Shown one piece after another: positions 1 through 64,000 of a DNA stretch of 64,000 nucleotides. Under the pieces are notes generated by a model, which ran no database searches, had not been told where the DNA came from, and saw nothing but the letters and a program-made list of their open reading frames with translations. Both the position numbers and the translations under genes were made by a program. Origin of the DNA: Selenomonas timonae (GTDB lineage: Bacteria; Bacillota; Negativicutes; Selenomonadales; Selenomonadaceae); assembly GCF_014250475.1 (NCBI RefSeq), contig NZ_CP060204.1, forward strand, positions 1-64,000, in the 5' to 3' direction. Positions within the stretch are counted from its first letter, which is position 1. Each line of letters begins with the position of its first letter.

Positions 1-27
1 TATCTATCTGTAGTAGGAGGAAAAAAC

Positions 28-1149
28 ATGATTGTTGGCGTTTCGAAGGAAATCAAGAACAATGAGTTCCGCGTCGGTATGACCCCTTCGGGTGTCGAGG
101 CGATGCGCCGTGCTGGTCACACGGTCCTGATCGAAGAGGGTGCCGGCGTTGGCAGCGGCTTCACGGATGCCGATTACAAGGCTGTCGGTGCTGAGATCAT
201 CTCGGACAAGAAGGCTCTGTTTGATCGTTCTGAAATGATTGTTAAGGTAAAAGAGCCTCTCGAATCCGAGTATGACCTCTTCCATGAGGGTCAGATCCTC
301 TTCACCTACCTCCATCTCGCAGCTGAGCCCGAACTTACACAGGCTCTCCTCAAGAAGAAGGTTGTCGGCATTGCCTATGAGACGGTTATCGGCAAGAATG
401 GCCGCGGTCTCCCCCTCCTCGCTCCCATGAGCGAAATCGCAGGCCGTATGTCCGTCCAGATCGGTGCACAGTTCCTTGAGAGCCGTTACGGCGGCAGCGG
501 CGTCCTCCTCGGCGGTATCGCAGGTGTCTCTGCAGGCCAGGTCGTCATCATCGGCGGCGGCAACGTCGGTACGAACGCTGCTAAGATTGCTGTCGGTCTC
601 GGCGCACGCGTCACGGTTATCGATCTCTCGATCGAGCGTCTCCGTGAGCTCGATGACATCTTCGGCGGCCGCATCGTCACCGAGTACTCCTCGAGCTACA
701 ACATCGCTAAGTGGGTCAAAGAGGCAGACCTCCTCGTCGGCTCCGTTCTCATCCCGGGCGCTCGTACCCCGATCCTCGTCACCGAGGAAATGATCAAGAC
801 CATGAAGAAGGGCTCCGTTGTTGTCGACGTTGCAATCGACCAGGGCGGTTCCATCGAGACCTGCGATCACTGCACGACGCATGAGAACCCGACGTTCGAG
901 AAGCACGGCGTTGTTCACTACTCCGTTGCAAACATCCCGGGCGCTGTTTCCCGTACGTCCACGCTCGGCATCACGAACGCGACGATTTCCTATGCGGTTG
1001 ACATCGCGACCAAGGGCTGGAAGGCTGCGCTCCAGCAGGTTCCCGGCCTCAAGTACGGTCTCAACACCATCGACGGTCACCTCACCAACGAGGCGGTCGC
1101 TAAGGCTCTGAACATTCCGTTCAAGTCCATCGATGAGTTCCTGAAGTAA
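28..1149 (+). CDS. ald: Alanine dehydrogenase
   Basis: NAD-dependent alanine dehydrogenase (L-alanine + NAD+ + water to pyruvate + ammonium + NADH), cytosolic. The 373-residue length is normal for the family. The N-terminal half contains VKEPLESEY with the substrate-binding Lys and [10 protein letters not shown] with the catalytic His. The central Rossmann fold carries [18 protein letters not shown] followed by an acidic residue (VID) that fits NAD rather than NADP. A strong ribosome site (AGGAGG) lies seven bases before the ATG. It is followed by a hairpin terminator and then an amino-acid permease in the same direction, so a link with alanine uptake is plausible but not shown. The family identity is clear. 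Confidence 0.96.
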
Positions 1150-1169
1150 TTCTCCACTCTGACTGCTGA

Positions 1170-1226
1170 GGGGCTGCTTCACTCCCATATGCTTTCATAT
1201 GCGCCGTGAAACAGCCCCTTTCTCTT
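1170..1226 (+). terminator. Terminator after ald
   Basis: GGGGCTGCTTCAC at 1170-1182 pairs with GTGAAACAGCCCC at 1205-1217 (one mismatch). The loop contains a CATATG/CATATG repeat, and a T-rich stretch (TTTCTCTT) follows. It would end the ald message before the permease gene. Confidence 0.75.
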
Positions 1227-1261
1227 AAAAAAACTGAAAAGAAAGGCTTGGAGGTTTTTGT

Positions 1262-2641
1262 ATGTTTTTCAAGAAGAAGACACTGGAGGACTTCAGTGCA
1301 CAGCGAGAAAGCAGCGGCATGCACCGCACGCTGAGCACCGTTGATCTTACCTTCCTTGGCATCGGCGGCATCATCGGCTCGGGCGTGTTCGTTCTGACCG
1401 GTATCGGTGCCGCGCGTTACGCAGGTCCCGGTATCGTATTATCCTTCGTTGCCGCAGGTCTCCTCTGTATGCTCGTGGGACTTGCTTACGCCGAGCTCGC
1501 ATCTCTCATCCCCGCTGCGGGCAGTGCATATGCCTATACCTTCGCCTCCCTCGGTGAGGGCATGGCGTTCCTCTGCGGCTGGTCGCTCATCATCGGATAC
1601 ATCGTCACCGCGAGTGCGGTCGCCGTCGGTTTCTCCGCGTACTTCTCAGGTATGATGGCGTCCCTAGGGATGGAGATACCGAAGGCATGGCTCACAACGG
1701 CACCAGAGGGCGGTATCATCAACCTCCCCGCCGTCGTCATCACACTCCTCATCGGCTTCATCCTCGCGCACGGCACGAAGGAGAGCTCGCGTCTCAACAC
1801 GATTCTCATCTCGCTCACACTGTGCGCGATTGTCGCATTCGTCATTGTCACCTCGCCCCACATGGATCTCGCGAAGAATATGGATCCGTTCCTCCCGTTC
1901 GGCGCAGCCGGCATCATGACGGGCGCAGCGGTCGTGTTCTTCTCCTTCATGGGCTTCGATACGGTTGCAACCTCCGCCGAGGAGTGCAAGACGCCGGAGA
2001 AGAGTCTCCCGATCGGCATCATCGCCTCGGTCTTCGTCTGCCTCTGCATTTACTCTGTCGTGGCATTCGTCCTCACGGGCACGATCAACTACACGGATCT
2101 TGACCGTGCAGACCCAGTTGCCTACTGCCTCCGCCTCATCGGCTACACGGGGCTGGCAAACCTCGTTACGGTCGGTATCCTCTTCGGTATGATTACAACG
2201 CTAATCGTTTACATCTTCGGTCAAGCGCGCGTCTTCTTCGCAATGTCGCGTGACGGCTTCTTGCCCAAGTCGATGGCGAATATCCATCCGAAATACGGCA
2301 CGCCCTACTTCATCACACTCGTCGGCTCCGTGCTCATCGCATTCATTGCAGGCTGCGTCCCGATGCTCTACATCGTCGAGCTCGCAAATACGGGGGTGCT
2401 CGCGGCATTCTTCATCGTCTTCGTCGGTCTGATTGCACTCCGCCGTCATTCCCCCGACCTGCCGCGCACATTCACCTTCCCCCTGCTCTACGTACTTGCA
2501 CCGATTGGTATGCTCGTCTGCCTCTATCTGATCTGGGCACTCTCCCTTGAGACGAATATCACCTTCATCGTGCTCATGATTCTCGGTTACTTCTTCTACA
2601 ACAGCTACGCACCTTCACATCGCTGCTGGGAAAAGAAGTAG
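1262..2641 (+). CDS. APC-family amino-acid permease (YfnA/CAT type)
   Basis: A 459-residue integral membrane protein with about twelve hydrophobic segments, of the amino acid-polyamine-organocation superfamily. The first membrane segment has the helix-breaking GIGGIIGSGVFVLTG motif that binds the amino-acid backbone in this family, followed by AGPGIVLSF and the conserved LIPAAGSAYAYTF. The GFDTVATSAEE segment is typical of the cationic-amino-acid/YfnA branch. Substrate cannot be read from sequence; alanine or another small or cationic amino acid is possible given ald just upstream. It has its own ribosome site (GGAGG) and a strong terminator downstream. The inner-membrane location is inferred. 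Confidence 0.9.
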   Translation: MFFKKKTLEDFSAQRESSGMHRTLSTVDLTFLGIGGIIGSGVFVLTGIGAARYAGPGIVLSFVAAGLLCMLVGLAYAELASLIPAAGSAYAYTFASLGEGMAFLCGWSLIIGYIVTASAVAVGFSAYFSGMMASLGMEIPKAWLTTAPEGGIINLPAVVITLLIGFILAHGTKESSRLNTILISLTLCAIVAFVIVTSPHMDLAKNMDPFLPFGAAGIMTGAAVVFFSFMGFDTVATSAEECKTPEKSLPIGIIASVFVCLCIYSVVAFVLTGTINYTDLDRADPVAYCLRLIGYTGLANLVTVGILFGMITTLIVYIFGQARVFFAMSRDGFLPKSMANIHPKYGTPYFITLVGSVLIAFIAGCVPMLYIVELANTGVLAAFFIVFVGLIALRRHSPDLPRTFTFPLLYVLAPIGMLVCLYLIWALSLETNITFIVLMILGYFFYNSYAPSHRCWEKK

Positions 2642-2653
2642 CTCCTAAATGAT

Positions 2654-2698
2654 AAAAAGAAAAGCAGCTCGTCGACCGAGACGGGCTGCTTTTCTTTT
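2654..2698 (+). terminator. Terminator after APC permease
   Basis: A long hairpin: AAAAGAAAAGCAGC with its extension CGTC pairs with the arm ending GCTGCTTTTCTTTT. It ends in a T-rich run and lies just after the permease stop codon. Confidence 0.88.
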
Positions 2699-2727
2699 GA
2701 CGCGGATGCCGTACAGCGAAAAATACA

Positions 2728-2757
2728 TTGCATGGACATTCGCTAGAATGATACTAT
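2728..2757 (+). promoter_or_regulatory. Putative sigma-70 promoter of the phzF-like gene
   Basis: TTGCAT at 2728-2733 and TACTAT at 2752-2757 with an 18-base spacer, about 30 bases before the start codon at 2786. It is a reasonable but not strong match. Confidence 0.4.
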
Positions 2758-2785
2758 ATGGATGCTATAGAGAGGCGCTCAAAGT

Positions 2786-3610
2786 ATGTTGAAGCAATAC
2801 ATTGTGGATGCCTTTACCGACAGAATTTTTCACGGAAATCCTGCCGCAGTCTGTGTCTTGGAGCAATGGCTGCCCGATGACCTGATGATCCAAATCGCGG
2901 CAGAGAATAATCTCTCTGAAACGGCATTCACCGTAAAAGAGGGTGCACGCAATCGTCTGCGCTGGTTTACGCCAAGTACGGAGATCGATCTCTGCGGGCA
3001 TGCAACACTTGCGACGGCATATGTCCTGCTGAATTACTATGAGCAGAATGTGCCGCAGATTGTATTCGATACCCTGAGCGGCGATCTGACGGTGCAGAGG
3101 CACAGCGATCTGTACGAAATGAATTTTCCTGCATACGAATTACATGAAGTCCCGGTGACGAACGAAATGGAGGAGGCACTTGGAATCCGTCCTATGGAGG
3201 CATGGATGGGGCGCGATCTGCTCTGCGTTCTCCCCTCCGAGGATGATGTTCAGGCCTTCGTTCCCGACGCCGAAAAGGCACTCCATCTGCCAGGGCTGAT
3301 CCTGCATACAACGGCACAAGGCAAGGATGCAGACTACGTTCTGCGCAGCTATGCCCCAAAGCTCGGCATCGCCGAAGATCCCGTATGCGGATCCGGCAAC
3401 TGTCATACGGCGCCCTTCTGGGCGAAGAGACTCGACAAAGAAGGGCTGACGGCATATCAATGCTCGGCGCGCGGCGGCACGCTATACTGCAGCGTGCAGG
3501 GCGACCGCGTGCGCATCGCAGGCAAGGCGGCGCTCTATGCGATCGCTGAGCTGCAGATTGCAATACACGGCCTGTCCTTTGGAGAAGCATATGCGAGCCG
3601 ACGGTACTGA
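2786..3610 (+). CDS. PhzF-family isomerase/epimerase-like protein
   Basis: A 274-residue protein of the PhzF family (diaminopimelate-epimerase fold). NLSETAF holds the conserved catalytic Glu, GHATLA lies at the first lobe, and EDPVCGSGNCH forms the phosphate/carboxylate-binding loop of the second lobe. Family members isomerise small metabolites; no phenazine genes are nearby, so a phenazine role is unlikely and the substrate is unknown. It is a single-gene unit between a terminator and a new promoter. Family assignment is secure, function is not. Confidence 0.88.
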   Translation: MLKQYIVDAFTDRIFHGNPAAVCVLEQWLPDDLMIQIAAENNLSETAFTVKEGARNRLRWFTPSTEIDLCGHATLATAYVLLNYYEQNVPQIVFDTLSGDLTVQRHSDLYEMNFPAYELHEVPVTNEMEEALGIRPMEAWMGRDLLCVLPSEDDVQAFVPDAEKALHLPGLILHTTAQGKDADYVLRSYAPKLGIAEDPVCGSGNCHTAPFWAKRLDKEGLTAYQCSARGGTLYCSVQGDRVRIAGKAALYAIAELQIAIHGLSFGEAYASRRY

Positions 3611-3648
3611 AATTTGCGTCTTTTTTCGCTGGACGAAATCATTCCTAT

Positions 3649-3677
3649 TTGAGAAATTTCCTTCTTTGTGATAAAAT
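3649..3677 (+). promoter_or_regulatory. Promoter of the purine-permease-like gene
   Basis: TTGAGA at 3649-3654 and TAAAAT at 3672-3677 with an ideal 17-base spacer, 33 bases before the ATG at 3710. The flanks are AT-rich. Confidence 0.6.
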
Positions 3678-3709
3678 AAAAATGTTTTGGTGCGCTGCGG
3701 GAGGGTGCT

Positions 3710-4966
3710 ATGACATTTGAAAAAAACAATGCGCTCACAGCACTCTCTTCTGCATTCGTACTCGTCTCTGTCGCCGTGCTGATGATCGTTCTGACGGCAT
3801 CGCTGCTCACGCGCGCGGGTATGCCGTTCGCAGCGGCATATACGGTCAGCATCCTTGCCGCAGTCGTCGGAACATGCGCAGCCTCATACGGCGGACGGAC
3901 GCTGATCGCACTCCCCTCACCCGCCATCATAGCATGGCTCGTCTATGAGGAGATCATTGCGAAGGGGCTTGCATGGCAGGAGCTGCTCGGCATTGCCGCA
4001 GTCGTTGCCATTATCGGCGCAGTGCTCACACGCACGAAGTACGCTGCGGCACTTATGCGCGCCGTGCCCCCGATCATCCGCACGGGTCTTGTCATAGGAC
4101 TTGGACTCGTAATGCTCGTGACGGCGGCGCTCTATGCACGCATCCTTCTGCCGTCGCCGTGGGCGCTCACGATGGGCGGCACACTCAGCGATCCGCTCAC
4201 CTACTTTACGCTGACGGGCATTCTGCTCGTCCTCGTACTCTCTGCACGCGGCGTGCGAGCGCCACTGCCAATCGGCATGCTGCTGATTGGCGTACTCACA
4301 TGGGCAGAGGGCTTCTGGGAGATTCCTGCCGCGCCGTTTTATGCGCCCGAACTCTCTTCCGCATTTGCGCTGACCCTCCCGCAGGAGGAGCCATTTGCGG
4401 CAATCACGCTCGGCATGACACTGCTGCTCGCGCTCATGATCGAGGCGATGGCAGTGCTGACGGTGCGAACGCATGAGGAAAGTACACAGCCGCTCACACG
4501 GCTCTTTGCAGTGAACGGTGCTGCATCGTTCATCGGTGCATTCCCGCTGACGATTGCGCCGATCTCGCTTGCCGTATCCGAGGTTGACGAGGGACACTGC
4601 AGGGTCGGCATGCCGATGACCGCATTGTTCTCCGCACTGCTCCTGCTCGTGCTCCTGCCCTGCGCGCCGCTGATGCAGGCACTTGCGGATTTTCCCGCCG
4701 TCCCCGCCATTGCGCTAGCGGCGACAGGTCTGCTGCTCCTCGCCCGCGGCGTTCAGATGCTCCCCAGTACGGAGGATGTCGGTCTGAGCGAGGGCGCTGT
4801 CATCGCCGTATTCCTCCTCGCGTCATATGATATAGCAACGGGGCTGACGCTCGCACTTATTCTCTGGACGCTGCTCACGGCGGCGAGCAGCCAGAAAATC
4901 GCGCGTGGAACATGGGGACTGACGGCATTCTTCGCCGTATTTGCCCTGCTCAAATGGATTCTGTAG
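3710..4966 (+). CDS. Divergent purine/NCS2-AzgA-like permease
   Basis: A 418-residue, very hydrophobic protein with about 11 to 13 membrane segments. The layout resembles the guanine/hypoxanthine permeases (AzgA/PbuG branch of NCS2): a starter segment with FEKNNALTALSSAF, then AALMRAVPPIIRTGLVIGLGL, then ARGVRAPLPIGMLLIGVLTW. The usual acidic, glycine-rich substrate motif of the eighth helix (FDT-like in AzgA proteins) is replaced by LMIEAMAVLTVR, so the substrate may differ or transport may work differently. It begins ATG after GGGAGG and is followed at 43 bases by a glucosaminidase gene. Inner membrane. The superfamily call is moderately sure; the substrate is unknown. Confidence 0.6.
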   Translation: MTFEKNNALTALSSAFVLVSVAVLMIVLTASLLTRAGMPFAAAYTVSILAAVVGTCAASYGGRTLIALPSPAIIAWLVYEEIIAKGLAWQELLGIAAVVAIIGAVLTRTKYAAALMRAVPPIIRTGLVIGLGLVMLVTAALYARILLPSPWALTMGGTLSDPLTYFTLTGILLVLVLSARGVRAPLPIGMLLIGVLTWAEGFWEIPAAPFYAPELSSAFALTLPQEEPFAAITLGMTLLLALMIEAMAVLTVRTHEESTQPLTRLFAVNGAASFIGAFPLTIAPISLAVSEVDEGHCRVGMPMTALFSALLLLVLLPCAPLMQALADFPAVPAIALAATGLLLLARGVQMLPSTEDVGLSEGAVIAVFLLASYDIATGLTLALILWTLLTAASSQKIARGTWGLTAFFAVFALLKWIL

Positions 4967-5008
4967 AGGGCTTCGTGCCTCAAAAAAATAAATTGGGAGG
5001 TTCATCAT

Positions 5009-5785
5009 TTGCGAAAGGATACTCTTCTGCGCGGCTCTCTTGCCGCAGCCCTCACGGGGCTTTTCATTCTGACGATGACAAGCGGCGAGGCACGCCGCGT
5101 GCACGACCCGAATACATCGACAAAGATTCGTACGGAACGCGGTGCAGAGCCTGAGGAAAAACCTGATTTCCGCATGCGCATTGATGCACTCATCAAGGAA
5201 GTGGAGCCGGCAAACGCCGTGACAGCAGAAACGGCGAAACCGCAGCCGCTCTTCAGTGTCCCGCAGACGCTCTCGGAGTACGACACCGCCATCATCGGCA
5301 CGCCGCTCGCAAGTCAGGAACAATGCGTGAACTATCTCCTCAGTGTGAACCCCCACCCCGCGATCTCAGTCACGCCGCATGAACTCGTCTCCTACTACTA
5401 CGAGGAAGGCGCACGCGAGGGCATCCGGCCCGATGTTGCCTTTGCACAGGCGCTCAAGGAGACGGGATTCTTCCGCTACGGCGGCACGGTGACGCCCGAC
5501 CAGAACAACTACTGCGGACTCGGTACGACGAGTGCAACCGTCAAGGGGGCATACTTTGCCACCTCGCAGATCGGTGTACGCGCCCATATCCAACATCTGC
5601 TCGCCTATGCGTCGACCCGCGAGCCCATACAGCCTGTGGTCGACCCCAGATACAACCTTGTCCGAAACGTCTATGGCACGAGCACACTCGGTCACTGGCA
5701 GGATCTGAACGGTCGCTGGGCAGTCCCCGGCGACTCGTACGGTCAGAGCATCCTGTCGATGTTCCGCGCAATCCTGCGCAAGTAG
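5009..5785 (+). CDS. Glucosaminidase-domain (GH73-like) cell-wall hydrolase
   Basis: A 258-residue protein with a start-proximal hydrophobic segment (AAALTGLFILTM, about residues 12-24) that could be a signal peptide or anchor, a charged linker to about residue 95, and a C-terminal glucosaminidase domain. The catalytic Glu is seen in FAQALKETGFF, followed by the conserved NNYCGLGTT and the GVRAHIQHLLAYAS stretch. Such enzymes cut the glycan chains of peptidoglycan outside the inner membrane. The start is TTG at 5009, chosen because GGGAGG lies eight bases upstream and no better start is available. It precedes the ABC-F gene by 17 bases, so the two are probably co-transcribed. Confidence 0.87.
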   Translation: MRKDTLLRGSLAAALTGLFILTMTSGEARRVHDPNTSTKIRTERGAEPEEKPDFRMRIDALIKEVEPANAVTAETAKPQPLFSVPQTLSEYDTAIIGTPLASQEQCVNYLLSVNPHPAISVTPHELVSYYYEEGAREGIRPDVAFAQALKETGFFRYGGTVTPDQNNYCGLGTTSATVKGAYFATSQIGVRAHIQHLLAYASTREPIQPVVDPRYNLVRNVYGTSTLGHWQDLNGRWAVPGDSYGQSILSMFRAILRK

Positions 5786-5802
5786 GGAAGGAGAACGGAA
5801 AG

Positions 5803-7428
5803 ATGATTACCGTCAACAATCTGAGCCTGCAATTTGGCAAGCGCGTCCTCTATAAGGACGTGAATCTGAAATTCACCCCCGGCAACTGCTACGGCATCAT
5901 CGGCGCAAACGGCGCGGGCAAGTCCACCTTTCTCAAGCTCCTCTCGGGCGACATTGAGCCGACGGGCGGCATCGTCGACATCACGCCGGGCGAGCGCCTT
6001 GCCGTCCTGCAGCAGGATCACTATGCCTACGATGAGGTGGAGGTGCTGCGCACGGTCATCATGGGGCATCCGCGCCTCGTCGAGATCATGGACGAGAAAG
6101 ATGCACTCTACGAAAAGCCGGACTTCTCCGACGAGGACGGCATGCGTGCCTCGGAACTCGAAGCTGAGTTCGCGGAGCTCGACGGCTGGAACGCGGAGAC
6201 GGAGGCGGCGCAGCTCCTCAACGGACTCGGCGTACCCGATGCAAAGCATACGCTCAAGATGAACGAAATTTCCCCCTCGGAGAAGGTGCGCGTCCTGCTC
6301 GCACAGGCGCTCTTCGGTTCGCCCGACATCCTGCTCCTCGACGAGCCGACGAACCATCTCGATGTCTCCTCGATCAACTGGCTCGAGAACTTCCTCGCAG
6401 ACTTCCCGAACACAGTCATCGTCGTCTCGCATGACCGCCACTTCCTCAATCAGGTCTGCACCTACATCTGCGACGTGGACTTCGGCAAGATCTCCCTCTT
6501 TGCGGGTAACTACGACTTCTGGTATCAGTCCAGCCAACTCGCCCTGCAGATGGCAAAGGACGCAAACAAGAAGAAAGAGGAGAAGATCAAGGAGCTGCAG
6601 ACCTTCATTCAGCGCTTCTCGGCAAACGCGTCGAAGTCGCGTCAGGCGACCTCGCGCAAGAAACTCCTCGAGCGCATCACGCTCGACGACATCAAGCCCT
6701 CGACGCGCCGCTATCCATACATCGCATTTACGCCCGACCGCGAGGCGGGCGATCAGCTGCTCACGGTTGAGGGACTCTCAAAGGAAGTGGATGGGCGTCA
6801 GCTCTTTAAGAATGTCAGCTTCACGCTGAAAAAGGGCGACAAGGTCGCCTTTGTCGGTCCGAACGGCGCGGCAAAGACAATGCTGTTCAAGATCCTCATG
6901 GGCGAGGAGGAGGCGGACGAGGGCACGTTCAAATGGGGCGTGACGACGACGCAGACCTACCTGCCCGCAGATAACAGCGCCTATTTCGACGATGTCAAGC
7001 TGAACCTCGTCGACTGGCTGCGCCAGTACTCGAAGGATCCGGACGAGACCTTCGTGCGCGGCTTCCTCGGGCGCATGCTCTTTTCGGGCGAAGAAAGTCA
7101 GAAGCGTGCCGAAGTGCTCTCGGGCGGCGAGCGCGTCCGCTGTATGCTCTCGCGCATGATGCTCTCGGGCGCGAATGTCCTCATCTTCGACGAGCCGACC
7201 GACCATCTCGACCTCGAGTCCATCACGGCGCTGAACAACGGACTCATGTCGTTTGGCGGAACGATTCTCTTCGCCTCGCGCGACCACGAGTTCACACAGA
7301 CCGTTGCGAACCGCATCATCGAGATCACGCCCGTCGGCGTTGTCGACCGCATCTCGACCTACGATGAGTATCTCTCGAACGAGACGGTGAAGCAGCAGCT
7401 TGCGGAGAAGTACAAGGCCGCGGAGTAA
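5803..7428 (+). CDS. ABC-F ATPase, YkpA/YbiT type
   Basis: A 541-residue soluble protein with two ATP-binding domains joined by a charged linker (about residues 245-300), typical of ribosome-associated ABC-F proteins. Domain 1 has a normal P-loop GANGAGKST (34-42), DEPTNHLD and SHDRHF, but its signature is ISPSEK (156-161) instead of LSGGE. Domain 2 has a normal LSGGERVR signature but an altered P-loop, GPNGAAKTM (352-360, Ala357 in place of Gly), DEPTDHLD (Asp467 for Asn) and an Arg493 where the switch His should be (ASRDH). From memory, the YkpA branch commonly has an unusual second P-loop, but the His-to-Arg change looks unusual. It probably acts on ribosomes or translation; the exact role is unknown. 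Confidence 0.9.
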   Translation: MITVNNLSLQFGKRVLYKDVNLKFTPGNCYGIIGANGAGKSTFLKLLSGDIEPTGGIVDITPGERLAVLQQDHYAYDEVEVLRTVIMGHPRLVEIMDEKDALYEKPDFSDEDGMRASELEAEFAELDGWNAETEAAQLLNGLGVPDAKHTLKMNEISPSEKVRVLLAQALFGSPDILLLDEPTNHLDVSSINWLENFLADFPNTVIVVSHDRHFLNQVCTYICDVDFGKISLFAGNYDFWYQSSQLALQMAKDANKKKEEKIKELQTFIQRFSANASKSRQATSRKKLLERITLDDIKPSTRRYPYIAFTPDREAGDQLLTVEGLSKEVDGRQLFKNVSFTLKKGDKVAFVGPNGAAKTMLFKILMGEEEADEGTFKWGVTTTQTYLPADNSAYFDDVKLNLVDWLRQYSKDPDETFVRGFLGRMLFSGEESQKRAEVLSGGERVRCMLSRMMLSGANVLIFDEPTDHLDLESITALNNGLMSFGGTILFASRDHEFTQTVANRIIEITPVGVVDRISTYDEYLSNETVKQQLAEKYKAAE

Positions 7429-7444
7429 AAGGGAGACGACATGG

Positions 7445-7596
7445 CTCCTAAGCGAACCCTAGTGGAGCAAGTGAGTAAAGCGGGCGTTTCGCCCCCTGCG
7501 GATTTCTTTCGTCCAAGCGAAGCGCGTTTAAGAAGTCCGCAGGTATTTAGGTGAATAAGCACGCGATCACTTGCGTAACTAAGCGTTCGCGTGGAG
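7445..7596 (+). ncRNA. Structured 152-base dispersed element, copy 1
   Basis: This intergenic element matches 55364-55515 without gaps. A central block (7491-7551) is identical and folds as a 14-pair hairpin: CCTGCGGATTTCTT at 7495-7508 pairs with AAGAAGTCCGCAGG at 7530-7543, with a 21-base loop. Around it lie nested stems: 7452-7457 with 7585-7590, 7467-7474 with 7567-7574, 7480-7485 with 7559-7564, and 7489-7493 with 7550-7554. Nine of these outer pairs differ from copy 2 by compensatory double changes. Wobble pairs are G-U only if the + strand is the RNA. A small AGCATG/CATGCT hairpin (7595-7612) plus T-run follows, then the ubiB ribosome site. The family is not recognised; it could be a structured RNA, a leader of ubiB, or an RNA-like mobile repeat. 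Confidence 0.6.
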
Positions 7597-7632
7597 CATG
7601 TCGGTTCATGCTTTTAGGCAGGAGGTGAGAGG

Positions 7633-9228
7633 ATGCTAGGTACGCTCTTGCAGGGCACGGAGAACAAGAACGCCGCGCTGCGTCTGCGCGAGATGGTCAC
7701 AGTTCTGCGCCGCCACGACATCGTACACGGTCTGACACCGGCCAAGCTGCGCGCCATCTTCGAGGATCTGGGGCCCACCTTTGTGAAGTTCGGGCAGATC
7801 ATGAGCATGCGTCCCGACTTTCTGCCGACAGAGTACTGCGACGAGCTAATGAAGCTACAGACGGGCGCACGCCCCCTCCCCTTCCCTGTGATCCTCTCCA
7901 TCGTGGAGCAGGAGTACAAGCGCGAGTGGAACAAGGTATTTCACACGATCGACAGCACACCGCTCGGCTCTGCAAGCATCGCGCAGGCACACCGCGCGAC
8001 GCTCACCTCGGGCGAGGATGTCGTCATCAAGGTGCAGCGCCCCGGCATCCACGAGATCATGCGCATGGATCTCACGCTCATGAAGCGTGCAGCAACCATC
8101 ATCCGCCTTGTCAGCCGCGATGATGTCGTCGACTTCCGCACGCTGATGGATGAGATGTGGAACATCGCAAAGCAGGAGATGGACTTCCTCATCGAGGCGG
8201 GACATATCGAGGAGTTCTCCCATCTGAACCGCGAAAATCCTTTCATCTCCTGCCCACGCGTCCTGCGCGACCTCTCCACCCAGTACATCCTCGTCATGGA
8301 GTACATTGACGGCATCCCCCTCGACCAGACCGACGCGCTCCACGCGGCGGGCGTCAACGTCACGCAGATCGGCCGCCGCCTCGGCGAGAACTACGCAAAG
8401 CAGATCATCGAGGACGGCTTCTTTCACGGCGACCCGCACCCAGGCAACATCCGCATCCGAAATGGCACGATTGTCTGGCTCGACCTCGGCATGATGGGAC
8501 GCCTCAGCAACCGCGACCGCATGGCTCTGCGCCGTGCAATTCTCGCGCTCGCGACCCACGACACCTTTGAGATGAAATCCGCCGTCCTTGCGCTCGGCAT
8601 TGTGCGCGGACGCATCAACCACGCACAGCTCTATCAGGACATCGACGTGATGATGGAGCAGTACGGCTCCCTCGATTTCAGCGATGTGCACATGGGCGTG
8701 CTGACGAATCAGATCCTCGGCATTCTGCGCATGCACCACATCGGCTGTCCGAGCGGACTCGCCATGTTCGCGCGCGGGGTTATGACCGTGGAGATTGTCA
8801 TGCGCCGCTGTGCGCCCGAAGTCAGCTTCCTCGAGATCTTTGCACGCAGCCTTTCGCTCGGCATTGTGCAGGGCATGACGTGGCGCGAGGGTCTGACGAA
8901 GGCGCGGCAGGAGGGCATCATGCTCCTGCGCAAGTCCGTCCAGATCCCCGAGCAGCTCGCCGACCTGCTCAAGATGACGATGAGCGGACAGGCAAAGTTG
9001 AACATCGACCTCACAGGCTCGGAGGAGCCCGTCCAACGCCTCGACAAGATGATCAACAAGCTCATCATCGCCCTTCTGTGCGCCGCGCTCCTCATTGCCT
9101 CGAGCACCATCTGCACAACGGATATGCAGCCACAGGTCGGCGGCATTCCCATCCTTGGCATCCTCGGCTATCTCATCGCGTTCATCCTGAGCATCCGTCT
9201 CATCTGGAACATTCATAAGGGAGTGTAG
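7633..9228 (+). CDS. ubiB: UbiB/ABC1-ADCK family atypical kinase
   Basis: A 531-residue protein of the UbiB family, needed for ubiquinone or menaquinone-type lipid metabolism in other bacteria. Seen in order: the KxGQ motif in LGPTFVKFGQIMSMRPDFLP, the alanine-rich loop in TPLGSASIAQAH, the Lys in VIKVQRPG, the catalytic-loop HGDPHPGN, and the metal-binding Asp in VWLDLGMMG. Two C-terminal membrane helices (about 475-495 and 505-525) place it at the inner membrane. The start ATG follows AGGAGGTGAG. It is tightly coupled to aroH (three bases apart). The structured element at 7445-7596 sits in its leader. The exact substrate of such proteins is uncertain. Confidence 0.92.
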   Translation: MLGTLLQGTENKNAALRLREMVTVLRRHDIVHGLTPAKLRAIFEDLGPTFVKFGQIMSMRPDFLPTEYCDELMKLQTGARPLPFPVILSIVEQEYKREWNKVFHTIDSTPLGSASIAQAHRATLTSGEDVVIKVQRPGIHEIMRMDLTLMKRAATIIRLVSRDDVVDFRTLMDEMWNIAKQEMDFLIEAGHIEEFSHLNRENPFISCPRVLRDLSTQYILVMEYIDGIPLDQTDALHAAGVNVTQIGRRLGENYAKQIIEDGFFHGDPHPGNIRIRNGTIVWLDLGMMGRLSNRDRMALRRAILALATHDTFEMKSAVLALGIVRGRINHAQLYQDIDVMMEQYGSLDFSDVHMGVLTNQILGILRMHHIGCPSGLAMFARGVMTVEIVMRRCAPEVSFLEIFARSLSLGIVQGMTWREGLTKARQEGIMLLRKSVQIPEQLADLLKMTMSGQAKLNIDLTGSEEPVQRLDKMINKLIIALLCAALLIASSTICTTDMQPQVGGIPILGILGYLIAFILSIRLIWNIHKGV

Positions 9229-9231
9229 AGC

Positions 9232-9591
9232 ATGCGCGGTATACGCGGCGCCATTACGGTCGGGCGCAATGAAAAGGAAGAAATCTGGCAGGCGGCGCAG
9301 GAACTCATCACTGAACTTCTGCGCACGAATGCCATCTCAGCCGACGACATCGGCGCGGCAATCTTCAGCGTGACCGAGGATCTGACGGCGGCATTCCCCA
9401 CGGCAGGTGTGCGGCGCATTGCAGGCTTCGATCTCGTGCCCCTCTTCGACGCACGCCAATGCGCGATCGAGGACAGCCTCCCGCGCTGCATCCGCGTCCT
9501 CCTGCTCGTCAATACAGATGTGCCGCAGAGCGAGATCCACCACGTCTACCTGCGTGCGGCGGCGGAGCTGCGGCCTGATCTCGAAGGATAA
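9232..9591 (+). CDS. aroH: Monofunctional chorismate mutase, AroH class
   Basis: A 119-residue protein matching the small trimeric AroH fold: it begins MRGIRGAITV with the conserved Arg near residue 5, and has IFSVTEDLTAAFPTAGVR and the active-site Arg region RCIRVLLLVNTD, followed by the helix starting at HHVYLRAAAELRPDL. It converts chorismate to prephenate for phenylalanine and tyrosine. It starts three bases after the ubiB stop, so the two are translationally coupled. Size and motif order are normal. Confidence 0.94.
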   Translation: MRGIRGAITVGRNEKEEIWQAAQELITELLRTNAISADDIGAAIFSVTEDLTAAFPTAGVRRIAGFDLVPLFDARQCAIEDSLPRCIRVLLLVNTDVPQSEIHHVYLRAAAELRPDLEG

Positions 9592-9618
9592 AGTCAGCGT
9601 TCTGTAGAGAGAAGCATC

Positions 9619-10449
9619 ATGAAAAATATATCCCTCCTCTGCGCCGCATTCGCCGTTCTAGGGACTTTAATCCTCTCCGGATGTTCCTCCATGCTGACAA
9701 CAGAAGGCAGCGCGCCATATACAGTCGACGATGTGATCGACATCGTGACATCGGATTTCGCCGTCTGCAAACCTCATATTGTCCCCGTGACAACTCAAGT
9801 TGAAAAAGAAAAACCGTTCCAGCGCAATACATACGTCCTGTACGACGAGGCGAATGATTTCACCTTTTCCTGCAATGCCGTCGTCCGTAGGCCGACGCTC
9901 CCGCTCCCAGGTGCCCAGCGAGATACGAACGCAGCCTTTGCCTACGCTGAGGCCTATGCCGCCCATCTGAACCCGCAGATCTGCTCCATGACGGCACAAT
10001 ACGGCTTTTGCACCGCCACAGCGGAAGAGTCTGCGGCTCTGATCCAATCGAAGGTAAAACGCCGTCAAGGAAATGTGGAGCTTTCGCTCTTTGACGAGGG
10101 GGATTTTATCTTCGTTAGTGACGGGGCATCGGGTGCGGATATGGTCGCGGTCTGCAAGGAACTCTACGATATGTATAAACCGGAAGGAAACGGAGTAATC
10201 CTCTCCAACCTATACGGGCGCAAGATCACATTCTATTATCTGCCGCCCGCAGAGCATGACATGACCAAGGCGGTCTTTCTCCTATCCTTCAAGTTGGAAG
10301 GTCGAAACGACTGGGCCGCCACCCTATCTGACAATCCCGGCTCCTCATCGAACGAAAAGGATGTCGCCGTACTGGAAAAGAACCTCGGAGATTACTTCGA
10401 GAGATGTCTCCATGATGCAGAGCGGGAAGCGCACAAGCGCCCCCTCTAA
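9619..10449 (+). CDS. Predicted lipoprotein of unknown function
   Basis: A 276-residue protein with a type II signal peptide: MKNISLLCAAFAVLGTL, then a lipobox LSGC with Cys near residue 22. The mature part has no membrane segment or family that I recognise; it is mixed alpha/beta in character, with a hydrophobic stretch KITFYYLPP and a Ser- and Asn-rich patch NPGSSSNEK before an acidic C-terminus. It starts 27 bases after aroH and could be the last gene of that unit. Its natural terminator is interrupted by the IS3 element just downstream. The lipoprotein call is firm; the function is unknown. Confidence 0.75.
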   Translation: MKNISLLCAAFAVLGTLILSGCSSMLTTEGSAPYTVDDVIDIVTSDFAVCKPHIVPVTTQVEKEKPFQRNTYVLYDEANDFTFSCNAVVRRPTLPLPGAQRDTNAAFAYAEAYAAHLNPQICSMTAQYGFCTATAEESAALIQSKVKRRQGNVELSLFDEGDFIFVSDGASGADMVAVCKELYDMYKPEGNGVILSNLYGRKITFYYLPPAEHDMTKAVFLLSFKLEGRNDWAATLSDNPGSSSNEKDVAVLEKNLGDYFERCLHDAEREAHKRPL

Positions 10450-10518
10450 AAGTCAGTTCATTCCTTCCAAATGATTCGTTGGCAGCCATTAAAAAAGCAG
10501 GTGACCCTATTGACCTGA

Positions 10519-10557
10519 CCCCCAAAAGTTAGACTTAGAGAATCTAACTTTTGGGGG
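10519..10557 (+). promoter_or_regulatory. Left-end hairpin covering the OrfA ribosome site
   Basis: CCCCCAAAAGTTAGA (10519-10533) and TCTAACTTTTGGGGG (10543-10557) form a perfect 15-pair stem with a nine-base loop. The GGGGG of the second arm lies seven bases before the OrfA ATG and is its only Shine-Dalgarno-like sequence, so transcripts entering from outside would fold and hide it. The pairing is seen; the regulatory role is inferred. Confidence 0.55.
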
Positions 10558-10564
10558 TATTGTA

Positions 10565-11125
10565 ATGGCAAAATACAGTACAGAGTGTAAGCTGAAGGTT
10601 GTGCAGGAATATCTTGCAGGACACGGAGGCTATGAAACACTATCGAAGCTCTATCATGTTTCGCGCAAATCCATTGAGGAATGGGTAAAGGCTTATCAGG
10701 CATTCGGTGACGATGGACTCCGACGCTCCCGTGCACAGCAAACATACACTTTCGAATTTAAGTGTTCTGCGGTAGAATGTTATCTGTCAACAGAGGCATC
10801 CTATCAAGAGGTAGCTATCGCGTTTGGTCTGAACAATCCGTCCCTCCTTGCGCGTTGGACAAAGGAATATCGCAACGGCGGCGTAGATGCCCTAAGACCA
10901 AAACCGAAAGGAAGAGCCCCCGCTATGCCAAGAAAGAAAAAAGAGCAAACAAAAGACCTCCCACAAGACGAGACCGCGCAGCAACTCAAAGCCCTGCAGG
11001 ATGAGAATCTGAAACTGCGCATCGAGGTCGCCTATTTAAAAGAACTCAGGAGGCTGCGTCTGCAGGAAAAGATGCAGAGCAAAAGGCAAGGATCGTCCGC
11101 AGCCTCCGAGGAGAGTTTCAGTTGA
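10565..11125 (+). CDS. IS3-family transposase OrfA
   Basis: A 186-residue DNA-binding subunit with two helix-turn-helix segments (YETLSKLYHVSRKSIEEW at about 20-40 and YQEVAIAFGLNNPSLLARW at about 80-100), a basic KPKGRAPAMPRKKKE linker and a C-terminal leucine-rich coiled coil (about 135-165) as in IS150 OrfA. It recognises the element ends. The frame ends in a TGA that overlaps the OrfB reading frame. A T TTA AAA slippery heptamer lies 84 bases before its stop. Confidence 0.92.
   Translation: MAKYSTECKLKVVQEYLAGHGGYETLSKLYHVSRKSIEEWVKAYQAFGDDGLRRSRAQQTYTFEFKCSAVECYLSTEASYQEVAIAFGLNNPSLLARWTKEYRNGGVDALRPKPKGRAPAMPRKKKEQTKDLPQDETAQQLKALQDENLKLRIEVAYLKELRRLRLQEKMQSKRQGSSAASEESFS
11035..11041 (+). 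promoter_or_regulatory. Probable -1 ribosomal frameshift heptamer
   Basis: T TTA AAA is in the correct X XXY YYZ register with respect to OrfA (codons TAT TTA AAA GAA). OrfB is in the -1 frame, and that frame is open from 11005 onward. The peptide read after slippage runs through EQKARIVRSLRGEF into OrfB, which resembles IS150-type fusion proteins. The role is inferred from position and register. Confidence 0.55.
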
Positions 11126-11967
11126 AAGACATCCTTGCCGTCACAGGTTTTCCGAAAGCGACCTATATGTACTGGCAGAAGAAATTTACGCAACCGGAAG
11201 TGCCGGACGAGCGGGAGCAGATCATCCTTGCCATTCGTGAGGAGCACAAAGATTATGGCTATCGCCGCCTATGGGCACAGATGCGCAATCTTGGGCACAA
11301 GATCAATCGTAAGGCAGTGCAGCGGATTGTACAAAAGCTCAGACTTCAAGTGCATTCCTTTACGCACAGAACACGCAAGTACAGCTCCTACAGGGGGTCT
11401 GTCGGAACGGTAGCAGACAATCTCCTGAACCGCAGATTCAAAACTTCCATACCGCATCAAAAGATTACAACGGACACGAGTGAGTTCAAGTACTGGCTGC
11501 AGGGCGAGGATGGAAAGTCCGTCGTACATAAGCTGTATTTTGATCCGTATATGGATCTGTTTAACAACGAAATTGTCAGCTTCCACATTGGAAAGACACC
11601 GTCTGCGATGGGGATTCAGTCCGCACTTGAGGAAGCAATTCGTGTGACAGCAGATTGTCCTTATCGGCGCACCTTCCACTCCGATCAGGGGTGGGCATAT
11701 CAGATGAAGTCGTACACGAAGCGGCTCAAGGAGGAGAGAATCTTTCAGAGCATGTCACGCAAGGGGAACTGTCTGGACAACAGTGTGATGGAGAACTTCT
11801 TTGGACTCTTAAAGCAAGAGATTTACTATGGGCGCGTCTACCATAGCTACGAGGAACTCAAGACGGCGATCGAAGAGTATATCATCTACTACAATGAGTG
11901 TCGCATCAAGGAGTCTCTCGGCTGGCTCAGTCCTGTTCAGTTCCGTCGCAAACATCTCGCCGCATAG
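11122..11967 (+). CDS. IS3-family transposase OrfB (DDE catalytic subunit)
   Basis: 281 residues counted from the TTG that overlaps the OrfA stop; the active form is probably the OrfAB frameshift product. An N-terminal HTH_21-like region (IILAIREEHKDYGYRRLWAQ) precedes the rve integrase core. The catalytic triad is visible: Asp in KITTDTSEF, Asp in TFHSDQGWAYQ, and Glu in GNCLDNSVMENFFGLLKQE, followed by the family Lys/Arg region and LGWLSPVQFR. All key residues are present, so the element is probably still active. It ends 55 bases inside the right terminal repeat. Confidence 0.93.
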   Translation: MKDILAVTGFPKATYMYWQKKFTQPEVPDEREQIILAIREEHKDYGYRRLWAQMRNLGHKINRKAVQRIVQKLRLQVHSFTHRTRKYSSYRGSVGTVADNLLNRRFKTSIPHQKITTDTSEFKYWLQGEDGKSVVHKLYFDPYMDLFNNEIVSFHIGKTPSAMGIQSALEEAIRVTADCPYRRTFHSDQGWAYQMKSYTKRLKEERIFQSMSRKGNCLDNSVMENFFGLLKQEIYYGRVYHSYEELKTAIEEYIIYYNECRIKESLGWLSPVQFRRKHLAA

Positions 11968-12043
11968 AAAAAAGCGCAGGAAATCGCTTTCCCACGCTTT
12001 CAGGTCTAACTTTTCGGGGTCACTACATATGTCACCTGCTTTT

Positions 12044-12739
12044 TTAATGTAGCGCCGCGTAAAGTAGACGCTCAATATTTTCCTGCACGCTGCTCTCTTT
12101 TAAGAACAGCCCCGACGTTCCGCCGGTAAAGATACCGGCTCCGTCCTCATACAGCGTACGTACCGTCTGTACGTTCACATTTCCATCGGCCTGAATCGGG
12201 ATTCCCACCCCAACATCTTCAAGCCGCTCACTCATTGTACGAATGTGTTCCAATGCGTGCGGTTGGATGCGCTGCCCCGAAAATCCTGGATTGACTGTGA
12301 GCTTCAGCACCCACGCACATTCCTTTGCGAGATCGACAAAGTCATCCCCTGGTGCAGTCTCCGCCCGATAGGCAAGGACAGGCTGCGCACCAATCGCCCG
12401 TATCTTTTGGAAGATACGCTCCGGCTGCTTCATCGCCTCGGCATGTACGGCGACATAGTCAAGCTCATAACGTGAAAAGACGTCGATATAGTGTTCGGGA
12501 TCCTCTGCTGCAAGATGGACCTCAATCGGCAGTTTGCTCTTCTCACGAAGATAGGGATAAAGCAGATCGCCGAGGATGAAGCATTGATTGAATCGGCCGT
12601 CCACAACATCATAGTGCCAGAAAGCAACATCTGAGGCGTTGACCTCATCAATGACTGCGGTAAGACGCCCCATGTCCATGCACGATACGGATGCAGATAC
12701 GGCAGGAACTCCATGGGACAGATCTGCTGTTCTCCCCAT
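12044..12739 (-). CDS. Ribulose-phosphate 3-epimerase family protein
   Basis: A 231-residue TIM-barrel protein interconverting ribulose-5-phosphate and xylulose-5-phosphate or a close analogue. Features seen: VSASVSCMDMGRL at the N-terminus, WHYDVVDGRF with a metal-binding Asp, VEVHLAAEDPEHYID, LKLTVNPGFSGQ, and the phosphate loop IQADGNVNVQTV with GGTSGLF. Some positions differ from housekeeping Rpe, which fits a pathway-dedicated paralogue. The start at 12739 is taken because the longer open frame overlaps the upstream dehydrogenase; the ATG lies seven bases after that gene's TGA. The gene is last in the PTS operon and its stop lies within the terminator disrupted by the IS element. Confidence 0.85.
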   Translation of the reverse strand: MGRTADLSHGVPAVSASVSCMDMGRLTAVIDEVNASDVAFWHYDVVDGRFNQCFILGDLLYPYLREKSKLPIEVHLAAEDPEHYIDVFSRYELDYVAVHAEAMKQPERIFQKIRAIGAQPVLAYRAETAPGDDFVDLAKECAWVLKLTVNPGFSGQRIQPHALEHIRTMSERLEDVGVGIPIQADGNVNVQTVRTLYEDGAGIFTGGTSGLFLKESSVQENIERLLYAALH

Positions 12740-12746
12740 AGCCTTA

Positions 12747-13784
12747 TCATCCGATCGGATGCATGACAATCTTGGTCGCTTCGCCGCCCTTGAGGAGATG
12801 GTATGCCCTATCCCACTCGTCGATGCCGACCTCATGTGTAATCATCTTGTCCGCATCGATCTTACGCTCGCTCATGAGCTTCAGTGTCGGCTCCCAGTCA
12901 TGCGTGTTCTGGCTGCGGCTGCCGACGACAGTCAGCTCCTTCTGGATGATCTTGGAGAAATCGACGGTCACCTCATTCTTTGCGAAAAGCCCGACCTGTA
13001 CATACTGGCCGCCCTTCTTGAGGAGATCCATGCCGAGCTGCATGGAGGGAACTGCGCCTGTGCAGTCATAGCAGACATCCGCGCCATAGCCTTCGGTCAG
13101 CTTTCCGACCAGTTCCTTCACATCTTCCTTCTGCACGTCCACGATATGCTCGACGCCGAATTTCTCCTTTGCAATCGTCAGGCGCCCCATATCCTGCGTC
13201 AGCCCCGTCATCACCACGCGACCGCCATATGCCATAACAACCTGTGCCACGAGGAGTCCGATGGGTCCGGGACCAAGGACGAGCACAATGGAACCCTTGT
13301 CAAACTTCGCCTTATTGACACTGTGGTAGGCGCATGCTGCGGCTTCCGTAATCGATGCCTGACGTGTCGTCACGTTCTCCGGCAGGATATGGAGACTCTT
13401 TGCACGCGCAAGGACGTACTGCGCCATTGCACCATCCTGCTGCGTGCCAAGACCTTTGCGGCTCGAGCAGAGATTGTATTCCCCAGCCTTGCAGTAGCGG
13501 CAGTGACCGCAGATTTTGAACGTCGTCTCGGAGGTCACGCGATCGCCCACCTTGACATTCGTGACACCCACACCGACCTCGGCGACCACGCCCGCAAACT
13601 CATGCCCGATCGTCAGCCCCTCGGCGTCCGCGTTGTAATGACCTTCGAACGTATGGAGATCGCTGCCGCAGATGCCGATGTACTCCACGCGGATCTTGAC
13701 CTGTCCCTCACCAACAGCCGGCTCCGGCTTATCGATGACATTCCAGTTGCCTGCGCCCTTTGCGACCTTGACCAATGCCTTCAT
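12747..13784 (-). CDS. Zinc-dependent polyol dehydrogenase (sorbitol/xylitol type)
   Basis: A 345-residue medium-chain dehydrogenase. Catalytic zinc ligands are in GICGSDLH (Cys) and IGHEFAG (His-Glu); the structural-zinc cysteines are in CGHCRYCKAGEYNLC. The Rossmann motif is VLGPGPIGLL. Family members oxidise polyols or polyol phosphates with NAD. It overlaps the upstream dehydrogenase by four bases and is followed by the epimerase, so the product is likely a ketose phosphate handled by that epimerase. In Listeria, two such dehydrogenases accompany a Gat-type PTS for D-arabitol. The precise substrate is inferred. Confidence 0.85.
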   Translation of the reverse strand: MKALVKVAKGAGNWNVIDKPEPAVGEGQVKIRVEYIGICGSDLHTFEGHYNADAEGLTIGHEFAGVVAEVGVGVTNVKVGDRVTSETTFKICGHCRYCKAGEYNLCSSRKGLGTQQDGAMAQYVLARAKSLHILPENVTTRQASITEAAACAYHSVNKAKFDKGSIVLVLGPGPIGLLVAQVVMAYGGRVVMTGLTQDMGRLTIAKEKFGVEHIVDVQKEDVKELVGKLTEGYGADVCYDCTGAVPSMQLGMDLLKKGGQYVQVGLFAKNEVTVDFSKIIQKELTVVGSRSQNTHDWEPTLKLMSERKIDADKMITHEVGIDEWDRAYHLLKGGEATKIVMHPIG

Positions 13785-14839
13785 GCTTTTCCTCCTTCTT
13801 CATCCATCACAAACAGGATTTTATTGTATTCTTCCTTGCGTCCCTGAATCATTTCAAAGACATCCGTCACCTTGCTGAGGGGGAATTTATGTGAAATAAA
13901 GGGCTTAAAGTCAATTGTCCCATCTTGGAACGCCTCAATGCTCTTCATCCACGCAGGACCGGGGAAAGGTGCCGAATAGGAATTCCAGAATCCGCGCAGT
14001 GTGAGCTCGTGGCGGAAAATACTCTCAAAAGACTTCTCACGCAGAAGAATATCCGACCGTGCGATGCCCAGGAAACCGACCTTGCCGCGTTTCTTTGCCA
14101 CTAGGAGGCACTGTTCCTGTGTAATCTTTGATCCCGCAGTCTCCATGGCAATGTCCACGCCCTTGCCATGGGTGAGCTCAAGAATCGCCTCCACGGTGTC
14201 CTGTTCCAGCCCGTTAACACACTCATCTGCACCAAGAGCGCGTGCCTCGGCCAGCTTTGTGGGAGAGATATCCACGGCAATGATGCGACGCACCCCTGCT
14301 ATACGGAACCACTTCAGGGCGAGCTGTCCGATTGTCCCGCATCCAAGAATGGCAACCGTATCACCCAGAACCGGTTCAATGCCAAGGACGCCGTAAAGAG
14401 AGACAGCACAGGGTTCCAAAAGTGCTGCCTCCGTTATGTTTACATCCCCAAGAACGACAGCATTCGTCGCGGGTACGCGGCAGTATTCTGCATAGCCGCC
14501 CGGCATATCAGCGCCAATCATCTGTGCTCCATCGCACATGGAAACGTACCCCGTGCGGCAATTATCACAGCTACAGCAAGGTATAAAGGGCTGTACCGCC
14601 ACTTTATCCTCAGCCTTAAAATTCTTGACGTTCTTGCCAATCTCGACAACAGTTCCAGAGAACTCATGCCCCGGCACCCCCGGCAGTGGATATTTCCAAC
14701 CACTCAGAATGCGTGGAGAATCTGACCCGCATATACCACATGCTGCCACTTTGACAATGATGTCATCTGCCCCACAGGACGGATCCGGAAAATCCGCATA
14801 ACGAATATCCCCTGTTGCATAGATAACGCCTGCTTTCAT
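13781..14839 (-). CDS. GatD-like polyol-phosphate dehydrogenase
   Basis: A 352-residue zinc-dependent medium-chain dehydrogenase closest in pattern to galactitol-1-phosphate 5-dehydrogenase (GatD): CGICGSDSPRI, PGHEFSGTVVEIG, the structural zinc cluster CCSCDNCRTGYVSMC, the LGCGTIGQLALKW cofactor loop and the GatD-like GFWNSYSAPFPGPAW. It oxidises a phosphorylated polyol delivered by the PTS to a ketose phosphate. The locus lacks the tagatose-phosphate kinase and aldolase that galactitol use needs, so a pentitol phosphate is the better guess. It is separated from EIIC by 122 bases holding a hairpin. Confidence 0.85.
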   Translation of the reverse strand: MKAGVIYATGDIRYADFPDPSCGADDIIVKVAACGICGSDSPRILSGWKYPLPGVPGHEFSGTVVEIGKNVKNFKAEDKVAVQPFIPCCSCDNCRTGYVSMCDGAQMIGADMPGGYAEYCRVPATNAVVLGDVNITEAALLEPCAVSLYGVLGIEPVLGDTVAILGCGTIGQLALKWFRIAGVRRIIAVDISPTKLAEARALGADECVNGLEQDTVEAILELTHGKGVDIAMETAGSKITQEQCLLVAKKRGKVGFLGIARSDILLREKSFESIFRHELTLRGFWNSYSAPFPGPAWMKSIEAFQDGTIDFKPFISHKFPLSKVTDVFEMIQGRKEEYNKILFVMDEEGGKA

Positions 14840-14894
14840 CCGTAAGTACCCCCTTAAAAGTTTTTATAATCACACTGTTGTGCGGGTTTTGAAG

Positions 14895-14945
14895 ATGAAA
14901 CCCCAATCGTCCAATGCCACATGGCATGAACGCTTGGGGTTTCAT
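14895..14945 (-). promoter_or_regulatory. Intercistronic hairpin between EIIC and GatD-like genes
   Basis: ATGAAACCCCA at 14895-14905 pairs perfectly with TGGGGTTTCAT at 14935-14945, and an inner ATGCC/GGCAT stem sits in the loop. No T-run follows on the coding strand, so it is more likely an RNA-stability or processing hairpin that sets the ratio of transporter to enzyme than a terminator. Confidence 0.5.
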
Positions 14946-14961
14946 AGAGATAAAGGCTATA

Positions 14962-16224
14962 TCAGAAGAACTGGAACACTTTGATAACGGCCCAGTTGAG
15001 GAAATTGCCACCAAGATCCAAGCTGGAAATCATCGTCGTATTTGCCGGCATCTGGAACTGTGCATCAATCGCCATCGAGGTATGGAATTCCGCAATATTC
15101 GTTGCCATCAGCAGAGCAAGCCCCATAACGATCATTCCGGCAAGCACAGAGTGAACGATATTTCCGCGCGCGGCACCTACAATAAAGGCCACGTAGAAGC
15201 AAATAGTCGCAAGGTCACCAAACGGCAGAACATTGTTGCCAGGAATGACGACAGAAAGGAAAAGCGTACACGGAACGAGTACGAGAGCCGTAGCGATAAC
15301 CGCAGGATGACCAACGGCAACAGCAGCATCAAGACCAATGGTGAGCTCACGATCCTTGCCAAAATCTCTCTTCTGCAGATAGGCCTTGACAGATTCGGAA
15401 ACAGGGATAAGCCCCTCCATCAGAATCTTAACCATACGCGGCATAAGGAACATGACACCAGCCATGATAACGCCGATCTGGAGAATCTTTGCGAGTGGAT
15501 ACCCCGCGAGGACACCCAGTGCAAGACCAAGGATAAGCCCCATCATGAGAGGCTCACCGAAGATGCCAAAGCGCTTCTGGATGGTATCAGGATCCGCCTT
15601 GAGATCCTTGATGACGGGAATCTTCGAGATTACCTTGACAATGGGGATACCAATAAGACCTTGCGCACAGGTAGACCCAGTCGGGAAGGAAAGCCCCTCC
15701 ATGCCAAAGTAGTCACGCACCATTGGTGCCGTCCAGTCCGCGATCTTCAGAACGGCAATCTCATAGACAATACCGGCAATAATTGCAAGAATCCAGTTCC
15801 CACCCGTAAGGACAAGCACTGTAGCGGAAGCCGCTGCAAAGTGCCAATAGTTCCAAATATCAATGTCCACGACATTTGTTGTCTTGGTCATGAGCATCGC
15901 AATATTGACCAACATACTGATTGGAATCATAATTGCAGCAATCGGCGACGCCCATGTCATTGCAGCAGCTGCAGGCCAGCCGACGTCGATGATGTTCAGT
16001 GCCAAACCGTAACGTTCGACCATCTGATGTGTCGCATCACCGAGATTAGACGTCAGGAGACCAATAACAAGGTTGATGCCGACGAAACCGACACCAATGG
16101 TTATGCCGGACTGAAAGGCCTTGCGAAACCCTTGTCCAAAGCACATGCCGATGATCGTGATAACGATCGGGAGCATAACCGTGGGACCAAGCCCCAAAAT
16201 AAACTGTACGACTTCCAGGACCAT
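14962..16224 (-). CDS. PTS EIIC component, galactitol (Gat) family
   Basis: A 420-residue membrane permease of the Gat-type phosphotransferase system with about ten hydrophobic segments. Features seen: ILGLGPTVMLPIVITIIGM at the start, LTSNLGDATHQMVERYG, WPAAAAMTWASPIAA, the conserved FGEPLMMGLILG and LIPVSESVKAYLQKR. It moves a polyol across the inner membrane for phosphorylation by EIIB. The start is the second in-frame ATG (16224): GGAGG lies eight bases before it but overlaps the first ATG at 16239. The family is certain; a pentitol substrate is inferred from neighbours. Confidence 0.93.
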   Translation of the reverse strand: MVLEVVQFILGLGPTVMLPIVITIIGMCFGQGFRKAFQSGITIGVGFVGINLVIGLLTSNLGDATHQMVERYGLALNIIDVGWPAAAAMTWASPIAAIMIPISMLVNIAMLMTKTTNVVDIDIWNYWHFAAASATVLVLTGGNWILAIIAGIVYEIAVLKIADWTAPMVRDYFGMEGLSFPTGSTCAQGLIGIPIVKVISKIPVIKDLKADPDTIQKRFGIFGEPLMMGLILGLALGVLAGYPLAKILQIGVIMAGVMFLMPRMVKILMEGLIPVSESVKAYLQKRDFGKDRELTIGLDAAVAVGHPAVIATALVLVPCTLFLSVVIPGNNVLPFGDLATICFYVAFIVGAARGNIVHSVLAGMIVMGLALLMATNIAEFHTSMAIDAQFQMPANTTMISSLDLGGNFLNWAVIKVFQFF

Positions 16225-16264
16225 AATTTTTTCCTCCATTCACTCGAAAGAATCAGTCCTTTTC

Positions 16265-16549
16265 TTACTTGAATGCATCCAGAATCTCTTGATCTGTCTT
16301 TTCCGTCTGCATTCCAGTAAGATAATTCACTGCTTTCACGACCGGGATCTTATACTCACGGGACGGAATCGTCGTAGTTACCAGCACATCTGCCTGATCC
16401 TCGTAAGTGCCGATCTCAGCAATCTTGCACTGGATCACCTCTGCATCGATACCGTTATTCTTAAGCAGATCCTCAACCCGCTTACATACAACAGTCGACG
16501 TTGCAATACCCGTACCACAGGCGACGAGTACACGCTTCTTTTCAGCCAT
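16265..16549 (-). CDS. PTS EIIB component, galactitol (Gat) family
   Basis: A 94-residue cytosolic phosphocarrier. The phospho-accepting Cys lies in VLVACGTGIATSTVV close to the N-terminus, followed by KRVEDLLKNNGIDAEV and the ADVLVTTTIPSRE loop, all typical of EIIB-Gat. It passes phosphate from EIIA to the incoming polyol at EIIC. The start at 16549 is chosen because GGAGAA lies upstream and the motif then sits at the normal position; the longer frame to 16606 would add 19 atypical residues. Confidence 0.93.
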   Translation of the reverse strand: MAEKKRVLVACGTGIATSTVVCKRVEDLLKNNGIDAEVIQCKIAEIGTYEDQADVLVTTTIPSREYKIPVVKAVNYLTGMQTEKTDQEILDAFK

Positions 16550-16646
16550 TTTCAGTTCTCCTTCACTTTTCATCAGATCCATCATACAGGCGCTTTGAAA
16601 TTCCATACCGCTCCGACATAAGCATCTGGGAAAACTGCACCGTATT

Positions 16647-17117
16647 TTACTCTGGCACTTTCGATAAACGCTCTTTGACGAACGTACAGATCTCCTGCGC
16701 CGATTCCCCAGTTTTCACGAGCTTTAGCGCATCCTCATCCTGCAAAATTCCCATGAGATTTTGTAGCAGCGTGAGCTGTGCATGTGCCTCCTTCATCGCC
16801 AGCATGAAGATACAGTCCACAGAAACTTTCTCCGTATCATCTCCCATCATAATAAAGTCCACCGGCTTTTTGAGGCGTGCAATGCAAACTGCAGGTGTAT
16901 TCACATGCTCCACATCCGTATGCGGAATCGCCACGCCGCCCATGACGGTCGGCAGACCGGTTGCAAACACCTTCTCTCTGGCAACAACAGCGTCAGCATA
17001 GCTGTCCTTTACATAGCCCTGCTCATACAACCGCTGCGCAGCCTGCCGCAGCAGATCGAAGCTGTCCTCCGCCTCCACGTCCAAGAGAACTAGCTCATCA
17101 CTGAGTGCAACGTCCAT
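16647..17117 (-). CDS. PTS EIIA component (Gat/fructose type)
   Basis: A 156-residue EIIA of the mannitol/fructose/galactitol fold. The phospho-accepting His is in GVAIPHTDVEHV, with the upstream FATGLPTVMGG and downstream VDCIFMLAMKEAHAQL typical of the domain. It takes phosphate from HPr and gives it to EIIB. A strong site (GGAGGGGAG) precedes the ATG. It is the first gene of the operon EIIA-EIIB-EIIC-dehydrogenase-dehydrogenase-epimerase. Confidence 0.93.
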   Translation of the reverse strand: MDVALSDELVLLDVEAEDSFDLLRQAAQRLYEQGYVKDSYADAVVAREKVFATGLPTVMGGVAIPHTDVEHVNTPAVCIARLKKPVDFIMMGDDTEKVSVDCIFMLAMKEAHAQLTLLQNLMGILQDEDALKLVKTGESAQEICTFVKERLSKVPE

Positions 17118-17159
17118 GTTCTCCCCTCCTCTCGTCTGTCATTCCTCAAAACCAGTTTC

Positions 17160-17230
17160 ATTATAGCGAGAACAAAATGTCCCTCATAGACATATCTCTT
17201 TCCTGAAACATTTCTGAAAAGAGGAAATGT
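17160..17230 (-). promoter_or_regulatory. Promoter and candidate operator of the PTS operon
   Basis: On the minus strand a perfect TATAAT -10 (17160-17165) has no good -35 at the proper distance, as expected of an activator-dependent promoter. About 45 bases further upstream, ACATTTC (17208-17214) and GAAATGT (17224-17230) form an inverted repeat with a nine-base gap. It could bind the PRD regulator encoded just upstream. The binding is inferred. Confidence 0.5.
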
Positions 17231-17291
17231 GAGAATATTATCTCCTTTCCATTTCCGCAATATAAAGTATGCTTACTCCTATCAATACAAA

Positions 17292-17318
17292 TAAAAAAGG
17301 GCGGTCATATGACCGCCG
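17292..17318 (-). terminator. Terminator of the PRD regulator gene
   Basis: The perfect palindrome GGCGGTCATATGACCGCC (17300-17317) is followed on the minus strand by TTTTTT. The regulator stop codon TGA lies inside the stem. Confidence 0.85.
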
Positions 17319-19224
17319 AGAACTCTTCAAGAAATCTTTCATAAGATTTATGCTTAAGTAAGGATTCTATCCCATCATGTTCTTTGATAAATTCATAGAG
17401 CTTTAGAAATAACTTCTCCCAGAGCTGAGCCTTTGCCTGCTCGATATTGAGCAAAAAAACCACGCGTACCGGGAAGTCCTCCCATTGCACAGGTTCTTTC
17501 AGAATAAGCACAGAGATATTTGAAACGACGCATTCCGTAGAAATCGCATGAGGAATCGCAGCAAGACTGCCGATAGCCGTTGAAGACATCCGCTCTCGTT
17601 CAAAGACAGAACTTTTTCCTTCCTCATCTAGCCAACCATTTGCAAATGCATCATCCGTAAGGAATTCCAGACACTCCTCACGGGTACGAAATTTCTTATC
17701 CACGTAGAAGCCTTCTGGACGAAAGAACTGTCGAACAATCTCTGCATCCAATAAGTCCCGTTTTTGAAACATCACGCGTCTGATTTTCTCGATGTCGTCT
17801 GCACGCAGCATATGGTTTACATGAATGATCTTTGGGGACTCCACCTCAAGCGGAACAGTAGAGATGATATAGTCCGCTTCCCCAAGCATTTCTTCTGTCA
17901 GCTTATATGCCGGCAATACACTGATTACATGAATGCTGCTTCGAAAATGTTCTTTGAGCTTCGCCTTCATGAGCACAGAAACACCAAGTCCCGCAGAGCA
18001 GATCACGTAAACATTCTTTGGATGATCATCCTCTGCCATGCTGTTACGGCTCATTGATGCACCGAAGTGGAGGGCGATATATCCAATCTCATTTTCATTA
18101 AACTCGATGTGATCAATTTCGCGCACCATCTTTGCCGCATAAACGGCAATTTGGAAAGCAAGTGGATAATCCTGCTTAACAGAAGCAAGCAACTCGTTGC
18201 GAATATTTACACGGAAATTTACGCGGGCAATAGCAATACGCAGATGGAGCATGAGACCATCTTTCAGGTACTCATCCGCAGTAAAGTCTAAACCAAATTT
18301 CTTGTCTACTGCTACGAGAACCTTCTCAACAAGCTCCCTGACGTGTGCATCGTTGACCGTACTCCCGATATCCAGAAGTTTCTTGCCCGTCAACAGACAC
18401 TGGGTGATGTAAAAGACCTCACTGTACGGAATATCCATCCCCGTGTAGCGGAAAATCTCGTTGGCAACTTCTTTCGCTGCACTGTATTCAAAGGTCTCCT
18501 CCAACTTCTGAGCCATACTGGCACGGCATTCAATTGTACGTCCTGCGGCAGAACGGTGGAGGACAAGTGCCGTCTGCACAGCGAGATCTCGCCTAGCCAT
18601 ATCCGTCAGCTGAAGGTTGCGAACACTCGCCGTCTGTGACAAAATCTTCTCCATCGCATCGTAGCCGATCTTATCAAAGAGCAGCCCGCGCAGTTCTGTA
18701 TCCCTAACCTCATGCAGATAATCGACCACAAAGCTGCGCAGATCACCTTCCGCCCCCTCAAGACGCATCCCTTCTGTCTTATACTGTGCAATCTTAATAT
18801 CATATTCTGCAAAACGTTCCCGCGTCGTATTAAGATAATTTTTTATGGTTGAAAGACCGACATACATCTCATCCGCAAGCGTCATCTGTGTAACAGATGT
18901 ATCCTTCAACATGCACTCCAAAAAGCGCCCGATGATATAATTCTGCTGTTCTTCAGCATTCGTCAGCCCGACACTTCCATCCTTTTCGGCTACCAACCGA
19001 AGAAGCTCCGTCTCACTTTCCTCACACAAAAGTTTATAACCGCGATTCGGTGCGGCAAGTATCTGATAAGGCTTATCTGCAAGCAATTCCTGCAGAAACT
19101 TAATATCCGACCGAATCGTCCGTGAGGAGACATCCATGCGGCGTGCAAGCTCTATCCCAGTCATCCCACCTGTATTCTTTAAAAGAAGTTCCAAGATTTT
19201 TTTGCATCGCTCTTGCTTCTGCAT
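17305..19224 (-). CDS. PRD-containing PTS transcriptional activator (MtlR/LicR-like)
   Basis: A 639-residue multidomain regulator. Order: an N-terminal winged helix (GMTGIELARRMDVSSRTIRSD, about 20-45), a second HTH (about 85-140), PRD1 (about 180-285), PRD2 (about 290-400, with LMLHLRIAIARV and YIALHFGAS), an EIIB-Gat-like domain with Cys in VICSAGLGVSVLM (about 405-490), and an EIIA-like domain with His in LAAIPHAIS (about 500-639). Such proteins activate sugar operons when PTS phosphorylation signals substrate. It lies directly upstream of and in line with the PTS operon, but has its own terminator. The start at 19224 was chosen because GGGAGGG is adjacent to the first ATG and correctly spaced from the second. 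Confidence 0.9.
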   Translation of the reverse strand: MQKQERCKKILELLLKNTGGMTGIELARRMDVSSRTIRSDIKFLQELLADKPYQILAAPNRGYKLLCEESETELLRLVAEKDGSVGLTNAEEQQNYIIGRFLECMLKDTSVTQMTLADEMYVGLSTIKNYLNTTRERFAEYDIKIAQYKTEGMRLEGAEGDLRSFVVDYLHEVRDTELRGLLFDKIGYDAMEKILSQTASVRNLQLTDMARRDLAVQTALVLHRSAAGRTIECRASMAQKLEETFEYSAAKEVANEIFRYTGMDIPYSEVFYITQCLLTGKKLLDIGSTVNDAHVRELVEKVLVAVDKKFGLDFTADEYLKDGLMLHLRIAIARVNFRVNIRNELLASVKQDYPLAFQIAVYAAKMVREIDHIEFNENEIGYIALHFGASMSRNSMAEDDHPKNVYVICSAGLGVSVLMKAKLKEHFRSSIHVISVLPAYKLTEEMLGEADYIISTVPLEVESPKIIHVNHMLRADDIEKIRRVMFQKRDLLDAEIVRQFFRPEGFYVDKKFRTREECLEFLTDDAFANGWLDEEGKSSVFERERMSSTAIGSLAAIPHAISTECVVSNISVLILKEPVQWEDFPVRVVFLLNIEQAKAQLWEKLFLKLYEFIKEHDGIESLLKHKSYERFLEEFSAVI

Positions 19225-19402
19225 CGCCATCCCTCCCGCGAATATTATAATACAGCATAATTATAGGATCTCTCTACGGGAGTTCATAGATTGATTTATT
19301 TCCTTAAATTACGGAAATTTCCTCTCGTTTTTCCGCATTCCTCTCTCTGATGCGAATTCACCACCATCTGCACATCAATGGTACAGAAATGCAGACATAA
19401 CA

Positions 19403-19433
19403 AAAGCGCCGCTGTTTTTCACAACGACGCTTT
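19403..19433 (-). terminator. Terminator downstream of the tnpA remnant
   Basis: On the minus strand AAAGCGTCGTTGT pairs with ACAGCGGCGCTTT (19406-19418) using G-U pairs, followed by TTGTT. The opposite strand would have C-A mismatches, so it serves leftward transcription toward the regulator gene. Confidence 0.6.
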
Positions 19434-19464
19434 ATTGTACTTAGAAAGTTATTTCCCATATGCT

Positions 19465-19492
19465 GATATTGTCAAGAACAGTTGACAATATC
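19465..19492. repeat. Perfect 11-pair inverted repeat at the broken tnpA end
   Basis: GATATTGTCAA (19465-19475) and TTGACAATATC (19482-19492) flank GAACAG. It spans the last codons and stop of the truncated transposase, exactly where homology to IS200 TnpA is lost. It may be a rearranged element end. Confidence 0.6.
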
Positions 19493-19822
19493 ACCTTCCG
19501 ACCAAAAGTGCCGATTCCCAAACTTGTATTTCAAGTTGGCGTGTTTGTCAAAGATCATCAAGGCACTTTTCCCTTTGAGATATCCCATAAATTGTGATAC
19601 ACTGATTTTTTGGGGGATACTTACCTTCATATGCACATGATCCGGCATAAGATGCCCTTCCAGTATCTCCACTCCTTTGTATGCACACAGTTGCCTTAGA
19701 ATATCACGTATGCTCTCCTTGTATTGGCCATATATGATTTTCCGCCGATATTTCGGGGTAAATACGATATGGTACTTACAGAGCCACTTTGTGTGCGACA
19801 AGCTATTTGCTTTCTGTGCCAT
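19472..19822 (-). pseudogene. tnpA: Truncated IS200/IS605-family Y1 transposase TnpA
   Basis: 116 residues with a clear TnpA_REP/IS200 core: WLCKYHIVFTPKYRRKIIYG, the HUH metal motif in MPDHVHMKVSIP, and GYLKGKSALMIFDKH. Normal proteins continue after FWSxG with YYV...TVG, which holds the catalytic Tyr, and reach about 130-150 residues. Here the reading changes to FWSEGDIVNCS and stops in a hairpin, so the nucleophile is gone and the enzyme should be inactive. The start has a GAAAGGAAAG site. No TnpB gene accompanies it. Confidence 0.85.
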
Positions 19823-19903
19823 TAAGCATCTTTCCTTTCTTCTACTGGCTTGAACAACCTTAGTATAAGCGGGAAAGATACTTTTTGTATAACTTTTTGT
19901 CTT

Positions 19904-19922
19904 CCACCCGCATAGCGGGTGG
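19904..19922. repeat. IS200-type left-end hairpin
   Basis: CCACCCGC and GCGGGTGG make an eight-pair stem with a three-base loop about 80 bases upstream of the tnpA start. Subterminal hairpins of this kind are the binding sites of IS200/IS605 TnpA. Position and shape support the call; the exact element end cannot be fixed. Confidence 0.55.
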
Positions 19923-19976
19923 GTTTCTGTTTCGCTCGCTTCGCTCTCTCAACTGGGTCACGACCCATACCAATAA

Positions 19977-20025
19977 GGGCAGAAGAACAAGGGCGCGTAT
20001 AGGGATCTCCCTTGTTCTTCTGCCC
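19977..20025. repeat. Perfect 17-base inverted repeat in the tnpA-rpiB gap
   Basis: GGGCAGAAGAACAAGGG (19977-19993) is exactly complementary to CCCTTGTTCTTCTGCCC (20009-20025), with a 15-base loop. The gap 19823-20152 holds no convincing gene: besides this repeat and the IS200 hairpin it has a TGGGTC/GACCCA mini-hairpin at about 19954-19967. It may be a second, unrelated insertion remnant or a strong terminator after rpiB (a T-rich TGTTTTAG lies on the + side). Confidence 0.6.
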
Positions 20026-20152
20026 TGTTTTAGTGGGGCCTGCCTTTTTTGCTGGGCTTTTATGAAAATGATGTGCTTCCATGAAAGAAGGGGCGTTGCA
20101 CGAAGACAAATTTTGCCTTCGTGCAATAGCCTCTTTGATAGATGTTGTATGC

Positions 20153-20614
20153 TTATGCTTTTTTCATTTTTGATTGTTCATATGCCATCATTTTCGCTAC
20201 ACGGTTTGCATACTTTCCTCCAAGAGGCTCTGCCGTGAGCCAAACCTTTGTGATTTCCCACGCCATCTGATGTGCAATGACACGCGCGCCCAGACAAAGT
20301 ACGTTTGCCGCATTGTGCTCCCGCGTCATCTGCGCTGAAAAGAGATCTGAAACCAGTGAGGCACGGATTCCGCTGACCTTGTTTGCCGTCATCGACATAC
20401 CGATCCCTGTGCCACAGACAAGTATACCGAGTGTATGCTCCGCCGCAGAGACTTCCTCACCTACTGCTACAGCATAGTCATGGGAGTCTACAGAAGCCTC
20501 ACTGTCTGTCCCCTTGTCTACGATGGTATATCCTTCACTTTCGAGTTTACGTTTGAGGAACTCTTTCATACTCCAGCCGGCATGGTCAGCCCCCATGACA
20601 ATGATCGGTTTCAA
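20153..20614 (-). CDS. rpiB: Ribose-5-phosphate isomerase B
   Basis: A 153-residue RpiB/LacAB-family isomerase interconverting ribose-5-phosphate and ribulose-5-phosphate. Features: VMGADHAGWSMKEFLKRKL at the N-terminus, YTIVDKGTDSEASVD, the active-site Cys in GILVCGTGIGMSM, and MTREHNAANVLCLGARV. The start is a TTG at 20614, nine bases after GGAGG; the longer ATG frame would overlap the end of ftsZ. It lies 32 bases after ftsZ, so it is probably on the dcw transcript, although in Listeria an RpiB belongs to the comparable pentitol locus. The IS200 remnant separates it from the PTS genes. Confidence 0.92.
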   Translation of the reverse strand: MKPIIVMGADHAGWSMKEFLKRKLESEGYTIVDKGTDSEASVDSHDYAVAVGEEVSAAEHTLGILVCGTGIGMSMTANKVSGIRASLVSDLFSAQMTREHNAANVLCLGARVIAHQMAWEITKVWLTAEPLGGKYANRVAKMMAYEQSKMKKA

Positions 20615-20646
20615 TCGCAATCCCCTCCACAAGCACTGTTTTCTAT

Positions 20647-21885
20647 TCAACGTGGACGACGCATCCATGCTGGGATGTCGATGATGTCCGTACCGCCGGA
20701 GCCTGCGTTCGGCTCGACGACGTTCATACGGCGATTGTTTGACGCATTGCCCGTGTTCGGGGGAACGATTGCCGCTGCAGGACGTGCCTGTGCCTGCGGT
20801 GCAGCAGGTTGTGCAGGTGCCGCCTTCGGCGCAGATGCACTTCCCATGCCCGGCATGGAGATCCAGTCCTCTGTCAGACCCGTTGCGGTCTCGGCGGCTA
20901 CTGCAGTGCCGCCCTCTGTCATTCCGAAGCCCGTCGCAACGACGGTGACACGCACGCTGTCCTCAAGGTTCTCGTCCACACCAATGCCCCAGATGATGTT
21001 CGCCTGACGCCCATTCGACGCATTCATGATGACGCTGTTCAGCCACTCGGATGCCTCGTTGACCTCGAACATGCTGAGCGTCTTGGAGCCCGTGAAATTC
21101 ATGATGACGGAGGTTGCGCCCTCGATACTCGTCTCGAGCAGCGGCGACTCGATCGCCGCCTTTGCCGCCGCAACCGAGGCACCCTCACCGCGTGCCTCGC
21201 CGATGCCCATGATTGCTGCGCCGCCGTTCGCCATTGTGGTCTGAACATCCGCGAAGTCGAGGTTGACAACGCCCTGATTTGTGATGAGGTCGGTGATGCC
21301 CTTGACACCCTGCCAGAGAACATTGTCCACCTTGCTGAACGCCTCGGTGACGGGCGTGCTCTTGTCGATGATCTTCATGAGACGATCGTTCGGAATTGTG
21401 ATGATGGTGTCGACATGCTGCTGCAGATTCGTGATACCGGAGTCCGCATTGCGCGCGCGCGTCATCCCCTCATAGGAGAAGGGCCGCGTAACAACGGCAA
21501 CCGTCAGGGCGCCGAGCTCACGCGCGCATTCTGCGACCACAGGCGCTGCGCCTGTACCCGTGCCGCCGCCCATGCCCGCGGTAATGAATACCATGTCGGC
21601 GCCGCGCAGCGCCTCCACGATCTTCTCACGGCTCTCAGTTGCAGCAGCCTCTCCGATCTCGGGACGCGCGCCCGCGCCGAGTCCGCGCGTGCGCTTCTCG
21701 CCGATCTGGATGCGCACCGCCGCCTTGGACTGCAGGAGCGCCTGTGCATCCGTATTGATCGCAACGAATTCGACGCCCTGCAGACCGGAGTCGATCATAT
21801 TATTCACAGCATTACCGCCGCCGCCGCCTACACCGACAACGATGATCTTTGCGAGTTCTTCAAAGTTATCATCCATTTCGAACAC
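20647..21885 (-). CDS. ftsZ: Cell division protein FtsZ
   Basis: A 412-residue tubulin-like GTPase that forms the division ring. The GTP-binding domain starts [18 protein letters not shown]; the tubulin signature GGGTGTG lies in [18 protein letters not shown]; the T7 loop region NLDFADVQT is intact. An Ala/Pro-rich linker (about 320-380) leads to the conserved C-terminal peptide [10 protein letters not shown]. The start is GTG at 21885, eight bases after GGAGG; the longer ATG frame overlaps that site. It is the last division gene of the dcw cluster; ftsA, usually just upstream, is absent. A TAGAAT -10-like box at 21951-21956 suggests an additional promoter in the 121-base gap before it. Confidence 0.97.
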
Positions 21886-22006
21886 AGCTTCAGCCTCCAT
21901 ATCGTGTCTGTATGATGCTCTTCGATCAATAAATAGTAGTCGTCTTGCCTATTCTACCATGAAAATCAATATATTTCCATAGCAGAGGAAAATTTTTAGC
22001 TCCGTC

Positions 22007-22357
22007 TTACTGAACGCCGTCCCGGTAGTCCTTCAGCAGATAGCGGCGCAGGATAGCGAGGTTCTTGAAGATACGGAAGCCGAACGCAAGCAGCGCGACG
22101 TAGTAGAGGTCGATGCCGAGGCGGTCGCCGATGAAGACGAGCGCCGCCGCAAGCAGCGTATTCGAGAAAAATCCCGTGACAAATACGTGCTTGTCGAAGC
22201 GCTCCGCAACTGCCGCCCGAAGTCCGCCGAATGCGGCATCGAGTGCAGCGACAAGCGCGACGGAGAAGAGCTTCGAATACGCGAGCGGGATAACGATCGG
22301 GCTCATGTAGCCGATGAGGAGACCGATGGCGAGGCTGACTAGGACGATGTAGATCAT
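22007..22357 (-). CDS. sbp: Small basic protein Sbp (DUF1290)
   Basis: A 116-residue membrane protein of the DUF1290 family, found next to ftsZ in Firmicutes. It has IYIVLVSLAIGLLIGYMSP as the first membrane segment and two to three more hydrophobic segments, and ends with the conserved RIFKNLAILRRYLL. The ATG overlaps the stop of the DUF881 gene (ATGA), so they are coupled. Its function is not established; the position suggests a role in division or envelope organisation. Confidence 0.88.
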   Translation of the reverse strand: MIYIVLVSLAIGLLIGYMSPIVIPLAYSKLFSVALVAALDAAFGGLRAAVAERFDKHVFVTGFFSNTLLAAALVFIGDRLGIDLYYVALLAFGFRIFKNLAILRRYLLKDYRDGVQ

Positions 22358-23055
22358 TTATTTCCCTCCTCGCGCTCCGTGGTCTCACGTGCATAGCTCT
22401 GGCGTATGCTCCCGCGATAGGGCGGGATGTAGACATCATCGCTCACAGTAATGGCGAGCTGAATCCCCCAGACGCTCAGCGTCTCGACGACGCCGCCGCG
22501 CATGCGCAGCGAGTTCTCGAGCGACTTCTTGTCACCGATGGCGCGGATCTCAAACGGCGCGGAGGAGCGCACGTTGTTCACCGAGAGCGTCGGCCCCGCA
22601 CAACGTATCTCCGAGATGCCTGTGAGGCGCTGTCCATTGACGGAGATCGCCTCCGCGCCCGCTGCGCGCAGCTCGTTGATGACGCGCAGGAGGTCGTCGT
22701 CGTGGATGACGTAGAGATTCGGATTCTCGCCCGCCTTCACAGGCTTTGTGCTGTCGTCCATGCGGACGATGACGCCCTCGCCCTCAAGGGGCACGAGTGC
22801 CGCACGGTAGCGCAGCATCTCCCGATCCTGCTCATTCCCCGCCTCGGAGGCGGCTGCCTGCATCTTGCGCAGCTCCTCACCGAGCTCGTCACGCTCGTGC
22901 TCCGTCTGAAGCAAACGATCCGAGATCTCCTCGATGCGCTGCTGCGAAAGGCTCGCCTTTCCGTCCTGCGCCGTGCGGAACTGCACGGCAATCATGAAGC
23001 CGATCAGGATGCAGACGAGCGCGATCAGCCACCCGCCCTGCCGGAATTGTTTCAT
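22354..23055 (-). CDS. DUF881 family protein (YlxW/YlxX-like)
   Basis: A 233-residue protein with one N-terminal membrane helix (GGWLIALVCILIGFMIAV), a coiled coil (about 33-75: SQQRIEEISDRLLQTEHERD onward) and an extracytoplasmic DUF881 domain with GEGVIVRMDDS, YVIHDDDLLRVINELRAAG and AISVNGQRL. The B. subtilis equivalents lie between divIB and sbp, as here. The role is unknown. It starts directly after the ftsQ stop. Confidence 0.88.
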   Translation of the reverse strand: MKQFRQGGWLIALVCILIGFMIAVQFRTAQDGKASLSQQRIEEISDRLLQTEHERDELGEELRKMQAAASEAGNEQDREMLRYRAALVPLEGEGVIVRMDDSTKPVKAGENPNLYVIHDDDLLRVINELRAAGAEAISVNGQRLTGISEIRCAGPTLSVNNVRSSAPFEIRAIGDKKSLENSLRMRGGVVETLSVWGIQLAITVSDDVYIPPYRGSIRQSYARETTEREEGNK

Positions 23056-23784
23056 TTACTTCCCCTCTGTCACTTTATCCGCTAGTTTGATAAATGGCGC
23101 GTCATAGCTGAAGTCGACATACTCGATCGTATGACGCGTGGTCTTCTGATCCTGTAAAAAGTCCTGTGTCAGCCCCGCCTTCTCCGGGATACGCTCGAGG
23201 TCTCCGAGACGGATGGGCAGGGCGCTCTTCGTATAAGCGACGACGGCGGACGGCACGGTGATATTGACCTCGGAAATCTCTCCGATATCCGCCGGGTCAA
23301 TTTTGCCAAGGAATGTAATCACCTTTGCAACCCGCGCATCGGAATTGTCATCCCCGATGTAGAGGTCGCGCAGCTTCACCCCCGTGATGATGGGGATGTC
23401 CGCCCCCTTGAGCGTGCGGTAGCTCGCGATCACCTTGCCCTGCCGATCGAAATCCAGATAGCCGTAGTCACAGGCAACGGTCGCAACCGGAATGCGCTCG
23501 ACAATCTCCATTTCAATCTTATTCGGCAGCTGACGCCGCACAACAGCAGACTCGATGCGCAGATCATGCAGCAGATTCGTCGTCATGGCATCCGTCTTTA
23601 GCTCGAAGAGGCGCTGTCCATACTGAATGCGCGCGATCTCACAGAGCTCCGCCTCGTCAAGATGGACGTTGCCGCGCACAACCAGATGCTGAAAGGTGAA
23701 GAGCGGTGAGTAGATGAGCGCCGCGATGATCGCAGCGGCGCACAGGAGGTAGAGTGCCCCCTTTAGAACGCGGCGAGACCTCAT
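23056..23784 (-). CDS. ftsQ: Cell division protein FtsQ/DivIB
   Basis: A 242-residue bitopic membrane protein: short basic cytoplasmic start, one membrane helix (about 8-25), then a POTRA domain beginning FQHLVVRGNVHLDEAELCEIA and a FtsQ/DivIB domain with LPNKIEMEIVERIPVATV. It links the divisome to peptidoglycan synthesis. It overlaps the murC-ddl stop by four bases. Size and order are normal. Confidence 0.92.
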   Translation of the reverse strand: MRSRRVLKGALYLLCAAAIIAALIYSPLFTFQHLVVRGNVHLDEAELCEIARIQYGQRLFELKTDAMTTNLLHDLRIESAVVRRQLPNKIEMEIVERIPVATVACDYGYLDFDRQGKVIASYRTLKGADIPIITGVKLRDLYIGDDNSDARVAKVITFLGKIDPADIGEISEVNITVPSAVVAYTKSALPIRLGDLERIPEKAGLTQDFLQDQKTTRHTIEYVDFSYDAPFIKLADKVTEGK

Positions 23785-26120
23785 CGACGGTACCCTGCCA
23801 TCGCGAGCATCTCCTCGCAGAACTCAGGGAACTCGATACCGACGGCACGCGCGGCGTCAGGCACGAGCGAGATCGCCGTCATGCCCGGCACGGAATTGAC
23901 CTCGATGGCGTACGGCTCGCCCGCATCGCTCAGCATGACATCGACGCGCGCAACGCCCGCGCAGCCGCACGCATTGAATGCGCGGACGGCCATCTCCTGC
24001 ACCGCCGCTGTGCACTCTGCGGAGAGCTCAGCAGGAATGAGATGCCGCGAGGCACCCGGCGTGTATTTGCTCGCGTAGTCATAGCGACCCGAGGTGGTCG
24101 TGATCTCGATGATCGGGAATGCTTTCCCGCGGGAGGACGTTCCCCAGACGGCAACCGTCAGCTCGCGCCCTTGGATGAACTCCTCCACGAGCACCGTATC
24201 TCCGTAGGAGAACGCCTCATCGATGGCAGACTGCAAGTCCTCCTCACGCGTCACGATGTAGACGCCGATGCTCGATCCCTGCTCAGGCGCCTTGACAACG
24301 AGCGGCAGATCGAATTCTGCACGCACGCGCTCGGCAGTCTGCGCATCTCTCTCCCCCGCATGAATGCAGAGGAAGCGAGGGGTTGCAATCCCCTCCGCGC
24401 GGAAGATGCGCTTCGTCATCATCTTGTCCATCGTGAGCGCAGCAGCGCGCACGCCCGAGCCCGTGTAGGGGATGCCGAGCATGTCAAGCGTGCCCTGCAG
24501 AACACCGTCCTCGCCATACTTTCCATGCAGCGCATTGAACACGATTGCAGGATGCAGATTTTGAATCTCCTCGGCAAAGGTGGACGGATTCAGCTCCATG
24601 CCGACGGCGGGATAGCCCTTTGACAGCAGTGCCTGCAAGATTTGCCCGCCCGAGCGGCGCGAGACCTCCGCCTCGGTGGAGGGGCCGCCCATGACGACGA
24701 CGACGGGCGGTTCATTGGAGCCGGCCGTGCCATTTTTGAGTTGCTCGACAAGCGCCTCCCCAACCTCGAGGATATTGCCCGCGCCCATCGTGATGACGAG
24801 GTCGCCCGCGCGCACGTGCTGTGCGAGATAACGCTCGAGATCTGCGCGCTCGGGCAGGTAGACTGCGTCCTGCCCCGTCGCCTCTGCGACCTCCTCCATC
24901 AGCGTCTCGCCGCTGATGCCGGGGATCGGTGCCTCGCCTGCTGCATAGATGTCGGTCAGGAGGAGCAGATCGGCGGCGGCAAAGCATCCGCCGAACTCCG
25001 CGCGCAGGAGCTGCGTCCGCGAGTAGCGATGCGGCTGGAATACGCAGATGAGGCGCGCAGGATTCGTCGCACGCGCCGCTGTCAGCGTCACGGCAATCTC
25101 CGTCGGATGGTGGGCATAGTCGTCCACCACCCAGACACCGCGCTCCTTGCCCTTCGTCTGGAAGCGTCGCTTTGCCCCGTGGAAGCCCGCGAGCGCATCC
25201 CGAATCTGCACAAAGTCGACACCCGCAAGCCGTGCGACTGCAATGCAGGCAAGCGCATTCAGCACGTTGTGCCGCCCCGGGATATTGAGAGAGACACGCC
25301 CCATCTCCGTCCCGCGCTCAAAGACGGTGAAGGAGATCACAGAGCCGTGCGTCTCGATGTCCGCCGCTCGGTAGTCCGCCTCCCTATCGATGGCATAGGA
25401 AATCACGCGTCGCTTCGTCTGTGCGGCGATCTGCCGCAGGATCTCATTTTCAAAGCAGAGCACCGCCGTCCCGTCCTCGTCCACCTGATCGACGAATGTG
25501 CGGAACGCCTCGATGATCTTCTCCATCGTGCCGTAGTGATCCATGTGATCGTCCTCGACGTTCGTCACAACGGCGACGTGGGGGCGCAGCTTGAGGAAGG
25601 AGCCGTCGCTCTCATCTGCCTCGGAGACAAGGTACCGACTCGTGCCGAGCTTCGCATTCGTGCCGAGATCGGGCACCTCGCCGCCGACGATGATGGTCGG
25701 CGACACGCCCACGTGGTCAAGGGTCACGCCAATCATGGACGTGGTCGTCGTCTTGCCGTGCGAGCCTGCGACGGCGATGCCGTCGTACTCATTGACGAGC
25801 GCCGCGTTAATGTCCGAGCGGTGCAGCTTCGGGATGCGCAGATCCCACGCCGCAATAACCTCGGGGTTGTCGTAGGGAATTGCCGTGGAGACGACGATGG
25901 CATCCGCACCGCGCACGTTCTCCGCACGCTGTCCGTCCGTCGAGACGCGCGCACCGAGACGCACGAGCTCCGCAATGATGGGCGAGGTTCCCTGATCGGA
26001 GCCGGATACATTGTAGCCGAGCAGGAGGAGAATCTTTGCGAGCGGGCTCATCCCTGCGCCGCCGATGCCGACAAAGTGTATGTTGTGAATCCCCTTCAAA
26101 TCCTTGAGCAACGTCCTCAC
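23781..26120 (-). CDS. murC-ddl: MurC-Ddl fusion: UDP-MurNAc L-alanine ligase and D-Ala-D-Ala ligase
   Basis: One uninterrupted 779-residue frame. Residues 1-461 are a complete MurC: IHFVGIGGAGMSPLA (15-29), P-loop GSHGKTTTT (119-127), SEADESDGSF (166-175) and the NVED/HMDHYG region. After a short linker (about 462-470, NGTAGSNE) comes a full ATP-grasp Ddl: VVVMGGPSTEAEVSRRSG, LHGKYGEDGVLQG, ALTMDKMMTKRIF, KAPEQGSSIGVYIV and the metal-binding EVNSVPGM. The protein would add L-Ala to UDP-MurNAc and also make D-Ala-D-Ala. It overlaps murG by four bases and sits where Firmicutes usually have murB. A MurC-Ddl fusion is known from Chlamydia; here it appears to be independent. Confidence 0.95.
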   Translation of the reverse strand: MRTLLKDLKGIHNIHFVGIGGAGMSPLAKILLLLGYNVSGSDQGTSPIIAELVRLGARVSTDGQRAENVRGADAIVVSTAIPYDNPEVIAAWDLRIPKLHRSDINAALVNEYDGIAVAGSHGKTTTTSMIGVTLDHVGVSPTIIVGGEVPDLGTNAKLGTSRYLVSEADESDGSFLKLRPHVAVVTNVEDDHMDHYGTMEKIIEAFRTFVDQVDEDGTAVLCFENEILRQIAAQTKRRVISYAIDREADYRAADIETHGSVISFTVFERGTEMGRVSLNIPGRHNVLNALACIAVARLAGVDFVQIRDALAGFHGAKRRFQTKGKERGVWVVDDYAHHPTEIAVTLTAARATNPARLICVFQPHRYSRTQLLRAEFGGCFAAADLLLLTDIYAAGEAPIPGISGETLMEEVAEATGQDAVYLPERADLERYLAQHVRAGDLVITMGAGNILEVGEALVEQLKNGTAGSNEPPVVVVMGGPSTEAEVSRRSGGQILQALLSKGYPAVGMELNPSTFAEEIQNLHPAIVFNALHGKYGEDGVLQGTLDMLGIPYTGSGVRAAALTMDKMMTKRIFRAEGIATPRFLCIHAGERDAQTAERVRAEFDLPLVVKAPEQGSSIGVYIVTREEDLQSAIDEAFSYGDTVLVEEFIQGRELTVAVWGTSSRGKAFPIIEITTTSGRYDYASKYTPGASRHLIPAELSAECTAAVQEMAVRAFNACGCAGVARVDVMLSDAGEPYAIEVNSVPGMTAISLVPDAARAVGIEFPEFCEEMLAMAGYRR

Positions 26121-27232
26121 CCTTCTCTTTTACAAATCCCCAACGCGAGTGCTGCGATCTCCTCTGCCGCCTCGGGCTTGCCGAGGCGCTTCATCGCCGC
26201 CGCCATACCCGCGCGACGCGCATCGTCCGCGAGTAGTCCGCCGAGCGCAGCCTCGAGCGCTGCGCCGCTGACATCGCGGTTGAGGATGACCTCCGCAGCG
26301 CCCGCCGCCTCGACAGCGCGCGCGTTCTTCTCCTGATGGTTCTCCGCCGCATACGGGTACGGGATGAGAATCGCGGGCACCCCCCGTGCCGCGAGCTCCG
26401 CCAGCCCCGTTGCGCCCGCGCGAAAGACGGCGACATCCGCCATCGCCATTGCCTCAGGCATATTGTAGAGATACGGCAAAACGCGCAGGTTCGGATGATC
26501 CTCGAGCCGTACGCCCGCATTCCGTATGCGCGCGAGCGTGTCGCCATGCTCGTCCGCACCCGTCACATGGAGGTACTGCACCTCGCTCTGCTCCGCCGCG
26601 TGCGCAATGACCTCGACCATCGCGCGGTTGATTGAGCGCGCCCCACGGCTGCCGCCCGAGACGAGCACCGTCTTTTTCGCGGGATCGAAGCCGAATGCCC
26701 GCGCCCCGTCCTCACGCGTCGCCGTCAGCACCTCGGGGCGGATCGGGTTGCCCGTCACATAGGTCTTTTCCTTTGGGAAAACATTCTTTGCGTCCTCCAT
26801 GCCCACGGCAATCGCCGTTGCAAACTTTGCAAGGATGCGGTTCGTCACGCCTGCAAAGACGTTCTGCTCCTGCACGAGGGTTGGCACGCCCGCAAGGCTC
26901 GCCGCGAGGAGGATTGGCCCCGCGACATAGCCGCCCGTCCCGATTGCTACATCGGGCTGAAAGCCGTGCACGATGCCGCGTGCGCGTGACACAGCGAGCA
27001 GTGCGCGCCACGCGCGTGAGATATTCTCCAATGAGATTTTTCGCTGAAAACCCGCGAGATCAATCGGAATGAAGTCAATCCCCTCGCGCGGCACGATGTC
27101 CGCCTCCAGCCCGTGCGGCGTGCCGACGTAGAGGATGCGTGCAGACGGCTCGCGCTGCTGAATCGCGCGGATGATCGTGAGCGCGGGGTAGATGTGTCCG
27201 CCCGTGCCGCCGCCGGATACGATGATATTCAT
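26117..27232 (-). CDS. murG: UDP-GlcNAc:lipid I transferase MurG
   Basis: A 371-residue GT28 glycosyltransferase that turns lipid I into lipid II at the inner face of the membrane. Seen: NIIVSGGGTGGHIYPALTI at the N-terminus, a GTGGYVAGPILLAA loop, LVQEQNVFAG, GGSRGARSINRA at the second domain and RAGATGLAELAARG in the UDP-sugar site. The start at 27232 overlaps the murD stop (ATGA); the longer frame reads into murD. No ftsW lies between murD and murG, unlike most clusters. Confidence 0.96.
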   Translation of the reverse strand: MNIIVSGGGTGGHIYPALTIIRAIQQREPSARILYVGTPHGLEADIVPREGIDFIPIDLAGFQRKISLENISRAWRALLAVSRARGIVHGFQPDVAIGTGGYVAGPILLAASLAGVPTLVQEQNVFAGVTNRILAKFATAIAVGMEDAKNVFPKEKTYVTGNPIRPEVLTATREDGARAFGFDPAKKTVLVSGGSRGARSINRAMVEVIAHAAEQSEVQYLHVTGADEHGDTLARIRNAGVRLEDHPNLRVLPYLYNMPEAMAMADVAVFRAGATGLAELAARGVPAILIPYPYAAENHQEKNARAVEAAGAAEVILNRDVSGAALEAALGGLLADDARRAGMAAAMKRLGKPEAAEEIAALALGICKREG

Positions 27233-28611
27233 AGCTCGTTCACGATCCTCTTGAAGTCCCGTCCGCGCTCCTCGTAGCCGCCGTACATGTCGAAGCTGGC
27301 ACATGCGGGAGACAGCAGGACAGTCTGCGGGGCGGAGGCGCGTTCATGCGCAATTCGTACCGCCTCCGCCATATGGTAGCCCGCGCGATGGATCTGCTTC
27401 GCCGAGATTCCTGCCTCGAGTGCCGCCGCAGCAAATCGCTCCGTGGCATCGCCGACAAGGATGAGTTCATCCACGCGCGCATGTACAAGTGCCATAAACT
27501 CCGTGAGGTCGGTCAGCTTGTCGTCGCCGCCCGCAATCAGAATGATGTGCCCATCGAATGCCTCGAGCGCCTTGATCGCGGAATCCGTATTCGTTGCCTT
27601 CGAATCATTGAAGTATCTGACGCCGTCCAACGTCCGCACAAATTCGATACGATGCTCCACGCCCTTGAACGCGCGCAGTACGGGACGCATCTCTGCAGGC
27701 GTCACCCCCGCAAAGAACGCCATCGCCGCTGCCGCAAGTGCATTCTCGACATTGTGTCCGCCCGGAATTCCGAGTTCGATTGTCTCAATGAGGACATGCT
27801 CCTCGCCGTCCCAGCGGACGACGATCATGCCGTCGGCGCGCACGCATGCGCCCTCTGCGAGTTCCTCACGCCGACTGAAGAAACATACCTGCCCATTGGC
27901 ACGATCCGCCATCCCGCGCGTATGCGGATCGTCATAGTTCAGCACGAGGAAGTCCTCCGCCGTTTGCGCGGCAAAGAGCTTCTCCTTCATCGCCTGATAG
28001 ACCTCCATCGAACCGTGGCGGACGATGTGGTCGGGGGTCACATTCAGCTCGGCGACAATCGCAGCGTGAAAATGTGCGGTTGCCTCCATCTGATAGCTCG
28101 AGATCTCCGCCGCAATCGCACCGTCTGCGGGGATCTCCTGCGCCACGTCGATGAGCGGCACGCCTATGTTGCCCCCGACGCCAACCGATGCAAAATGCGC
28201 GCGCAGCAGCTCGCCGAGCAGAGTCGTCGTTGTGGTCTTGCCGTTCGTCCCCGTGATGGCGTAGATGGGTGCGCGTGCAATCTCTCCCGCCAGCTCCACC
28301 TCTGTCGTAACACGGATGCCGCGTGCATGTGCGGCAGTCACGAGCGGGATGCGCTCGGGCACGGCGGGCGAGAGGACGATAAGATCCGTCCCCTCGAGCA
28401 GTTCTTCCCTTTGTGCGCCAAAGACGCAGGAGATTCCCTGCGCCCGCAAATCTTCAATATGTTTCTGCGTCAGTGCATCTTTTTCCGCATCTGCCTCGTC
28501 CTTCGCATCGGAGAGCGTCACGCGCGCGCCCGCTGCCGCGAGGTATCGCGCCGCCGCAAAGCCGCTGATGCCCGCCCCGATGACGAGTGCAGACTGATTT
28601 TGATAGGACAA
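27229..28611 (-). CDS. murD: UDP-MurNAc-L-Ala:D-Glu ligase MurD
   Basis: A 460-residue Mur ligase adding D-glutamate. Seen: VIGAGISGFAAARYLAAAG in the N-terminal UDP-binding domain, P-loop ITGTNGKTTTTTLLG (about 117-131), EISSYQMEA, NVTPDHIVRHGSMEVY and the C-terminal FNDSKATNTDSAIKAL with LIAGGDDK. All typical motifs are present. It is 24 bases after mraY and coupled to murG. Confidence 0.96.
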   Translation of the reverse strand: MSYQNQSALVIGAGISGFAAARYLAAAGARVTLSDAKDEADAEKDALTQKHIEDLRAQGISCVFGAQREELLEGTDLIVLSPAVPERIPLVTAAHARGIRVTTEVELAGEIARAPIYAITGTNGKTTTTTLLGELLRAHFASVGVGGNIGVPLIDVAQEIPADGAIAAEISSYQMEATAHFHAAIVAELNVTPDHIVRHGSMEVYQAMKEKLFAAQTAEDFLVLNYDDPHTRGMADRANGQVCFFSRREELAEGACVRADGMIVVRWDGEEHVLIETIELGIPGGHNVENALAAAAMAFFAGVTPAEMRPVLRAFKGVEHRIEFVRTLDGVRYFNDSKATNTDSAIKALEAFDGHIILIAGGDDKLTDLTEFMALVHARVDELILVGDATERFAAAALEAGISAKQIHRAGYHMAEAVRIAHERASAPQTVLLSPACASFDMYGGYEERGRDFKRIVNEL

Positions 28612-28635
28612 TTCCCTGTGTCCCCCTTATTGGAA

Positions 28636-29621
<986 letters not shown>

Positions 29622-29622
<1 letters not shown>

Positions 29623-31025
29623 CAGTGCCCCGCTTCCTTGCCCGTCAAAAGTCCAATGATCTCTTCCATCTTCATCCCGCGCGACCCCTTGAAGAGGACA
29701 GTGTCACCATCCGCAAGCAGATTCTTTAGCACGTCAGCCGCCTCCGCATGCGTCTCCGCGTGATGCACGGTGCAGCCTGCTCCCTCTGCTTCCTCGTGCA
29801 TCCATCGCGCCTGCGGTCCGTAGGTCACGAGTGCCGCAAACCCCAGCTCTGCAACTCTTTTTCCGATATCCCGATGCGCCTCCTCAGCGGCTGCACCGAG
29901 TTCGAGCATATCGCCGAGCACGGCAATCTTGCGCCCCGCATAGAGCGCCGCCGTCGTCTCAATGGCTGCGCGCATGGACGAGGGGCTCGCGTTGTAGGCA
30001 TCGTTGATGAACCGCCACGCGCCGACCTCATGCACTTCGTAGCGCATTTTGGACGCGGCGAGATGCGAAAGCCCCATTTGCATCTCCTGGGGTGTGAGCC
30101 CGATCACAAAGCCCGCCGCGAGCGCTGCGAGGGCGTTGCTGACATTGTGTCTGCCCGCAAGCGGAATGCTGTAGTCGTGCCGCTCGTTCGCCCACGTCAC
30201 CATGAACTGCGAGCCGTCTGCTGCACAGCGCAGCGCCTCGGCGCGCACGTCCGCATCCGCAGAGATGCCATAGGTCAGGACACGCACGCCCTCCGCTGCG
30301 CGTGCACGCATTGCGGCGACGCGTGCGTCATCTGCATTGAGGATGACCGTCCCCCCCGCAGGGATTGCCTCCACGAGCTCTGCCTTTGCCTTTGCAATAT
30401 TCTCAATGGAGCCTAGCAGCTCCATATGCACCTCACAGACATTCGTCACAATGCCGACGTTCGGCGCGGCGACGGGAGCGAGCGCCGCGATCTGTCCCAT
30501 GCCGCGCATACCGATCTCCACCACAGCGGCGGTATCCTCCGCCGTGATGCCGAGCAGCGTGAGAGGCAATCCGACCTCGTTGTTGTAGTTCGCTTCAGTG
30601 CGGCAGACCGCGCCGCGCCCCGAGAGCACGGCGGCGGTCAGATCCTTTGTCGTCGTCTTGCCGTTCGAACCCGTGATTGCAACAACGGGAATATCGAACT
30701 TTATGCGCCACGCGTGCGCGATTGCCTGATACGCCGTAAGTGTGTCCGCCACCGTGAGGACAGCGCCCTTTGCCTTTTTAAGTGCCTTCTGTACGGGGTC
30801 GGAAATCGGCTCCGCGATGAGCACCGCCGCTGCCCCCTTATTGAGCGCATCTGCTGCAAAATCCGCGCCGTCAAAGTTCTCGCCGTGCAGTGCGATAAAG
30901 AGGTCTCCATCCGAAATCTTCCGCGTGTCGGTTGTGATATGCGGAATGACGACATTCCCCGCGAGTTTCCCACTGTGCAGCTGTGCGCCTGTCGCCGCAC
31001 GCAGCTCGTCCCATGTCATCGCCAT
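29622..31025 (-). CDS. murF: UDP-MurNAc-tripeptide:D-Ala-D-Ala ligase MurF
   Basis: A 467-residue Mur ligase that attaches the D-Ala-D-Ala made by the Ddl half of the fusion protein. Motifs: ITTDTRKISDGDLFIALHG, P-loop ITGSNGKTTTKDLTAAVL, RTEANYNNEVGLPLTLL, EIGMRGMGQIA, and INDAYNASPSSMRAAI. The start at 31025 follows GGAGGG by eight bases and lies two bases after the murE stop; the longer frame would overlap murE. The order murE-murF-mraY-murD is typical. Confidence 0.96.
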
Positions 31026-31026
31026 A

Positions 31027-32511
31027 TCACAGCCCTCCAATTGCTTCGCGTGCCGTCTCGCGGTCGTCAAAATGAATCGTCCCACCCTTTAGGATTTGGT
31101 AGTTCTCGTGCCCCTTACCGAGGATGACAACGGTATCTCCCGCCTTTGCCCTACCGATGGCGTGAAAGATTGCCGTGCGCCGATCCACAAGCTTCTCGTA
31201 AGGTTTTGCACCAATCACAGGCAGAACGCCCGTCTCCACCTCGTCCAAGATCGCCGCAGGATCCTCCGTGCGCGGATTATCCGAGGTGAGGACGACGATG
31301 TCCGCGAGCTCCGCTCCAATTCGCCCCATGATGGGACGCTTCGTCCGATCGCGGTCGCCGCCGCAGCCAAAGACGGCGATGATCCGCCCTGCCGTCACAG
31401 CGCGCGCCGTGCGCAGGACATTCTCCATCCCGTCCGGCGTATGCGCATAGTCCACAATGACCGAGAAGTCCTGTCCCGCGCGCACAAGCTCGAAGCGTCC
31501 CGGCACGCCCGTGAACGCACAGAGCGCCGCCGCGATATCCGCTGCGGGCATCTTTTCCGCAAGCGCTGCGCCCGTGGCCGCGAGTACGTTGTAGACGTTG
31601 AACAATCCCGTGAGGCCGATATGCAGTTTGACAGGTTCTGCCTCTCCATGCACGAGGGTCAGCTCCATGCCGTCCTGCGCGAGGTGCACATCCCGCGCCG
31701 TAAGGTCTGCTTTGCTCTCCACGCCGTAGGAGATGACGGGACAGCGCGTATGGGCACGCATCGTCGCACTCGCCGCATCGTCCGCATTGAGCACGGCGGT
31801 CTTGCCCGCCTTTGTTCCCGCCTCTGACACGAGGTCGAAGAGGCGCGCCTTTGCCCGCGCGTAGTTCTCCATCGTCTTATGATAGTCAAGGTGATCCTGC
31901 GTCAGATTCGTAAACACCGCTGTATCGAACTCGATGCCTGCGACGCGCCCCTGATCGAGAGCATGGGAGGAAACCTCCATGACGACCGTATCCATGCTGC
32001 GTGCACGCATCTCCGCGAGCAGCTGCTGCATGACGATGACATCGGGTGTTGTGTTCGCCGTGGGGAACACCTCGTCCTCCATCATAATCTGTATCGTCCC
32101 GATCAGACCCACGCGCTTTCCCGCATGTCGGAGAATTGCGCGCACGAGATAGCTCGTCGTTGTCTTGCCATTCGTGCCCGTGATGCCGATGACGCGCATG
32201 CTGCGCGCGGGATAGTCGTAGAAATACGGGACAATCACATCCAGCGCCGCCTGTAGATCCTGCACATGGAGGACGCTCAGTCCATCGGGCACATCCACCG
32301 TCTCCCGCTCCGTCAAAATGGCGCGAGCTCCCGCCCGCGCCGCATTTGGTATGAAACTGTGTGCGTCCACATGAGCACCGGAGATACAGACAAAGAGAGC
32401 CCCCTCTCCAATGCGCCGCGAATCCCGCTCAATGCTCGTAATCTCGGCGTCGCCCCCTAAGAGCCGCGCGCCCGGCAGAAGGTCTGCGAGTTCCTGTAAC
32501 CGCTTCACCAT
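31027..32511 (-). CDS. murE: UDP-MurNAc-dipeptide:meso-diaminopimelate ligase MurE
   Basis: A 494-residue Mur ligase adding the third residue of the stem peptide. Motifs: SIERDSRRIGEGALFVCISG, P-loop ITGTNGKTTTSYLVRAIL, TTPDVIVMQQLLAEM, EVSSHALDQGRV and TNLTQDHLDYH. The substrate-specificity loop reads TSDNPRTEDP, the DNPR form associated with meso-diaminopimelate, which agrees with dapB and asd encoded nearby. It starts seven bases after the ftsL stop, so the class B penicillin-binding protein usually found between them is missing here. Confidence 0.96.
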   Translation of the reverse strand: MVKRLQELADLLPGARLLGGDAEITSIERDSRRIGEGALFVCISGAHVDAHSFIPNAARAGARAILTERETVDVPDGLSVLHVQDLQAALDVIVPYFYDYPARSMRVIGITGTNGKTTTSYLVRAILRHAGKRVGLIGTIQIMMEDEVFPTANTTPDVIVMQQLLAEMRARSMDTVVMEVSSHALDQGRVAGIEFDTAVFTNLTQDHLDYHKTMENYARAKARLFDLVSEAGTKAGKTAVLNADDAASATMRAHTRCPVISYGVESKADLTARDVHLAQDGMELTLVHGEAEPVKLHIGLTGLFNVYNVLAATGAALAEKMPAADIAAALCAFTGVPGRFELVRAGQDFSVIVDYAHTPDGMENVLRTARAVTAGRIIAVFGCGGDRDRTKRPIMGRIGAELADIVVLTSDNPRTEDPAAILDEVETGVLPVIGAKPYEKLVDRRTAIFHAIGRAKAGDTVVILGKGHENYQILKGGTIHFDDRETAREAIGGL

Positions 32512-32517
32512 GCGCCA

Positions 32518-32886
32518 TCATTCCCCTTCATGCGAAAAATACATATTCTGCGGCACCTGCATATGCAGCTGCTCTACGGCAATCGACTCGATCCGCGCGG
32601 GTGATTTCAGCTGTGCAATCTCGATCTTGAGCCGCTCATTCTCCTGCTCGAGCTGATCCGCCTTCTGCTGCGTGTCGAGCAGGGTGTAGCCGTTCTTTGC
32701 AGCGATGCCGCCGAGCAGCGTCACCACCATCGCGCCGAACGCAATGAGGAAGAAAATCGCACGCAGGCAGTTGCGCAGATTCGTATTGACCTCGCGCCGT
32801 ACGAGCGGCTCCTTCGGGGGCTCCAGTTCCGGTGTGGGCGCCGCAGGTATCTCGTAGGCATAATCATCTTCTCTGCGTGCCAGCAT
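32518..32886 (-). CDS. ftsL: FtsL/DivIC-like division protein
   Basis: A 122-residue bitopic membrane protein: a Pro- and acid-rich cytoplasmic segment (PAAPTPELEPPKEP), one membrane helix (about 41-61, AIFFLIAFGAMVVTLLGG) and a short leucine-zipper-like coil (ADQLEQENERLKIEIAQL, about 77-94), ending in a small FtsL-like tail. The position between rsmH and murE fits FtsL. These proteins form a complex with FtsQ/DivIB and DivIC. The sequence is poorly conserved, so the name rests on topology and place. Confidence 0.85.
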   Translation of the reverse strand: MLARREDDYAYEIPAAPTPELEPPKEPLVRREVNTNLRNCLRAIFFLIAFGAMVVTLLGGIAAKNGYTLLDTQQKADQLEQENERLKIEIAQLKSPARIESIAVEQLHMQVPQNMYFSHEGE

Positions 32887-32915
32887 ACGCCCTCACCTCC
32901 TTTATCTCTGATAGC

Positions 32916-33851
32916 TTATAATTTCTCTGCAACGCGCAGCTTTGCGCTCTTTGCGCGCGGATTCGCGGCACATTCGGCGGCACTTGCCGCACGTGCCTTG
33001 CCGATCAGCCGCACCTTCGGTGTGTGCCCGCAAATGCAGACCGGTGTTTTCGGCGGGCAGATGCAGCCCTGCGCGAGCTGCTTCAGCGTCTTCTTTACAA
33101 TGCGATCCTCGAGCGAGTGGAATGTGATAACGGCAAGCCGTCCGCCCGCACTGAGCATATCGACGGCATCCTGCATTGCATCCGCAAGGATCGTCAGCTC
33201 CTCGTTGACCTCGATGCGGATTGCCTGAAAGATGCGCTTTGCGGGATGTCCACCCTGCGCGCGCACTGCCTTCGGCACGGCGCGGTCGATCACGGCGACG
33301 AGCTCCCCTGTTGTCTCTATAGGATGCTGTGCGCGTTCCTCTATGATGAACTCTGCGATTCGCTTCGCCCAGCGCTCCTCACCGTAGGTGTAGAAGATCT
33401 CCGTCAGCGCCTCAGCCGTGTACTCGTTGACAACAGTGCGCGCGCTGTGTGCGGCGCGCCTGTCCATGCGCATATCGAGTGGCGCGTCCTGCATATAGGA
33501 GAAGCCGCGTTCCGCCGTATCGATCTGCGGGGACGAAATACCGAGATCGAAAAGAATCCCATCGACGGATGAAATGCCCTCGCGCTCGAGAATTGCCCGC
33601 AGATTGCGGAAATTATCATGGACAAGCGTGACTCCACACTTCACCGCTGCAAGACGCTCCTGTGCGGCGTCAATCGCCACTTCGTCCTGATCGATGCCGA
33701 TCAGCCGCCCCTTGGACGATAGCTGCGCCGCAATGTGTCCCGCGTGCCCCGCACCGCCGAGCGTGCAGTCCACATAGATGCCGTCGGGACGAATGTGCAG
33801 AGCCGCCAGCGTCTCCTCGGGCAGAACGCTCACATGATGAAAGTCCGTCAT
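32916..33851 (-). CDS. rsmH: 16S rRNA (cytosine-1402-N4)-methyltransferase RsmH (MraW)
   Basis: A 311-residue SAM-dependent methyltransferase acting on 16S rRNA. Seen: HHVSVLPEETLAAL, the SAM loop VDCTLGGAGHAGHIAAQL, LFDLGISSPQID, SYMQDAPLDMRMD, VITFHSLEDRIVK and a Cys pair in CICPPKTPVCICG. It overlaps mraZ by four bases. The length is normal. Confidence 0.96.
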   Translation of the reverse strand: MTDFHHVSVLPEETLAALHIRPDGIYVDCTLGGAGHAGHIAAQLSSKGRLIGIDQDEVAIDAAQERLAAVKCGVTLVHDNFRNLRAILEREGISSVDGILFDLGISSPQIDTAERGFSYMQDAPLDMRMDRRAAHSARTVVNEYTAEALTEIFYTYGEERWAKRIAEFIIEERAQHPIETTGELVAVIDRAVPKAVRAQGGHPAKRIFQAIRIEVNEELTILADAMQDAVDMLSAGGRLAVITFHSLEDRIVKKTLKQLAQGCICPPKTPVCICGHTPKVRLIGKARAASAAECAANPRAKSAKLRVAEKL

Positions 33852-34291
33852 ATCGTAATCCCGTAGCCCGCAAGCTGCGTCGAGATCTCCGTGATATTCG
33901 GGTCGACCTCACCCGCATAGCGCAGCCACTTCTCCTTATCCCAGACCTCAATGCGCGCATCCGCACCCGTGAGGATGACATCTTGCTTGAGCCCGATGTT
34001 CGCGTAGGCACGCAGATTCGCGGGCACGAGGAAACGCCCCTGCTTATCGCATTCGAGCGTGCGCGCCCCCGCGATGAAGAAGCGGGCAAAAGCGCGCGCA
34101 TTCGGGTCGGCAATCGAGAGCGTGCGCAGCTTTGCCGCGAACTCATCCCATGCCGCCTGTGGGAAAAGGAAAAGACTCCCATCGAGCCCCTTCGTGATGA
34201 TGAAGGAGACGCCGAGCTCCTGACGGAAATCGGCGGGCAGGATGACGCGACCCTTGGCATCAATGCTGTGGGCGTATTCCCCCATGAACAT
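33848..34291 (-). CDS. mraZ: Transcriptional regulator MraZ
   Basis: A 147-residue protein with two SpoVT-AbrB-like repeats: FMGEYAHSIDAKGRVILPADFR at the start (DAKGR motif) and a second half with ECDKQGRFLVPANLRAYA. MraZ forms rings and represses its own dcw operon in other bacteria. It is the first gene of the cluster here, and its leader carries four spaced AGTGG-like boxes. Length and motifs are normal. Confidence 0.95.
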   Translation of the reverse strand: MFMGEYAHSIDAKGRVILPADFRQELGVSFIITKGLDGSLFLFPQAAWDEFAAKLRTLSIADPNARAFARFFIAGARTLECDKQGRFLVPANLRAYANIGLKQDVILTGADARIEVWDKEKWLRYAGEVDPNITEISTQLAGYGITI

Positions 34292-34321
34292 CCGGCCGCA
34301 CCACCTTTCCGAATCAGACCT

Positions 34322-34358
34322 CCACTACGTGACACAAAACGCCACTTTCCACCACTTT
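34322..34358 (-). promoter_or_regulatory. Four MraZ-type boxes
   Basis: On the minus strand, AAAGTGG (34352-34358), AAAGTGG (34342-34348), TTTGTGT (34332-34338) and GTAGTGG (34322-34328) repeat at an exact ten-base period, with three-base spacers. MraZ boxes in Mollicutes are AAAGTG-type heptamers with three-base spacers, and E. coli uses TGGG repeats at the same period. They lie just downstream of the predicted start of transcription, suited to autorepression. Confidence 0.75.
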
Positions 34359-34366
34359 TACTAACA

Positions 34367-34395
34367 GTTATAACAAAAACGCCTTTTTTTTTCAA
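34367..34395 (-). promoter_or_regulatory. dcw operon promoter (PmraZ)
   Basis: On the minus strand TTGAAA (34390-34395) and TATAAC (34367-34372) have a 17-base spacer. Transcription would start near 34360, immediately before the MraZ boxes. Confidence 0.75.
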
Positions 34396-34432
34396 GAAAA
34401 CGCGCATTCTCTTTTTTATCTTCAATCCATAG

Positions 34433-34477
34433 AAAAAGCCTCTCACTCCTTGAAATAAAAGGAGTAGAGGCTTTTCG
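34433..34477 (-). terminator. Terminator after asd
   Basis: AAAAGCCTCT...CTCCTT and AAGGAG...AGAGGCTTTT form a stem with one bulge and a loop around GAAAT; T-runs exist on both sides. It ends the dapB-asd message and insulates the mraZ promoter. Confidence 0.85.
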
Positions 34478-34546
34478 CATGTATGTAAGTAAAAATATAA
34501 AAAGGACATATCTCCTAGGTGAAAATATGTCCCTAAAACTCTATAT

Positions 34547-35578
34547 TCAGACGAGCTCGTGCGCGATCATATACTCTGCAATCTGGAGTGCGTTGAGTGC
34601 CGCGCCCTTGCGAATCTGGTCGCCGCAGATCCAGAAGTTCAGCGCATTGTCCGTCGACTCGTCACGGCGCAGGCGTCCGATCTCAACGTCGGTCTTGCCC
34701 GAGGTGAAGAGCGGCATCGGGTACTCCTGCTGTGACGGATTGTCGCGCAGGATGACGCCTGGGAATGCCGCAAGCGCGGCGCGGGCTGCATCGAGGGAGA
34801 TCTCGCTCTCGAATTCGACATTGACGGACTCGGCGTGGCTGCGGTAGACGGGCACGCGCACGGTGGTCGCCGTGATGCGCAGACTGTCGTCCTCCATGAT
34901 CTTCTTCGTCTCGTCGATCATCTTCATCTCCTCTTTCGTGTAGAGGTTGTCCATGAAAACGTCGATCTGCGGGATGAGGTTGAACGCGATCTGATAGTGC
35001 TTCGGCAACTTGCCGACGGGCAGGATGTTCGCCTCGGCGTCCTTGCCCGCCGAGAGTGCGGCGACCTGCTCCTCGAGCTCCGCCATGCCCTCTTTGCCCG
35101 CACCCGAGACCGCCTGATAGGTGGAGACGACGATGCGGCGGATCTTCGCGAGATCATAGAGCGGCTTCAGCCCCATCACCATGATGATGGTCGAGCAGTT
35201 CGGGTTTGCAATGATGCCCTTATGTTTCTTGATCGCCTCGGGGTTGACCTCGGGCACAACGAGCGGCACCTCGGGATCCATGCGGAACGCGCTCGAGTTG
35301 TCGATGACGACGGCACCCGCCTTGACGGCGTGGGGCGCGAACTCCTTGCTCGCCGCACCGCCCGCAAAGAGTGCGATGTCGATGCCCGCGAAGGAATCTG
35401 CCGTTGTCTCCTCAACGGTGTATTCCTTCCCCATAAATGCGATCTTCTTACCCGCCGAGCGGCTGGATGCGAGGAGGCGCAGCTCCGAGAACGGGAATTT
35501 GCGCTCTTCGATGAGGTTGAGGAACTCCTGACCGACGGCGCCCGTTGCGCCGAGAATGGCGACACGATATTTCTTCAT
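34547..35578 (-). CDS. asd: Aspartate-semialdehyde dehydrogenase
   Basis: A 343-residue NADPH-dependent enzyme converting aspartyl phosphate to aspartate semialdehyde for lysine/diaminopimelate and threonine. Seen: VAILGATGAVGQEFLNLIEER, SSAFRMDPEVPLVVPEVNP, the catalytic Cys in IANPNCSTIIMV, and the VSTYQAVSGAGKEGM loop. It is 12 bases after dapB in the same unit, linking to MurE's diaminopimelate and thrC's threonine supply. Confidence 0.96.
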   Translation of the reverse strand: MKKYRVAILGATGAVGQEFLNLIEERKFPFSELRLLASSRSAGKKIAFMGKEYTVEETTADSFAGIDIALFAGGAASKEFAPHAVKAGAVVIDNSSAFRMDPEVPLVVPEVNPEAIKKHKGIIANPNCSTIIMVMGLKPLYDLAKIRRIVVSTYQAVSGAGKEGMAELEEQVAALSAGKDAEANILPVGKLPKHYQIAFNLIPQIDVFMDNLYTKEEMKMIDETKKIMEDDSLRITATTVRVPVYRSHAESVNVEFESEISLDAARAALAAFPGVILRDNPSQQEYPMPLFTSGKTDVEIGRLRRDESTDNALNFWICGDQIRKGAALNALQIAEYMIAHELV

Positions 35579-35590
35579 GATATACTCCCC

Positions 35591-36379
35591 TTACAGCAAT
35601 TTATCCAGTCCGACGGTGAGCGATTTGAGTCCGCGCACCTTCTTTGCGGCGAGCACGACGCCCGGCATGAAGGACTCGCGGTTCAGCGAGTCGTGGCGAA
35701 TCGTGAGCGTCTGCCCGAGACCGCCGAAGATGACTTCCTGATGCGCGACATAGCCCGGCAGACGGACGCTGTGGATGTGCATGCCCTCGTATTCCGCGCC
35801 GCGCGCCCCCGCGATCTTCTCCTCTTCGCCCGGATGTCCCTGTGCGTGCTCTGCACGCACCTCGGCGATCATTGCCGCCGTCTGCACCGCCGTCCCCGAG
35901 GGGGCATCCAGCTTGTTGTCGTGGTGAAGTTCGATGATCTCGACCTCGGGCATATACTTCGCCGCCATGCGGCTCATAAGCATCATGAGCACGGCGCCGA
36001 TTGCAAAATTCGGTGCAATGAATGCGGGTGTATCGTTCTCGTCCGCCGCCGCCCGAATCGCCGCCTTCTGTTCCTCCGTCAGCCCCGTTGTACCGACAAC
36101 GGGCGAAACCTTGTGGGCAAGAGCAGTCAGCACATTCCCATACACCACGTCAGGACGCGTGAAGTCGATCATCACATCGGGCTGTAGGCGCTTGAGTGCG
36201 GCGGCGAGGTCGGTCTCCACGAGCACGCCGTTCTTCGCAGTCCCCGCAAGCTCCCCCGCATCCGCGCCGCCGACGATATCGACCGCACCGACGAGTTCGA
36301 GTTCCGCATCGTCAATCACGGCTTTCAGCACCGCGCTCCCCATGCGCCCTGCCGCGCCATTTACCAAAACCTTTGTCAA
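35591..36379 (-). CDS. dapB: 4-hydroxy-tetrahydrodipicolinate reductase
   Basis: A 262-residue reductase of the diaminopimelate pathway. Seen: VLVNGAAGRMGSAVLKAV cofactor loop, VGTTGLTEEQ, APNFAIGAVLMM and the family signature ELHHDNKLDAPSGTA. The start codon is TTG at 36379 with GGAGG eight bases upstream. It is first in the dapB-asd unit behind a near-consensus promoter. Confidence 0.96.
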   Translation of the reverse strand: MTKVLVNGAAGRMGSAVLKAVIDDAELELVGAVDIVGGADAGELAGTAKNGVLVETDLAAALKRLQPDVMIDFTRPDVVYGNVLTALAHKVSPVVGTTGLTEEQKAAIRAAADENDTPAFIAPNFAIGAVLMMLMSRMAAKYMPEVEIIELHHDNKLDAPSGTAVQTAAMIAEVRAEHAQGHPGEEEKIAGARGAEYEGMHIHSVRLPGYVAHQEVIFGGLGQTLTIRHDSLNRESFMPGVVLAAKKVRGLKSLTVGLDKLL

Positions 36380-36410
36380 GGCAATCTCCTCCCAAATTCA
36401 ATATGCTGCT

Positions 36411-36440
36411 ATTCTAGACCAGAGAATCCCCGTATGTCAA
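36411..36440 (-). promoter_or_regulatory. Promoter of dapB-asd
   Basis: A consensus TTGACA (36435-36440) and TAGAAT (36411-36416) on the minus strand with an 18-base spacer, 32 bases before the TTG start codon. It partly overlaps the end of the recG upstream region. Confidence 0.75.
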
Positions 36441-36470
36441 GGAATACAAAATGCGCTGCCGCTTTTCTCC

Positions 36471-38537
36471 TCAAACCTCCCGCATATGCTCGAATCGCTC
36501 ACGGTACTGGCGCATGAGGGTCGGCAGGACAAAGGAGAGGGCTGCGGGGTCGTCCATGGTGGCAAGTGCCGCGCGCCGTGCGAGGAGGAGGAGATCCATG
36601 TCGGCGAGCACGTCCGCTATCTTGAGATCGCCGAGTCCATGCTGCATCGCGCCGAAGAACTGCCCCGGACCACGCAGATGCAGATCCTCCTCGGCGAGAC
36701 GGAAGCCGTCGCTCGTCTGCTCGATGACCTGCAGCCGCTCCTGCGATGCCGCGCTCCTGCCCGCAATCAGGATGCAGTAGGAGGCATGGGCGCCTCGCCC
36801 GACGCGCCCGCGCAGCTGGTGCAGCTGGGAGAGTCCGAAGCGCTCCGCGTGCTCCACTACGAGGATGCTCGCATTCGGCACGTTGACGCCAACCTCGATG
36901 ACTGTGGTCGAGACGAGCAGCTTGACGCGGTTCGCGTAGAAGTCGTCCATCACCGCCTCCTTCTCCGCAGACTTCATGCGGCCGTGCAGCAGCCCGCAGG
37001 GAATTCCGCGAAAGATGCCATGCGCGAGCTCCTCATAGACCGCCTCCGCCGAGGGCAGATCCGTCTCCTCGCTCGCCTCGATGAGCGGGCAGACGACATA
37101 TGCCTGACGCCCGCTCTCGATCTCCCTGCGCACGAACGCATAGATCTTTGCGCGCGCCGTCTCATCGCGCAGAAAGGTACGGATGGGCTGCCGCCCCGGC
37201 GGCAAATGCTCGATGCGCGAGACATCGAGGTCGCCGTAGACCGTCAGCGTCATTGTGCGTGGAATTGGTGTCGCCGTCATGACGAGCACATCGGGCGTCC
37301 GTTCACTCTTCTTCTCGAGTTCCGCGCGCTGCGCTACACCGAAGCGGTGCTGTTCATCCGTCACAACGAGTCCGAGCGCGGCGAACGCTACGTGATCCTG
37401 TATCAGTGCATGCGTCCCGACGGCAATGTCCACCTCATGCGCGGCGAGCGCCGCATCCATCGCCGTACGCTCCTTCTTCGTGAGCCGTCCCGAGAGAAAG
37501 CCCACGCGCACACCGAGGGGCGTAAGGAGTTCACGCAGATAGTCATAGTGCTGCCGCGCGAGGATCTCCGTCGGTGCCATCATGGCCCCCTGATGGCCGC
37601 TCTCCACTGTCTTGACGAGCGCGAGCAGCGCGATTGCCGTCTTGCCCGAGCCGACATCGCCCTGTACGAGACGGCGCATCGGCAGCAGCGACTCCATGTC
37701 GCACGTGATTTCTGCCCACACCTTCTCCTGGTCGTCGGTCAGTGCAAAGGGCAGTGCTGCACGGACGCGTTCGACAAGAGCACCGTTCGGATCGTGCGCA
37801 ATCCCCTCCTGTTCCTCTGCCGTGCGTTTCTTGAGCGCAAGCAGCCCGCACTGAATGAGATAGAGTTCCTCAAAGGCGAGCCGCCGCCGCGCCGTGCGCA
37901 GCTCCTCCTCCTCCTTTGGGAAGTGAATATGCCGAAAGGCGCTTCTCCGCCCGATCAGCCGATACTCCTCACGGACGCGCTGCGGCAGATTCTCCTCAAG
38001 CTCATCCACCGTCTGTAGAAGAACATATTCCATCATCGCGCGCAGCTGCTTCTGCGTCAATCCCTCCGTCGCCGCATAGACAGGCAGGATGCCAAGATGT
38101 TCCCCTGCGTCCTCCTCAGCACCGAGGAGTTCAAACGACGTGATATTCGTGAGGGCAAGCTGCCCGCCGCCGTTATAGGCATAGTCTGCCTTGCCTGTGA
38201 GAAGGATGCGCCGCCCCTCGCGCAGCTTCGTCTTGAGGAAGCGCTGGTTGAACCAGACCGCCTGTGCATAGCCCGTCTCATCGCCGAGGAGTGCCGTCAG
38301 CACCGTAAAGCCGCGCCGCCGCGCCTGACGCTCCGTCACACGCTGAATGACGGCGAGCACGGTCGCGCGTTCTCCCGCTCGCAGCTGGGCGATGGGTGTC
38401 ACGCGGCTCTGATCCTCATAGGCGCGCGGATAGTAGGTCAGAAGGTCGTACACGGTCTGAATGCCGAGACGCGCAAATGCCGCCGCCTTTTTCACGCCGA
38501 CGCCGCGCACCTTATTGATACTGTCCGAGAGTTTCAT
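36471..38537 (-). CDS. recG: ATP-dependent DNA helicase RecG
   Basis: A 688-residue helicase that remodels stalled replication forks. Order: N-terminal wedge/OB domain (VRGVGVKKAAAFARLGI, about 60-150), RecA-like domain 1 with P-loop GDVGSGKTAIALL, the box DEQHRFG (D-E-Q-H form specific to RecG-like helicases), TATPIPRTMTL, then domain 2 with GLLHGRMKS, TTVIEVGVNVPNA and QLRGRVGRG. It begins ATG after GGGAGG. It is a single gene between dapB and pckA. Confidence 0.96.
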   Translation of the reverse strand: MKLSDSINKVRGVGVKKAAAFARLGIQTVYDLLTYYPRAYEDQSRVTPIAQLRAGERATVLAVIQRVTERQARRRGFTVLTALLGDETGYAQAVWFNQRFLKTKLREGRRILLTGKADYAYNGGGQLALTNITSFELLGAEEDAGEHLGILPVYAATEGLTQKQLRAMMEYVLLQTVDELEENLPQRVREEYRLIGRRSAFRHIHFPKEEEELRTARRRLAFEELYLIQCGLLALKKRTAEEQEGIAHDPNGALVERVRAALPFALTDDQEKVWAEITCDMESLLPMRRLVQGDVGSGKTAIALLALVKTVESGHQGAMMAPTEILARQHYDYLRELLTPLGVRVGFLSGRLTKKERTAMDAALAAHEVDIAVGTHALIQDHVAFAALGLVVTDEQHRFGVAQRAELEKKSERTPDVLVMTATPIPRTMTLTVYGDLDVSRIEHLPPGRQPIRTFLRDETARAKIYAFVRREIESGRQAYVVCPLIEASEETDLPSAEAVYEELAHGIFRGIPCGLLHGRMKSAEKEAVMDDFYANRVKLLVSTTVIEVGVNVPNASILVVEHAERFGLSQLHQLRGRVGRGAHASYCILIAGRSAASQERLQVIEQTSDGFRLAEEDLHLRGPGQFFGAMQHGLGDLKIADVLADMDLLLLARRAALATMDDPAALSFVLPTLMRQYRERFEHMREV

Positions 38538-38555
38538 CGCGCCTCCCTACCTTGA

Positions 38556-38588
38556 TAAAAAAAGCTGCCGCATACACGGCAGCTTTTT
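38556..38588 (-). terminator. Terminator after pckA
   Basis: AAAAAGCTGCCG (38559-38570) pairs with CGGCAGCTTTTT (38577-38588), with a six-base loop and a T-run on the minus strand. It separates pckA from recG. Confidence 0.9.
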
Positions 38589-38605
38589 CCATAAACAAAT
38601 ACAGC

Positions 38606-40225
38606 TTAGAGCTTCGGACCTGCAGAAACAAGTTCACGTCCCGCCTCGTTGCCCTCATACTTCTTGAAGTTCTTGATGAAGCGCTCGGCGAGATCGCGTG
38701 CCTTCTCATCCCACTCCGTACGGCTTGCGTAGGTGTCGCGCGGGTCGAGAATCTTCGGATCGACGCCCGGCAGCTCCGTCGGCACCTCGAAGTCGAAGTA
38801 CGGAATCTTCTTCGTCGGTGCGCTGTCGATCGAGCCGTCCTGAATCGCGTGGATGATGCCGCGCGTATCCTGGATCGAGATGCGCTTGCCCGTGCCGTTC
38901 CAGCCCGTGTTCACGAGATAGGCGCGCGAGCCGTGCTCCTCCATCTTGCGCACGAGTTCATCCGCATACTTCGTCGGATGCAGCTCGAGGAACGCCTGAC
39001 CAAAGCATGCCGAGAACGTCGGGGTCGGCTCCGTGATGCCGCGCTCCGTGCCCGCGAGCTTCGAGGTGAAGCCCGAGAGGAAGTAGTACTTCGTCTGCTC
39101 CGGCGTCAGGATCGAGACCGGCGGCAGAACGCCGAACGCATCCGCCGAGAGGAAGATGACGTGCTTTGCGTGCGGGCCTGCAGACTTGTCCGCAACATGG
39201 CCGAGCACGATGTTCTCAATGTGGTTGATGGGGTACGATACGCGTGTGTTCTCCGTGACCGTCTTGTCGGCGAAGTCCACATGTCCCGCAAGGTCGACCG
39301 TGACGTTCTCGAGGAGCGCGTTGCGGCGAATCGCCTGATAGATGTCCGGCTCCGCCTCGGGGTCGAGGTTGATGACCTTTGCATAGCAGCCGCCCTCGTA
39401 GTTGAAGATCCCCTCATCGTCCCAGCCGTGCTCATCATCGCCGATGAGGAGACGTGCGCTGTCAGTCGAGAGCGTCGTCTTGCCCGTGCCGGAGAGACCG
39501 AAGAACAGCGTCGTATTCTGCCCCTCTTTGTCCGTATTTGCCGAGCAGTGCATGGAGGCAATGCCCTTGAGGGGGAGATAGTAGTTCATCATCGAGAACA
39601 TACCCTTTTTCATCTCGCCGCCGTACCATGTGTTGACGATGACCTGCTCACGGCTCGTGAGGTTGAACATGACCGCTGTCTCGGAGTTGAGACCGAGATC
39701 GCCGAAGTGCATGACGCGTGCCTTTGCAGCATTATAGACCACGAAGTCGGGCTTGAACTCGGCAAGCTCCTTTTCCGTCGGGCGGATGAACATATTCGTG
39801 ACGAAATGCGCCTGCCACGGAACCTCCGTAATAAAGCGCACTGCCATGCGTGTATTGACATTCGCGCCGCAGAACGCATCGACGACGAAGAGACGCTTGT
39901 TGCACAGCTCACGAATCGCAATGTCGCGCACCGCATTCCATGCCTTCTGGCTCGCACGATGGTTGTCATTCTTGTACTCGTCGGAGGTCCACCAGACCGT
40001 ATCGCGCGACGTATCATCATCCACGATGTACTTATCCTTCGGCGAACGTCCCGTGTAGATGCCCGTCATAACGTTGACAGCATCCTTCATCTCCGTCACC
40101 TGTCCGCGCTCATACCCTTCGAGATCGGGACGCAGCTCCTCACGGAAGAGCTGGTCATAATCGGGGTTGTGAACGATTTCCGTCGTTCCCGTGATTCCGT
40201 ACTGTGTGAGATCAAGCGTTGCCAT
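38606..40225 (-). CDS. pckA: Phosphoenolpyruvate carboxykinase (ATP)
   Basis: A 539-residue enzyme linking oxaloacetate and phosphoenolpyruvate. In fermenting Selenomonas-type bacteria it may run toward oxaloacetate for propionate/succinate formation (inferred). Seen: [15 protein letters not shown], the P-loop [13 protein letters not shown], the metal-binding [17 protein letters not shown] and AKVINL. The start at 40225 follows GAGG at a normal distance; the longer frame adds 20 atypical residues. The AT-rich 150-base gap upstream holds its promoter, not resolved here. Confidence 0.97.
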
Positions 40226-40382
40226 GTGATAACCTCTTTCCCCAAAATAAAAATTTGGTTGGTATAGATCTGAAGCAAAAAGCATGCCTCATTATCATAA
40301 TATAATTAACGTATATAAAATTCTTCACGTACTCCGGAAATCCTCCTTTACTATGAAAATTTTATTGTTTTCCTGTTTTTTC

Positions 40383-41864
40383 TTATGCACGCGCGAACGT
40401 CAGCACCGCTGCCGGCATCCCATCTTTCTCACAGACGCCCTCGTGCAGCACCGCTGCCGTATGCAGCGCGGCGAGGTGCACAGGGATCTCCATCCCGCTC
40501 CGCGCATGCAGGCGCTCCATCTGCGCAAATTCGTCCAGCTCCGCCACGTTTTCGCCGAGTGCATGAAGGACGCTCGCGCCGAATTTGTACGGGCTCGCCG
40601 TCGAGAGCACGACCATCGGACGCCTGTCGTCCGTCTCACGCCGATAGTCCTCTGCCGCCCGATAGGCAACCGCTGTATGCGTGTCGAGCGTATATTGCGT
40701 GCGCTCGTACACCGCGCGGATCTCCTCCTCGGTTGCACGATCATCGGCAAACGCCGCCCAGAAATGCTCCTGCAGCGCGGGAAGGAGGCGGCTCGCATCG
40801 TATTTTCCGACCTCTGCGAGATCCTGCATCCATGCGGCGACCTGCCCCGTGTCCTCCGTCAGATGATAGAGCAGACGCTCGAGATTGCTCGAGACGAGGA
40901 TGTCCATCGACGGCGACATCGTCTGATAGAAGTCGCGCTTGCGGTCATAGATGCCCGTCTGCAGGAAGTCCGTGAGCACATTGTTCGCATTCGACGCGCA
41001 GACGAGCTTTCCGACGGGCAACCCCATGCGCTTTGCGTAGTAACCCGCGAGGATGTTGCCGAAGTTCCCCGTCGGCACGGTGAAGTTCACGGGATCACCC
41101 GTCTCGATTTTCCCATCGGCAAGGAGGTCGGCATATGCGCTGAAATAGTAGACAATCTGCGGCACGAGGCGCCCCCAGTTGATCGAGTTCGCGGAGGAGA
41201 GCTTCGTATGGAGCGCGGCAAGTTCCTTCGCCATCGCAGCATCGCCGAAGATTTCCTTCACGCCGCGCTGTGCATCGTCAAAGTTGCCGCGCACCGCCAC
41301 GACGGAGACATTCGCGCCCTCCTGCGTCACCATCTGGAGGCGCTGCACGGGACTGACGCCGCCGTCGGGGTAGAACACCATGATGCGGATGCCCTCGGCA
41401 TCCGCAAAGCCATCAAGCGCAGCCTTGCCCGTATCTCCCGAGGTTGCAACGAGGATGAGGATCGTGTCCTGCTCCCCCGTCTTTGAGCGCGCTGTACTCA
41501 TGAGCTGCGGCAGGAGCTGCAGTGCCATGTCCTTGAACGCACTCGTCGGGCCGTGCCACAGCTCGAGCACCTCGAGATCGCCGACCGCACGCACGGGCGC
41601 ACGCCGCACATCGTCAAACGTATGCCCGTAGGCGCGGCTGACGCAGCCCTTCACCACCTCCTCCGTATAGTCCGTCAGATAGAGGCGAAGGATGCGCACG
41701 GCGCGCTCCTCATACGAGAGATCGCGGAGCGCCTCGATCTCGGGGAGCGTCATCTGCGGGAACGAGGCGGGCACGAAGAGTCCGCCGTCCGAGGCAAGCC
41801 CCTTGAGGATTGCCTCTGCCGAGGAGACGCGTTCCGTTGCTCCGCGCGTGCTGAAATAGTCCAT
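40383..41864 (-). CDS. thrC: Threonine synthase
   Basis: A 493-residue PLP enzyme converting phosphohomoserine to threonine. Seen: YFSTRGATERVSSAEAILKG at the start, the PLP Lys in GPTSAFKDMALQLLPQ, LVATSGDTGKAALDGF and VPTGNFGNILAGYYA. Length and pattern fit the long microbial class (YeaD/yeast type). The start at 41864 is eight bases after AAAGGA; the next ATG upstream touches that site. No T-box leader is evident before it. Confidence 0.95.
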   Translation of the reverse strand: MDYFSTRGATERVSSAEAILKGLASDGGLFVPASFPQMTLPEIEALRDLSYEERAVRILRLYLTDYTEEVVKGCVSRAYGHTFDDVRRAPVRAVGDLEVLELWHGPTSAFKDMALQLLPQLMSTARSKTGEQDTILILVATSGDTGKAALDGFADAEGIRIMVFYPDGGVSPVQRLQMVTQEGANVSVVAVRGNFDDAQRGVKEIFGDAAMAKELAALHTKLSSANSINWGRLVPQIVYYFSAYADLLADGKIETGDPVNFTVPTGNFGNILAGYYAKRMGLPVGKLVCASNANNVLTDFLQTGIYDRKRDFYQTMSPSMDILVSSNLERLLYHLTEDTGQVAAWMQDLAEVGKYDASRLLPALQEHFWAAFADDRATEEEIRAVYERTQYTLDTHTAVAYRAAEDYRRETDDRRPMVVLSTASPYKFGASVLHALGENVAELDEFAQMERLHARSGMEIPVHLAALHTAAVLHEGVCEKDGMPAAVLTFARA

Positions 41865-41926
41865 TGTATACATCCTTTCCCGATTCATCTGTGTTATAAT
41901 ACTATGTCGTACGGTTCGGCGCGCCG

Positions 41927-42412
41927 TCAGCGGATGAGATGCGCCGTGACCGCCTGTGCCGCACGGATCAGATCCGACGGCGCGAGGGCAAGCTGCTCAC
42001 CGCGCCGCCCTGCACTCACGCAGATGCGGGCGTGCTGCACGATGCTCTCGTCACAGTACACGGGGTAGGGTTTTTTCGCCCCCAGCGGGGAGCAGCCCCC
42101 GCGCACATATCCCGTGAGATCGAAAACCTCCTTGAGGTGAACCATCTCCGCGCGCTTATTCCCCGACGCCGCAGCTGCCGCCTTGAGGTCGAGCTCCGCG
42201 CCGCCCGGAATGACCGCCATAAAGATACCCGTGCGGTCTCCACGCACAACGAGCGTCTTATAGAGCTGCGCCAAGGGAATCCCCGTCACTTCCGCCACAT
42301 GGATCGCCGAGAGATCGCTCTCGTCGACGGGGTAGGTCAGGAGCTCATAGGATATGCCGAGGCGGTCGAGGATGCGCGCCGCATTTGTCTTCTGGATTTT
42401 CTTCTTTGCCAT
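41927..42412 (-). CDS. ybaK: Cys-tRNA(Pro)/aminoacyl-tRNA deacylase YbaK/EbsC
   Basis: A 161-residue protein of the YbaK fold that hydrolyses mischarged Cys-tRNA(Pro). Seen: KTNAARILDRLGISYELLTY, LYKTLVVRGD, VIPGGAELDLKAAA, and YVRGGCSPLGAKK (the GxxSPxG active-site loop). The start at 42412 fits the family N-terminus and a GGTGAG site; the longer open frame upstream is antisense to nadE's 5' end and has atypical composition. It is divergent from nadE. Confidence 0.93.
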   Translation of the reverse strand: MAKKKIQKTNAARILDRLGISYELLTYPVDESDLSAIHVAEVTGIPLAQLYKTLVVRGDRTGIFMAVIPGGAELDLKAAAAASGNKRAEMVHLKEVFDLTGYVRGGCSPLGAKKPYPVYCDESIVQHARICVSAGRRGEQLALAPSDLIRAAQAVTAHLIR

Positions 42413-42477
42413 ATACTCACCAGATGAGATTATACCATCACGGCGGGATAAAAGGAAGCTCGAAAGGAAGCATGAAC

Positions 42478-44142
42478 ATGAAAATTGCACTGATTTCAAT
42501 GGAGGTCGTCCCCGGCCGCCCCGATCTGAACGCCGCATCCATGCGCAGGAAAATAGCGGAGGCAAAGACGGCGGGCGCCGATCTTGCCCTCTTCCCCGCA
42601 CTCAGTCTCTCGGGGCTCTTCCTCGGAAATGTTTGGAAACAGCCCGCATTTCTACGCGACTGCACCGCCTACGCCGAGGAGATTGCCGCCACAGCAGACG
42701 GCATCACCGTCCTGTTCGGCAATGGGGCGGCAGATGACGGCTGCACGGGCGTGCGCCGCACACTCATGGAGGCGCGGGACGGCGTACTACGTGAGGTCGC
42801 ACACAGTCCGCTCCACGGGGCGGGCACGCATTTCTCCCCGCTCCTCTACGAGCTACCGAACGAGGACATCATCCTCGCCGCCGACGCGAGCCCCTTCCCT
42901 GTCTGCTTTGACGTGCGTGCACTCGCAGATACGGCGCGCGAAAAGCGGAAGCACATCTTCTATGTCAATGCGCTCGGACTTCAGGACAAGGGCAAGACCA
43001 TCTACACCTTCGCCGGCAGGGCGCAGGTATTCAGCGCAGACGGCATGCGCGTCCTTATGTCGCCCGCCTACACGGAAGGGATGACCGTCGTCGATACAGA
43101 GTCAATGCCCGCTCCGCTCACAGCGGCGAAGGAAGCCCCCATTGCACCGAAGTACCGCATGCTGCGCTACGCCGTGCAAAAATTCCTCGAGCGCATCCAT
43201 ATGGAGCGCGTTGTCATCGGCATCTCGGGCGGTATCGACTCCGCCGTTGCCGCCGCGCTCTACGTCGATGCCATCGGCGCAGACAAAGTGTTGCTCGTCA
43301 ACATGCCGAGTCAGTTCAACTCTGCAACAACGAAGGGGCTCGCGGCGCAGCTCGCCGAGAACCTCGGCTGCCGCCACATGATCGTGCCCATCGAGGAGAG
43401 CGTCGCACACACCGTGCAGCAGCTCACCGCAGTTCCCATCATGGGCACAGCGGCGCAGGCAGCCGAGCACCTCACGATCTCCTCCTTCGTGCGCGAGAAT
43501 ATGCAGGCGCGTGACCGCAGCGGGCGCGTCCTCTCCGCCGTCGCAGCTACGTGGGGCGCAGGATTCACCTGCAACGCAAACAAGGCGGAGTCCACCGTCG
43601 GCTATGCAACCCTCTATGGCGATCAGGCGGGCTTCCTCTCCGCGCTTGCCGACCTCTGGAAGCACGAAGTGTATGCACTCGCACGCTATCTGAACACGGA
43701 GATCTACAAGCGCGAGGTCGTGCCGCAGGGCATCATCGACATCGTACCGAGTGCCGAGCTCTCCGACGCACAGAACGTCGACGAGGGCAAGGGCGACCCC
43801 ATCCGCTATCCCTATCACGACTACCTCTTCCGCGCATTCGCCGAAGAGAACCGCATTCCCGAAGACATCCTGGCTCACTATGCGGACGGAGACCTCGAGG
43901 AGTATATCGGCTGCGCGGCGGGGCTCGTCGCGGATTATTTCCCGACGGCGGAGGAATTTATCGTCGACCTCGAACGCTGGTGGGGACTCTATACAGGCAT
44001 GGCGGTTGCAAAGCGCATCCAGTCGCCGCCGCTCCTCTCGACGAGCGGGCGCGCTTACGGCAGTGATCATCCCGAGTCCCAGATCGACGCGTATGAGACA
44101 ATCCGCTATCGTGCACTGAAAAAGCAGCTGCTCAAAAAATAA
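42478..44142 (+). CDS. nadE: NAD synthetase with degenerate N-terminal glutaminase domain
   Basis: A 554-residue protein with an N-terminal nitrilase-like domain (about 1-215) and a C-terminal NAD synthetase. The synthetase half is intact: PP-loop GISGGIDSAVAAALYVDAIG (SGGIDS at 250-255), AESTVGYATLYGD and the late DHPESQIDAYE. The glutaminase half has lost its triad: FPALSLSG has Ala41 where the catalytic Glu belongs, no KxxLPNYGVFDE-like Lys segment is present, and no CED-W nucleophile motif exists; a Cys in FPVCFDVRA does not align. So it probably uses free ammonia. The second ATG (42478) is preferred because of AAAGGA spacing. Confidence 0.93.
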   Translation: MKIALISMEVVPGRPDLNAASMRRKIAEAKTAGADLALFPALSLSGLFLGNVWKQPAFLRDCTAYAEEIAATADGITVLFGNGAADDGCTGVRRTLMEARDGVLREVAHSPLHGAGTHFSPLLYELPNEDIILAADASPFPVCFDVRALADTAREKRKHIFYVNALGLQDKGKTIYTFAGRAQVFSADGMRVLMSPAYTEGMTVVDTESMPAPLTAAKEAPIAPKYRMLRYAVQKFLERIHMERVVIGISGGIDSAVAAALYVDAIGADKVLLVNMPSQFNSATTKGLAAQLAENLGCRHMIVPIEESVAHTVQQLTAVPIMGTAAQAAEHLTISSFVRENMQARDRSGRVLSAVAATWGAGFTCNANKAESTVGYATLYGDQAGFLSALADLWKHEVYALARYLNTEIYKREVVPQGIIDIVPSAELSDAQNVDEGKGDPIRYPYHDYLFRAFAEENRIPEDILAHYADGDLEEYIGCAAGLVADYFPTAEEFIVDLERWWGLYTGMAVAKRIQSPPLLSTSGRAYGSDHPESQIDAYETIRYRALKKQLLKK

Positions 44143-44152
44143 AAATTCATAG

Positions 44153-44195
44153 GAGCTGTGTGCGAAACTTTCCGCTTCGTACACAGCTCTTTTTT
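44153..44195 (+). terminator. Terminator after nadE
   Basis: GAGCTGTGTGCGAA (44153-44166) pairs with TTCGTACACAGCTC (44176-44189, one G-U), then six Ts. Confidence 0.9.
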
Positions 44196-44219
44196 GTTCG
44201 ATCCTCAATTTTTCATCAT

Positions 44220-44262
44220 TGAGAAATTTTCTCATTTACAAGACGGAATTTTTGTGTTATTC
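44220..44262 (+). promoter_or_regulatory. Promoter with palindromic operator before the metal-transport operon
   Basis: The perfect 15-base palindrome TGAGAAATTTTCTCA (44220-44234) abuts a -35-like TTTACA (44235-44240); TTATTC (44257-44262) is a -10 at 16 bases. The placement suits a metal-dependent repressor (MntR, Zur or Fur type); which one cannot be told from sequence. Confidence 0.55.
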
Positions 44263-44290
44263 TCAATACAAATGAAAGGACGGTGTCTCT

Positions 44291-45244
44291 ATGAACATCC
44301 GAAAAAATTATCCACGAACGCTGCTGCTCACCCTTGTACTCGCCATCACGGCACTCCTTGCCGTTGGCTGCGGCGGAGGCAGCGGCGGCAACGGCAAGGC
44401 TGCCGATACGAAGAAGACCGTCACGGTCACAACCTCGTTCCTGCAGGATATGACGAAGCAGCTCGCGGGCGACTACGTGAACATCGAGCTGATTATCCCT
44501 GCGGGCGAGGATCCGCATCTCTACGTTGCGCAGCCCGCCGACCTCGAGAAGATCAAGAAAGCGGATCTCCTCCTCTATCACGGTCTGCACTTCGAGGGCA
44601 AGATGGCAGAGGTGCTGGAGAAGAAGGGCGCCGCCGTGACAAAGAATTTCGCGGATGCGAACATCAACTACATGGAGGAGGACGGCAAGCGCATTGTCGA
44701 CCCGCATTTCTGGTTTGATGTCGCCCTCTACAAGCAGGCAACCGAGGAGGCTGCTGCTCAGCTCATCAAACTCCTGCCCGAGCACGAGAAGGAGATTCAG
44801 GAGAATCTGAAGAAATATCTCGCAGACCTCGACGCTCTGGACAAGGAAATCACGGAGAAAATCGCCCAGATTCCCGAGAATCAGCGCAATCTCGTGACGC
44901 CGCACGATGCGTTCAACTATTTCTCGCATCGCTACCACGTCAATGTCATTGCGCCACAGGGTGTCAGCACGGACTCCGAGGTCGCAAATGCCGACATCGA
45001 GAAGACGGCGAACTACATTGTCGATCACAAGGTCAAGGCGGTGTTTGCCGAAAGCACGACGAATCCCGAGCGTATGAAGAAGCTGCAGGAGGTCTGCAAG
45101 ACAAAGGGCTTTGATGTGGAGATTGTCGGCGGCGAGGGCAATGAACTCTTCTCCGACTCACTCGCACCAGAGGGACAGAAAGGCGATACGTATATCACAA
45201 TGTACCGCAGCAATATCGATCTGATTGTTTCACATTTGAAGTAG
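44291..45244 (+). CDS. Metal ABC transporter substrate-binding lipoprotein (ZnuA/TroA/MntA cluster A-I)
   Basis: A 317-residue cluster A-I binding protein. A signal peptide ends in a lipobox LLAVGC (Cys near 29) followed by GGGSGGN. Metal ligands are seen at GEDPHLYV (His), VDPHFWFD (His), VTPHDAFNYF (His) and the late acidic region near VFAESTTNPE. The His-rich loop of typical zinc-binding ZnuA proteins is absent, which leans toward manganese or iron. It is first in the operon, followed by a hairpin repeat, ATPase and two permeases. Confidence 0.88.
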   Translation: MNIRKNYPRTLLLTLVLAITALLAVGCGGGSGGNGKAADTKKTVTVTTSFLQDMTKQLAGDYVNIELIIPAGEDPHLYVAQPADLEKIKKADLLLYHGLHFEGKMAEVLEKKGAAVTKNFADANINYMEEDGKRIVDPHFWFDVALYKQATEEAAAQLIKLLPEHEKEIQENLKKYLADLDALDKEITEKIAQIPENQRNLVTPHDAFNYFSHRYHVNVIAPQGVSTDSEVANADIEKTANYIVDHKVKAVFAESTTNPERMKKLQEVCKTKGFDVEIVGGEGNELFSDSLAPEGQKGDTYITMYRSNIDLIVSHLK

Positions 45245-45320
45245 GCTCGCCTTAGGTGAAAAGCTTCCCCCGTCGAAACGGGGGAAGTGGCGAGCGCAGC
45301 GAGCCGAAAGGGGCGCCTTG
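45244..45320 (+). repeat. Palindromic intergenic element between binding-protein and ATPase genes
   Basis: CTTCCCCCGT (45264-45273) and ACGGGGGAAG (45278-45287) form a perfect ten-pair stem with a CGAA loop. GGCTCGC (45244-45250) can pair with GCGAGCC (45299-45305), and the overlapping GCTCGCC can pair instead with GGCGAGC (45289-45295). A GGGGAAG-TGGCGAGCG-CAGC-type segment resembles hairpin repeats dispersed in Firmicutes genomes (from memory). It may dampen read-through so that more binding protein than transporter is made. Confidence 0.65.
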
Positions 45321-45377
45321 AACGATCAGCAGCAACATTTACATAAAGGGAAGATACTATGAGCGAGGTGATACTCA

Positions 45378-46097
45378 ATGCAACAAAACAGCGTCATACA
45401 CGTCGAGGATTTGACAATGGCATACCGCGAGACACCCGTGCTCTGGGACATCGACCTCGATGTTCCGGCGTATGTGCGCTGCGCGGTTGTGGGGCCGAAC
45501 GGCGCTGGAAAGTCCACCCTCCTCAAGGGCATCCTCGGCCTCTTAAAGCCCGTCTCCGGCGCCGTGCGCCTCTGGGGGAAGCCCCTCGCTGCCGTACACA
45601 AGCAGATTGCCTACGTGCCGCAGCGCGGGTCTGTCCACTGGGACTTCCCGACTACGGTCTTCGATGTCGTGCTTATGGGACGCTATGCGCATCTCGGGCT
45701 GATTAAGCGCCCCGGCAAGGAGGATCGCGCGCTGGCGATGGATGCACTCGACAAGATGAAGATGGCGGACTTCGCTGACCGTCAGATCTCGGAGCTCTCA
45801 GGGGGACAGAAGCAGCGTGTCTTCATCGCGCGGGCACTCGCGCAGGACGCGCAGCTCTACATCATGGACGAGCCGCTTGCGGGCGTCGATGAGACGACGG
45901 AGCGGATCATCATGGACAAATTCATGGATCTGCAGCGCGAGAAGCGCACAGTCATCGCCGTCCATCACGATCTCAGCACGCTCGATGCGTATTTTGACTA
46001 CCTCGTCGTACTGAACCGCACGGTGAAGGCGTCGGACTACCTCGCCAATCTGGACAAGGAGGCGGCGCTTGCGCTCGCCTATCGGCTGAAGGAGTGA
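45378..46097 (+). CDS. Metal ABC transporter ATPase (ZnuC/MntB-like)
   Basis: A 239-residue ABC ATPase: Walker A GPNGAGKSTLLKG (about 38-50), Q-loop AYVPQRGSVHWDFP (typical of the manganese/zinc branch), signature LSGGQKQR, Walker B YIMDEPLAGVDE and the switch HHDL. It energises uptake with the two permeases downstream. It starts ATG after GAGGTGAT. The gene overlaps the permease region closely, so they are co-translated. Confidence 0.94.
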   Translation: MQQNSVIHVEDLTMAYRETPVLWDIDLDVPAYVRCAVVGPNGAGKSTLLKGILGLLKPVSGAVRLWGKPLAAVHKQIAYVPQRGSVHWDFPTTVFDVVLMGRYAHLGLIKRPGKEDRALAMDALDKMKMADFADRQISELSGGQKQRVFIARALAQDAQLYIMDEPLAGVDETTERIIMDKFMDLQREKRTVIAVHHDLSTLDAYFDYLVVLNRTVKASDYLANLDKEAALALAYRLKE

Positions 46098-46102
46098 CGG
46101 CG

Positions 46103-46978
46103 ATGGACATCCTGATGAACTACACCTTCCAGATCGTCGCGCTCGGCAGCGTCATCCTCGCCGTCACGGCGGGTCCCGTCGGCGCGTTCAGCGTCTACAA
46201 GGGGCAGAGCCTCATCGGCGACGCCATCGGACACTCGACCTTCCCCGGCATCATCCTCGCCTATATGGCATTCGCCACACGCAGCCCCGTCGTGCTCCTC
46301 ATGGGCGCAATCGCAGCGGGTGCGGCAAGCTACGCCCTCATCCAGCTCGCGCACAGGGACAAGAGGCTCGGACTCGACGCAAATCTTGCAATCTTTCTCT
46401 CGGGCTTCTTTGGTCTTGGCATGGCGCTCAAGAGCTTCATCCAGGGCAACCCCGACTATGCGGGGGCATCACAGGCGGGTCTTGGCACCTACATCTTTGG
46501 ACAGGCAGCGTATATGCTCGAGGTCGACGTCCTCCTCATCTCTGCCGTCTCTGCCGTCTGCCTCACGCTCCTCCTGCTCTTTTACAAGGAGCTGAAACTC
46601 TTCGTCTTTGACGCAGAGTACGCAGAGGTCGTCGGGCTGCCCTGCCGTCTGCTGCACATCCTGCTGCTCGTCATGACGATTGCCGTCATCGGTATCGGGA
46701 TTAAAGCCGTGGGAGCAATCCTTATCAGCTCCTTCCTCATCATCCCGTGCGTCGCAGCAAATCAGTGGTCGAACAACTTTGCGCGCGTCCTCGTTCTGAG
46801 CAGCCTCATCGGTGCGGTCTCTGCGCTCGTCGGCACCTACATCAGCACGCTTGAGCAGGGCATGTCGACGGGGCCGTCCATCATCCTCGTCGCCTCCCTC
46901 ATCGCTTTTTTCTCGATACTCTTCGGGACAAAGGGGATTCTCGGCAGGGTTTTGAAACGGAGGGCACGCAATGGATGA
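46103..46978 (+). CDS. Metal ABC transporter permease 1 (ABC-3 family)
   Basis: A 291-residue membrane protein with eight to nine helices: VYKGQSLIGDAIGHSTFPGI (the conserved D-A-HS/T-x-PG region of ABC-3 permeases) and LPCRLLHILLLVMTIAVIG. It forms the channel with the second permease. The ATG at 46103 is used because AAGGAG lies eight bases upstream; a GTG at 46094 overlaps that site. It ends eight bases inside the next gene. Confidence 0.92.
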   Translation: MDILMNYTFQIVALGSVILAVTAGPVGAFSVYKGQSLIGDAIGHSTFPGIILAYMAFATRSPVVLLMGAIAAGAASYALIQLAHRDKRLGLDANLAIFLSGFFGLGMALKSFIQGNPDYAGASQAGLGTYIFGQAAYMLEVDVLLISAVSAVCLTLLLLFYKELKLFVFDAEYAEVVGLPCRLLHILLLVMTIAVIGIGIKAVGAILISSFLIIPCVAANQWSNNFARVLVLSSLIGAVSALVGTYISTLEQGMSTGPSIILVASLIAFFSILFGTKGILGRVLKRRARNG

Positions 46979-48071
46979 CGCACTCCTCGTACTGCTCCTG
47001 ACGGCTGCTGCATGCGCACCGCTCGGTGTCTTCCTGATCCTGCGCCGCCTCTCCATGATGGCGGACGCCATCAGTCACACGGTGCTGCTCGGCATCGTGC
47101 TCGCCTTCTTCCTCACGCATGACCTTGGCTCGCCGTGGCTGCTCTTCGGTGCGGCACTCATGGGCGTTATCACCGTCTCGCTCGTCGAGCTCCTCGGCAA
47201 GACGAACCTCGTCAAATATGACGATGCCATCGGCGTCATCTTCCCGCTGCTCTTCGCGCTTGCCGTCATCCTCATCAGCAAATATGCGGGCAACGCCCAT
47301 CTCGACACGGACATGGTGCTCATGGGCGAGGTCATCTATGCGGGACTGAACACAGTGGAGATCGGCGGCGTGGAGGTCGCCGCCTCTTCGATTAAGATGG
47401 GCGGACTGCTCCTCGTCATCGCCGCATTTATCGCGGTGTTTTACAAGGAGCTGAAGGTCTCCACCTTTGACGGCGAGTATGCGCAGATCATCGGCATACC
47501 GACGGGCATCCTCTTCTACGCCTTCATGTCGCTCACCTCGCTCACGACGGTTGCGGCATTCGACGCAGTCGGTGCGATTCTCGTCATCTCGTTCTTTATC
47601 GCCCCCGGGGCGACTGCACTGCTCTTTACGAAGCATCTGTCTCACACGCTGCTCCTTGCCCTCCTCATCGCAGTTGTGAACGCTGTCATCGGCTACGCGT
47701 TCGCCGTGCATATGAACGCCTCGATCGCGGGGCTGTGCGCCGTCATGAATATGCTCGTCTATCTCGGCGCGCTCCTCACAGGGCCGAAGGGCGCAGTCAC
47801 CTCCTACATCCGCCGCCTACAGAGCGTGCGGCAGATGCAGCGCGACCTCTTCCTCCTGCATATCGGCAGACATACCGCCGAGTGCAAGGAGAGCGCAGAG
47901 AATGACGCAGGCGAGATCGGCAACCATCTGAAATGGAATGAGAACAAGGTGCGCCGCGTCAGCCGCGAGCTGATCGACCGCCATCTGCTCGCACGCGAGG
48001 GCAGTTATTACCTGCTCACGGAGGCGGGCGCGGCGGCATACACAGCGCTCTGCAAGAGGTACTATATCTGA
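46971..48071 (+). CDS. Metal ABC transporter permease 2 with C-terminal winged-helix domain
   Basis: 366 residues: an ABC-3 permease (about 1-280; RRLSMMADAISHTVLLGIVL, VAAFDAVGAILVISFFIAPG) plus an 86-residue soluble tail (281-366). The tail reads as a winged helix: RDLFLLHIGRH, HLKWNENKVRRVSRELIDR as the recognition region, then HLLAREGSYYLLTEAG as the wing, like the DtxR/MntR-type tails on YtgC permeases of Bacillus and Chlamydia. In Chlamydia the tail is released as a repressor. Here it may sense metal or regulate; this is inferred. Two non-identical permeases plus this tail favour a manganese/iron role. A shared terminator follows. Confidence 0.9.
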   Translation: MDDALLVLLLTAAACAPLGVFLILRRLSMMADAISHTVLLGIVLAFFLTHDLGSPWLLFGAALMGVITVSLVELLGKTNLVKYDDAIGVIFPLLFALAVILISKYAGNAHLDTDMVLMGEVIYAGLNTVEIGGVEVAASSIKMGGLLLVIAAFIAVFYKELKVSTFDGEYAQIIGIPTGILFYAFMSLTSLTTVAAFDAVGAILVISFFIAPGATALLFTKHLSHTLLLALLIAVVNAVIGYAFAVHMNASIAGLCAVMNMLVYLGALLTGPKGAVTSYIRRLQSVRQMQRDLFLLHIGRHTAECKESAENDAGEIGNHLKWNENKVRRVSRELIDRHLLAREGSYYLLTEAGAAAYTALCKRYYI

Positions 48072-48079
48072 AATACGCG

Positions 48080-48122
48080 AAAAGACCGTTGGTCAGGCTG
48101 TCTGCCTATCCAACGGTCTTTT
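48080..48122. terminator. Bidirectional terminator between metal permease and purL
   Basis: AAAAGACCGTTGG (48080-48092) pairs with CCAACGGTCTTTT (48110-48122), with an inner AGGC/GCCT stem; A and T runs serve both convergent genes. Confidence 0.92.
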
Positions 48123-48131
48123 CCTGTAGAG

Positions 48132-51100
48132 TTATCGCATAAAGTAGGAGACGCCTGACTCGAAGATCATCTGGTTCATCTCGCCAGGCACGTTCTTGCC
48201 GATGTTCTCGCCGATGCGCTCTGCGTGCGCCATGCGCCCGTAGATGCGCCCGTCGGGGCTCGTGATGCCCTCGATGGCGTTCACAGAGCCGTTCGGATTG
48301 TACGGCTGGTCGAGCGTCGGCTCACCCTTCTCATTCACGTACTGGGTCGCAATCTGCCCGCGTATGCGCATATTCGCAACCGTCTTCGCGTCGGCGTAGA
48401 ACCGCCCCTCGCCGTGCGACACGGCAATCGTATGCGTATCCCCGACGTTCACGCCCGAGAGCCACGGCGAGAGATTCGACGCAACGCGCACGCGCACGGT
48501 CTGCGAGACGTGACGTCCGATGTTGTTGTACGTTAGCGTCGGCGAGCTGTCGTCCAGATCGGTAATCTTGCCATACGGCAGCAGCCCGAGCTTCAGCAGC
48601 GCTTGGAAGCCGTTGCAGATGCCGAGGATGAGGCCGTCCTGATCGCCCAGGAGACGCTGCACCGCCTCGGCAAGCGCGGGTGCGCGGAACATCGCCGCAA
48701 TGAATTTCCCCGTGCCGTCCGGCTCGTCCCCGCCGCTGAATCCACCCGGCAGCATGAGAATCTGTGACTTTTGAAGCGTTGCTGCCAGCGCCGTGACAGT
48801 CTCCTCCACCGCTCGGGGCGTCAGATTGCGCACAACGAAGATCTCCGGAATTGCCCCCACGCGCTCCCATGCGCGCGCGGAATCGTACTCGCAGTTCGTC
48901 CCTGGGAAGACGGGAATGCACACGCGCGGCCGCGCGATCTTCACGGAGCTGCCAACGATCTTCCCCTTCGTATAGGGCGCATACGTCGGACGGTCGATCT
49001 GCCGCACGATCTGCGGCACGGTCGTCGGGAAGATCTTCTCAAGAGGTTCCGTAAACGCATCCTTGACATCGGAGAGCACGATCGTGTCAAGATCCGTGAT
49101 GATGCTCGGCACATCGCGCGTCTTGCCGATCTCAACGGCACCCGTGCCCGCGAGGTTCGCCGCAATGTCAAACGAGGGCGAGACCTCGAGCAGGATTGTC
49201 CCATAGAGCGGTTTGAAGAGATCGTCCTGTGGGATAAAGGACGTGAATTTGAAGCCCAAATTGTTGCCGAGACACATCTTCGAGATTGCTGCCGCAATGC
49301 CGCCGCGCCCGACGCTCATCGCAGAGAAGACTTTCTTCTCCGCCACAAGCTGATGGATCTTTGCAAAGTTCGTATTCAGCCGTGAGAATACTGGCAGATC
49401 CTGCGCATCATGCGGAACGGGAACCATGACAACGGTATTGCCCGGATACTTGAATTCCGGTGAGAGTGCCTCGTTCGCAGGCATGGTCGCTACAGCAAAG
49501 GCAACGAGTGTCGGCGGCACGTTCAGATTCTCGAACGTCCCCGACATGGAGTCCTTGCCGCCAATCGCGGGAATCCCCATTTCGTGCTGCGCGCGCAGTG
49601 CACCGAGGAGCGCGGCAAACGGCTTGCCCCACTTTTTCGGATCCGTGCCGAGCCGCTCGAAATACTCCTGCAAGGTCAGGCGCACGCGGTCTGCCCTGCC
49701 GCCCGTGGCAACAATCTTCGCCACCGCCTCGACAATAGCGTAGACCGCCCCATGGAACGGACTCCACGTGGAGAGGTCAGGATCGAAGCCAAACGCCATT
49801 GCAGACGCAGTATTCGTTGTCCCGTGGCGCACGGGGAGCTTTGCGACCATCGCCTCCGATGGCGTCAGCTGGAATTTCCCACCGAACGGCATGAGAACCG
49901 ATGCAGCGCCAACGGTCGCATCGAACCGCTCCCCTAGCCCTTTCTGACTGCACACGTTGAGATCACGCAGATTCGCGAGCCACATATCCTCGAGCCCACG
50001 TCCGACCTGTTTTACCTGTGGAGGCACCTGCTGGAGATAGGGCGCCTTCTCATTCGGCGGATCGACCACGATGCGGACGTGCTGCCTCACGCCGTTTGTC
50101 GCGAGGAAACTACGTGCGATTCGTACGATCTCCTTGTCGCGCCACTTCATGACGAGGAGCGGCTCTGCGGTCACGACGGCGACCTCCGTTGCCTCGAGAT
50201 TTTCCGCATCCGCATGACGCAGAAATGCGGAGACATCCTCGGGCGCAAGCACGACCGCCATGCGCTCCTGCGACTCGGAGATTGCAAGCTCCGTGCCGTC
50301 GAGCCCCTCGTATTTCTTCGGGACGGCATCGAGATTGATCGTCAGGCCGTCCGCAAGCTCTCCAATCGCAACGGCAACACCACCCGCACCAAAGTCATTG
50401 CAGCGCTTGATCATGCGGCTGACTTCGGAGCTGCGGAAGAGTCGCTGAATCTTGCGCTCCGTCGGCGGGTTGCCCTTCTGCACCTCGGCACCCGAAGTCG
50501 TAAGCGACGACTCCGTATGCTGCTTGGAGGAGCCAGTCGCACCGCCAATGCCATCACGCCCCGTGCGTCCGCCGAGAAGGACGATGATATCTCCCGGCAC
50601 AGGGCACTCGCGCACGACCTGAGCCGCGGGAGCCGCGCCGATGACCGCGCCAATCTCCATGCGCTTTGCGAGGTAGCCCTTATGATAGATCTCGCGTACC
50701 TGCCCCGTCGCAAGCCCGATCTGGTTGCCGTAAGAGCTGTAACCCTCCGCCGCACCGAGCGTGATCTTCTTCTGGGGGAGCTTGCCCGCCAGCGTATCCT
50801 CGATCGGTGCACGCGGGTCATAGGCGCCCGTCACGCGCATCGCCTGATAGACGTAGGAGCGGCCGGAGAGCGGGTCGCGGATCGCGCCGCCGAGACAGGT
50901 TGCAGCCCCGCCGAATGGCTCAATCTCCGTTGGATGGTTATGTGTCTCGTTCTTGAACATGAGGAGCCATTCCTCATCTTTCCCGTTCACATCGACCGTA
51001 ACGCGGATGCTGCATGCGTTGATCTCCTCGGATTCATCGAGATCGTCAAGCTTCCCCTCCGCACGCAGCGCCTTCATGCCGATGACAGCGATGTCCATCA

Positions 51101-51923
51101 GTGTCATATCGCGTTGCTTGCCGTCCCTATAGAGCAGCTTGCGGTCATCCATGTAGGTCTGATAGGTCTCAAAGATCGGCATGGAAAAGAAGCCGTTTTC
51201 GATATTTACGGCGTCAATCGCCGTGGTGAACGTCGTGTGACGGCAGTGATCCGACCAATAGGTATCAATGACGCGCAGCTCCGTGATCGTCGGCGCACGA
51301 TGCTCTGTATCGCGGAAATACTGCTGAACGAATGCGAGATCTTCCTCGCTCATCGCAAAGCCATGCTCCTTGTGAAAGCGTTCGAGCTCACTGCGCGAGA
51401 GCTGATTGAACTGCGTGAGAACCTCCACGTCCATCGGCAGCACAATGCGGCTCTCGAGCGTCGCAGGTGTTGAAAGCGACGCCTCTCGGCTTTCCACCTT
51501 GTTGATCAGATACGCCTTAATCTGCTCAAAAAGGTGGTCATCCACCTTGCCGATCAGAACGATCACGCGCGCCGTGCGCACATCGGGACGCTCCCCCTGT
51601 GTCACGAGCTGCACGCACTCCGCCGCCGCGGCTGCCGTCGGGTCAAACTGCCCCGGCAGCGGCTCGATCGCAAATATCCGCGCATCGGAAAAAGACGGCA
51701 ATACATCCTCATAGACGGTATCCACGGGCGGATCGGCGAAGACAATGTTCCGCACCCGCCTGAATTCCTCGTCGCTCAGTCCCTCTATGTCATAACGTGT
51801 GATGATGCGCACGGCGCGCAGATCCGTCAGGCGGAACGTCTCCACCAGATCACTGCAGAGCCGCTGGGCAGGAATATCAAAGAAACCCTGACGCTTCTCC
51901 ACAAAGATTCGTTTGACAGCCAT
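48132..51923 (-). CDS. purL: Phosphoribosylformylglycinamidine synthase, single-chain clade II
   Basis: A 1263-residue fused enzyme of purine synthesis (FGAR + glutamine + ATP to FGAM). Order: N-terminal PurS-like segment, two ATP-binding synthetase halves (DHCRHTTFTTAIDAVNIENG; FKNETHNHPTEIEPFGGAATCLGG as a key motif; FNDFGAGG-type CNDFGAGGVAVAIGE), and a C-terminal class I glutaminase (CIPVFPGTNCEYDSARA, LPGGFSGGDEP, nucleophile Cys in GICNGFQALLKLG). The length fits the clade II form used by Clostridia and Bacteroidetes. The start at 51923 follows AAGGAGG. It is a monocistronic gene with its own promoter. Confidence 0.96.
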   Translation of the reverse strand: MAVKRIFVEKRQGFFDIPAQRLCSDLVETFRLTDLRAVRIITRYDIEGLSDEEFRRVRNIVFADPPVDTVYEDVLPSFSDARIFAIEPLPGQFDPTAAAAAECVQLVTQGERPDVRTARVIVLIGKVDDHLFEQIKAYLINKVESREASLSTPATLESRIVLPMDVEVLTQFNQLSRSELERFHKEHGFAMSEEDLAFVQQYFRDTEHRAPTITELRVIDTYWSDHCRHTTFTTAIDAVNIENGFFSMPIFETYQTYMDDRKLLYRDGKQRDMTLMDIAVIGMKALRAEGKLDDLDESEEINACSIRVTVDVNGKDEEWLLMFKNETHNHPTEIEPFGGAATCLGGAIRDPLSGRSYVYQAMRVTGAYDPRAPIEDTLAGKLPQKKITLGAAEGYSSYGNQIGLATGQVREIYHKGYLAKRMEIGAVIGAAPAAQVVRECPVPGDIIVLLGGRTGRDGIGGATGSSKQHTESSLTTSGAEVQKGNPPTERKIQRLFRSSEVSRMIKRCNDFGAGGVAVAIGELADGLTINLDAVPKKYEGLDGTELAISESQERMAVVLAPEDVSAFLRHADAENLEATEVAVVTAEPLLVMKWRDKEIVRIARSFLATNGVRQHVRIVVDPPNEKAPYLQQVPPQVKQVGRGLEDMWLANLRDLNVCSQKGLGERFDATVGAASVLMPFGGKFQLTPSEAMVAKLPVRHGTTNTASAMAFGFDPDLSTWSPFHGAVYAIVEAVAKIVATGGRADRVRLTLQEYFERLGTDPKKWGKPFAALLGALRAQHEMGIPAIGGKDSMSGTFENLNVPPTLVAFAVATMPANEALSPEFKYPGNTVVMVPVPHDAQDLPVFSRLNTNFAKIHQLVAEKKVFSAMSVGRGGIAAAISKMCLGNNLGFKFTSFIPQDDLFKPLYGTILLEVSPSFDIAANLAGTGAVEIGKTRDVPSIITDLDTIVLSDVKDAFTEPLEKIFPTTVPQIVRQIDRPTYAPYTKGKIVGSSVKIARPRVCIPVFPGTNCEYDSARAWERVGAIPEIFVVRNLTPRAVEETVTALAATLQKSQILMLPGGFSGGDEPDGTGKFIAAMFRAPALAEAVQRLLGDQDGLILGICNGFQALLKLGLLPYGKITDLDDSSPTLTYNNIGRHVSQTVRVRVASNLSPWLSGVNVGDTHTIAVSHGEGRFYADAKTVANMRIRGQIATQYVNEKGEPTLDQPYNPNGSVNAIEGITSPDGRIYGRMAHAERIGENIGKNVPGEMNQMIFESGVSYFMR

Positions 51924-51960
51924 AGGAATCCTCCTTCTCAAACGCTGTTTCCCGTCCTCT

Positions 51961-51989
51961 ATTTTATCGAAACTTAATCAAATATGCAA
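51961..51989 (-). promoter_or_regulatory. Promoter of purL
   Basis: TTGCAT (51984-51989) and TAAAAT (51961-51966) on the minus strand with a 17-base spacer, 38 bases before the start. No purine riboswitch is visible in the short leader. Confidence 0.6.
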
Positions 51990-52016
51990 TGATTGTTTCT
52001 GCGTGAATACGCGTAC

Positions 52017-52046
52017 ACAAAAACGGGTATCCGCAAAGATACCCGT
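52017..52046 (-). terminator. Terminator of the galactoside operon
   Basis: ACGGGTATC (52023-52031) pairs with GATACCCGT (52038-52046), with a T-run on the minus strand. It follows the alpha-galactosidase gene. Confidence 0.88.
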
Positions 52047-52060
52047 CCCACTATGAAAAA

Positions 52061-54286
52061 CTATTCAACTGCCTTCAGCACATAGATGCGCGAATCAAAG
52101 TCTGTGGTCAGTCCGTTCTCTGCATTCGGCTCACCCGCCGTACCGTCCGTCGTAATGAGTCCGTAGTTCATCAGCTCATCACCGTAGCAGCATGCACCGC
52201 TGCGGCTGTTCTCGTAGAGCATATCCGGCAGGAGCCCCGCAAGACGTACACGCTCGAAGCGGTAGTTCACACGGTTCAGTGTGCGGTACCAGCCGACGAT
52301 CGCCGTCTTTTTGTCCGCGCTCACGCTCATCCACACCGTTACATTTCCCTCAAAGGGACTTTGCAGACGGTAGAATGTGCCGAACTGAAGGATCTCACGG
52401 TACTCCTTCATAAAGACGACCTGCTCCTTGACCTCGGCGATCTCCTCCGCAGTCAGCTTGTTGAGGTCGAGCTCATAGCCAAACGTCCCGAAGTACGCCG
52501 TATTTGCGCGCGTATGCAGCGGCGTCATGCGGTTGACCTGATGGTTCGGCACGACGGAGACATGGCTGCCCATGCTGCTCACGGGGTAGCACATGGATGT
52601 TCCGTACTGGATCTTCTGCCGCTCGGACGCATCGGAGTTGTCGCTCGCCCACGTCTGCGGCGCATAGTAGAGCATGCCGGGATCGAAGCGGTTGCCGCCC
52701 GAGGCGCAGGACTCAAAGAGCACATGGGGGAAGTTCGATGTCAACCGCTCGTAGAGATCGTAAAGTCCGAGAATGTAGCGATGGAACACCTCGCCCTGCT
52801 GGTCGGCGGGCAGCGCGTGCGACCAGCACTCCGTGATGCTGCGGTTCATATCCCATTTCACATAGGAGACCTTGCCGCTCGCGAGAATCGCCTCCATCTG
52901 TTCATAAATGTTGTCGACCACATCCTTACGCGAAAAGTCGAGCACGCACTGCGAGCGTCCGAGCGACTTGCGCCGCCCCGGCACGGAGAGCACCCAGTCC
53001 GGATGAGCACGATAGAGATCGGAGTCCTCGTTGACCATCTCGAGCTCAACCCAGATGCCGAACTTCATGCCGCGCGCCTCGATCTTCTCCGCGAGTCCGT
53101 CGATGCCGTTCGGCAGACGGTCGCGATTGACCGTCCAATCGCCGAGCCCCGCATAGTCGGACGTGCGTGCGCCGAACCAGCCGTCGTCGAGCACAAAGAG
53201 TTCGATGCCGCACTCTGCCGCCTTGTCCGCGATCGTGAGCAGCTTCTCCTCCGTAAAGTCGAAATACGTCGCTTCCCAGTTGTTGATGAGGATGGGACGA
53301 ACCTTCTCACGCCACTGCCCGCGCACAAGACGTTTTTGATAAAGACGATGATAGGTCTGACTCATGCCGTTCAGCCCCTCATCCGACCAGACGAGCACCG
53401 CCTCGGGGGTCTGGAACTCCGCACCAGGTTCAAGTTTCCAATCGAAATCCGTGCTGTGGATGCCTGCCTGCAGTCGCGTCACACCGTGGTTGTCGACCTC
53501 TGCGAGCATCTCGAAATTGCCGCTGTAGACGAGGGTCATAGCGAGCACCTCGCCCTGCGTTTCTGTCGTTCCCCGCCGCAGGAGTGCCGCAAACGGATTG
53601 TACTGCCCCGAGGAGTGCCCGCGGCGGCTGCCGATTGCCGTGATGCCCGTTGCAAGCGGACGGATCTCGACGTGACGCTCACGCGTCCACGCCCCCGTCA
53701 GCTCCATCCAGTCGTATTCCGTATCGGGCAGGTCGATCGACATGCTCATGACCTTCTGCAGGTGCAGCACTTCCTGCCCATCGTTGCTATAGCGCACACT
53801 GCGCGCAATCGCACCGCCCTCGGCAAAAATTGTATAGAGGAGTTCCGCACGCAGCCCCGTGACCGCATCCTTCACCTCAACGATGAGGGTCTTTGCCTCA
53901 TCGTCCGACTCCACGTAGGTCGCGGGCAGACCCGCGAGCTTCGGCTTGCCATCCACGATACGATGCGCTGTGTACTGCATATCAAGGATGCGGCTGCCGT
54001 TCTCCTGCAATACGTTCAGCGCGGGACGGCGGAAATCCGACGAACCGTAGGTCGGCAGCTCCTGCCGAATCGCATCCAGAGAGTAGTCGCGGCAGTCCGC
54101 AAAGACGCACGCCGACATGCCGCGATGGACGCGCTCAAATAGGTGCTCAAAGCCCGTGCGATCGCGCAGCACTTTTCCGTAGTAGAGCGATCCAAGCCCG
54201 CCGTGGGGCAGCACCATGAGGATGTAGCTGATGGAATCGTTGAAGAGATGAAAGACCTTACCCCGCTCATGATAGATGATATTCAT
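52061..54286 (-). CDS. Alpha-galactosidase, GH36
   Basis: A 741-residue glycoside hydrolase family 36 enzyme releasing galactose from melibiose, raffinose or galactosides. An N-terminal beta-sandwich (to about 320) precedes the catalytic barrel, which carries FVLDDGWFGAR, the nucleophile Asp in YVKWDMNRSITE and the acid/base region FESCASGGNRFDPGML with WASDNSD. No signal peptide is visible, so it acts in the cytosol on imported sugar. It is the last gene of the galactose operon, 30 bases after the repressor gene. Confidence 0.94.
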   Translation of the reverse strand: MNIIYHERGKVFHLFNDSISYILMVLPHGGLGSLYYGKVLRDRTGFEHLFERVHRGMSACVFADCRDYSLDAIRQELPTYGSSDFRRPALNVLQENGSRILDMQYTAHRIVDGKPKLAGLPATYVESDDEAKTLIVEVKDAVTGLRAELLYTIFAEGGAIARSVRYSNDGQEVLHLQKVMSMSIDLPDTEYDWMELTGAWTRERHVEIRPLATGITAIGSRRGHSSGQYNPFAALLRRGTTETQGEVLAMTLVYSGNFEMLAEVDNHGVTRLQAGIHSTDFDWKLEPGAEFQTPEAVLVWSDEGLNGMSQTYHRLYQKRLVRGQWREKVRPILINNWEATYFDFTEEKLLTIADKAAECGIELFVLDDGWFGARTSDYAGLGDWTVNRDRLPNGIDGLAEKIEARGMKFGIWVELEMVNEDSDLYRAHPDWVLSVPGRRKSLGRSQCVLDFSRKDVVDNIYEQMEAILASGKVSYVKWDMNRSITECWSHALPADQQGEVFHRYILGLYDLYERLTSNFPHVLFESCASGGNRFDPGMLYYAPQTWASDNSDASERQKIQYGTSMCYPVSSMGSHVSVVPNHQVNRMTPLHTRANTAYFGTFGYELDLNKLTAEEIAEVKEQVVFMKEYREILQFGTFYRLQSPFEGNVTVWMSVSADKKTAIVGWYRTLNRVNYRFERVRLAGLLPDMLYENSRSGACCYGDELMNYGLITTDGTAGEPNAENGLTTDFDSRIYVLKAVE

Positions 54287-54316
54287 TGGATATCCCCCTT
54301 CGATTGGTTGTTCGTT

Positions 54317-55330
54317 TTACTCCACACGAAAGCCCGTCGTCTCACGCTCAACCACGGTATTCGCAAGCACGACATTCTCCGTCACGTTCTCCTCGATCTG
54401 CTTCAGCATGAGACGTGCCGCCTCCCGCCCGAGATCGCCCATATTCTGATCGATGGTTGTGAGCTGTGGTGCGGTATATTGGCTGAGTGCCGTGTTGTCG
54501 TAACCAATCACCGAGATGTCCTGCGGCACGCGCCGCCCCATGCGCTGACAGGCGTTGACCGCCCCCATCGCCATGAGATCGTTGCAGCAGAAGATCGCCG
54601 TCGGTTGTAGGTCGAGCATCATATCCATGAGAATGAACATGGTGTTTTCCACCGTCTCGATGCGGTTGCCCTCGCCGACGTTTACAATGTCCTCCGGATG
54701 GAACGCCCCGCGCTCCCGCATGATCTCGCGGTAGACCTTCTCCTTGATGCGGTAGGAATCACTGTTCTCGCCCTGCACAAAGAGGATGCGCTCATGCCCA
54801 TAGTGAAAGAGATGCTCGAGTGCCGCACGCGCCCCGCCGCGCTGATCGCTCGTCACATACGAGATGCCCGCGCGTTCGCGCTCACTGTTGACAAAGACCA
54901 GAGGCAGACGCGCCGCCGTGTTCTCGTAGAACTCCGAGACTGCCGTCTCCGTATTCGGACTGACGACGATAACGCCCGAAACATTGCGTGTGATGAAGTC
55001 CCGCACACACTCCTCCTCGCGCGCCGCATCGTTCTGCGCACACGCGAGGAGCAGAGAGTACGAGCTCTGCCGCAGATACTCCTCGATGCCGTCGAGCACC
55101 TGGGCAAAGAACATATTGTCAAAACTCGGTACGACGACGCCGATGCTCGAAGAACGCTGCGTGTTCAGCTCGCGTGCCTGCAGATTCGGCAGATACTCCA
55201 GTTTCTTGATGGCGTTCTCCACCTTGAGCCGCGTCTTTTCACGCACGGGATAGTTCCCGTTCACGACGCGCGAAACCGTCGCCACAGACACCCCCGACGC
55301 CTTCGCCACATCAACGATCGTCGCTTTCAT
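54317..55330 (-). CDS. LacI-family repressor (GalR-like)
   Basis: A 337-residue regulator: an N-terminal LacI helix-turn-helix (TIVDVAKASGVSVATVSRVV, with hinge NLQARELNTQRS) and a periplasmic-binding-protein-like effector domain (IGVVVPSFDNMFFAQVLDGI onward). The start at 55330 follows GGGAGAAGAGAG. It lies inside the galactose operon, so it likely represses the operon and responds to a galactoside. A candidate operator is seen before galK. The structured 152-base element lies between it and galT. Confidence 0.93.
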   Translation of the reverse strand: MKATIVDVAKASGVSVATVSRVVNGNYPVREKTRLKVENAIKKLEYLPNLQARELNTQRSSSIGVVVPSFDNMFFAQVLDGIEEYLRQSSYSLLLACAQNDAAREEECVRDFITRNVSGVIVVSPNTETAVSEFYENTAARLPLVFVNSERERAGISYVTSDQRGGARAALEHLFHYGHERILFVQGENSDSYRIKEKVYREIMRERGAFHPEDIVNVGEGNRIETVENTMFILMDMMLDLQPTAIFCCNDLMAMGAVNACQRMGRRVPQDISVIGYDNTALSQYTAPQLTTIDQNMGDLGREAARLMLKQIEENVTENVVLANTVVERETTGFRVE

Positions 55331-55363
55331 TCTCTCTTCTCCCTGTATCATTGTCATGCGATA

Positions 55364-55515
55364 CTCCTAAGCAAACCCTAGTGAAGCAAACGGGAAAAGT
55401 ACACGTTCTGCCCCCTGCGGATTTCTTTCGTCCAAGCGAAGCGCGTTTAAGAAGTCCGCAGGTATTTAGGCAGATAAGTGTACGACCGTTTGCGTAACGA
55501 GGTGTTTGCGAGGAG
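55364..55515 (+). ncRNA. Structured 152-base dispersed element, copy 2
   Basis: Same length and fold as 7445-7596, here antisense to the galactose operon, between the galT and repressor genes. Stems: 55371-55376 with 55504-55509, 55386-55393 with 55486-55493, 55399-55404 with 55478-55483, 55408-55412 with 55469-55473, and the identical core hairpin (55414-55427 with 55449-55462). Nine pairs are changed on both sides relative to copy 1, and a GA mismatch in copy 1 is a CG pair here. Its own promoter or terminator is not evident. If only the minus strand is transcribed here it would still form hairpins, but with CA mismatches at the wobble positions. Confidence 0.6.
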
Positions 55516-55526
55516 TACGCAGACAT

Positions 55527-57032
55527 CTACACGCCCGCTATGCTTTCAATCCAGCGGTCGAACGCCGCCATCCCTGCCGCGTCACGCTTGAACACCCCCG
55601 CGTGCGTGAGCACCTCCAGGAACACCTTTCCGATCTCGTCGCGCAGAATCCCATCGACATTCCCCTCCGTGACCGACAGATGCGCCGCACGTACCGAGCG
55701 ATACCAGTCCGCATGTTTTTCGATGTCCGCAATTCCCGCAATGTCCGCCGTTCCCCGCAGCAGCTCCGCACGGATCTGCTCCATCTCCGATTTGAGACGC
55801 GCGGGCAGGATCGCCAGCCCCAGCACTTCGATCAGGCCGATGTTCTCCTTCTTGATGTGATGCACCTCCGCGTGCGGGTGGAACAGCCCGAGCGGATGCT
55901 CCGCCGTCGTGCGGTTGTTGCGGAACACGAGATCGAACTCATAGTCCGCGCCGCGCCGCCGTGCAATCGGCGTGATCGTATTGTGCGGCGCATCCGTCTC
56001 CGCAAGAATGTCCGCGGAGGCATCGCTGTACGTGCGCCATGCCGTGAGAATCGCCGTCGCGAGGTCAATAAGTGCCCCCTTGTCGGAGGACGTGAGCCGC
56101 AGCGTCGACATCGGCCACTTCACACGCCCCGCACGCACCTGTGGATAGTTCGCAAAGCGATATTCCTGCTCCACCGCCGCGCGCTCCATCGCAAATGTAT
56201 AACGCCCGCCCTGATAGTGGTCATGCGAGAGGATCGAGCCACCGACAATCGGAAGGTCTGCATTTGACCCCGCGAAATAGTGCGGGAAGATCTCAAGAAA
56301 TGCCGTAAGATTCTCGAACGTCTCGCGCGAAATCACCATCGGCACATGATCGCTGTTCAGTACAATGCAGTGCTCGTTGTAGTAGGTATAGGGGGAATAC
56401 TGTAAAAACCACGGATGTCCCGCGAGATCCAGAGGAATGAGACGATGCGTCTCACGTGCGGGATGGTTCACACGCCCCGCATAGCCCTCGTTCTCGCGGC
56501 AGAGCAGACACTTCGGGTAGCCTGCCGCCTTCGCGAGCTTTGCCTTGGCAATGTCACGCGGATCCTTCTCCGGCTTCGAGAGGTTGATCGTCACGTCGAG
56601 ATCCCCGAACTCCGTCGCCGTTTTCCACGCGATATTCTTGTCGATGCGCGCCTTGCGGATGTAGTTCGAGGCGATGCTCAGCGCATAGTAGTAGTCCGTT
56701 GCCTCGCGTGGGGATGTCTCATAGCGCGTGTGGAACTCGTTCACAACCTCGGACGGACGCGGCATCACACAGTCCATGATGCGCGTATCGAAGAGGTCGC
56801 GCTCGTCCGTCGTCCCCTCGATCAGCCCTTTCTCCGCAGCGTAGTCGAGCATACACTCCAGAATCGGCGTTGCCGTTTCAAGCGTTTCATCCACCTCTTC
56901 GGGCACATATTCCTCAACGTGCAGCACATCAAGGAGGCGGTTCGCCGCATAGACCTCGTCCTCGGGCGCAATCAGCCCCTTTTGACGCGCAAAGTGCAGG
57001 AGACGGCTGATTTCATGCTGAATGTCACACAT
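55527..57032 (-). CDS. galT: Galactose-1-phosphate uridylyltransferase, class 2
   Basis: A 501-residue GalT of the Firmicutes class, longer than the E. coli type. It exchanges galactose-1-phosphate and UDP-glucose. Seen: MPRPSEVVNEFHTRYE, LNSDHVPMVISRETFENL, and the active site GGSILSHDHYQGGRYTFAM with the HDHYQ motif. It follows galE by 12 bases. The downstream 152-base element separates it from the repressor gene. Confidence 0.95.
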   Translation of the reverse strand: MCDIQHEISRLLHFARQKGLIAPEDEVYAANRLLDVLHVEEYVPEEVDETLETATPILECMLDYAAEKGLIEGTTDERDLFDTRIMDCVMPRPSEVVNEFHTRYETSPREATDYYYALSIASNYIRKARIDKNIAWKTATEFGDLDVTINLSKPEKDPRDIAKAKLAKAAGYPKCLLCRENEGYAGRVNHPARETHRLIPLDLAGHPWFLQYSPYTYYNEHCIVLNSDHVPMVISRETFENLTAFLEIFPHYFAGSNADLPIVGGSILSHDHYQGGRYTFAMERAAVEQEYRFANYPQVRAGRVKWPMSTLRLTSSDKGALIDLATAILTAWRTYSDASADILAETDAPHNTITPIARRRGADYEFDLVFRNNRTTAEHPLGLFHPHAEVHHIKKENIGLIEVLGLAILPARLKSEMEQIRAELLRGTADIAGIADIEKHADWYRSVRAAHLSVTEGNVDGILRDEIGKVFLEVLTHAGVFKRDAAGMAAFDRWIESIAGV

Positions 57033-57044
57033 GATGCATCCTCC

Positions 57045-58034
57045 CTAGTCCTCATACCCGTGCGGATGGCTCTCATGCCACTTCCACGCCGTCCCGATGA
57101 CCTGCTCCACATCCGTGAACTGCGGCTTCCACCCGAGCACGGTACGCGCTTTCTCGCTCGACGCGATGAGCTGTGCAGGATCGCCCGCGCGGCGTGCGCC
57201 GATCTCCACCTTGATGGAGCGTCCCGTCGCCTTTTCCGCCGCCGCAATCATCTCCTTCACCGAGAAGCCCTGCCCGTTGCCGAGGTTGAAGATATCGCTC
57301 GCGCCGCCCTTTCTGAGGTATTCGAGCGCAAGCACATGCGCATCCGCGAGATCGACCACATGGATGTAGTCGCGCAGACACGTCCCGTCCGGCGTCGGAT
57401 AGTCGTCGCCGAACACCGTGATATGATCGCGCCTGCCCGTCGGCACTTGCAGGATAAGCGGAATCAGATGTGTCTCCGTCTTGTGATCCTCGCCAATCGA
57501 GCCATCGGGCAGTGCGCCCGCCGCGTTGAAATAGCGCAGAGAAACATAGCGCACGTCGTTCGCGCGGCTCACCCACTTCATCATCTTCTCCATCGTGAGC
57601 TTCGTCTCGCCGTAGGTATTCGTCGGGCACGTCTCGTCGTCCTCGTGGATCGGCACGCGCTTCGGCTCGCCGTAGGTCGCCGCCGTCGAGGAGAAGACAA
57701 TCTTGTCCACGCCGTGCCGCACCATCGCCTCGAGGAGTACCTGCATTCCGTAGACGTTGTTGTTGAAGTAGAGCAGCGGCTTTTCCATGCTCTCGCCGAC
57801 AAGCGAATTTGCCGCAAAGTGAATGACCGCCTCGATCTTATTCTCCGTGAAAATCTTGTCAAGCACTGCAGCATCACGAATATCGCCCTCGTAAAATTTC
57901 GCTGCAGGGTTCAATGCGCCGCGATGCCCCGTCTGCAGATTATCGACAATGACGACCTGCTCGCCCTTTTCGACGAGCGCGTGCACCGCATGGGAGCCGA
58001 TGTAGCCCGCACCGCCGCAAACCAAGATAGCCAT
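57045..58034 (-). CDS. galE: UDP-glucose 4-epimerase
   Basis: A 329-residue short-chain dehydrogenase-fold epimerase. Seen: [20 protein letters not shown] cofactor loop, [34 protein letters not shown] and the catalytic [11 protein letters not shown]. It interconverts UDP-galactose and UDP-glucose in the Leloir pathway. It lies 18 bases after galK. Confidence 0.96.
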
Positions 58035-58052
58035 GAGTATGCTCCTTTCACC

Positions 58053-59219
58053 TTACAGGCGGCGTGCGCCGTCCGCAATATTTGCCACGTAGAAGCTCGG
58101 TGCATAGCCGATCTTCGCCGTATACGCCTCTGCAACATTCTTCTCGAATGCGGGGATTGCCTCGTCGCGCACAATGCTGACCGTGCAGCCTGCAAAGCCG
58201 CCGCCCGTCATGCGCGAGCCGAGCACGCCCTCCTGCTGCCACGCAAGCTCTGCGAGCGTATCCAGCTCCAGCCCCGTCACCTCGTAGTCGTCGCGCAGGG
58301 AGACGTGGGAGTCGTTCATCAGCGCACCGAAACGCTTCACATCGTTTTTCTCAAGTGCCTCCACCGCTTCGAGCGTGCGGCGGTTCTCGTAGACCGCATG
58401 GCGTGCGCGTCTGCGCTCGACCTCATCCTCGATTACGGCGGCATTCTCATCGAACTCTGCGTTTGTCAGCTCGCCGAGTGACTTGATCGCCTTCACCTTC
58501 TGCAGCGCCTTGAGTGCCGCCTCGCTCTGCATCCGACGCTCGTTGTACGCCGAGGTGACGAGGCTGTGCGCCTTGTTTGTATTCGTGATGACGATGCTGC
58601 AGCCCTTGAGGTCGAGCTTGCTGTAGCGGTACGCAAGCGTGTTGCAGTCGAGGAGGATTGCACAATCCTTCTTCCCCATTCCAACCGCGAACTGATCCAT
58701 GATGCCGCAGTTCATGCCGACAAAGATATTTTCCGCCTTCTGCGCGAGCTTCACGAGTTCCACCATGTCGATGCCAAGCCCGAGTTCGTCGTTCAGGATA
58801 ACTGCCATCAGCACCTCGATGGATGCGGAGGAGGAGAGGCCCGCTCCGTTCGGCAGATTGCCGTAGAACAGAATGTCAAAGCCGTGCGCCGCCGCGTGAC
58901 CCGCATCCTCCATCATGCGCACAACGCCGATGGGGTAGTTCGCCCAGCCATAGACATCCGTCTTCACCGCGCCGTGCATGGGGAACTCCACCACGCCCTG
59001 CTCCGGCAAATTCATCGAGTAGAGCCGCGACACGCCGTCCGTGCGCGGTGCAACGAGCGCATACGTACCGAGCGAGATCGCGCACGGGAAGACATGTCCG
59101 CCGTTGTAGTCCGTATGCTCGCCGATGAGATTCACGCGCCCCGGAGAAAAATACGCGTGTGTGTCCGCCGCACCGAACTTCTCTCGAAACACTTTGTTCA
59201 TCTCGTCCAATATCGCCAT
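58053..59219 (-). CDS. galK: Galactokinase
   Basis: A 388-residue GHMP kinase making galactose-1-phosphate. Seen: the galactokinase signature SPGRVNLIGEHTDYNGGHVF, the ATP loop NLPNGAGLSSSASIEVLMAV and GGGFAGCTVSIV. The ATG at 59219 is preferred because GGAGG is nine bases upstream of it but touches the earlier ATG at 59228. It is preceded by a promoter, operator and the lacZ terminator. Confidence 0.96.
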   Translation of the reverse strand: MAILDEMNKVFREKFGAADTHAYFSPGRVNLIGEHTDYNGGHVFPCAISLGTYALVAPRTDGVSRLYSMNLPEQGVVEFPMHGAVKTDVYGWANYPIGVVRMMEDAGHAAAHGFDILFYGNLPNGAGLSSSASIEVLMAVILNDELGLGIDMVELVKLAQKAENIFVGMNCGIMDQFAVGMGKKDCAILLDCNTLAYRYSKLDLKGCSIVITNTNKAHSLVTSAYNERRMQSEAALKALQKVKAIKSLGELTNAEFDENAAVIEDEVERRRARHAVYENRRTLEAVEALEKNDVKRFGALMNDSHVSLRDDYEVTGLELDTLAELAWQQEGVLGSRMTGGGFAGCTVSIVRDEAIPAFEKNVAEAYTAKIGYAPSFYVANIADGARRL

Positions 59220-59272
59220 CGTCTGCATCCTCCGTTCATCTTTGGGTAAGCATCAAAATGTAGCCAAGCGAA

Positions 59273-59327
59273 AGTAAACGTTTTCTTTTCCGTTTTCTAT
59301 TCTATCTCTTTTTGCAAAAAAACGCAA
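59273..59327 (-). promoter_or_regulatory. galK promoter with LacI/CcpA-type operator
   Basis: TTGCGT (59322-59327) and TAGAAT (59299-59304) on the minus strand with a 17-base spacer. AGTAAACGTTTTCT at 59273-59286 is a near-palindrome with a central CG, typical of LacI-family and catabolite (cre) sites, placed just past the likely transcription start where binding would block RNA polymerase. The candidate binder is the operon's own repressor or CcpA. Confidence 0.6.
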
Positions 59328-59350
59328 GAGCTTTTTGAAAACTCCTGCGT
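59316..59350 (-). terminator. Terminator after lacZ
   Basis: ACGCAGGAG pairs with CTCTTGCGT on the minus strand (one G-U), then seven Ts. The 3' arm overlaps the -35 of the galK promoter, so lacZ read-through and galK initiation may interfere. Confidence 0.75.
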
Positions 59351-59362
59351 TTTTGTTTTTCC

Positions 59363-62300
59363 TCAAATCCCCTTCAGCGTAAACGCCAAATGCCGCGTTT
59401 CGTTTTTCTGCACATACTCTGCAAGCACGGGTGCGCCCCAACTATCGTCTCCGCCCACGCCGCACATCCCTGCCGACGCACGTAGATACGTGTGCTGCGG
59501 ACGCGGCAGATCGTATGCATGACGCGCATTCTCAAGTTCATGTGGGCTATACGGAAGTGCCGATGCCTCGAACGGCACATCGCCCGCAAGGCGAATCCCA
59601 TGCCCGCTGCGATCCGTGACCTCGATCCAACGCACACCACGATGATTGCCCGTCTCCTGCGGACGCAGATACGGCTCAACCTCGTCTGCCGCCGTACTCT
59701 CATAGATACCGAGCCGCGCACCCTCGCAGCGGTCAATGTAGTTCTCCTTTGGCCCGTACCCATAGAAGCGAATGCGGTCATAGTCCGCAGAGAGCGTAAA
59801 GAGCATCGCAAAGTCCGGCATCTCGGGCAGCCCCGCTGCAGCCTCATAGTCGAGTGCAACGCGGAGCGCCCCCGTCACATCCACCGTATAGGTGACGCTG
59901 CAGGTTGCTGCAGGAGACGCTGTGAGTGCATAGGTAAAGCGCACAGTGACGCTCTTGGCGCGGCGTTCCTCCTGTCTGCCGAAGAATCCGTCCACCACCG
60001 TAGACGCTGCGCCGTCCACGCTGTACTCAATCCGCGTGCAGCGGCGATAGAGACTCGCAAGCTTCCACTGCGCACAATCCGCCATGCGTCCGCTGCCGTA
60101 GTCGTTGTCAACAGGCGCACGCCAGAACGACGGCTGCGGCAGTTCCTCGATCAGCTCCCGCCCGCCATAACGATAGGAAACGAGATTGCCCTGTGCACTT
60201 GAGAACATAAGGGAGAAACCCGCCCCCTGCACACCGAGATTGATGTCCCCCTGCACCACACGCAGACTTCCATTCTCCGCGAGCGGTGCATAAACGGGTG
60301 CGGAAGGACACGCCGCAACGACATCGCGGATCTGCAGTGCGTCACCCGTCCATGCCGGCAGAATCGTCTGCCCAAACGCAACCTCATGCCCCACGTTTGC
60401 CCAACGCTCCTCCCGTGCAAGCACGAGAGACGCTGTCAGGACGTGTTCCCCGCTGCCGAATGCGGGTACGGCGCAGGGCACACAGCGCGTTTCTCCCGGC
60501 GGTACGGAGGGTGCCGGCATACGCCGCTGCCAGACCGTCTGTCCGTCCACGGCAAGAACAAGCTGCAGCACATAGCAGTCCGCATTTGTAAAGAGGCTCT
60601 TGTTCTCGATCTCCACACCATTCCACGAAGGGCGCAGCGTGAAATTCTGATAGTTGAACTTCACATCCTGCAACTTCGCCGTCCCTCGACGGTCGGCAAA
60701 GAAAGTGCCGTTGCCGCTGAAGTTGTAGTCCGACGGACGGTCGCCGAAGTCGCCGCCATAGAGAAATACATCCTCACCGTACCGCCCGCGCCGACGAATT
60801 GCCTGATCGCCGAAATCCCAGATAAAGCCGCCCTGATAGAGTGGCTCGCGCTCCGTCAGCTCCGTGTACTTGTGCATACCGCCGCAGCTGTTGCCCATCG
60901 CGTGCGTATACTCACAGCAGATAAAGGGCTTGTCCCTGTGCTCCTTGAGGAACGCCTCGATGTCCGCCACCTTCGTATACATCTGGCTTTCCATATCGCT
61001 CGTTGCGGGATAGCTGCGATCCCAGAAAATCCCCTCGTAGTGCACGAGACGCGTCGGATCGACGCGGCGGAAGTATTCGCTCATCTCGTAGATGTCACGC
61101 CCGCCGCAGGACTCGTTTCCGCACGACCAGATGAGGATGCACGGATGGTTCTTGTCCCGCTCGTACATCGACTGTGCGCGGTCAAGCACGGCGGGCAGCC
61201 AAGCCTCGTGATCGCCTGGCACGGTATGCTCGTCCTTCGCACACGCGCCATTCTTCATCCACGAGCCGTGCGTCTCAAGATTCGTCTCATCGATGACATA
61301 GAGTCCGTAAATATCGCACAGCTCATAGAGACGGCTGCTGTTCGGATAATGTGACGTGCGGATCGCGTTGACATTCGCGCGTTTGAGTGCAATGAGATCC
61401 TGCTCAAAGAGCGCGGGGTCCATCGCACGCCCGTGGTCGCAGTCGAACTCGTGGCGGTTGACTCCCTTGAACACAATGCGCTTGCCATTGATCTGCATCA
61501 GACCGTCCCTCATGCAGAACTCACGGAAGCCGACACGCACGCGCACGACCTCCTGTAGGAGACCGTCCGCATCATAGACACAGAGAACGGCATGGTAGAG
61601 ATACGGCTCCTCCGCACTCCACAGATGAACCCCCGTGATGTCCGCCGAAAACTCGTATGCCTCCCCCTCGATATGCTCATTGACTTGCAGCACCTCGGTG
61701 CCGTCCGCATCATAGAGATCGAGCAGAACGCCCTTGTCCCCCGCATCGCCGAACGAGAGACGAATGGAGAGCTGACCGTCCGCATAGTTATGAACAGGGA
61801 TTGCACGGACTTCGATGTCCTCGATGTGCACGGCGGGCTTGGTATAGAGAAGGACATCCCGATAGATTCCCGAGAAGCGCCAGAAGTCCTGATCCTCAAG
61901 CCAGCTCGCACTCGTATAGCGGAATACCATCGCCGCCAGCTTGTTCTCGCCCGCCACAAGATACGGTGTCAGATCGAAGTCCGCAGGGGTGCAGCTGTCC
62001 TCACTGTAGCCGACGAAATGCCCGTTGAGGAAGAGCGCGAGTGCCGCGTCCACGCCGGCAAAGGAAATGAAAACATTTTCCCAGTCCTTCGGCACGTTGA
62101 AATACTTTACATAGCAGCCGACGGGGTTGCTGCGCGTCGGAATCTCCCCCGGCGCGATGCTCTCGTGTCCGTCCCATGGATACGTCGTGTTCGTGTAATG
62201 CGGTACACCATGCCCCTCCATCTGGATGTGCGCCGGCACACGGATCGTCTCCCAATCGTGACAATCATAATCCGCCGCCTCGAAGCCCTGCGGGATGAGT

Positions 62301-62476
62301 GTCGTATTCCGCGCATAAGCAAAATGCCAAATGCCGCCGAGCGTGCGGTAGAACGAGGATACGCCGCGTGCCAGTTCCGCCTCATCACGATAGAAGATAT
62401 GGTCGCTGTGCGCAGGCAGGCGGTTCTCCGCAAAATACTGCGGGTCTTTCAGTTTCTCAAAATCGAAGCCGCTCAT
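59363..62476 (-). CDS. lacZ: Beta-galactosidase, GH2 (LacZ type)
   Basis: A 1037-residue cytosolic lactase. Order: jelly-roll sugar-binding domain (YTNTTYPWDGHESIAPG at about 110; WLEDQDFWRFSGIYRDV), Ig-like domain, TIM barrel with KGVNRHEFDCDHGRAMD, the acid/base Glu in IWSCGNESCGGRD, the nucleophile Glu in ICCEYTHAMGNSCGG, then domain 4 and the C-terminal beta-sandwich (small chain). The start at 62476 follows GGAGG; the longer frame reads into the permease gap. It follows the GPH symporter by 67 bases holding a hairpin. Confidence 0.95.
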   Translation of the reverse strand: MSGFDFEKLKDPQYFAENRLPAHSDHIFYRDEAELARGVSSFYRTLGGIWHFAYARNTTLIPQGFEAADYDCHDWETIRVPAHIQMEGHGVPHYTNTTYPWDGHESIAPGEIPTRSNPVGCYVKYFNVPKDWENVFISFAGVDAALALFLNGHFVGYSEDSCTPADFDLTPYLVAGENKLAAMVFRYTSASWLEDQDFWRFSGIYRDVLLYTKPAVHIEDIEVRAIPVHNYADGQLSIRLSFGDAGDKGVLLDLYDADGTEVLQVNEHIEGEAYEFSADITGVHLWSAEEPYLYHAVLCVYDADGLLQEVVRVRVGFREFCMRDGLMQINGKRIVFKGVNRHEFDCDHGRAMDPALFEQDLIALKRANVNAIRTSHYPNSSRLYELCDIYGLYVIDETNLETHGSWMKNGACAKDEHTVPGDHEAWLPAVLDRAQSMYERDKNHPCILIWSCGNESCGGRDIYEMSEYFRRVDPTRLVHYEGIFWDRSYPATSDMESQMYTKVADIEAFLKEHRDKPFICCEYTHAMGNSCGGMHKYTELTEREPLYQGGFIWDFGDQAIRRRGRYGEDVFLYGGDFGDRPSDYNFSGNGTFFADRRGTAKLQDVKFNYQNFTLRPSWNGVEIENKSLFTNADCYVLQLVLAVDGQTVWQRRMPAPSVPPGETRCVPCAVPAFGSGEHVLTASLVLAREERWANVGHEVAFGQTILPAWTGDALQIRDVVAACPSAPVYAPLAENGSLRVVQGDINLGVQGAGFSLMFSSAQGNLVSYRYGGRELIEELPQPSFWRAPVDNDYGSGRMADCAQWKLASLYRRCTRIEYSVDGAASTVVDGFFGRQEERRAKSVTVRFTYALTASPAATCSVTYTVDVTGALRVALDYEAAAGLPEMPDFAMLFTLSADYDRIRFYGYGPKENYIDRCEGARLGIYESTAADEVEPYLRPQETGNHRGVRWIEVTDRSGHGIRLAGDVPFEASALPYSPHELENARHAYDLPRPQHTYLRASAGMCGVGGDDSWGAPVLAEYVQKNETRHLAFTLKGI

Positions 62477-62501
62477 ATCAAGACCTCCATTTCTGCAAAG
62501 A

Positions 62502-62523
62502 AAGCGGCCGACACCGACCGCTT
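62502..62523 (-). promoter_or_regulatory. Intercistronic hairpin between symporter and lacZ
   Basis: On the minus strand AAGCGGTCG pairs with CGGCCGCTT (one G-U) over GTGT, followed by TTTCTTT. It looks like a partial terminator or attenuator that could lower lacZ expression relative to the symporter. Confidence 0.45.
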
Positions 62524-62543
62524 CCACAAATGCTGCCACAGGA

Positions 62544-63965
62544 TTACTTATTCATTTCATCCCATTTTTCTTCCAGTTCCTCCACAATGCGTGCATGCTC
62601 CGCCTCCGTAAGCGTCACCTTCGCACGATAGAGAATCGTCCCAAGCAGGATGAACACAAACGGCAGTGCAAACATGACGAGCTTGAAGTTGAAGAGGTTC
62701 TCCGGCGTGATCGTCGCCGCCGTCGCGCCGCTCGTCATGCCGACCCAGATCGCAGTCAGACCGATCAGCCCGCTTGTAATCGCACCCGCGAGCTTATCCA
62801 CCAGAGGACGCACGCAGAGGACAAGAGCCTCATCACGATGCCCGAGCTTCAGCTGCCCGTACTCGACTGTATCCGTGATCGTCATGAGCACAACGAGAAA
62901 GATCAGCGGCTGCGGCAGAGCAAAGAGACCTGCGGCAAAGAGGGTCATAAGGACGCTCGTGCCCGCCATCGCGTAGAGCACGATGCCAACGAGCATCACG
63001 GCAACCGAGCCGAAGAAGAGCCTCCGACGGCTGAACTTCTCCGTCAGCGTCGGGAAGAGAGCCACGGCGAGCAAGCCGATGATAACGTTGATAACGCCGA
63101 GGAACGAGAACTGTTTTGCGTCGCCGAGCACATAGATAAAGTAATAGAGGTTGAAATTATTGATGACATTCTGCCCAAGAACAAAAACAAGATACGCAAT
63201 CGCCACCCAGAGCAGCTGATCATTCTTGATGAGGATCGAGAACACGTCCTTGAACGAGGTCTCCGTCTTGTTCTCGCGCAGCGCGGAATCCTCCTCCTTT
63301 GTCCCAAGGCCGAGGATAATCGCGCCGAGGGTTGCGATGCCGCCGCCGATGACCGCAAACGCAAACCAGCCCGCAGAGTCACCCGCACCGCCGTTCTCGT
63401 TCAGCGAGAAGTAGAGCACGACGGGCATGACGATCGCCGTGACCAGCTGACCGCCGAACACCGAACCAATACGTGCATAGGTCGCCGTCACCTCACGCTC
63501 GCGCGAGTCGAACGAGAGCGCAGGGATCATCGACCAGATGGCAACGTCCTTTGCCGAGTAGAACACATCCATGATGAGGTAGAGGACTGCAAAGAGGACG
63601 AGGTAGAGCATCGGATTCGACACCGTCAGCCCGCCCATATCCGTAAATAGGATCGCCAGCGTGATCGCCGCAACGAACGCGCCCACAATGACCCACGGCT
63701 TGAACTTGCCCCAGCGTGTCTTGGTCTTGTCGATCGTATTGCCGATGAACGGGTCGAGGAACAGCTCGCCCACGCGCAGGACAAGGATGATCGTCGTCAC
63801 AATGCCGATCATATAGGCATCGTGCTCATGGTTGTCGGAGTGGAACAGATTGCTCGTGACAAAGATCATAAAGTACGTACCGAGCATAGCATAGAACACA
63901 TCATGTCCGAAGGTGCCGCAGGAATAAGCGATGCGCGGCCAGAACTTGCTCTTTTTGTCCGACAT
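62544..63965 (-). CDS. GPH-family sugar:cation symporter (lactose/galactoside)
   Basis: A 473-residue, twelve-helix transporter of the glycoside-pentoside-hexuronide family. Seen: FWPRIAYSCGTFGHDVFYAM at the start, the conserved GNTIDKTKTRWGKFKPW after helix 2, ATYARIGSVFGGQLV, and FNLYYFIYVLGDAKQF. It lacks the C-terminal EIIA domain of the streptococcal LacS. Position before lacZ and the Leloir genes supports lactose or galactoside uptake. The start has GGAGGGCTTCCC upstream; promoter lies beyond the window end. Confidence 0.92.
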   Translation of the reverse strand: MSDKKSKFWPRIAYSCGTFGHDVFYAMLGTYFMIFVTSNLFHSDNHEHDAYMIGIVTTIILVLRVGELFLDPFIGNTIDKTKTRWGKFKPWVIVGAFVAAITLAILFTDMGGLTVSNPMLYLVLFAVLYLIMDVFYSAKDVAIWSMIPALSFDSREREVTATYARIGSVFGGQLVTAIVMPVVLYFSLNENGGAGDSAGWFAFAVIGGGIATLGAIILGLGTKEEDSALRENKTETSFKDVFSILIKNDQLLWVAIAYLVFVLGQNVINNFNLYYFIYVLGDAKQFSFLGVINVIIGLLAVALFPTLTEKFSRRRLFFGSVAVMLVGIVLYAMAGTSVLMTLFAAGLFALPQPLIFLVVLMTITDTVEYGQLKLGHRDEALVLCVRPLVDKLAGAITSGLIGLTAIWVGMTSGATAATITPENLFNFKLVMFALPFVFILLGTILYRAKVTLTEAEHARIVEELEEKWDEMNK

Positions 63966-64000
63966 GGGAAGCCCTCCTCAGCCTTTGACCGTGCGGATGT

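Follow-up and report, generated by a model that had tools for sequence, protein, structure and literature searches.

What kind of selection, if any, maintains an intergenic sequence whose two copies differ mainly by changes that keep its predicted pairs intact? This question is raised by two loci in the first 64,000 nucleotides of the Selenomonas timonae chromosome (GCF_014250475.1, NZ_CP060204.1 positions 1-64,000, hereafter the window; the genome comprises 2.35 Mb on one contig). An earlier note made from the letters of this stretch had described a 152-base element with nine compensatory base-pair changes between its two copies and had taken this to indicate selection on a folded molecule of a family that it did not recognise. 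Based on genomes of the genus and family, we hold with moderate confidence that the element is a MITE-derived intergenic repeat of Selenomonadaceae with an imperfect hairpin core of ~150 bases, the plus-strand fold of which is, as judged from sequence, probably under selection, most likely as an RNA bound in trans at its loops.

Two window copies of an imperfect hairpin

The alignment of 7445-7596 with 55364-55515 is indeed free of gaps and contains 27 differences. All nine of the pairs listed in the earlier note change on both sides and retain Watson-Crick pairing. A tenth pair, 39-117, is likewise hit twice, an unpaired G/A being replaced by C-G between the two copies. As had been claimed, the differences lie mostly within stems (24 of 27 in a stem of either predicted fold, with positions 21, 32 and 140 outside) and the central hairpin with its 21-base loop is identical, positions 47-107 being without differences. 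When 27 differences are placed randomly, doubly hit pairs average 1.7 and reach a maximum of 7 in 20,000 trials, compared to the 10 observed. In addition, the predicted folds of the two copies are far more stable than those of dinucleotide shuffles, with z values of -6.7 and -8.9 for 163-base stretches.

The features of both copies are given below. Bit scores refer to covariance model R1, which was built from 53 copies with both window copies among them, making these the scores of training members; neighbouring genes were called by home-made ORF scoring and Pfam.

7440..7601, plus strand: copy 1, 162 model positions (core and inner part of the outer stem), R1 187.6 bits
5803-7428 and 7633-9228: neighbours of copy 1, an ABC-F type gene and an ABC1-kinase gene, copy 1 being sense to both
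7455..7467, plus strand: copy 1, conserved 5' segment AACCCTAGTGGAG, TAGTG invariant in the 53-copy alignment
7467..7474, plus strand: copy 1, covarying stem (helix 3), 5' side, partner 7567-7574
7495..7508, plus strand: copy 1, apical stem, 5' side, partner 7530-7543, with covariation in helix 7 and its neighbours across 87 distinct copies
7509..7529, plus strand: copy 1, apical loop of 21 bases with a small inner hairpin within, the portion of the element that is retained in other genera
7530..7543, plus strand: copy 1, apical stem, 3' side, from the predicted fold
7544..7549, plus strand: copy 1, asymmetric internal loop TATTTA, TATTT invariant in the 53-copy alignment
7567..7574, plus strand: copy 1, covarying stem (helix 3), 3' side
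55359..55520, plus strand: copy 2, R1 186.2 bits
54317-55330 and 55527-57032, both minus strand: neighbours of copy 2, a LacI-type gene and a galT-like gene, copy 2 being antisense to both
55428..55448, plus strand: copy 2, apical loop, identical to that of copy 1
55463..55468, plus strand: copy 2, asymmetric internal loop TATTTA, from the predicted fold

Elsewhere in the window, positions 10565-11125 hold an open frame that we take to be like the first part of an IS3-type transposase.

Family distribution and covariation of the fold

The picture of two copies did not survive a wider search, which revealed a dispersed repeat with about 27 copies in its own genome (blastn lists 34 rows at E<=10; 30 pass E<1e-4, three of which are the second parts of copies that are interrupted or shortened). 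Among the copies are the short L027, which is without the central hairpin, the half copy L029 and others that are interrupted by different repeats. Along G000, no copy passing E 1e-4 lies in the last third of the chromosome (1.51-2.35 Mb), and 0.56-1.0 Mb is dense. Within the genus, 12 of 14 genomes carry the repeat with 10 to 51 match rows each, and G001 and G010 gave no matches in blastn or covariance-model searches. A covariance-model search of the kind proposed in the earlier note gave, at E<=0.01, matches in 39 of 151 genomes of the family (12 from the genus) and in 10 of 30 genera. True copies read on the wrong strand still score E 2e-5 to 0.5 in such a search, so that weak hits in other genera (E 1e-4 to 1e-2) may be any palindrome and are unsafe by themselves; for this reason, kinship across genera is taken from the shared loop. 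Of 380 Negativicutes genomes, 22 contain the 22-base loop pattern exactly, and every one of them belongs to the window's own family. Among the matches listed by a pattern scan of genome contigs are also two Bacteroidaceae-labelled MAG contigs (L171 about position 5120, L201 about 4673) with the same apical loop and a similar hairpin; mis-binning of L201 is not evident because one ~500-base region alone in L201:1-4400 matches Selenomonadaceae, at about 70% identity. In G012, copies of the element stand in tandem, little over 190-235 bases apart (L122 1160-1557, L123 1806-2162).

The earlier note's failure to recognise the family has a simple counterpart in the databases, in that no described Rfam family matches. 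At the gathering score, Rfam release 15 has 0 matches in the 64-kb window, a search around copy 1 at E<=10 returns noise alone and the element in 17 other-genus loci has no match, for which reasons a known Rfam family, including skipping-rope RNA as a candidate, was rejected. A phage or plasmid origin was likewise rejected, there being no blastn match in phage or plasmid records and no exact loop match in viral contigs.

Selection on a fold should be visible across many copies, and homologues whose arms vary without keeping pairing had been named in the earlier note as evidence against a structured molecule. We found the reverse. In an alignment of 53 copies, 25 of 50 consensus pairs have double changes, and unpaired segments such as TAGTG and GTATTT are invariant. 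Overall, conservation is only a little higher in unpaired columns than in paired ones (mean entropy 0.46 vs 0.52). Our alignments are without the interrupted copies L014, L019, L022 and L024, and alignment A1 is also without L025, L027 and L029. A model-fitted alignment of 100 matches, 87 of them distinct, leans to structure by construction, and over these 87 copies 97.2% of cells are paired, compared to 87.8% in shuffles and 27-41% when partners are slid by 1-3 columns. Doubly changed cells number 488 vs 148 in shuffles and doubly changed pairs 27 vs 16.6. None of 500 shuffles attains any of five covariation measures; the shuffles ignore relatedness between copies, which the slid control retains.

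Beyond the genus, the stems themselves are exchanged. At 18 other-genus loci, predicted folds of -49 to -110 kcal/mol present the same or nearly the same apical loop on different stems in which pairing is retained. Among 155 copies anchored on the loop, 33 clearly belong to other types. A permissive motif test, run with no control, finds the 5' internal-loop motif (e.g. GTTAAGA) in 30 of the 33, the 3' motif (e.g. TTTAGC) in 28 and both in 26. To our mind, this replacement of whole stems with retention of the loops is the strongest sign that the fold is selected. The fold itself thus seems to matter, with paired letters changing and the hairpin being kept, even though the repeat spreads like a mobile element. 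As for the earlier note, its two-copy view of the locus fell and its proposal of selection on a folded molecule stands, well supported by the additional copies, by stem replacement across genera and by the strand asymmetry described below.

Paired changes could also be purely mutational if the arms of a palindrome correct each other via template switching, with no selection on the fold at all. The great length of the arms suits such a process, as do outer stems that vary between copies yet pair. Correction between arms would, however, erase asymmetric internal loops and gives no reason to expect more G-U than A-C on one strand; because the internal loops are conserved and such an excess is seen, we judge this explanation very unlikely and continue with selection on the fold.

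Ends, mobility and turnover of copies

One clean empty site bears on how the repeat came to be dispersed. The element, with its core of about 150 bases, has no transposase gene. At position 755424, a copy present in G000 and G013 is matched by an uninterrupted empty site in G005, G012, G008 and G002. The insertion, which measures <400 bases in full with a nested second repeat included, has the inverted ends GGCACTATGATAAAAGTTACGGA and, on the other strand, GGGGCTATGGCAACTGTTACGGA, and the 8 bp TACCACAT are doubled around it. Of five sites compared across genomes, this is the one at which a duplication resolves, the four others not resolving; none resolves at seven absent-copy sites in G009 either. 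At the L042 site, which is filled in 1 of 14 genomes, ACTAAAGG flanks a larger insert on both sides and is a second possible 8-bp duplication, but the ends of the insert are eroded.

A target duplication of 8 bp is usual for ISL3 insertion sequences, and ends similar to those of the 755424 insertion (GGCTCTTTGTCAATAGTTACGGA) adjoin ISL3-type transposase genes in the genus (L124, L125, L126, L131). Such genes (PF01610) are found in 6 of 14 genus genomes, all six of them repeat carriers, and 6 of the 12 carriers are without a PF01610 match. With a 23-bp end consensus taken from L131, whose own perfect score is consequently meaningless, a score of 13 of 19 matches is attained by 14 of 108 arms and by 0 of 108 shuffled arms; most arms fall short of it. 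A match to a known transposon end, which the earlier note had held to speak against a structured RNA, is therefore present in part, in that transposon-like inverted ends enclose a minority of the copies. Because clear ends are confined to this minority and the second end of the ISL3 insertion sequences was not found, mobilisation by ISL3 is something that we infer: the copies would move, or would once have moved, through the action of an ISL3-type transposase on their outer inverted ends. In the S. ruminantium group, hairpins are found within larger inverted composites with different ends, as if the module rode on different transposons. Several loci of this group (L161, L162, L187, L220 and similar) have two different hairpins in opposite orientation within a composite ending in a AATTGCAGTTTATAGG-like sequence.

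Two other routes of dispersal were considered. RAYT/IS200-type mobilisation was set aside since the presence of a Y1 transposase does not track the repeat: PF01797 is found in 7 of 14 genus genomes including both of those without the element, and is absent from G002, G008 and G012 despite their 41-51 element match rows. Outer stems that look locus-specific had prompted the idea of insertion into pre-existing hairpins, which was rejected because element-less sites are not palindromic, as seen at the L042 site and in G004 vs G003 at 755424, where G004 may be a deletion remnant. Given these empty sites and a single outer-stem theme shared by rumen copies, we take the outer stem to be part of the element.

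The element is itself a site of insertion. L022 (1601-1770), L024, L074, L019 and L108 contain a second repeat, whose ends resemble GGAATCAC...GTGATTCC or GGAATCGCTGATAAA...TTTATCAGTGCTTCC; it lies at or beside the conserved TATTTA loop, as if insertion there were favoured. In several genomes, at L014, L195, L209, L215 and L266, one arm of the element is broken up or supplanted by yet another repeat (GGTCAACGTCATCCAATCACACTTCG...). Separately, an inverted, GC-rich sequence, CCCCCTCCCCCGTTGCGACGGGGGAGG, is found repeatedly in intergenic stretches of G009 and G012 (L104 and L106).

Copies come and go, and some stay. In a comparison that covers about 0.7 of the 2.4 Mb of G009, nine own copies have both flanks on one stretch of that genome; L017 is present there whole, L025 survives as a deletion remnant and the other seven are missing. 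Such high turnover is evidence against a stable host role. Core identity is 97.9-100% in 5 of 23 same-site pairs between genomes and 55-92% in the other 18, L184/L283 and L231/L285 being counted in this comparison only as their cores are of unequal length. The core of L017 has 0 of 141 differences from its G009 counterpart, compared to 17% and 9% at flanking third codon positions, and its outer stem has two double substitutions (GCTCT/AGAGC to ACCCT/AGGGT). Similarly, the cores of L031/L032 differ at 1 of 142 positions vs 32-34% at neighbouring third codon positions, and those of L037/L056 at 1 of 142 vs 25% and 12%. L038/L040 (0 of 142) is uninformative because the genes are >99% alike. One site is occupied across genera (L058, L345, L151). 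Other same-site pairs are chimeric and share one side alone (L017/L193, L044/L213); together with the pairs of low identity, these suggest replacement through recombination with other copies. Concerted evolution between copies could also have caused some of the core likeness, and the core of L017, which is unlike the others in the 53-copy alignment, argues against it at L017 only.

The folded strand, its possible role and known systems

If the folded plus strand is selected, G-U pairs should be tolerated more than A-C mismatches. At pairs that are mostly Watson-Crick, we counted 144 G-U vs 54 A-C cells. Rare one-sided changes lead to G-U in 77 cases and to A-C in 34, with ratios of 20:8 in ++ gene contexts, 40:24 in -- contexts and 11:1 in convergent ones; as the direction is the same in ++ and -- contexts, the bias tracks the element and not the genes. 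The excess is absent from the outermost helix (7:9). In line with this asymmetry, the plus strand has the better predicted fold in 105 of 122 copies of the genus type and in 30 of the 33 others, and in 81 of 122 and 29 of 33 when the apical part is removed, although the copies are related and these counts are not independent. Across the 18 other-genus loci, the plus strand folds better in 15, or in 14 when stems only are considered; the loop was located here by a fuzzy match with 5 errors at every locus, and the resulting orientation agrees with the other loop comparisons. The minus strand folds better at L149, L151 and L157, and one of seven genus means (g30) goes against the plus-strand preference.

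On its own, this preference would fit RNA and single-stranded DNA equally. Hairpins in single-stranded DNA serve as enzyme sites in other systems, for example REPs for RAYTs and attC for the integron integrase, and the folded plus strand could be the site of a DNA-processing enzyme, with selection acting on mobility or recombination. The mobility of the family, a strand preference that is independent of the genes, and the chimeric pairs L017/L193 and L044/L213, which suggest recombination at the element, would all follow. We nonetheless regard this explanation as unlikely, given that Y1 transposases do not track the family and that the cores of some copies have persisted at their sites despite long divergence, which is unexpected under mobility alone.

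Placement relative to genes bears on what an RNA form might do. No copy lies inside a called gene among the 113 tested by home-made ORF scoring, a set to which a loose motif test admitted some other-genus copies and in which 9 are without a called neighbour on one side. The 104 with a called gene on both sides comprise 47 --, 33 ++, 19 convergent and 5 divergent cases. With element ends approximated from the loop, 36 of the 47 -- copies and 16 of the 33 ++ copies lie <=35 bases from the stop codon of the upstream gene. A promoter scan found no plus-strand promoter-like site at either window copy.

REPs stand close behind stop codons too, and the element might by analogy be a two-way hairpin that terminates the transcript of the gene before it, or makes that transcript more stable, in either reading direction. 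The proximity to stop codons and the scarcity of divergent contexts (5 of 104) are what such an mRNA 3' element predicts, both orientations are found, and a scan marks one weak, terminator-like plus-strand site inside each window copy (7488-7502, 55407-55421). In -- contexts, however, where the mRNA is the minus strand, G-U still exceeds A-C by 40 to 24, and a T-rich run (6 of 8) follows the hairpin in just 7 of 49 copies on the plus strand and in 6 of 49 on the minus strand. The rarity of these runs led us to reject an intrinsic terminator, and we consider a REP-like 3' element improbable.

Our preferred reading remains that of a repeat of MITE origin whose plus-strand fold is selected. Under this model, insertion would be tolerated behind stop codons and away from promoters, and the core would be kept since its plus strand, most likely as RNA, may be bound at the apical and internal loops by a putative trans factor. 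Such a core could function at the ends of mRNAs or, alternatively, as a small RNA. More speculatively, the repeat could represent a new class of mobile structured RNA that would combine fixed apical and internal loops with replaceable stems, ride on different DNA transposons, be read from its own strand and be served by a dedicated protein of the host or element; we put this forward tentatively, as a possibility more doubtful than the preferred reading itself. MITE-like bacterial palindromes are often treated as inert, and here stems are rewritten with pairing kept while loops stay fixed across genera. Whether such repeats yield functional RNA is a directly testable question in oral and rumen bacteria, and the alignment and model are ready should the family come to be entered in an RNA family database.

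A literature search of open-licence PMC papers found none on such a repeat in Selenomonas or Negativicutes. Compared to ISL3-family insertion sequences, the repeat is alike in having a similar 23-bp end beside transposase genes and, at one copy, an 8-bp duplication; it differs in that the second end was not found and that the S. ruminantium group has the module within composites with other inverted ends. One survey of repeated stem-loops reports 92 families from 40 genomes (PMC2267715). REP/BIME sequences, as outlined in PMC3733652, are many-copy palindromes outside genes and are alike in this placement, but REPs differ in size and partner, being 20-40 bp with a GTAG tag at one end and tied to RAYTs, compared to a core of about 150 bases here. 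No GTAG or CGTC tag was seen on inspection of the aligned element ends. QMITE1 and QMITE2 of Coxiella burnetii are presented in PMC5896051 as MITE families of about 50 copies that yield small RNAs, QMITE2 being 150-190 bp long with 7-11 nt direct repeats and located mainly in 3' untranslated and intergenic regions; the likeness is one of broad outline, and QMITE2 contains a GTAG REP, a tag not seen in the Selenomonas repeat. The bcr1-bcr18 repeats of the Bacillus cereus group are, as described in PMC3446304, dispersed and intergenic, some of them MITE-like, and located in UTRs or between operon genes, with conserved secondary structure stated for bcr10 and bcr18. In being dispersed, intergenic, MITE-like and structured, they too are alike in broad outline. 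Both the QMITE and the bcr comparisons are by description; set against the bcr repeats, its host group, its apical loop and the replacement of its stems across genera are its own.
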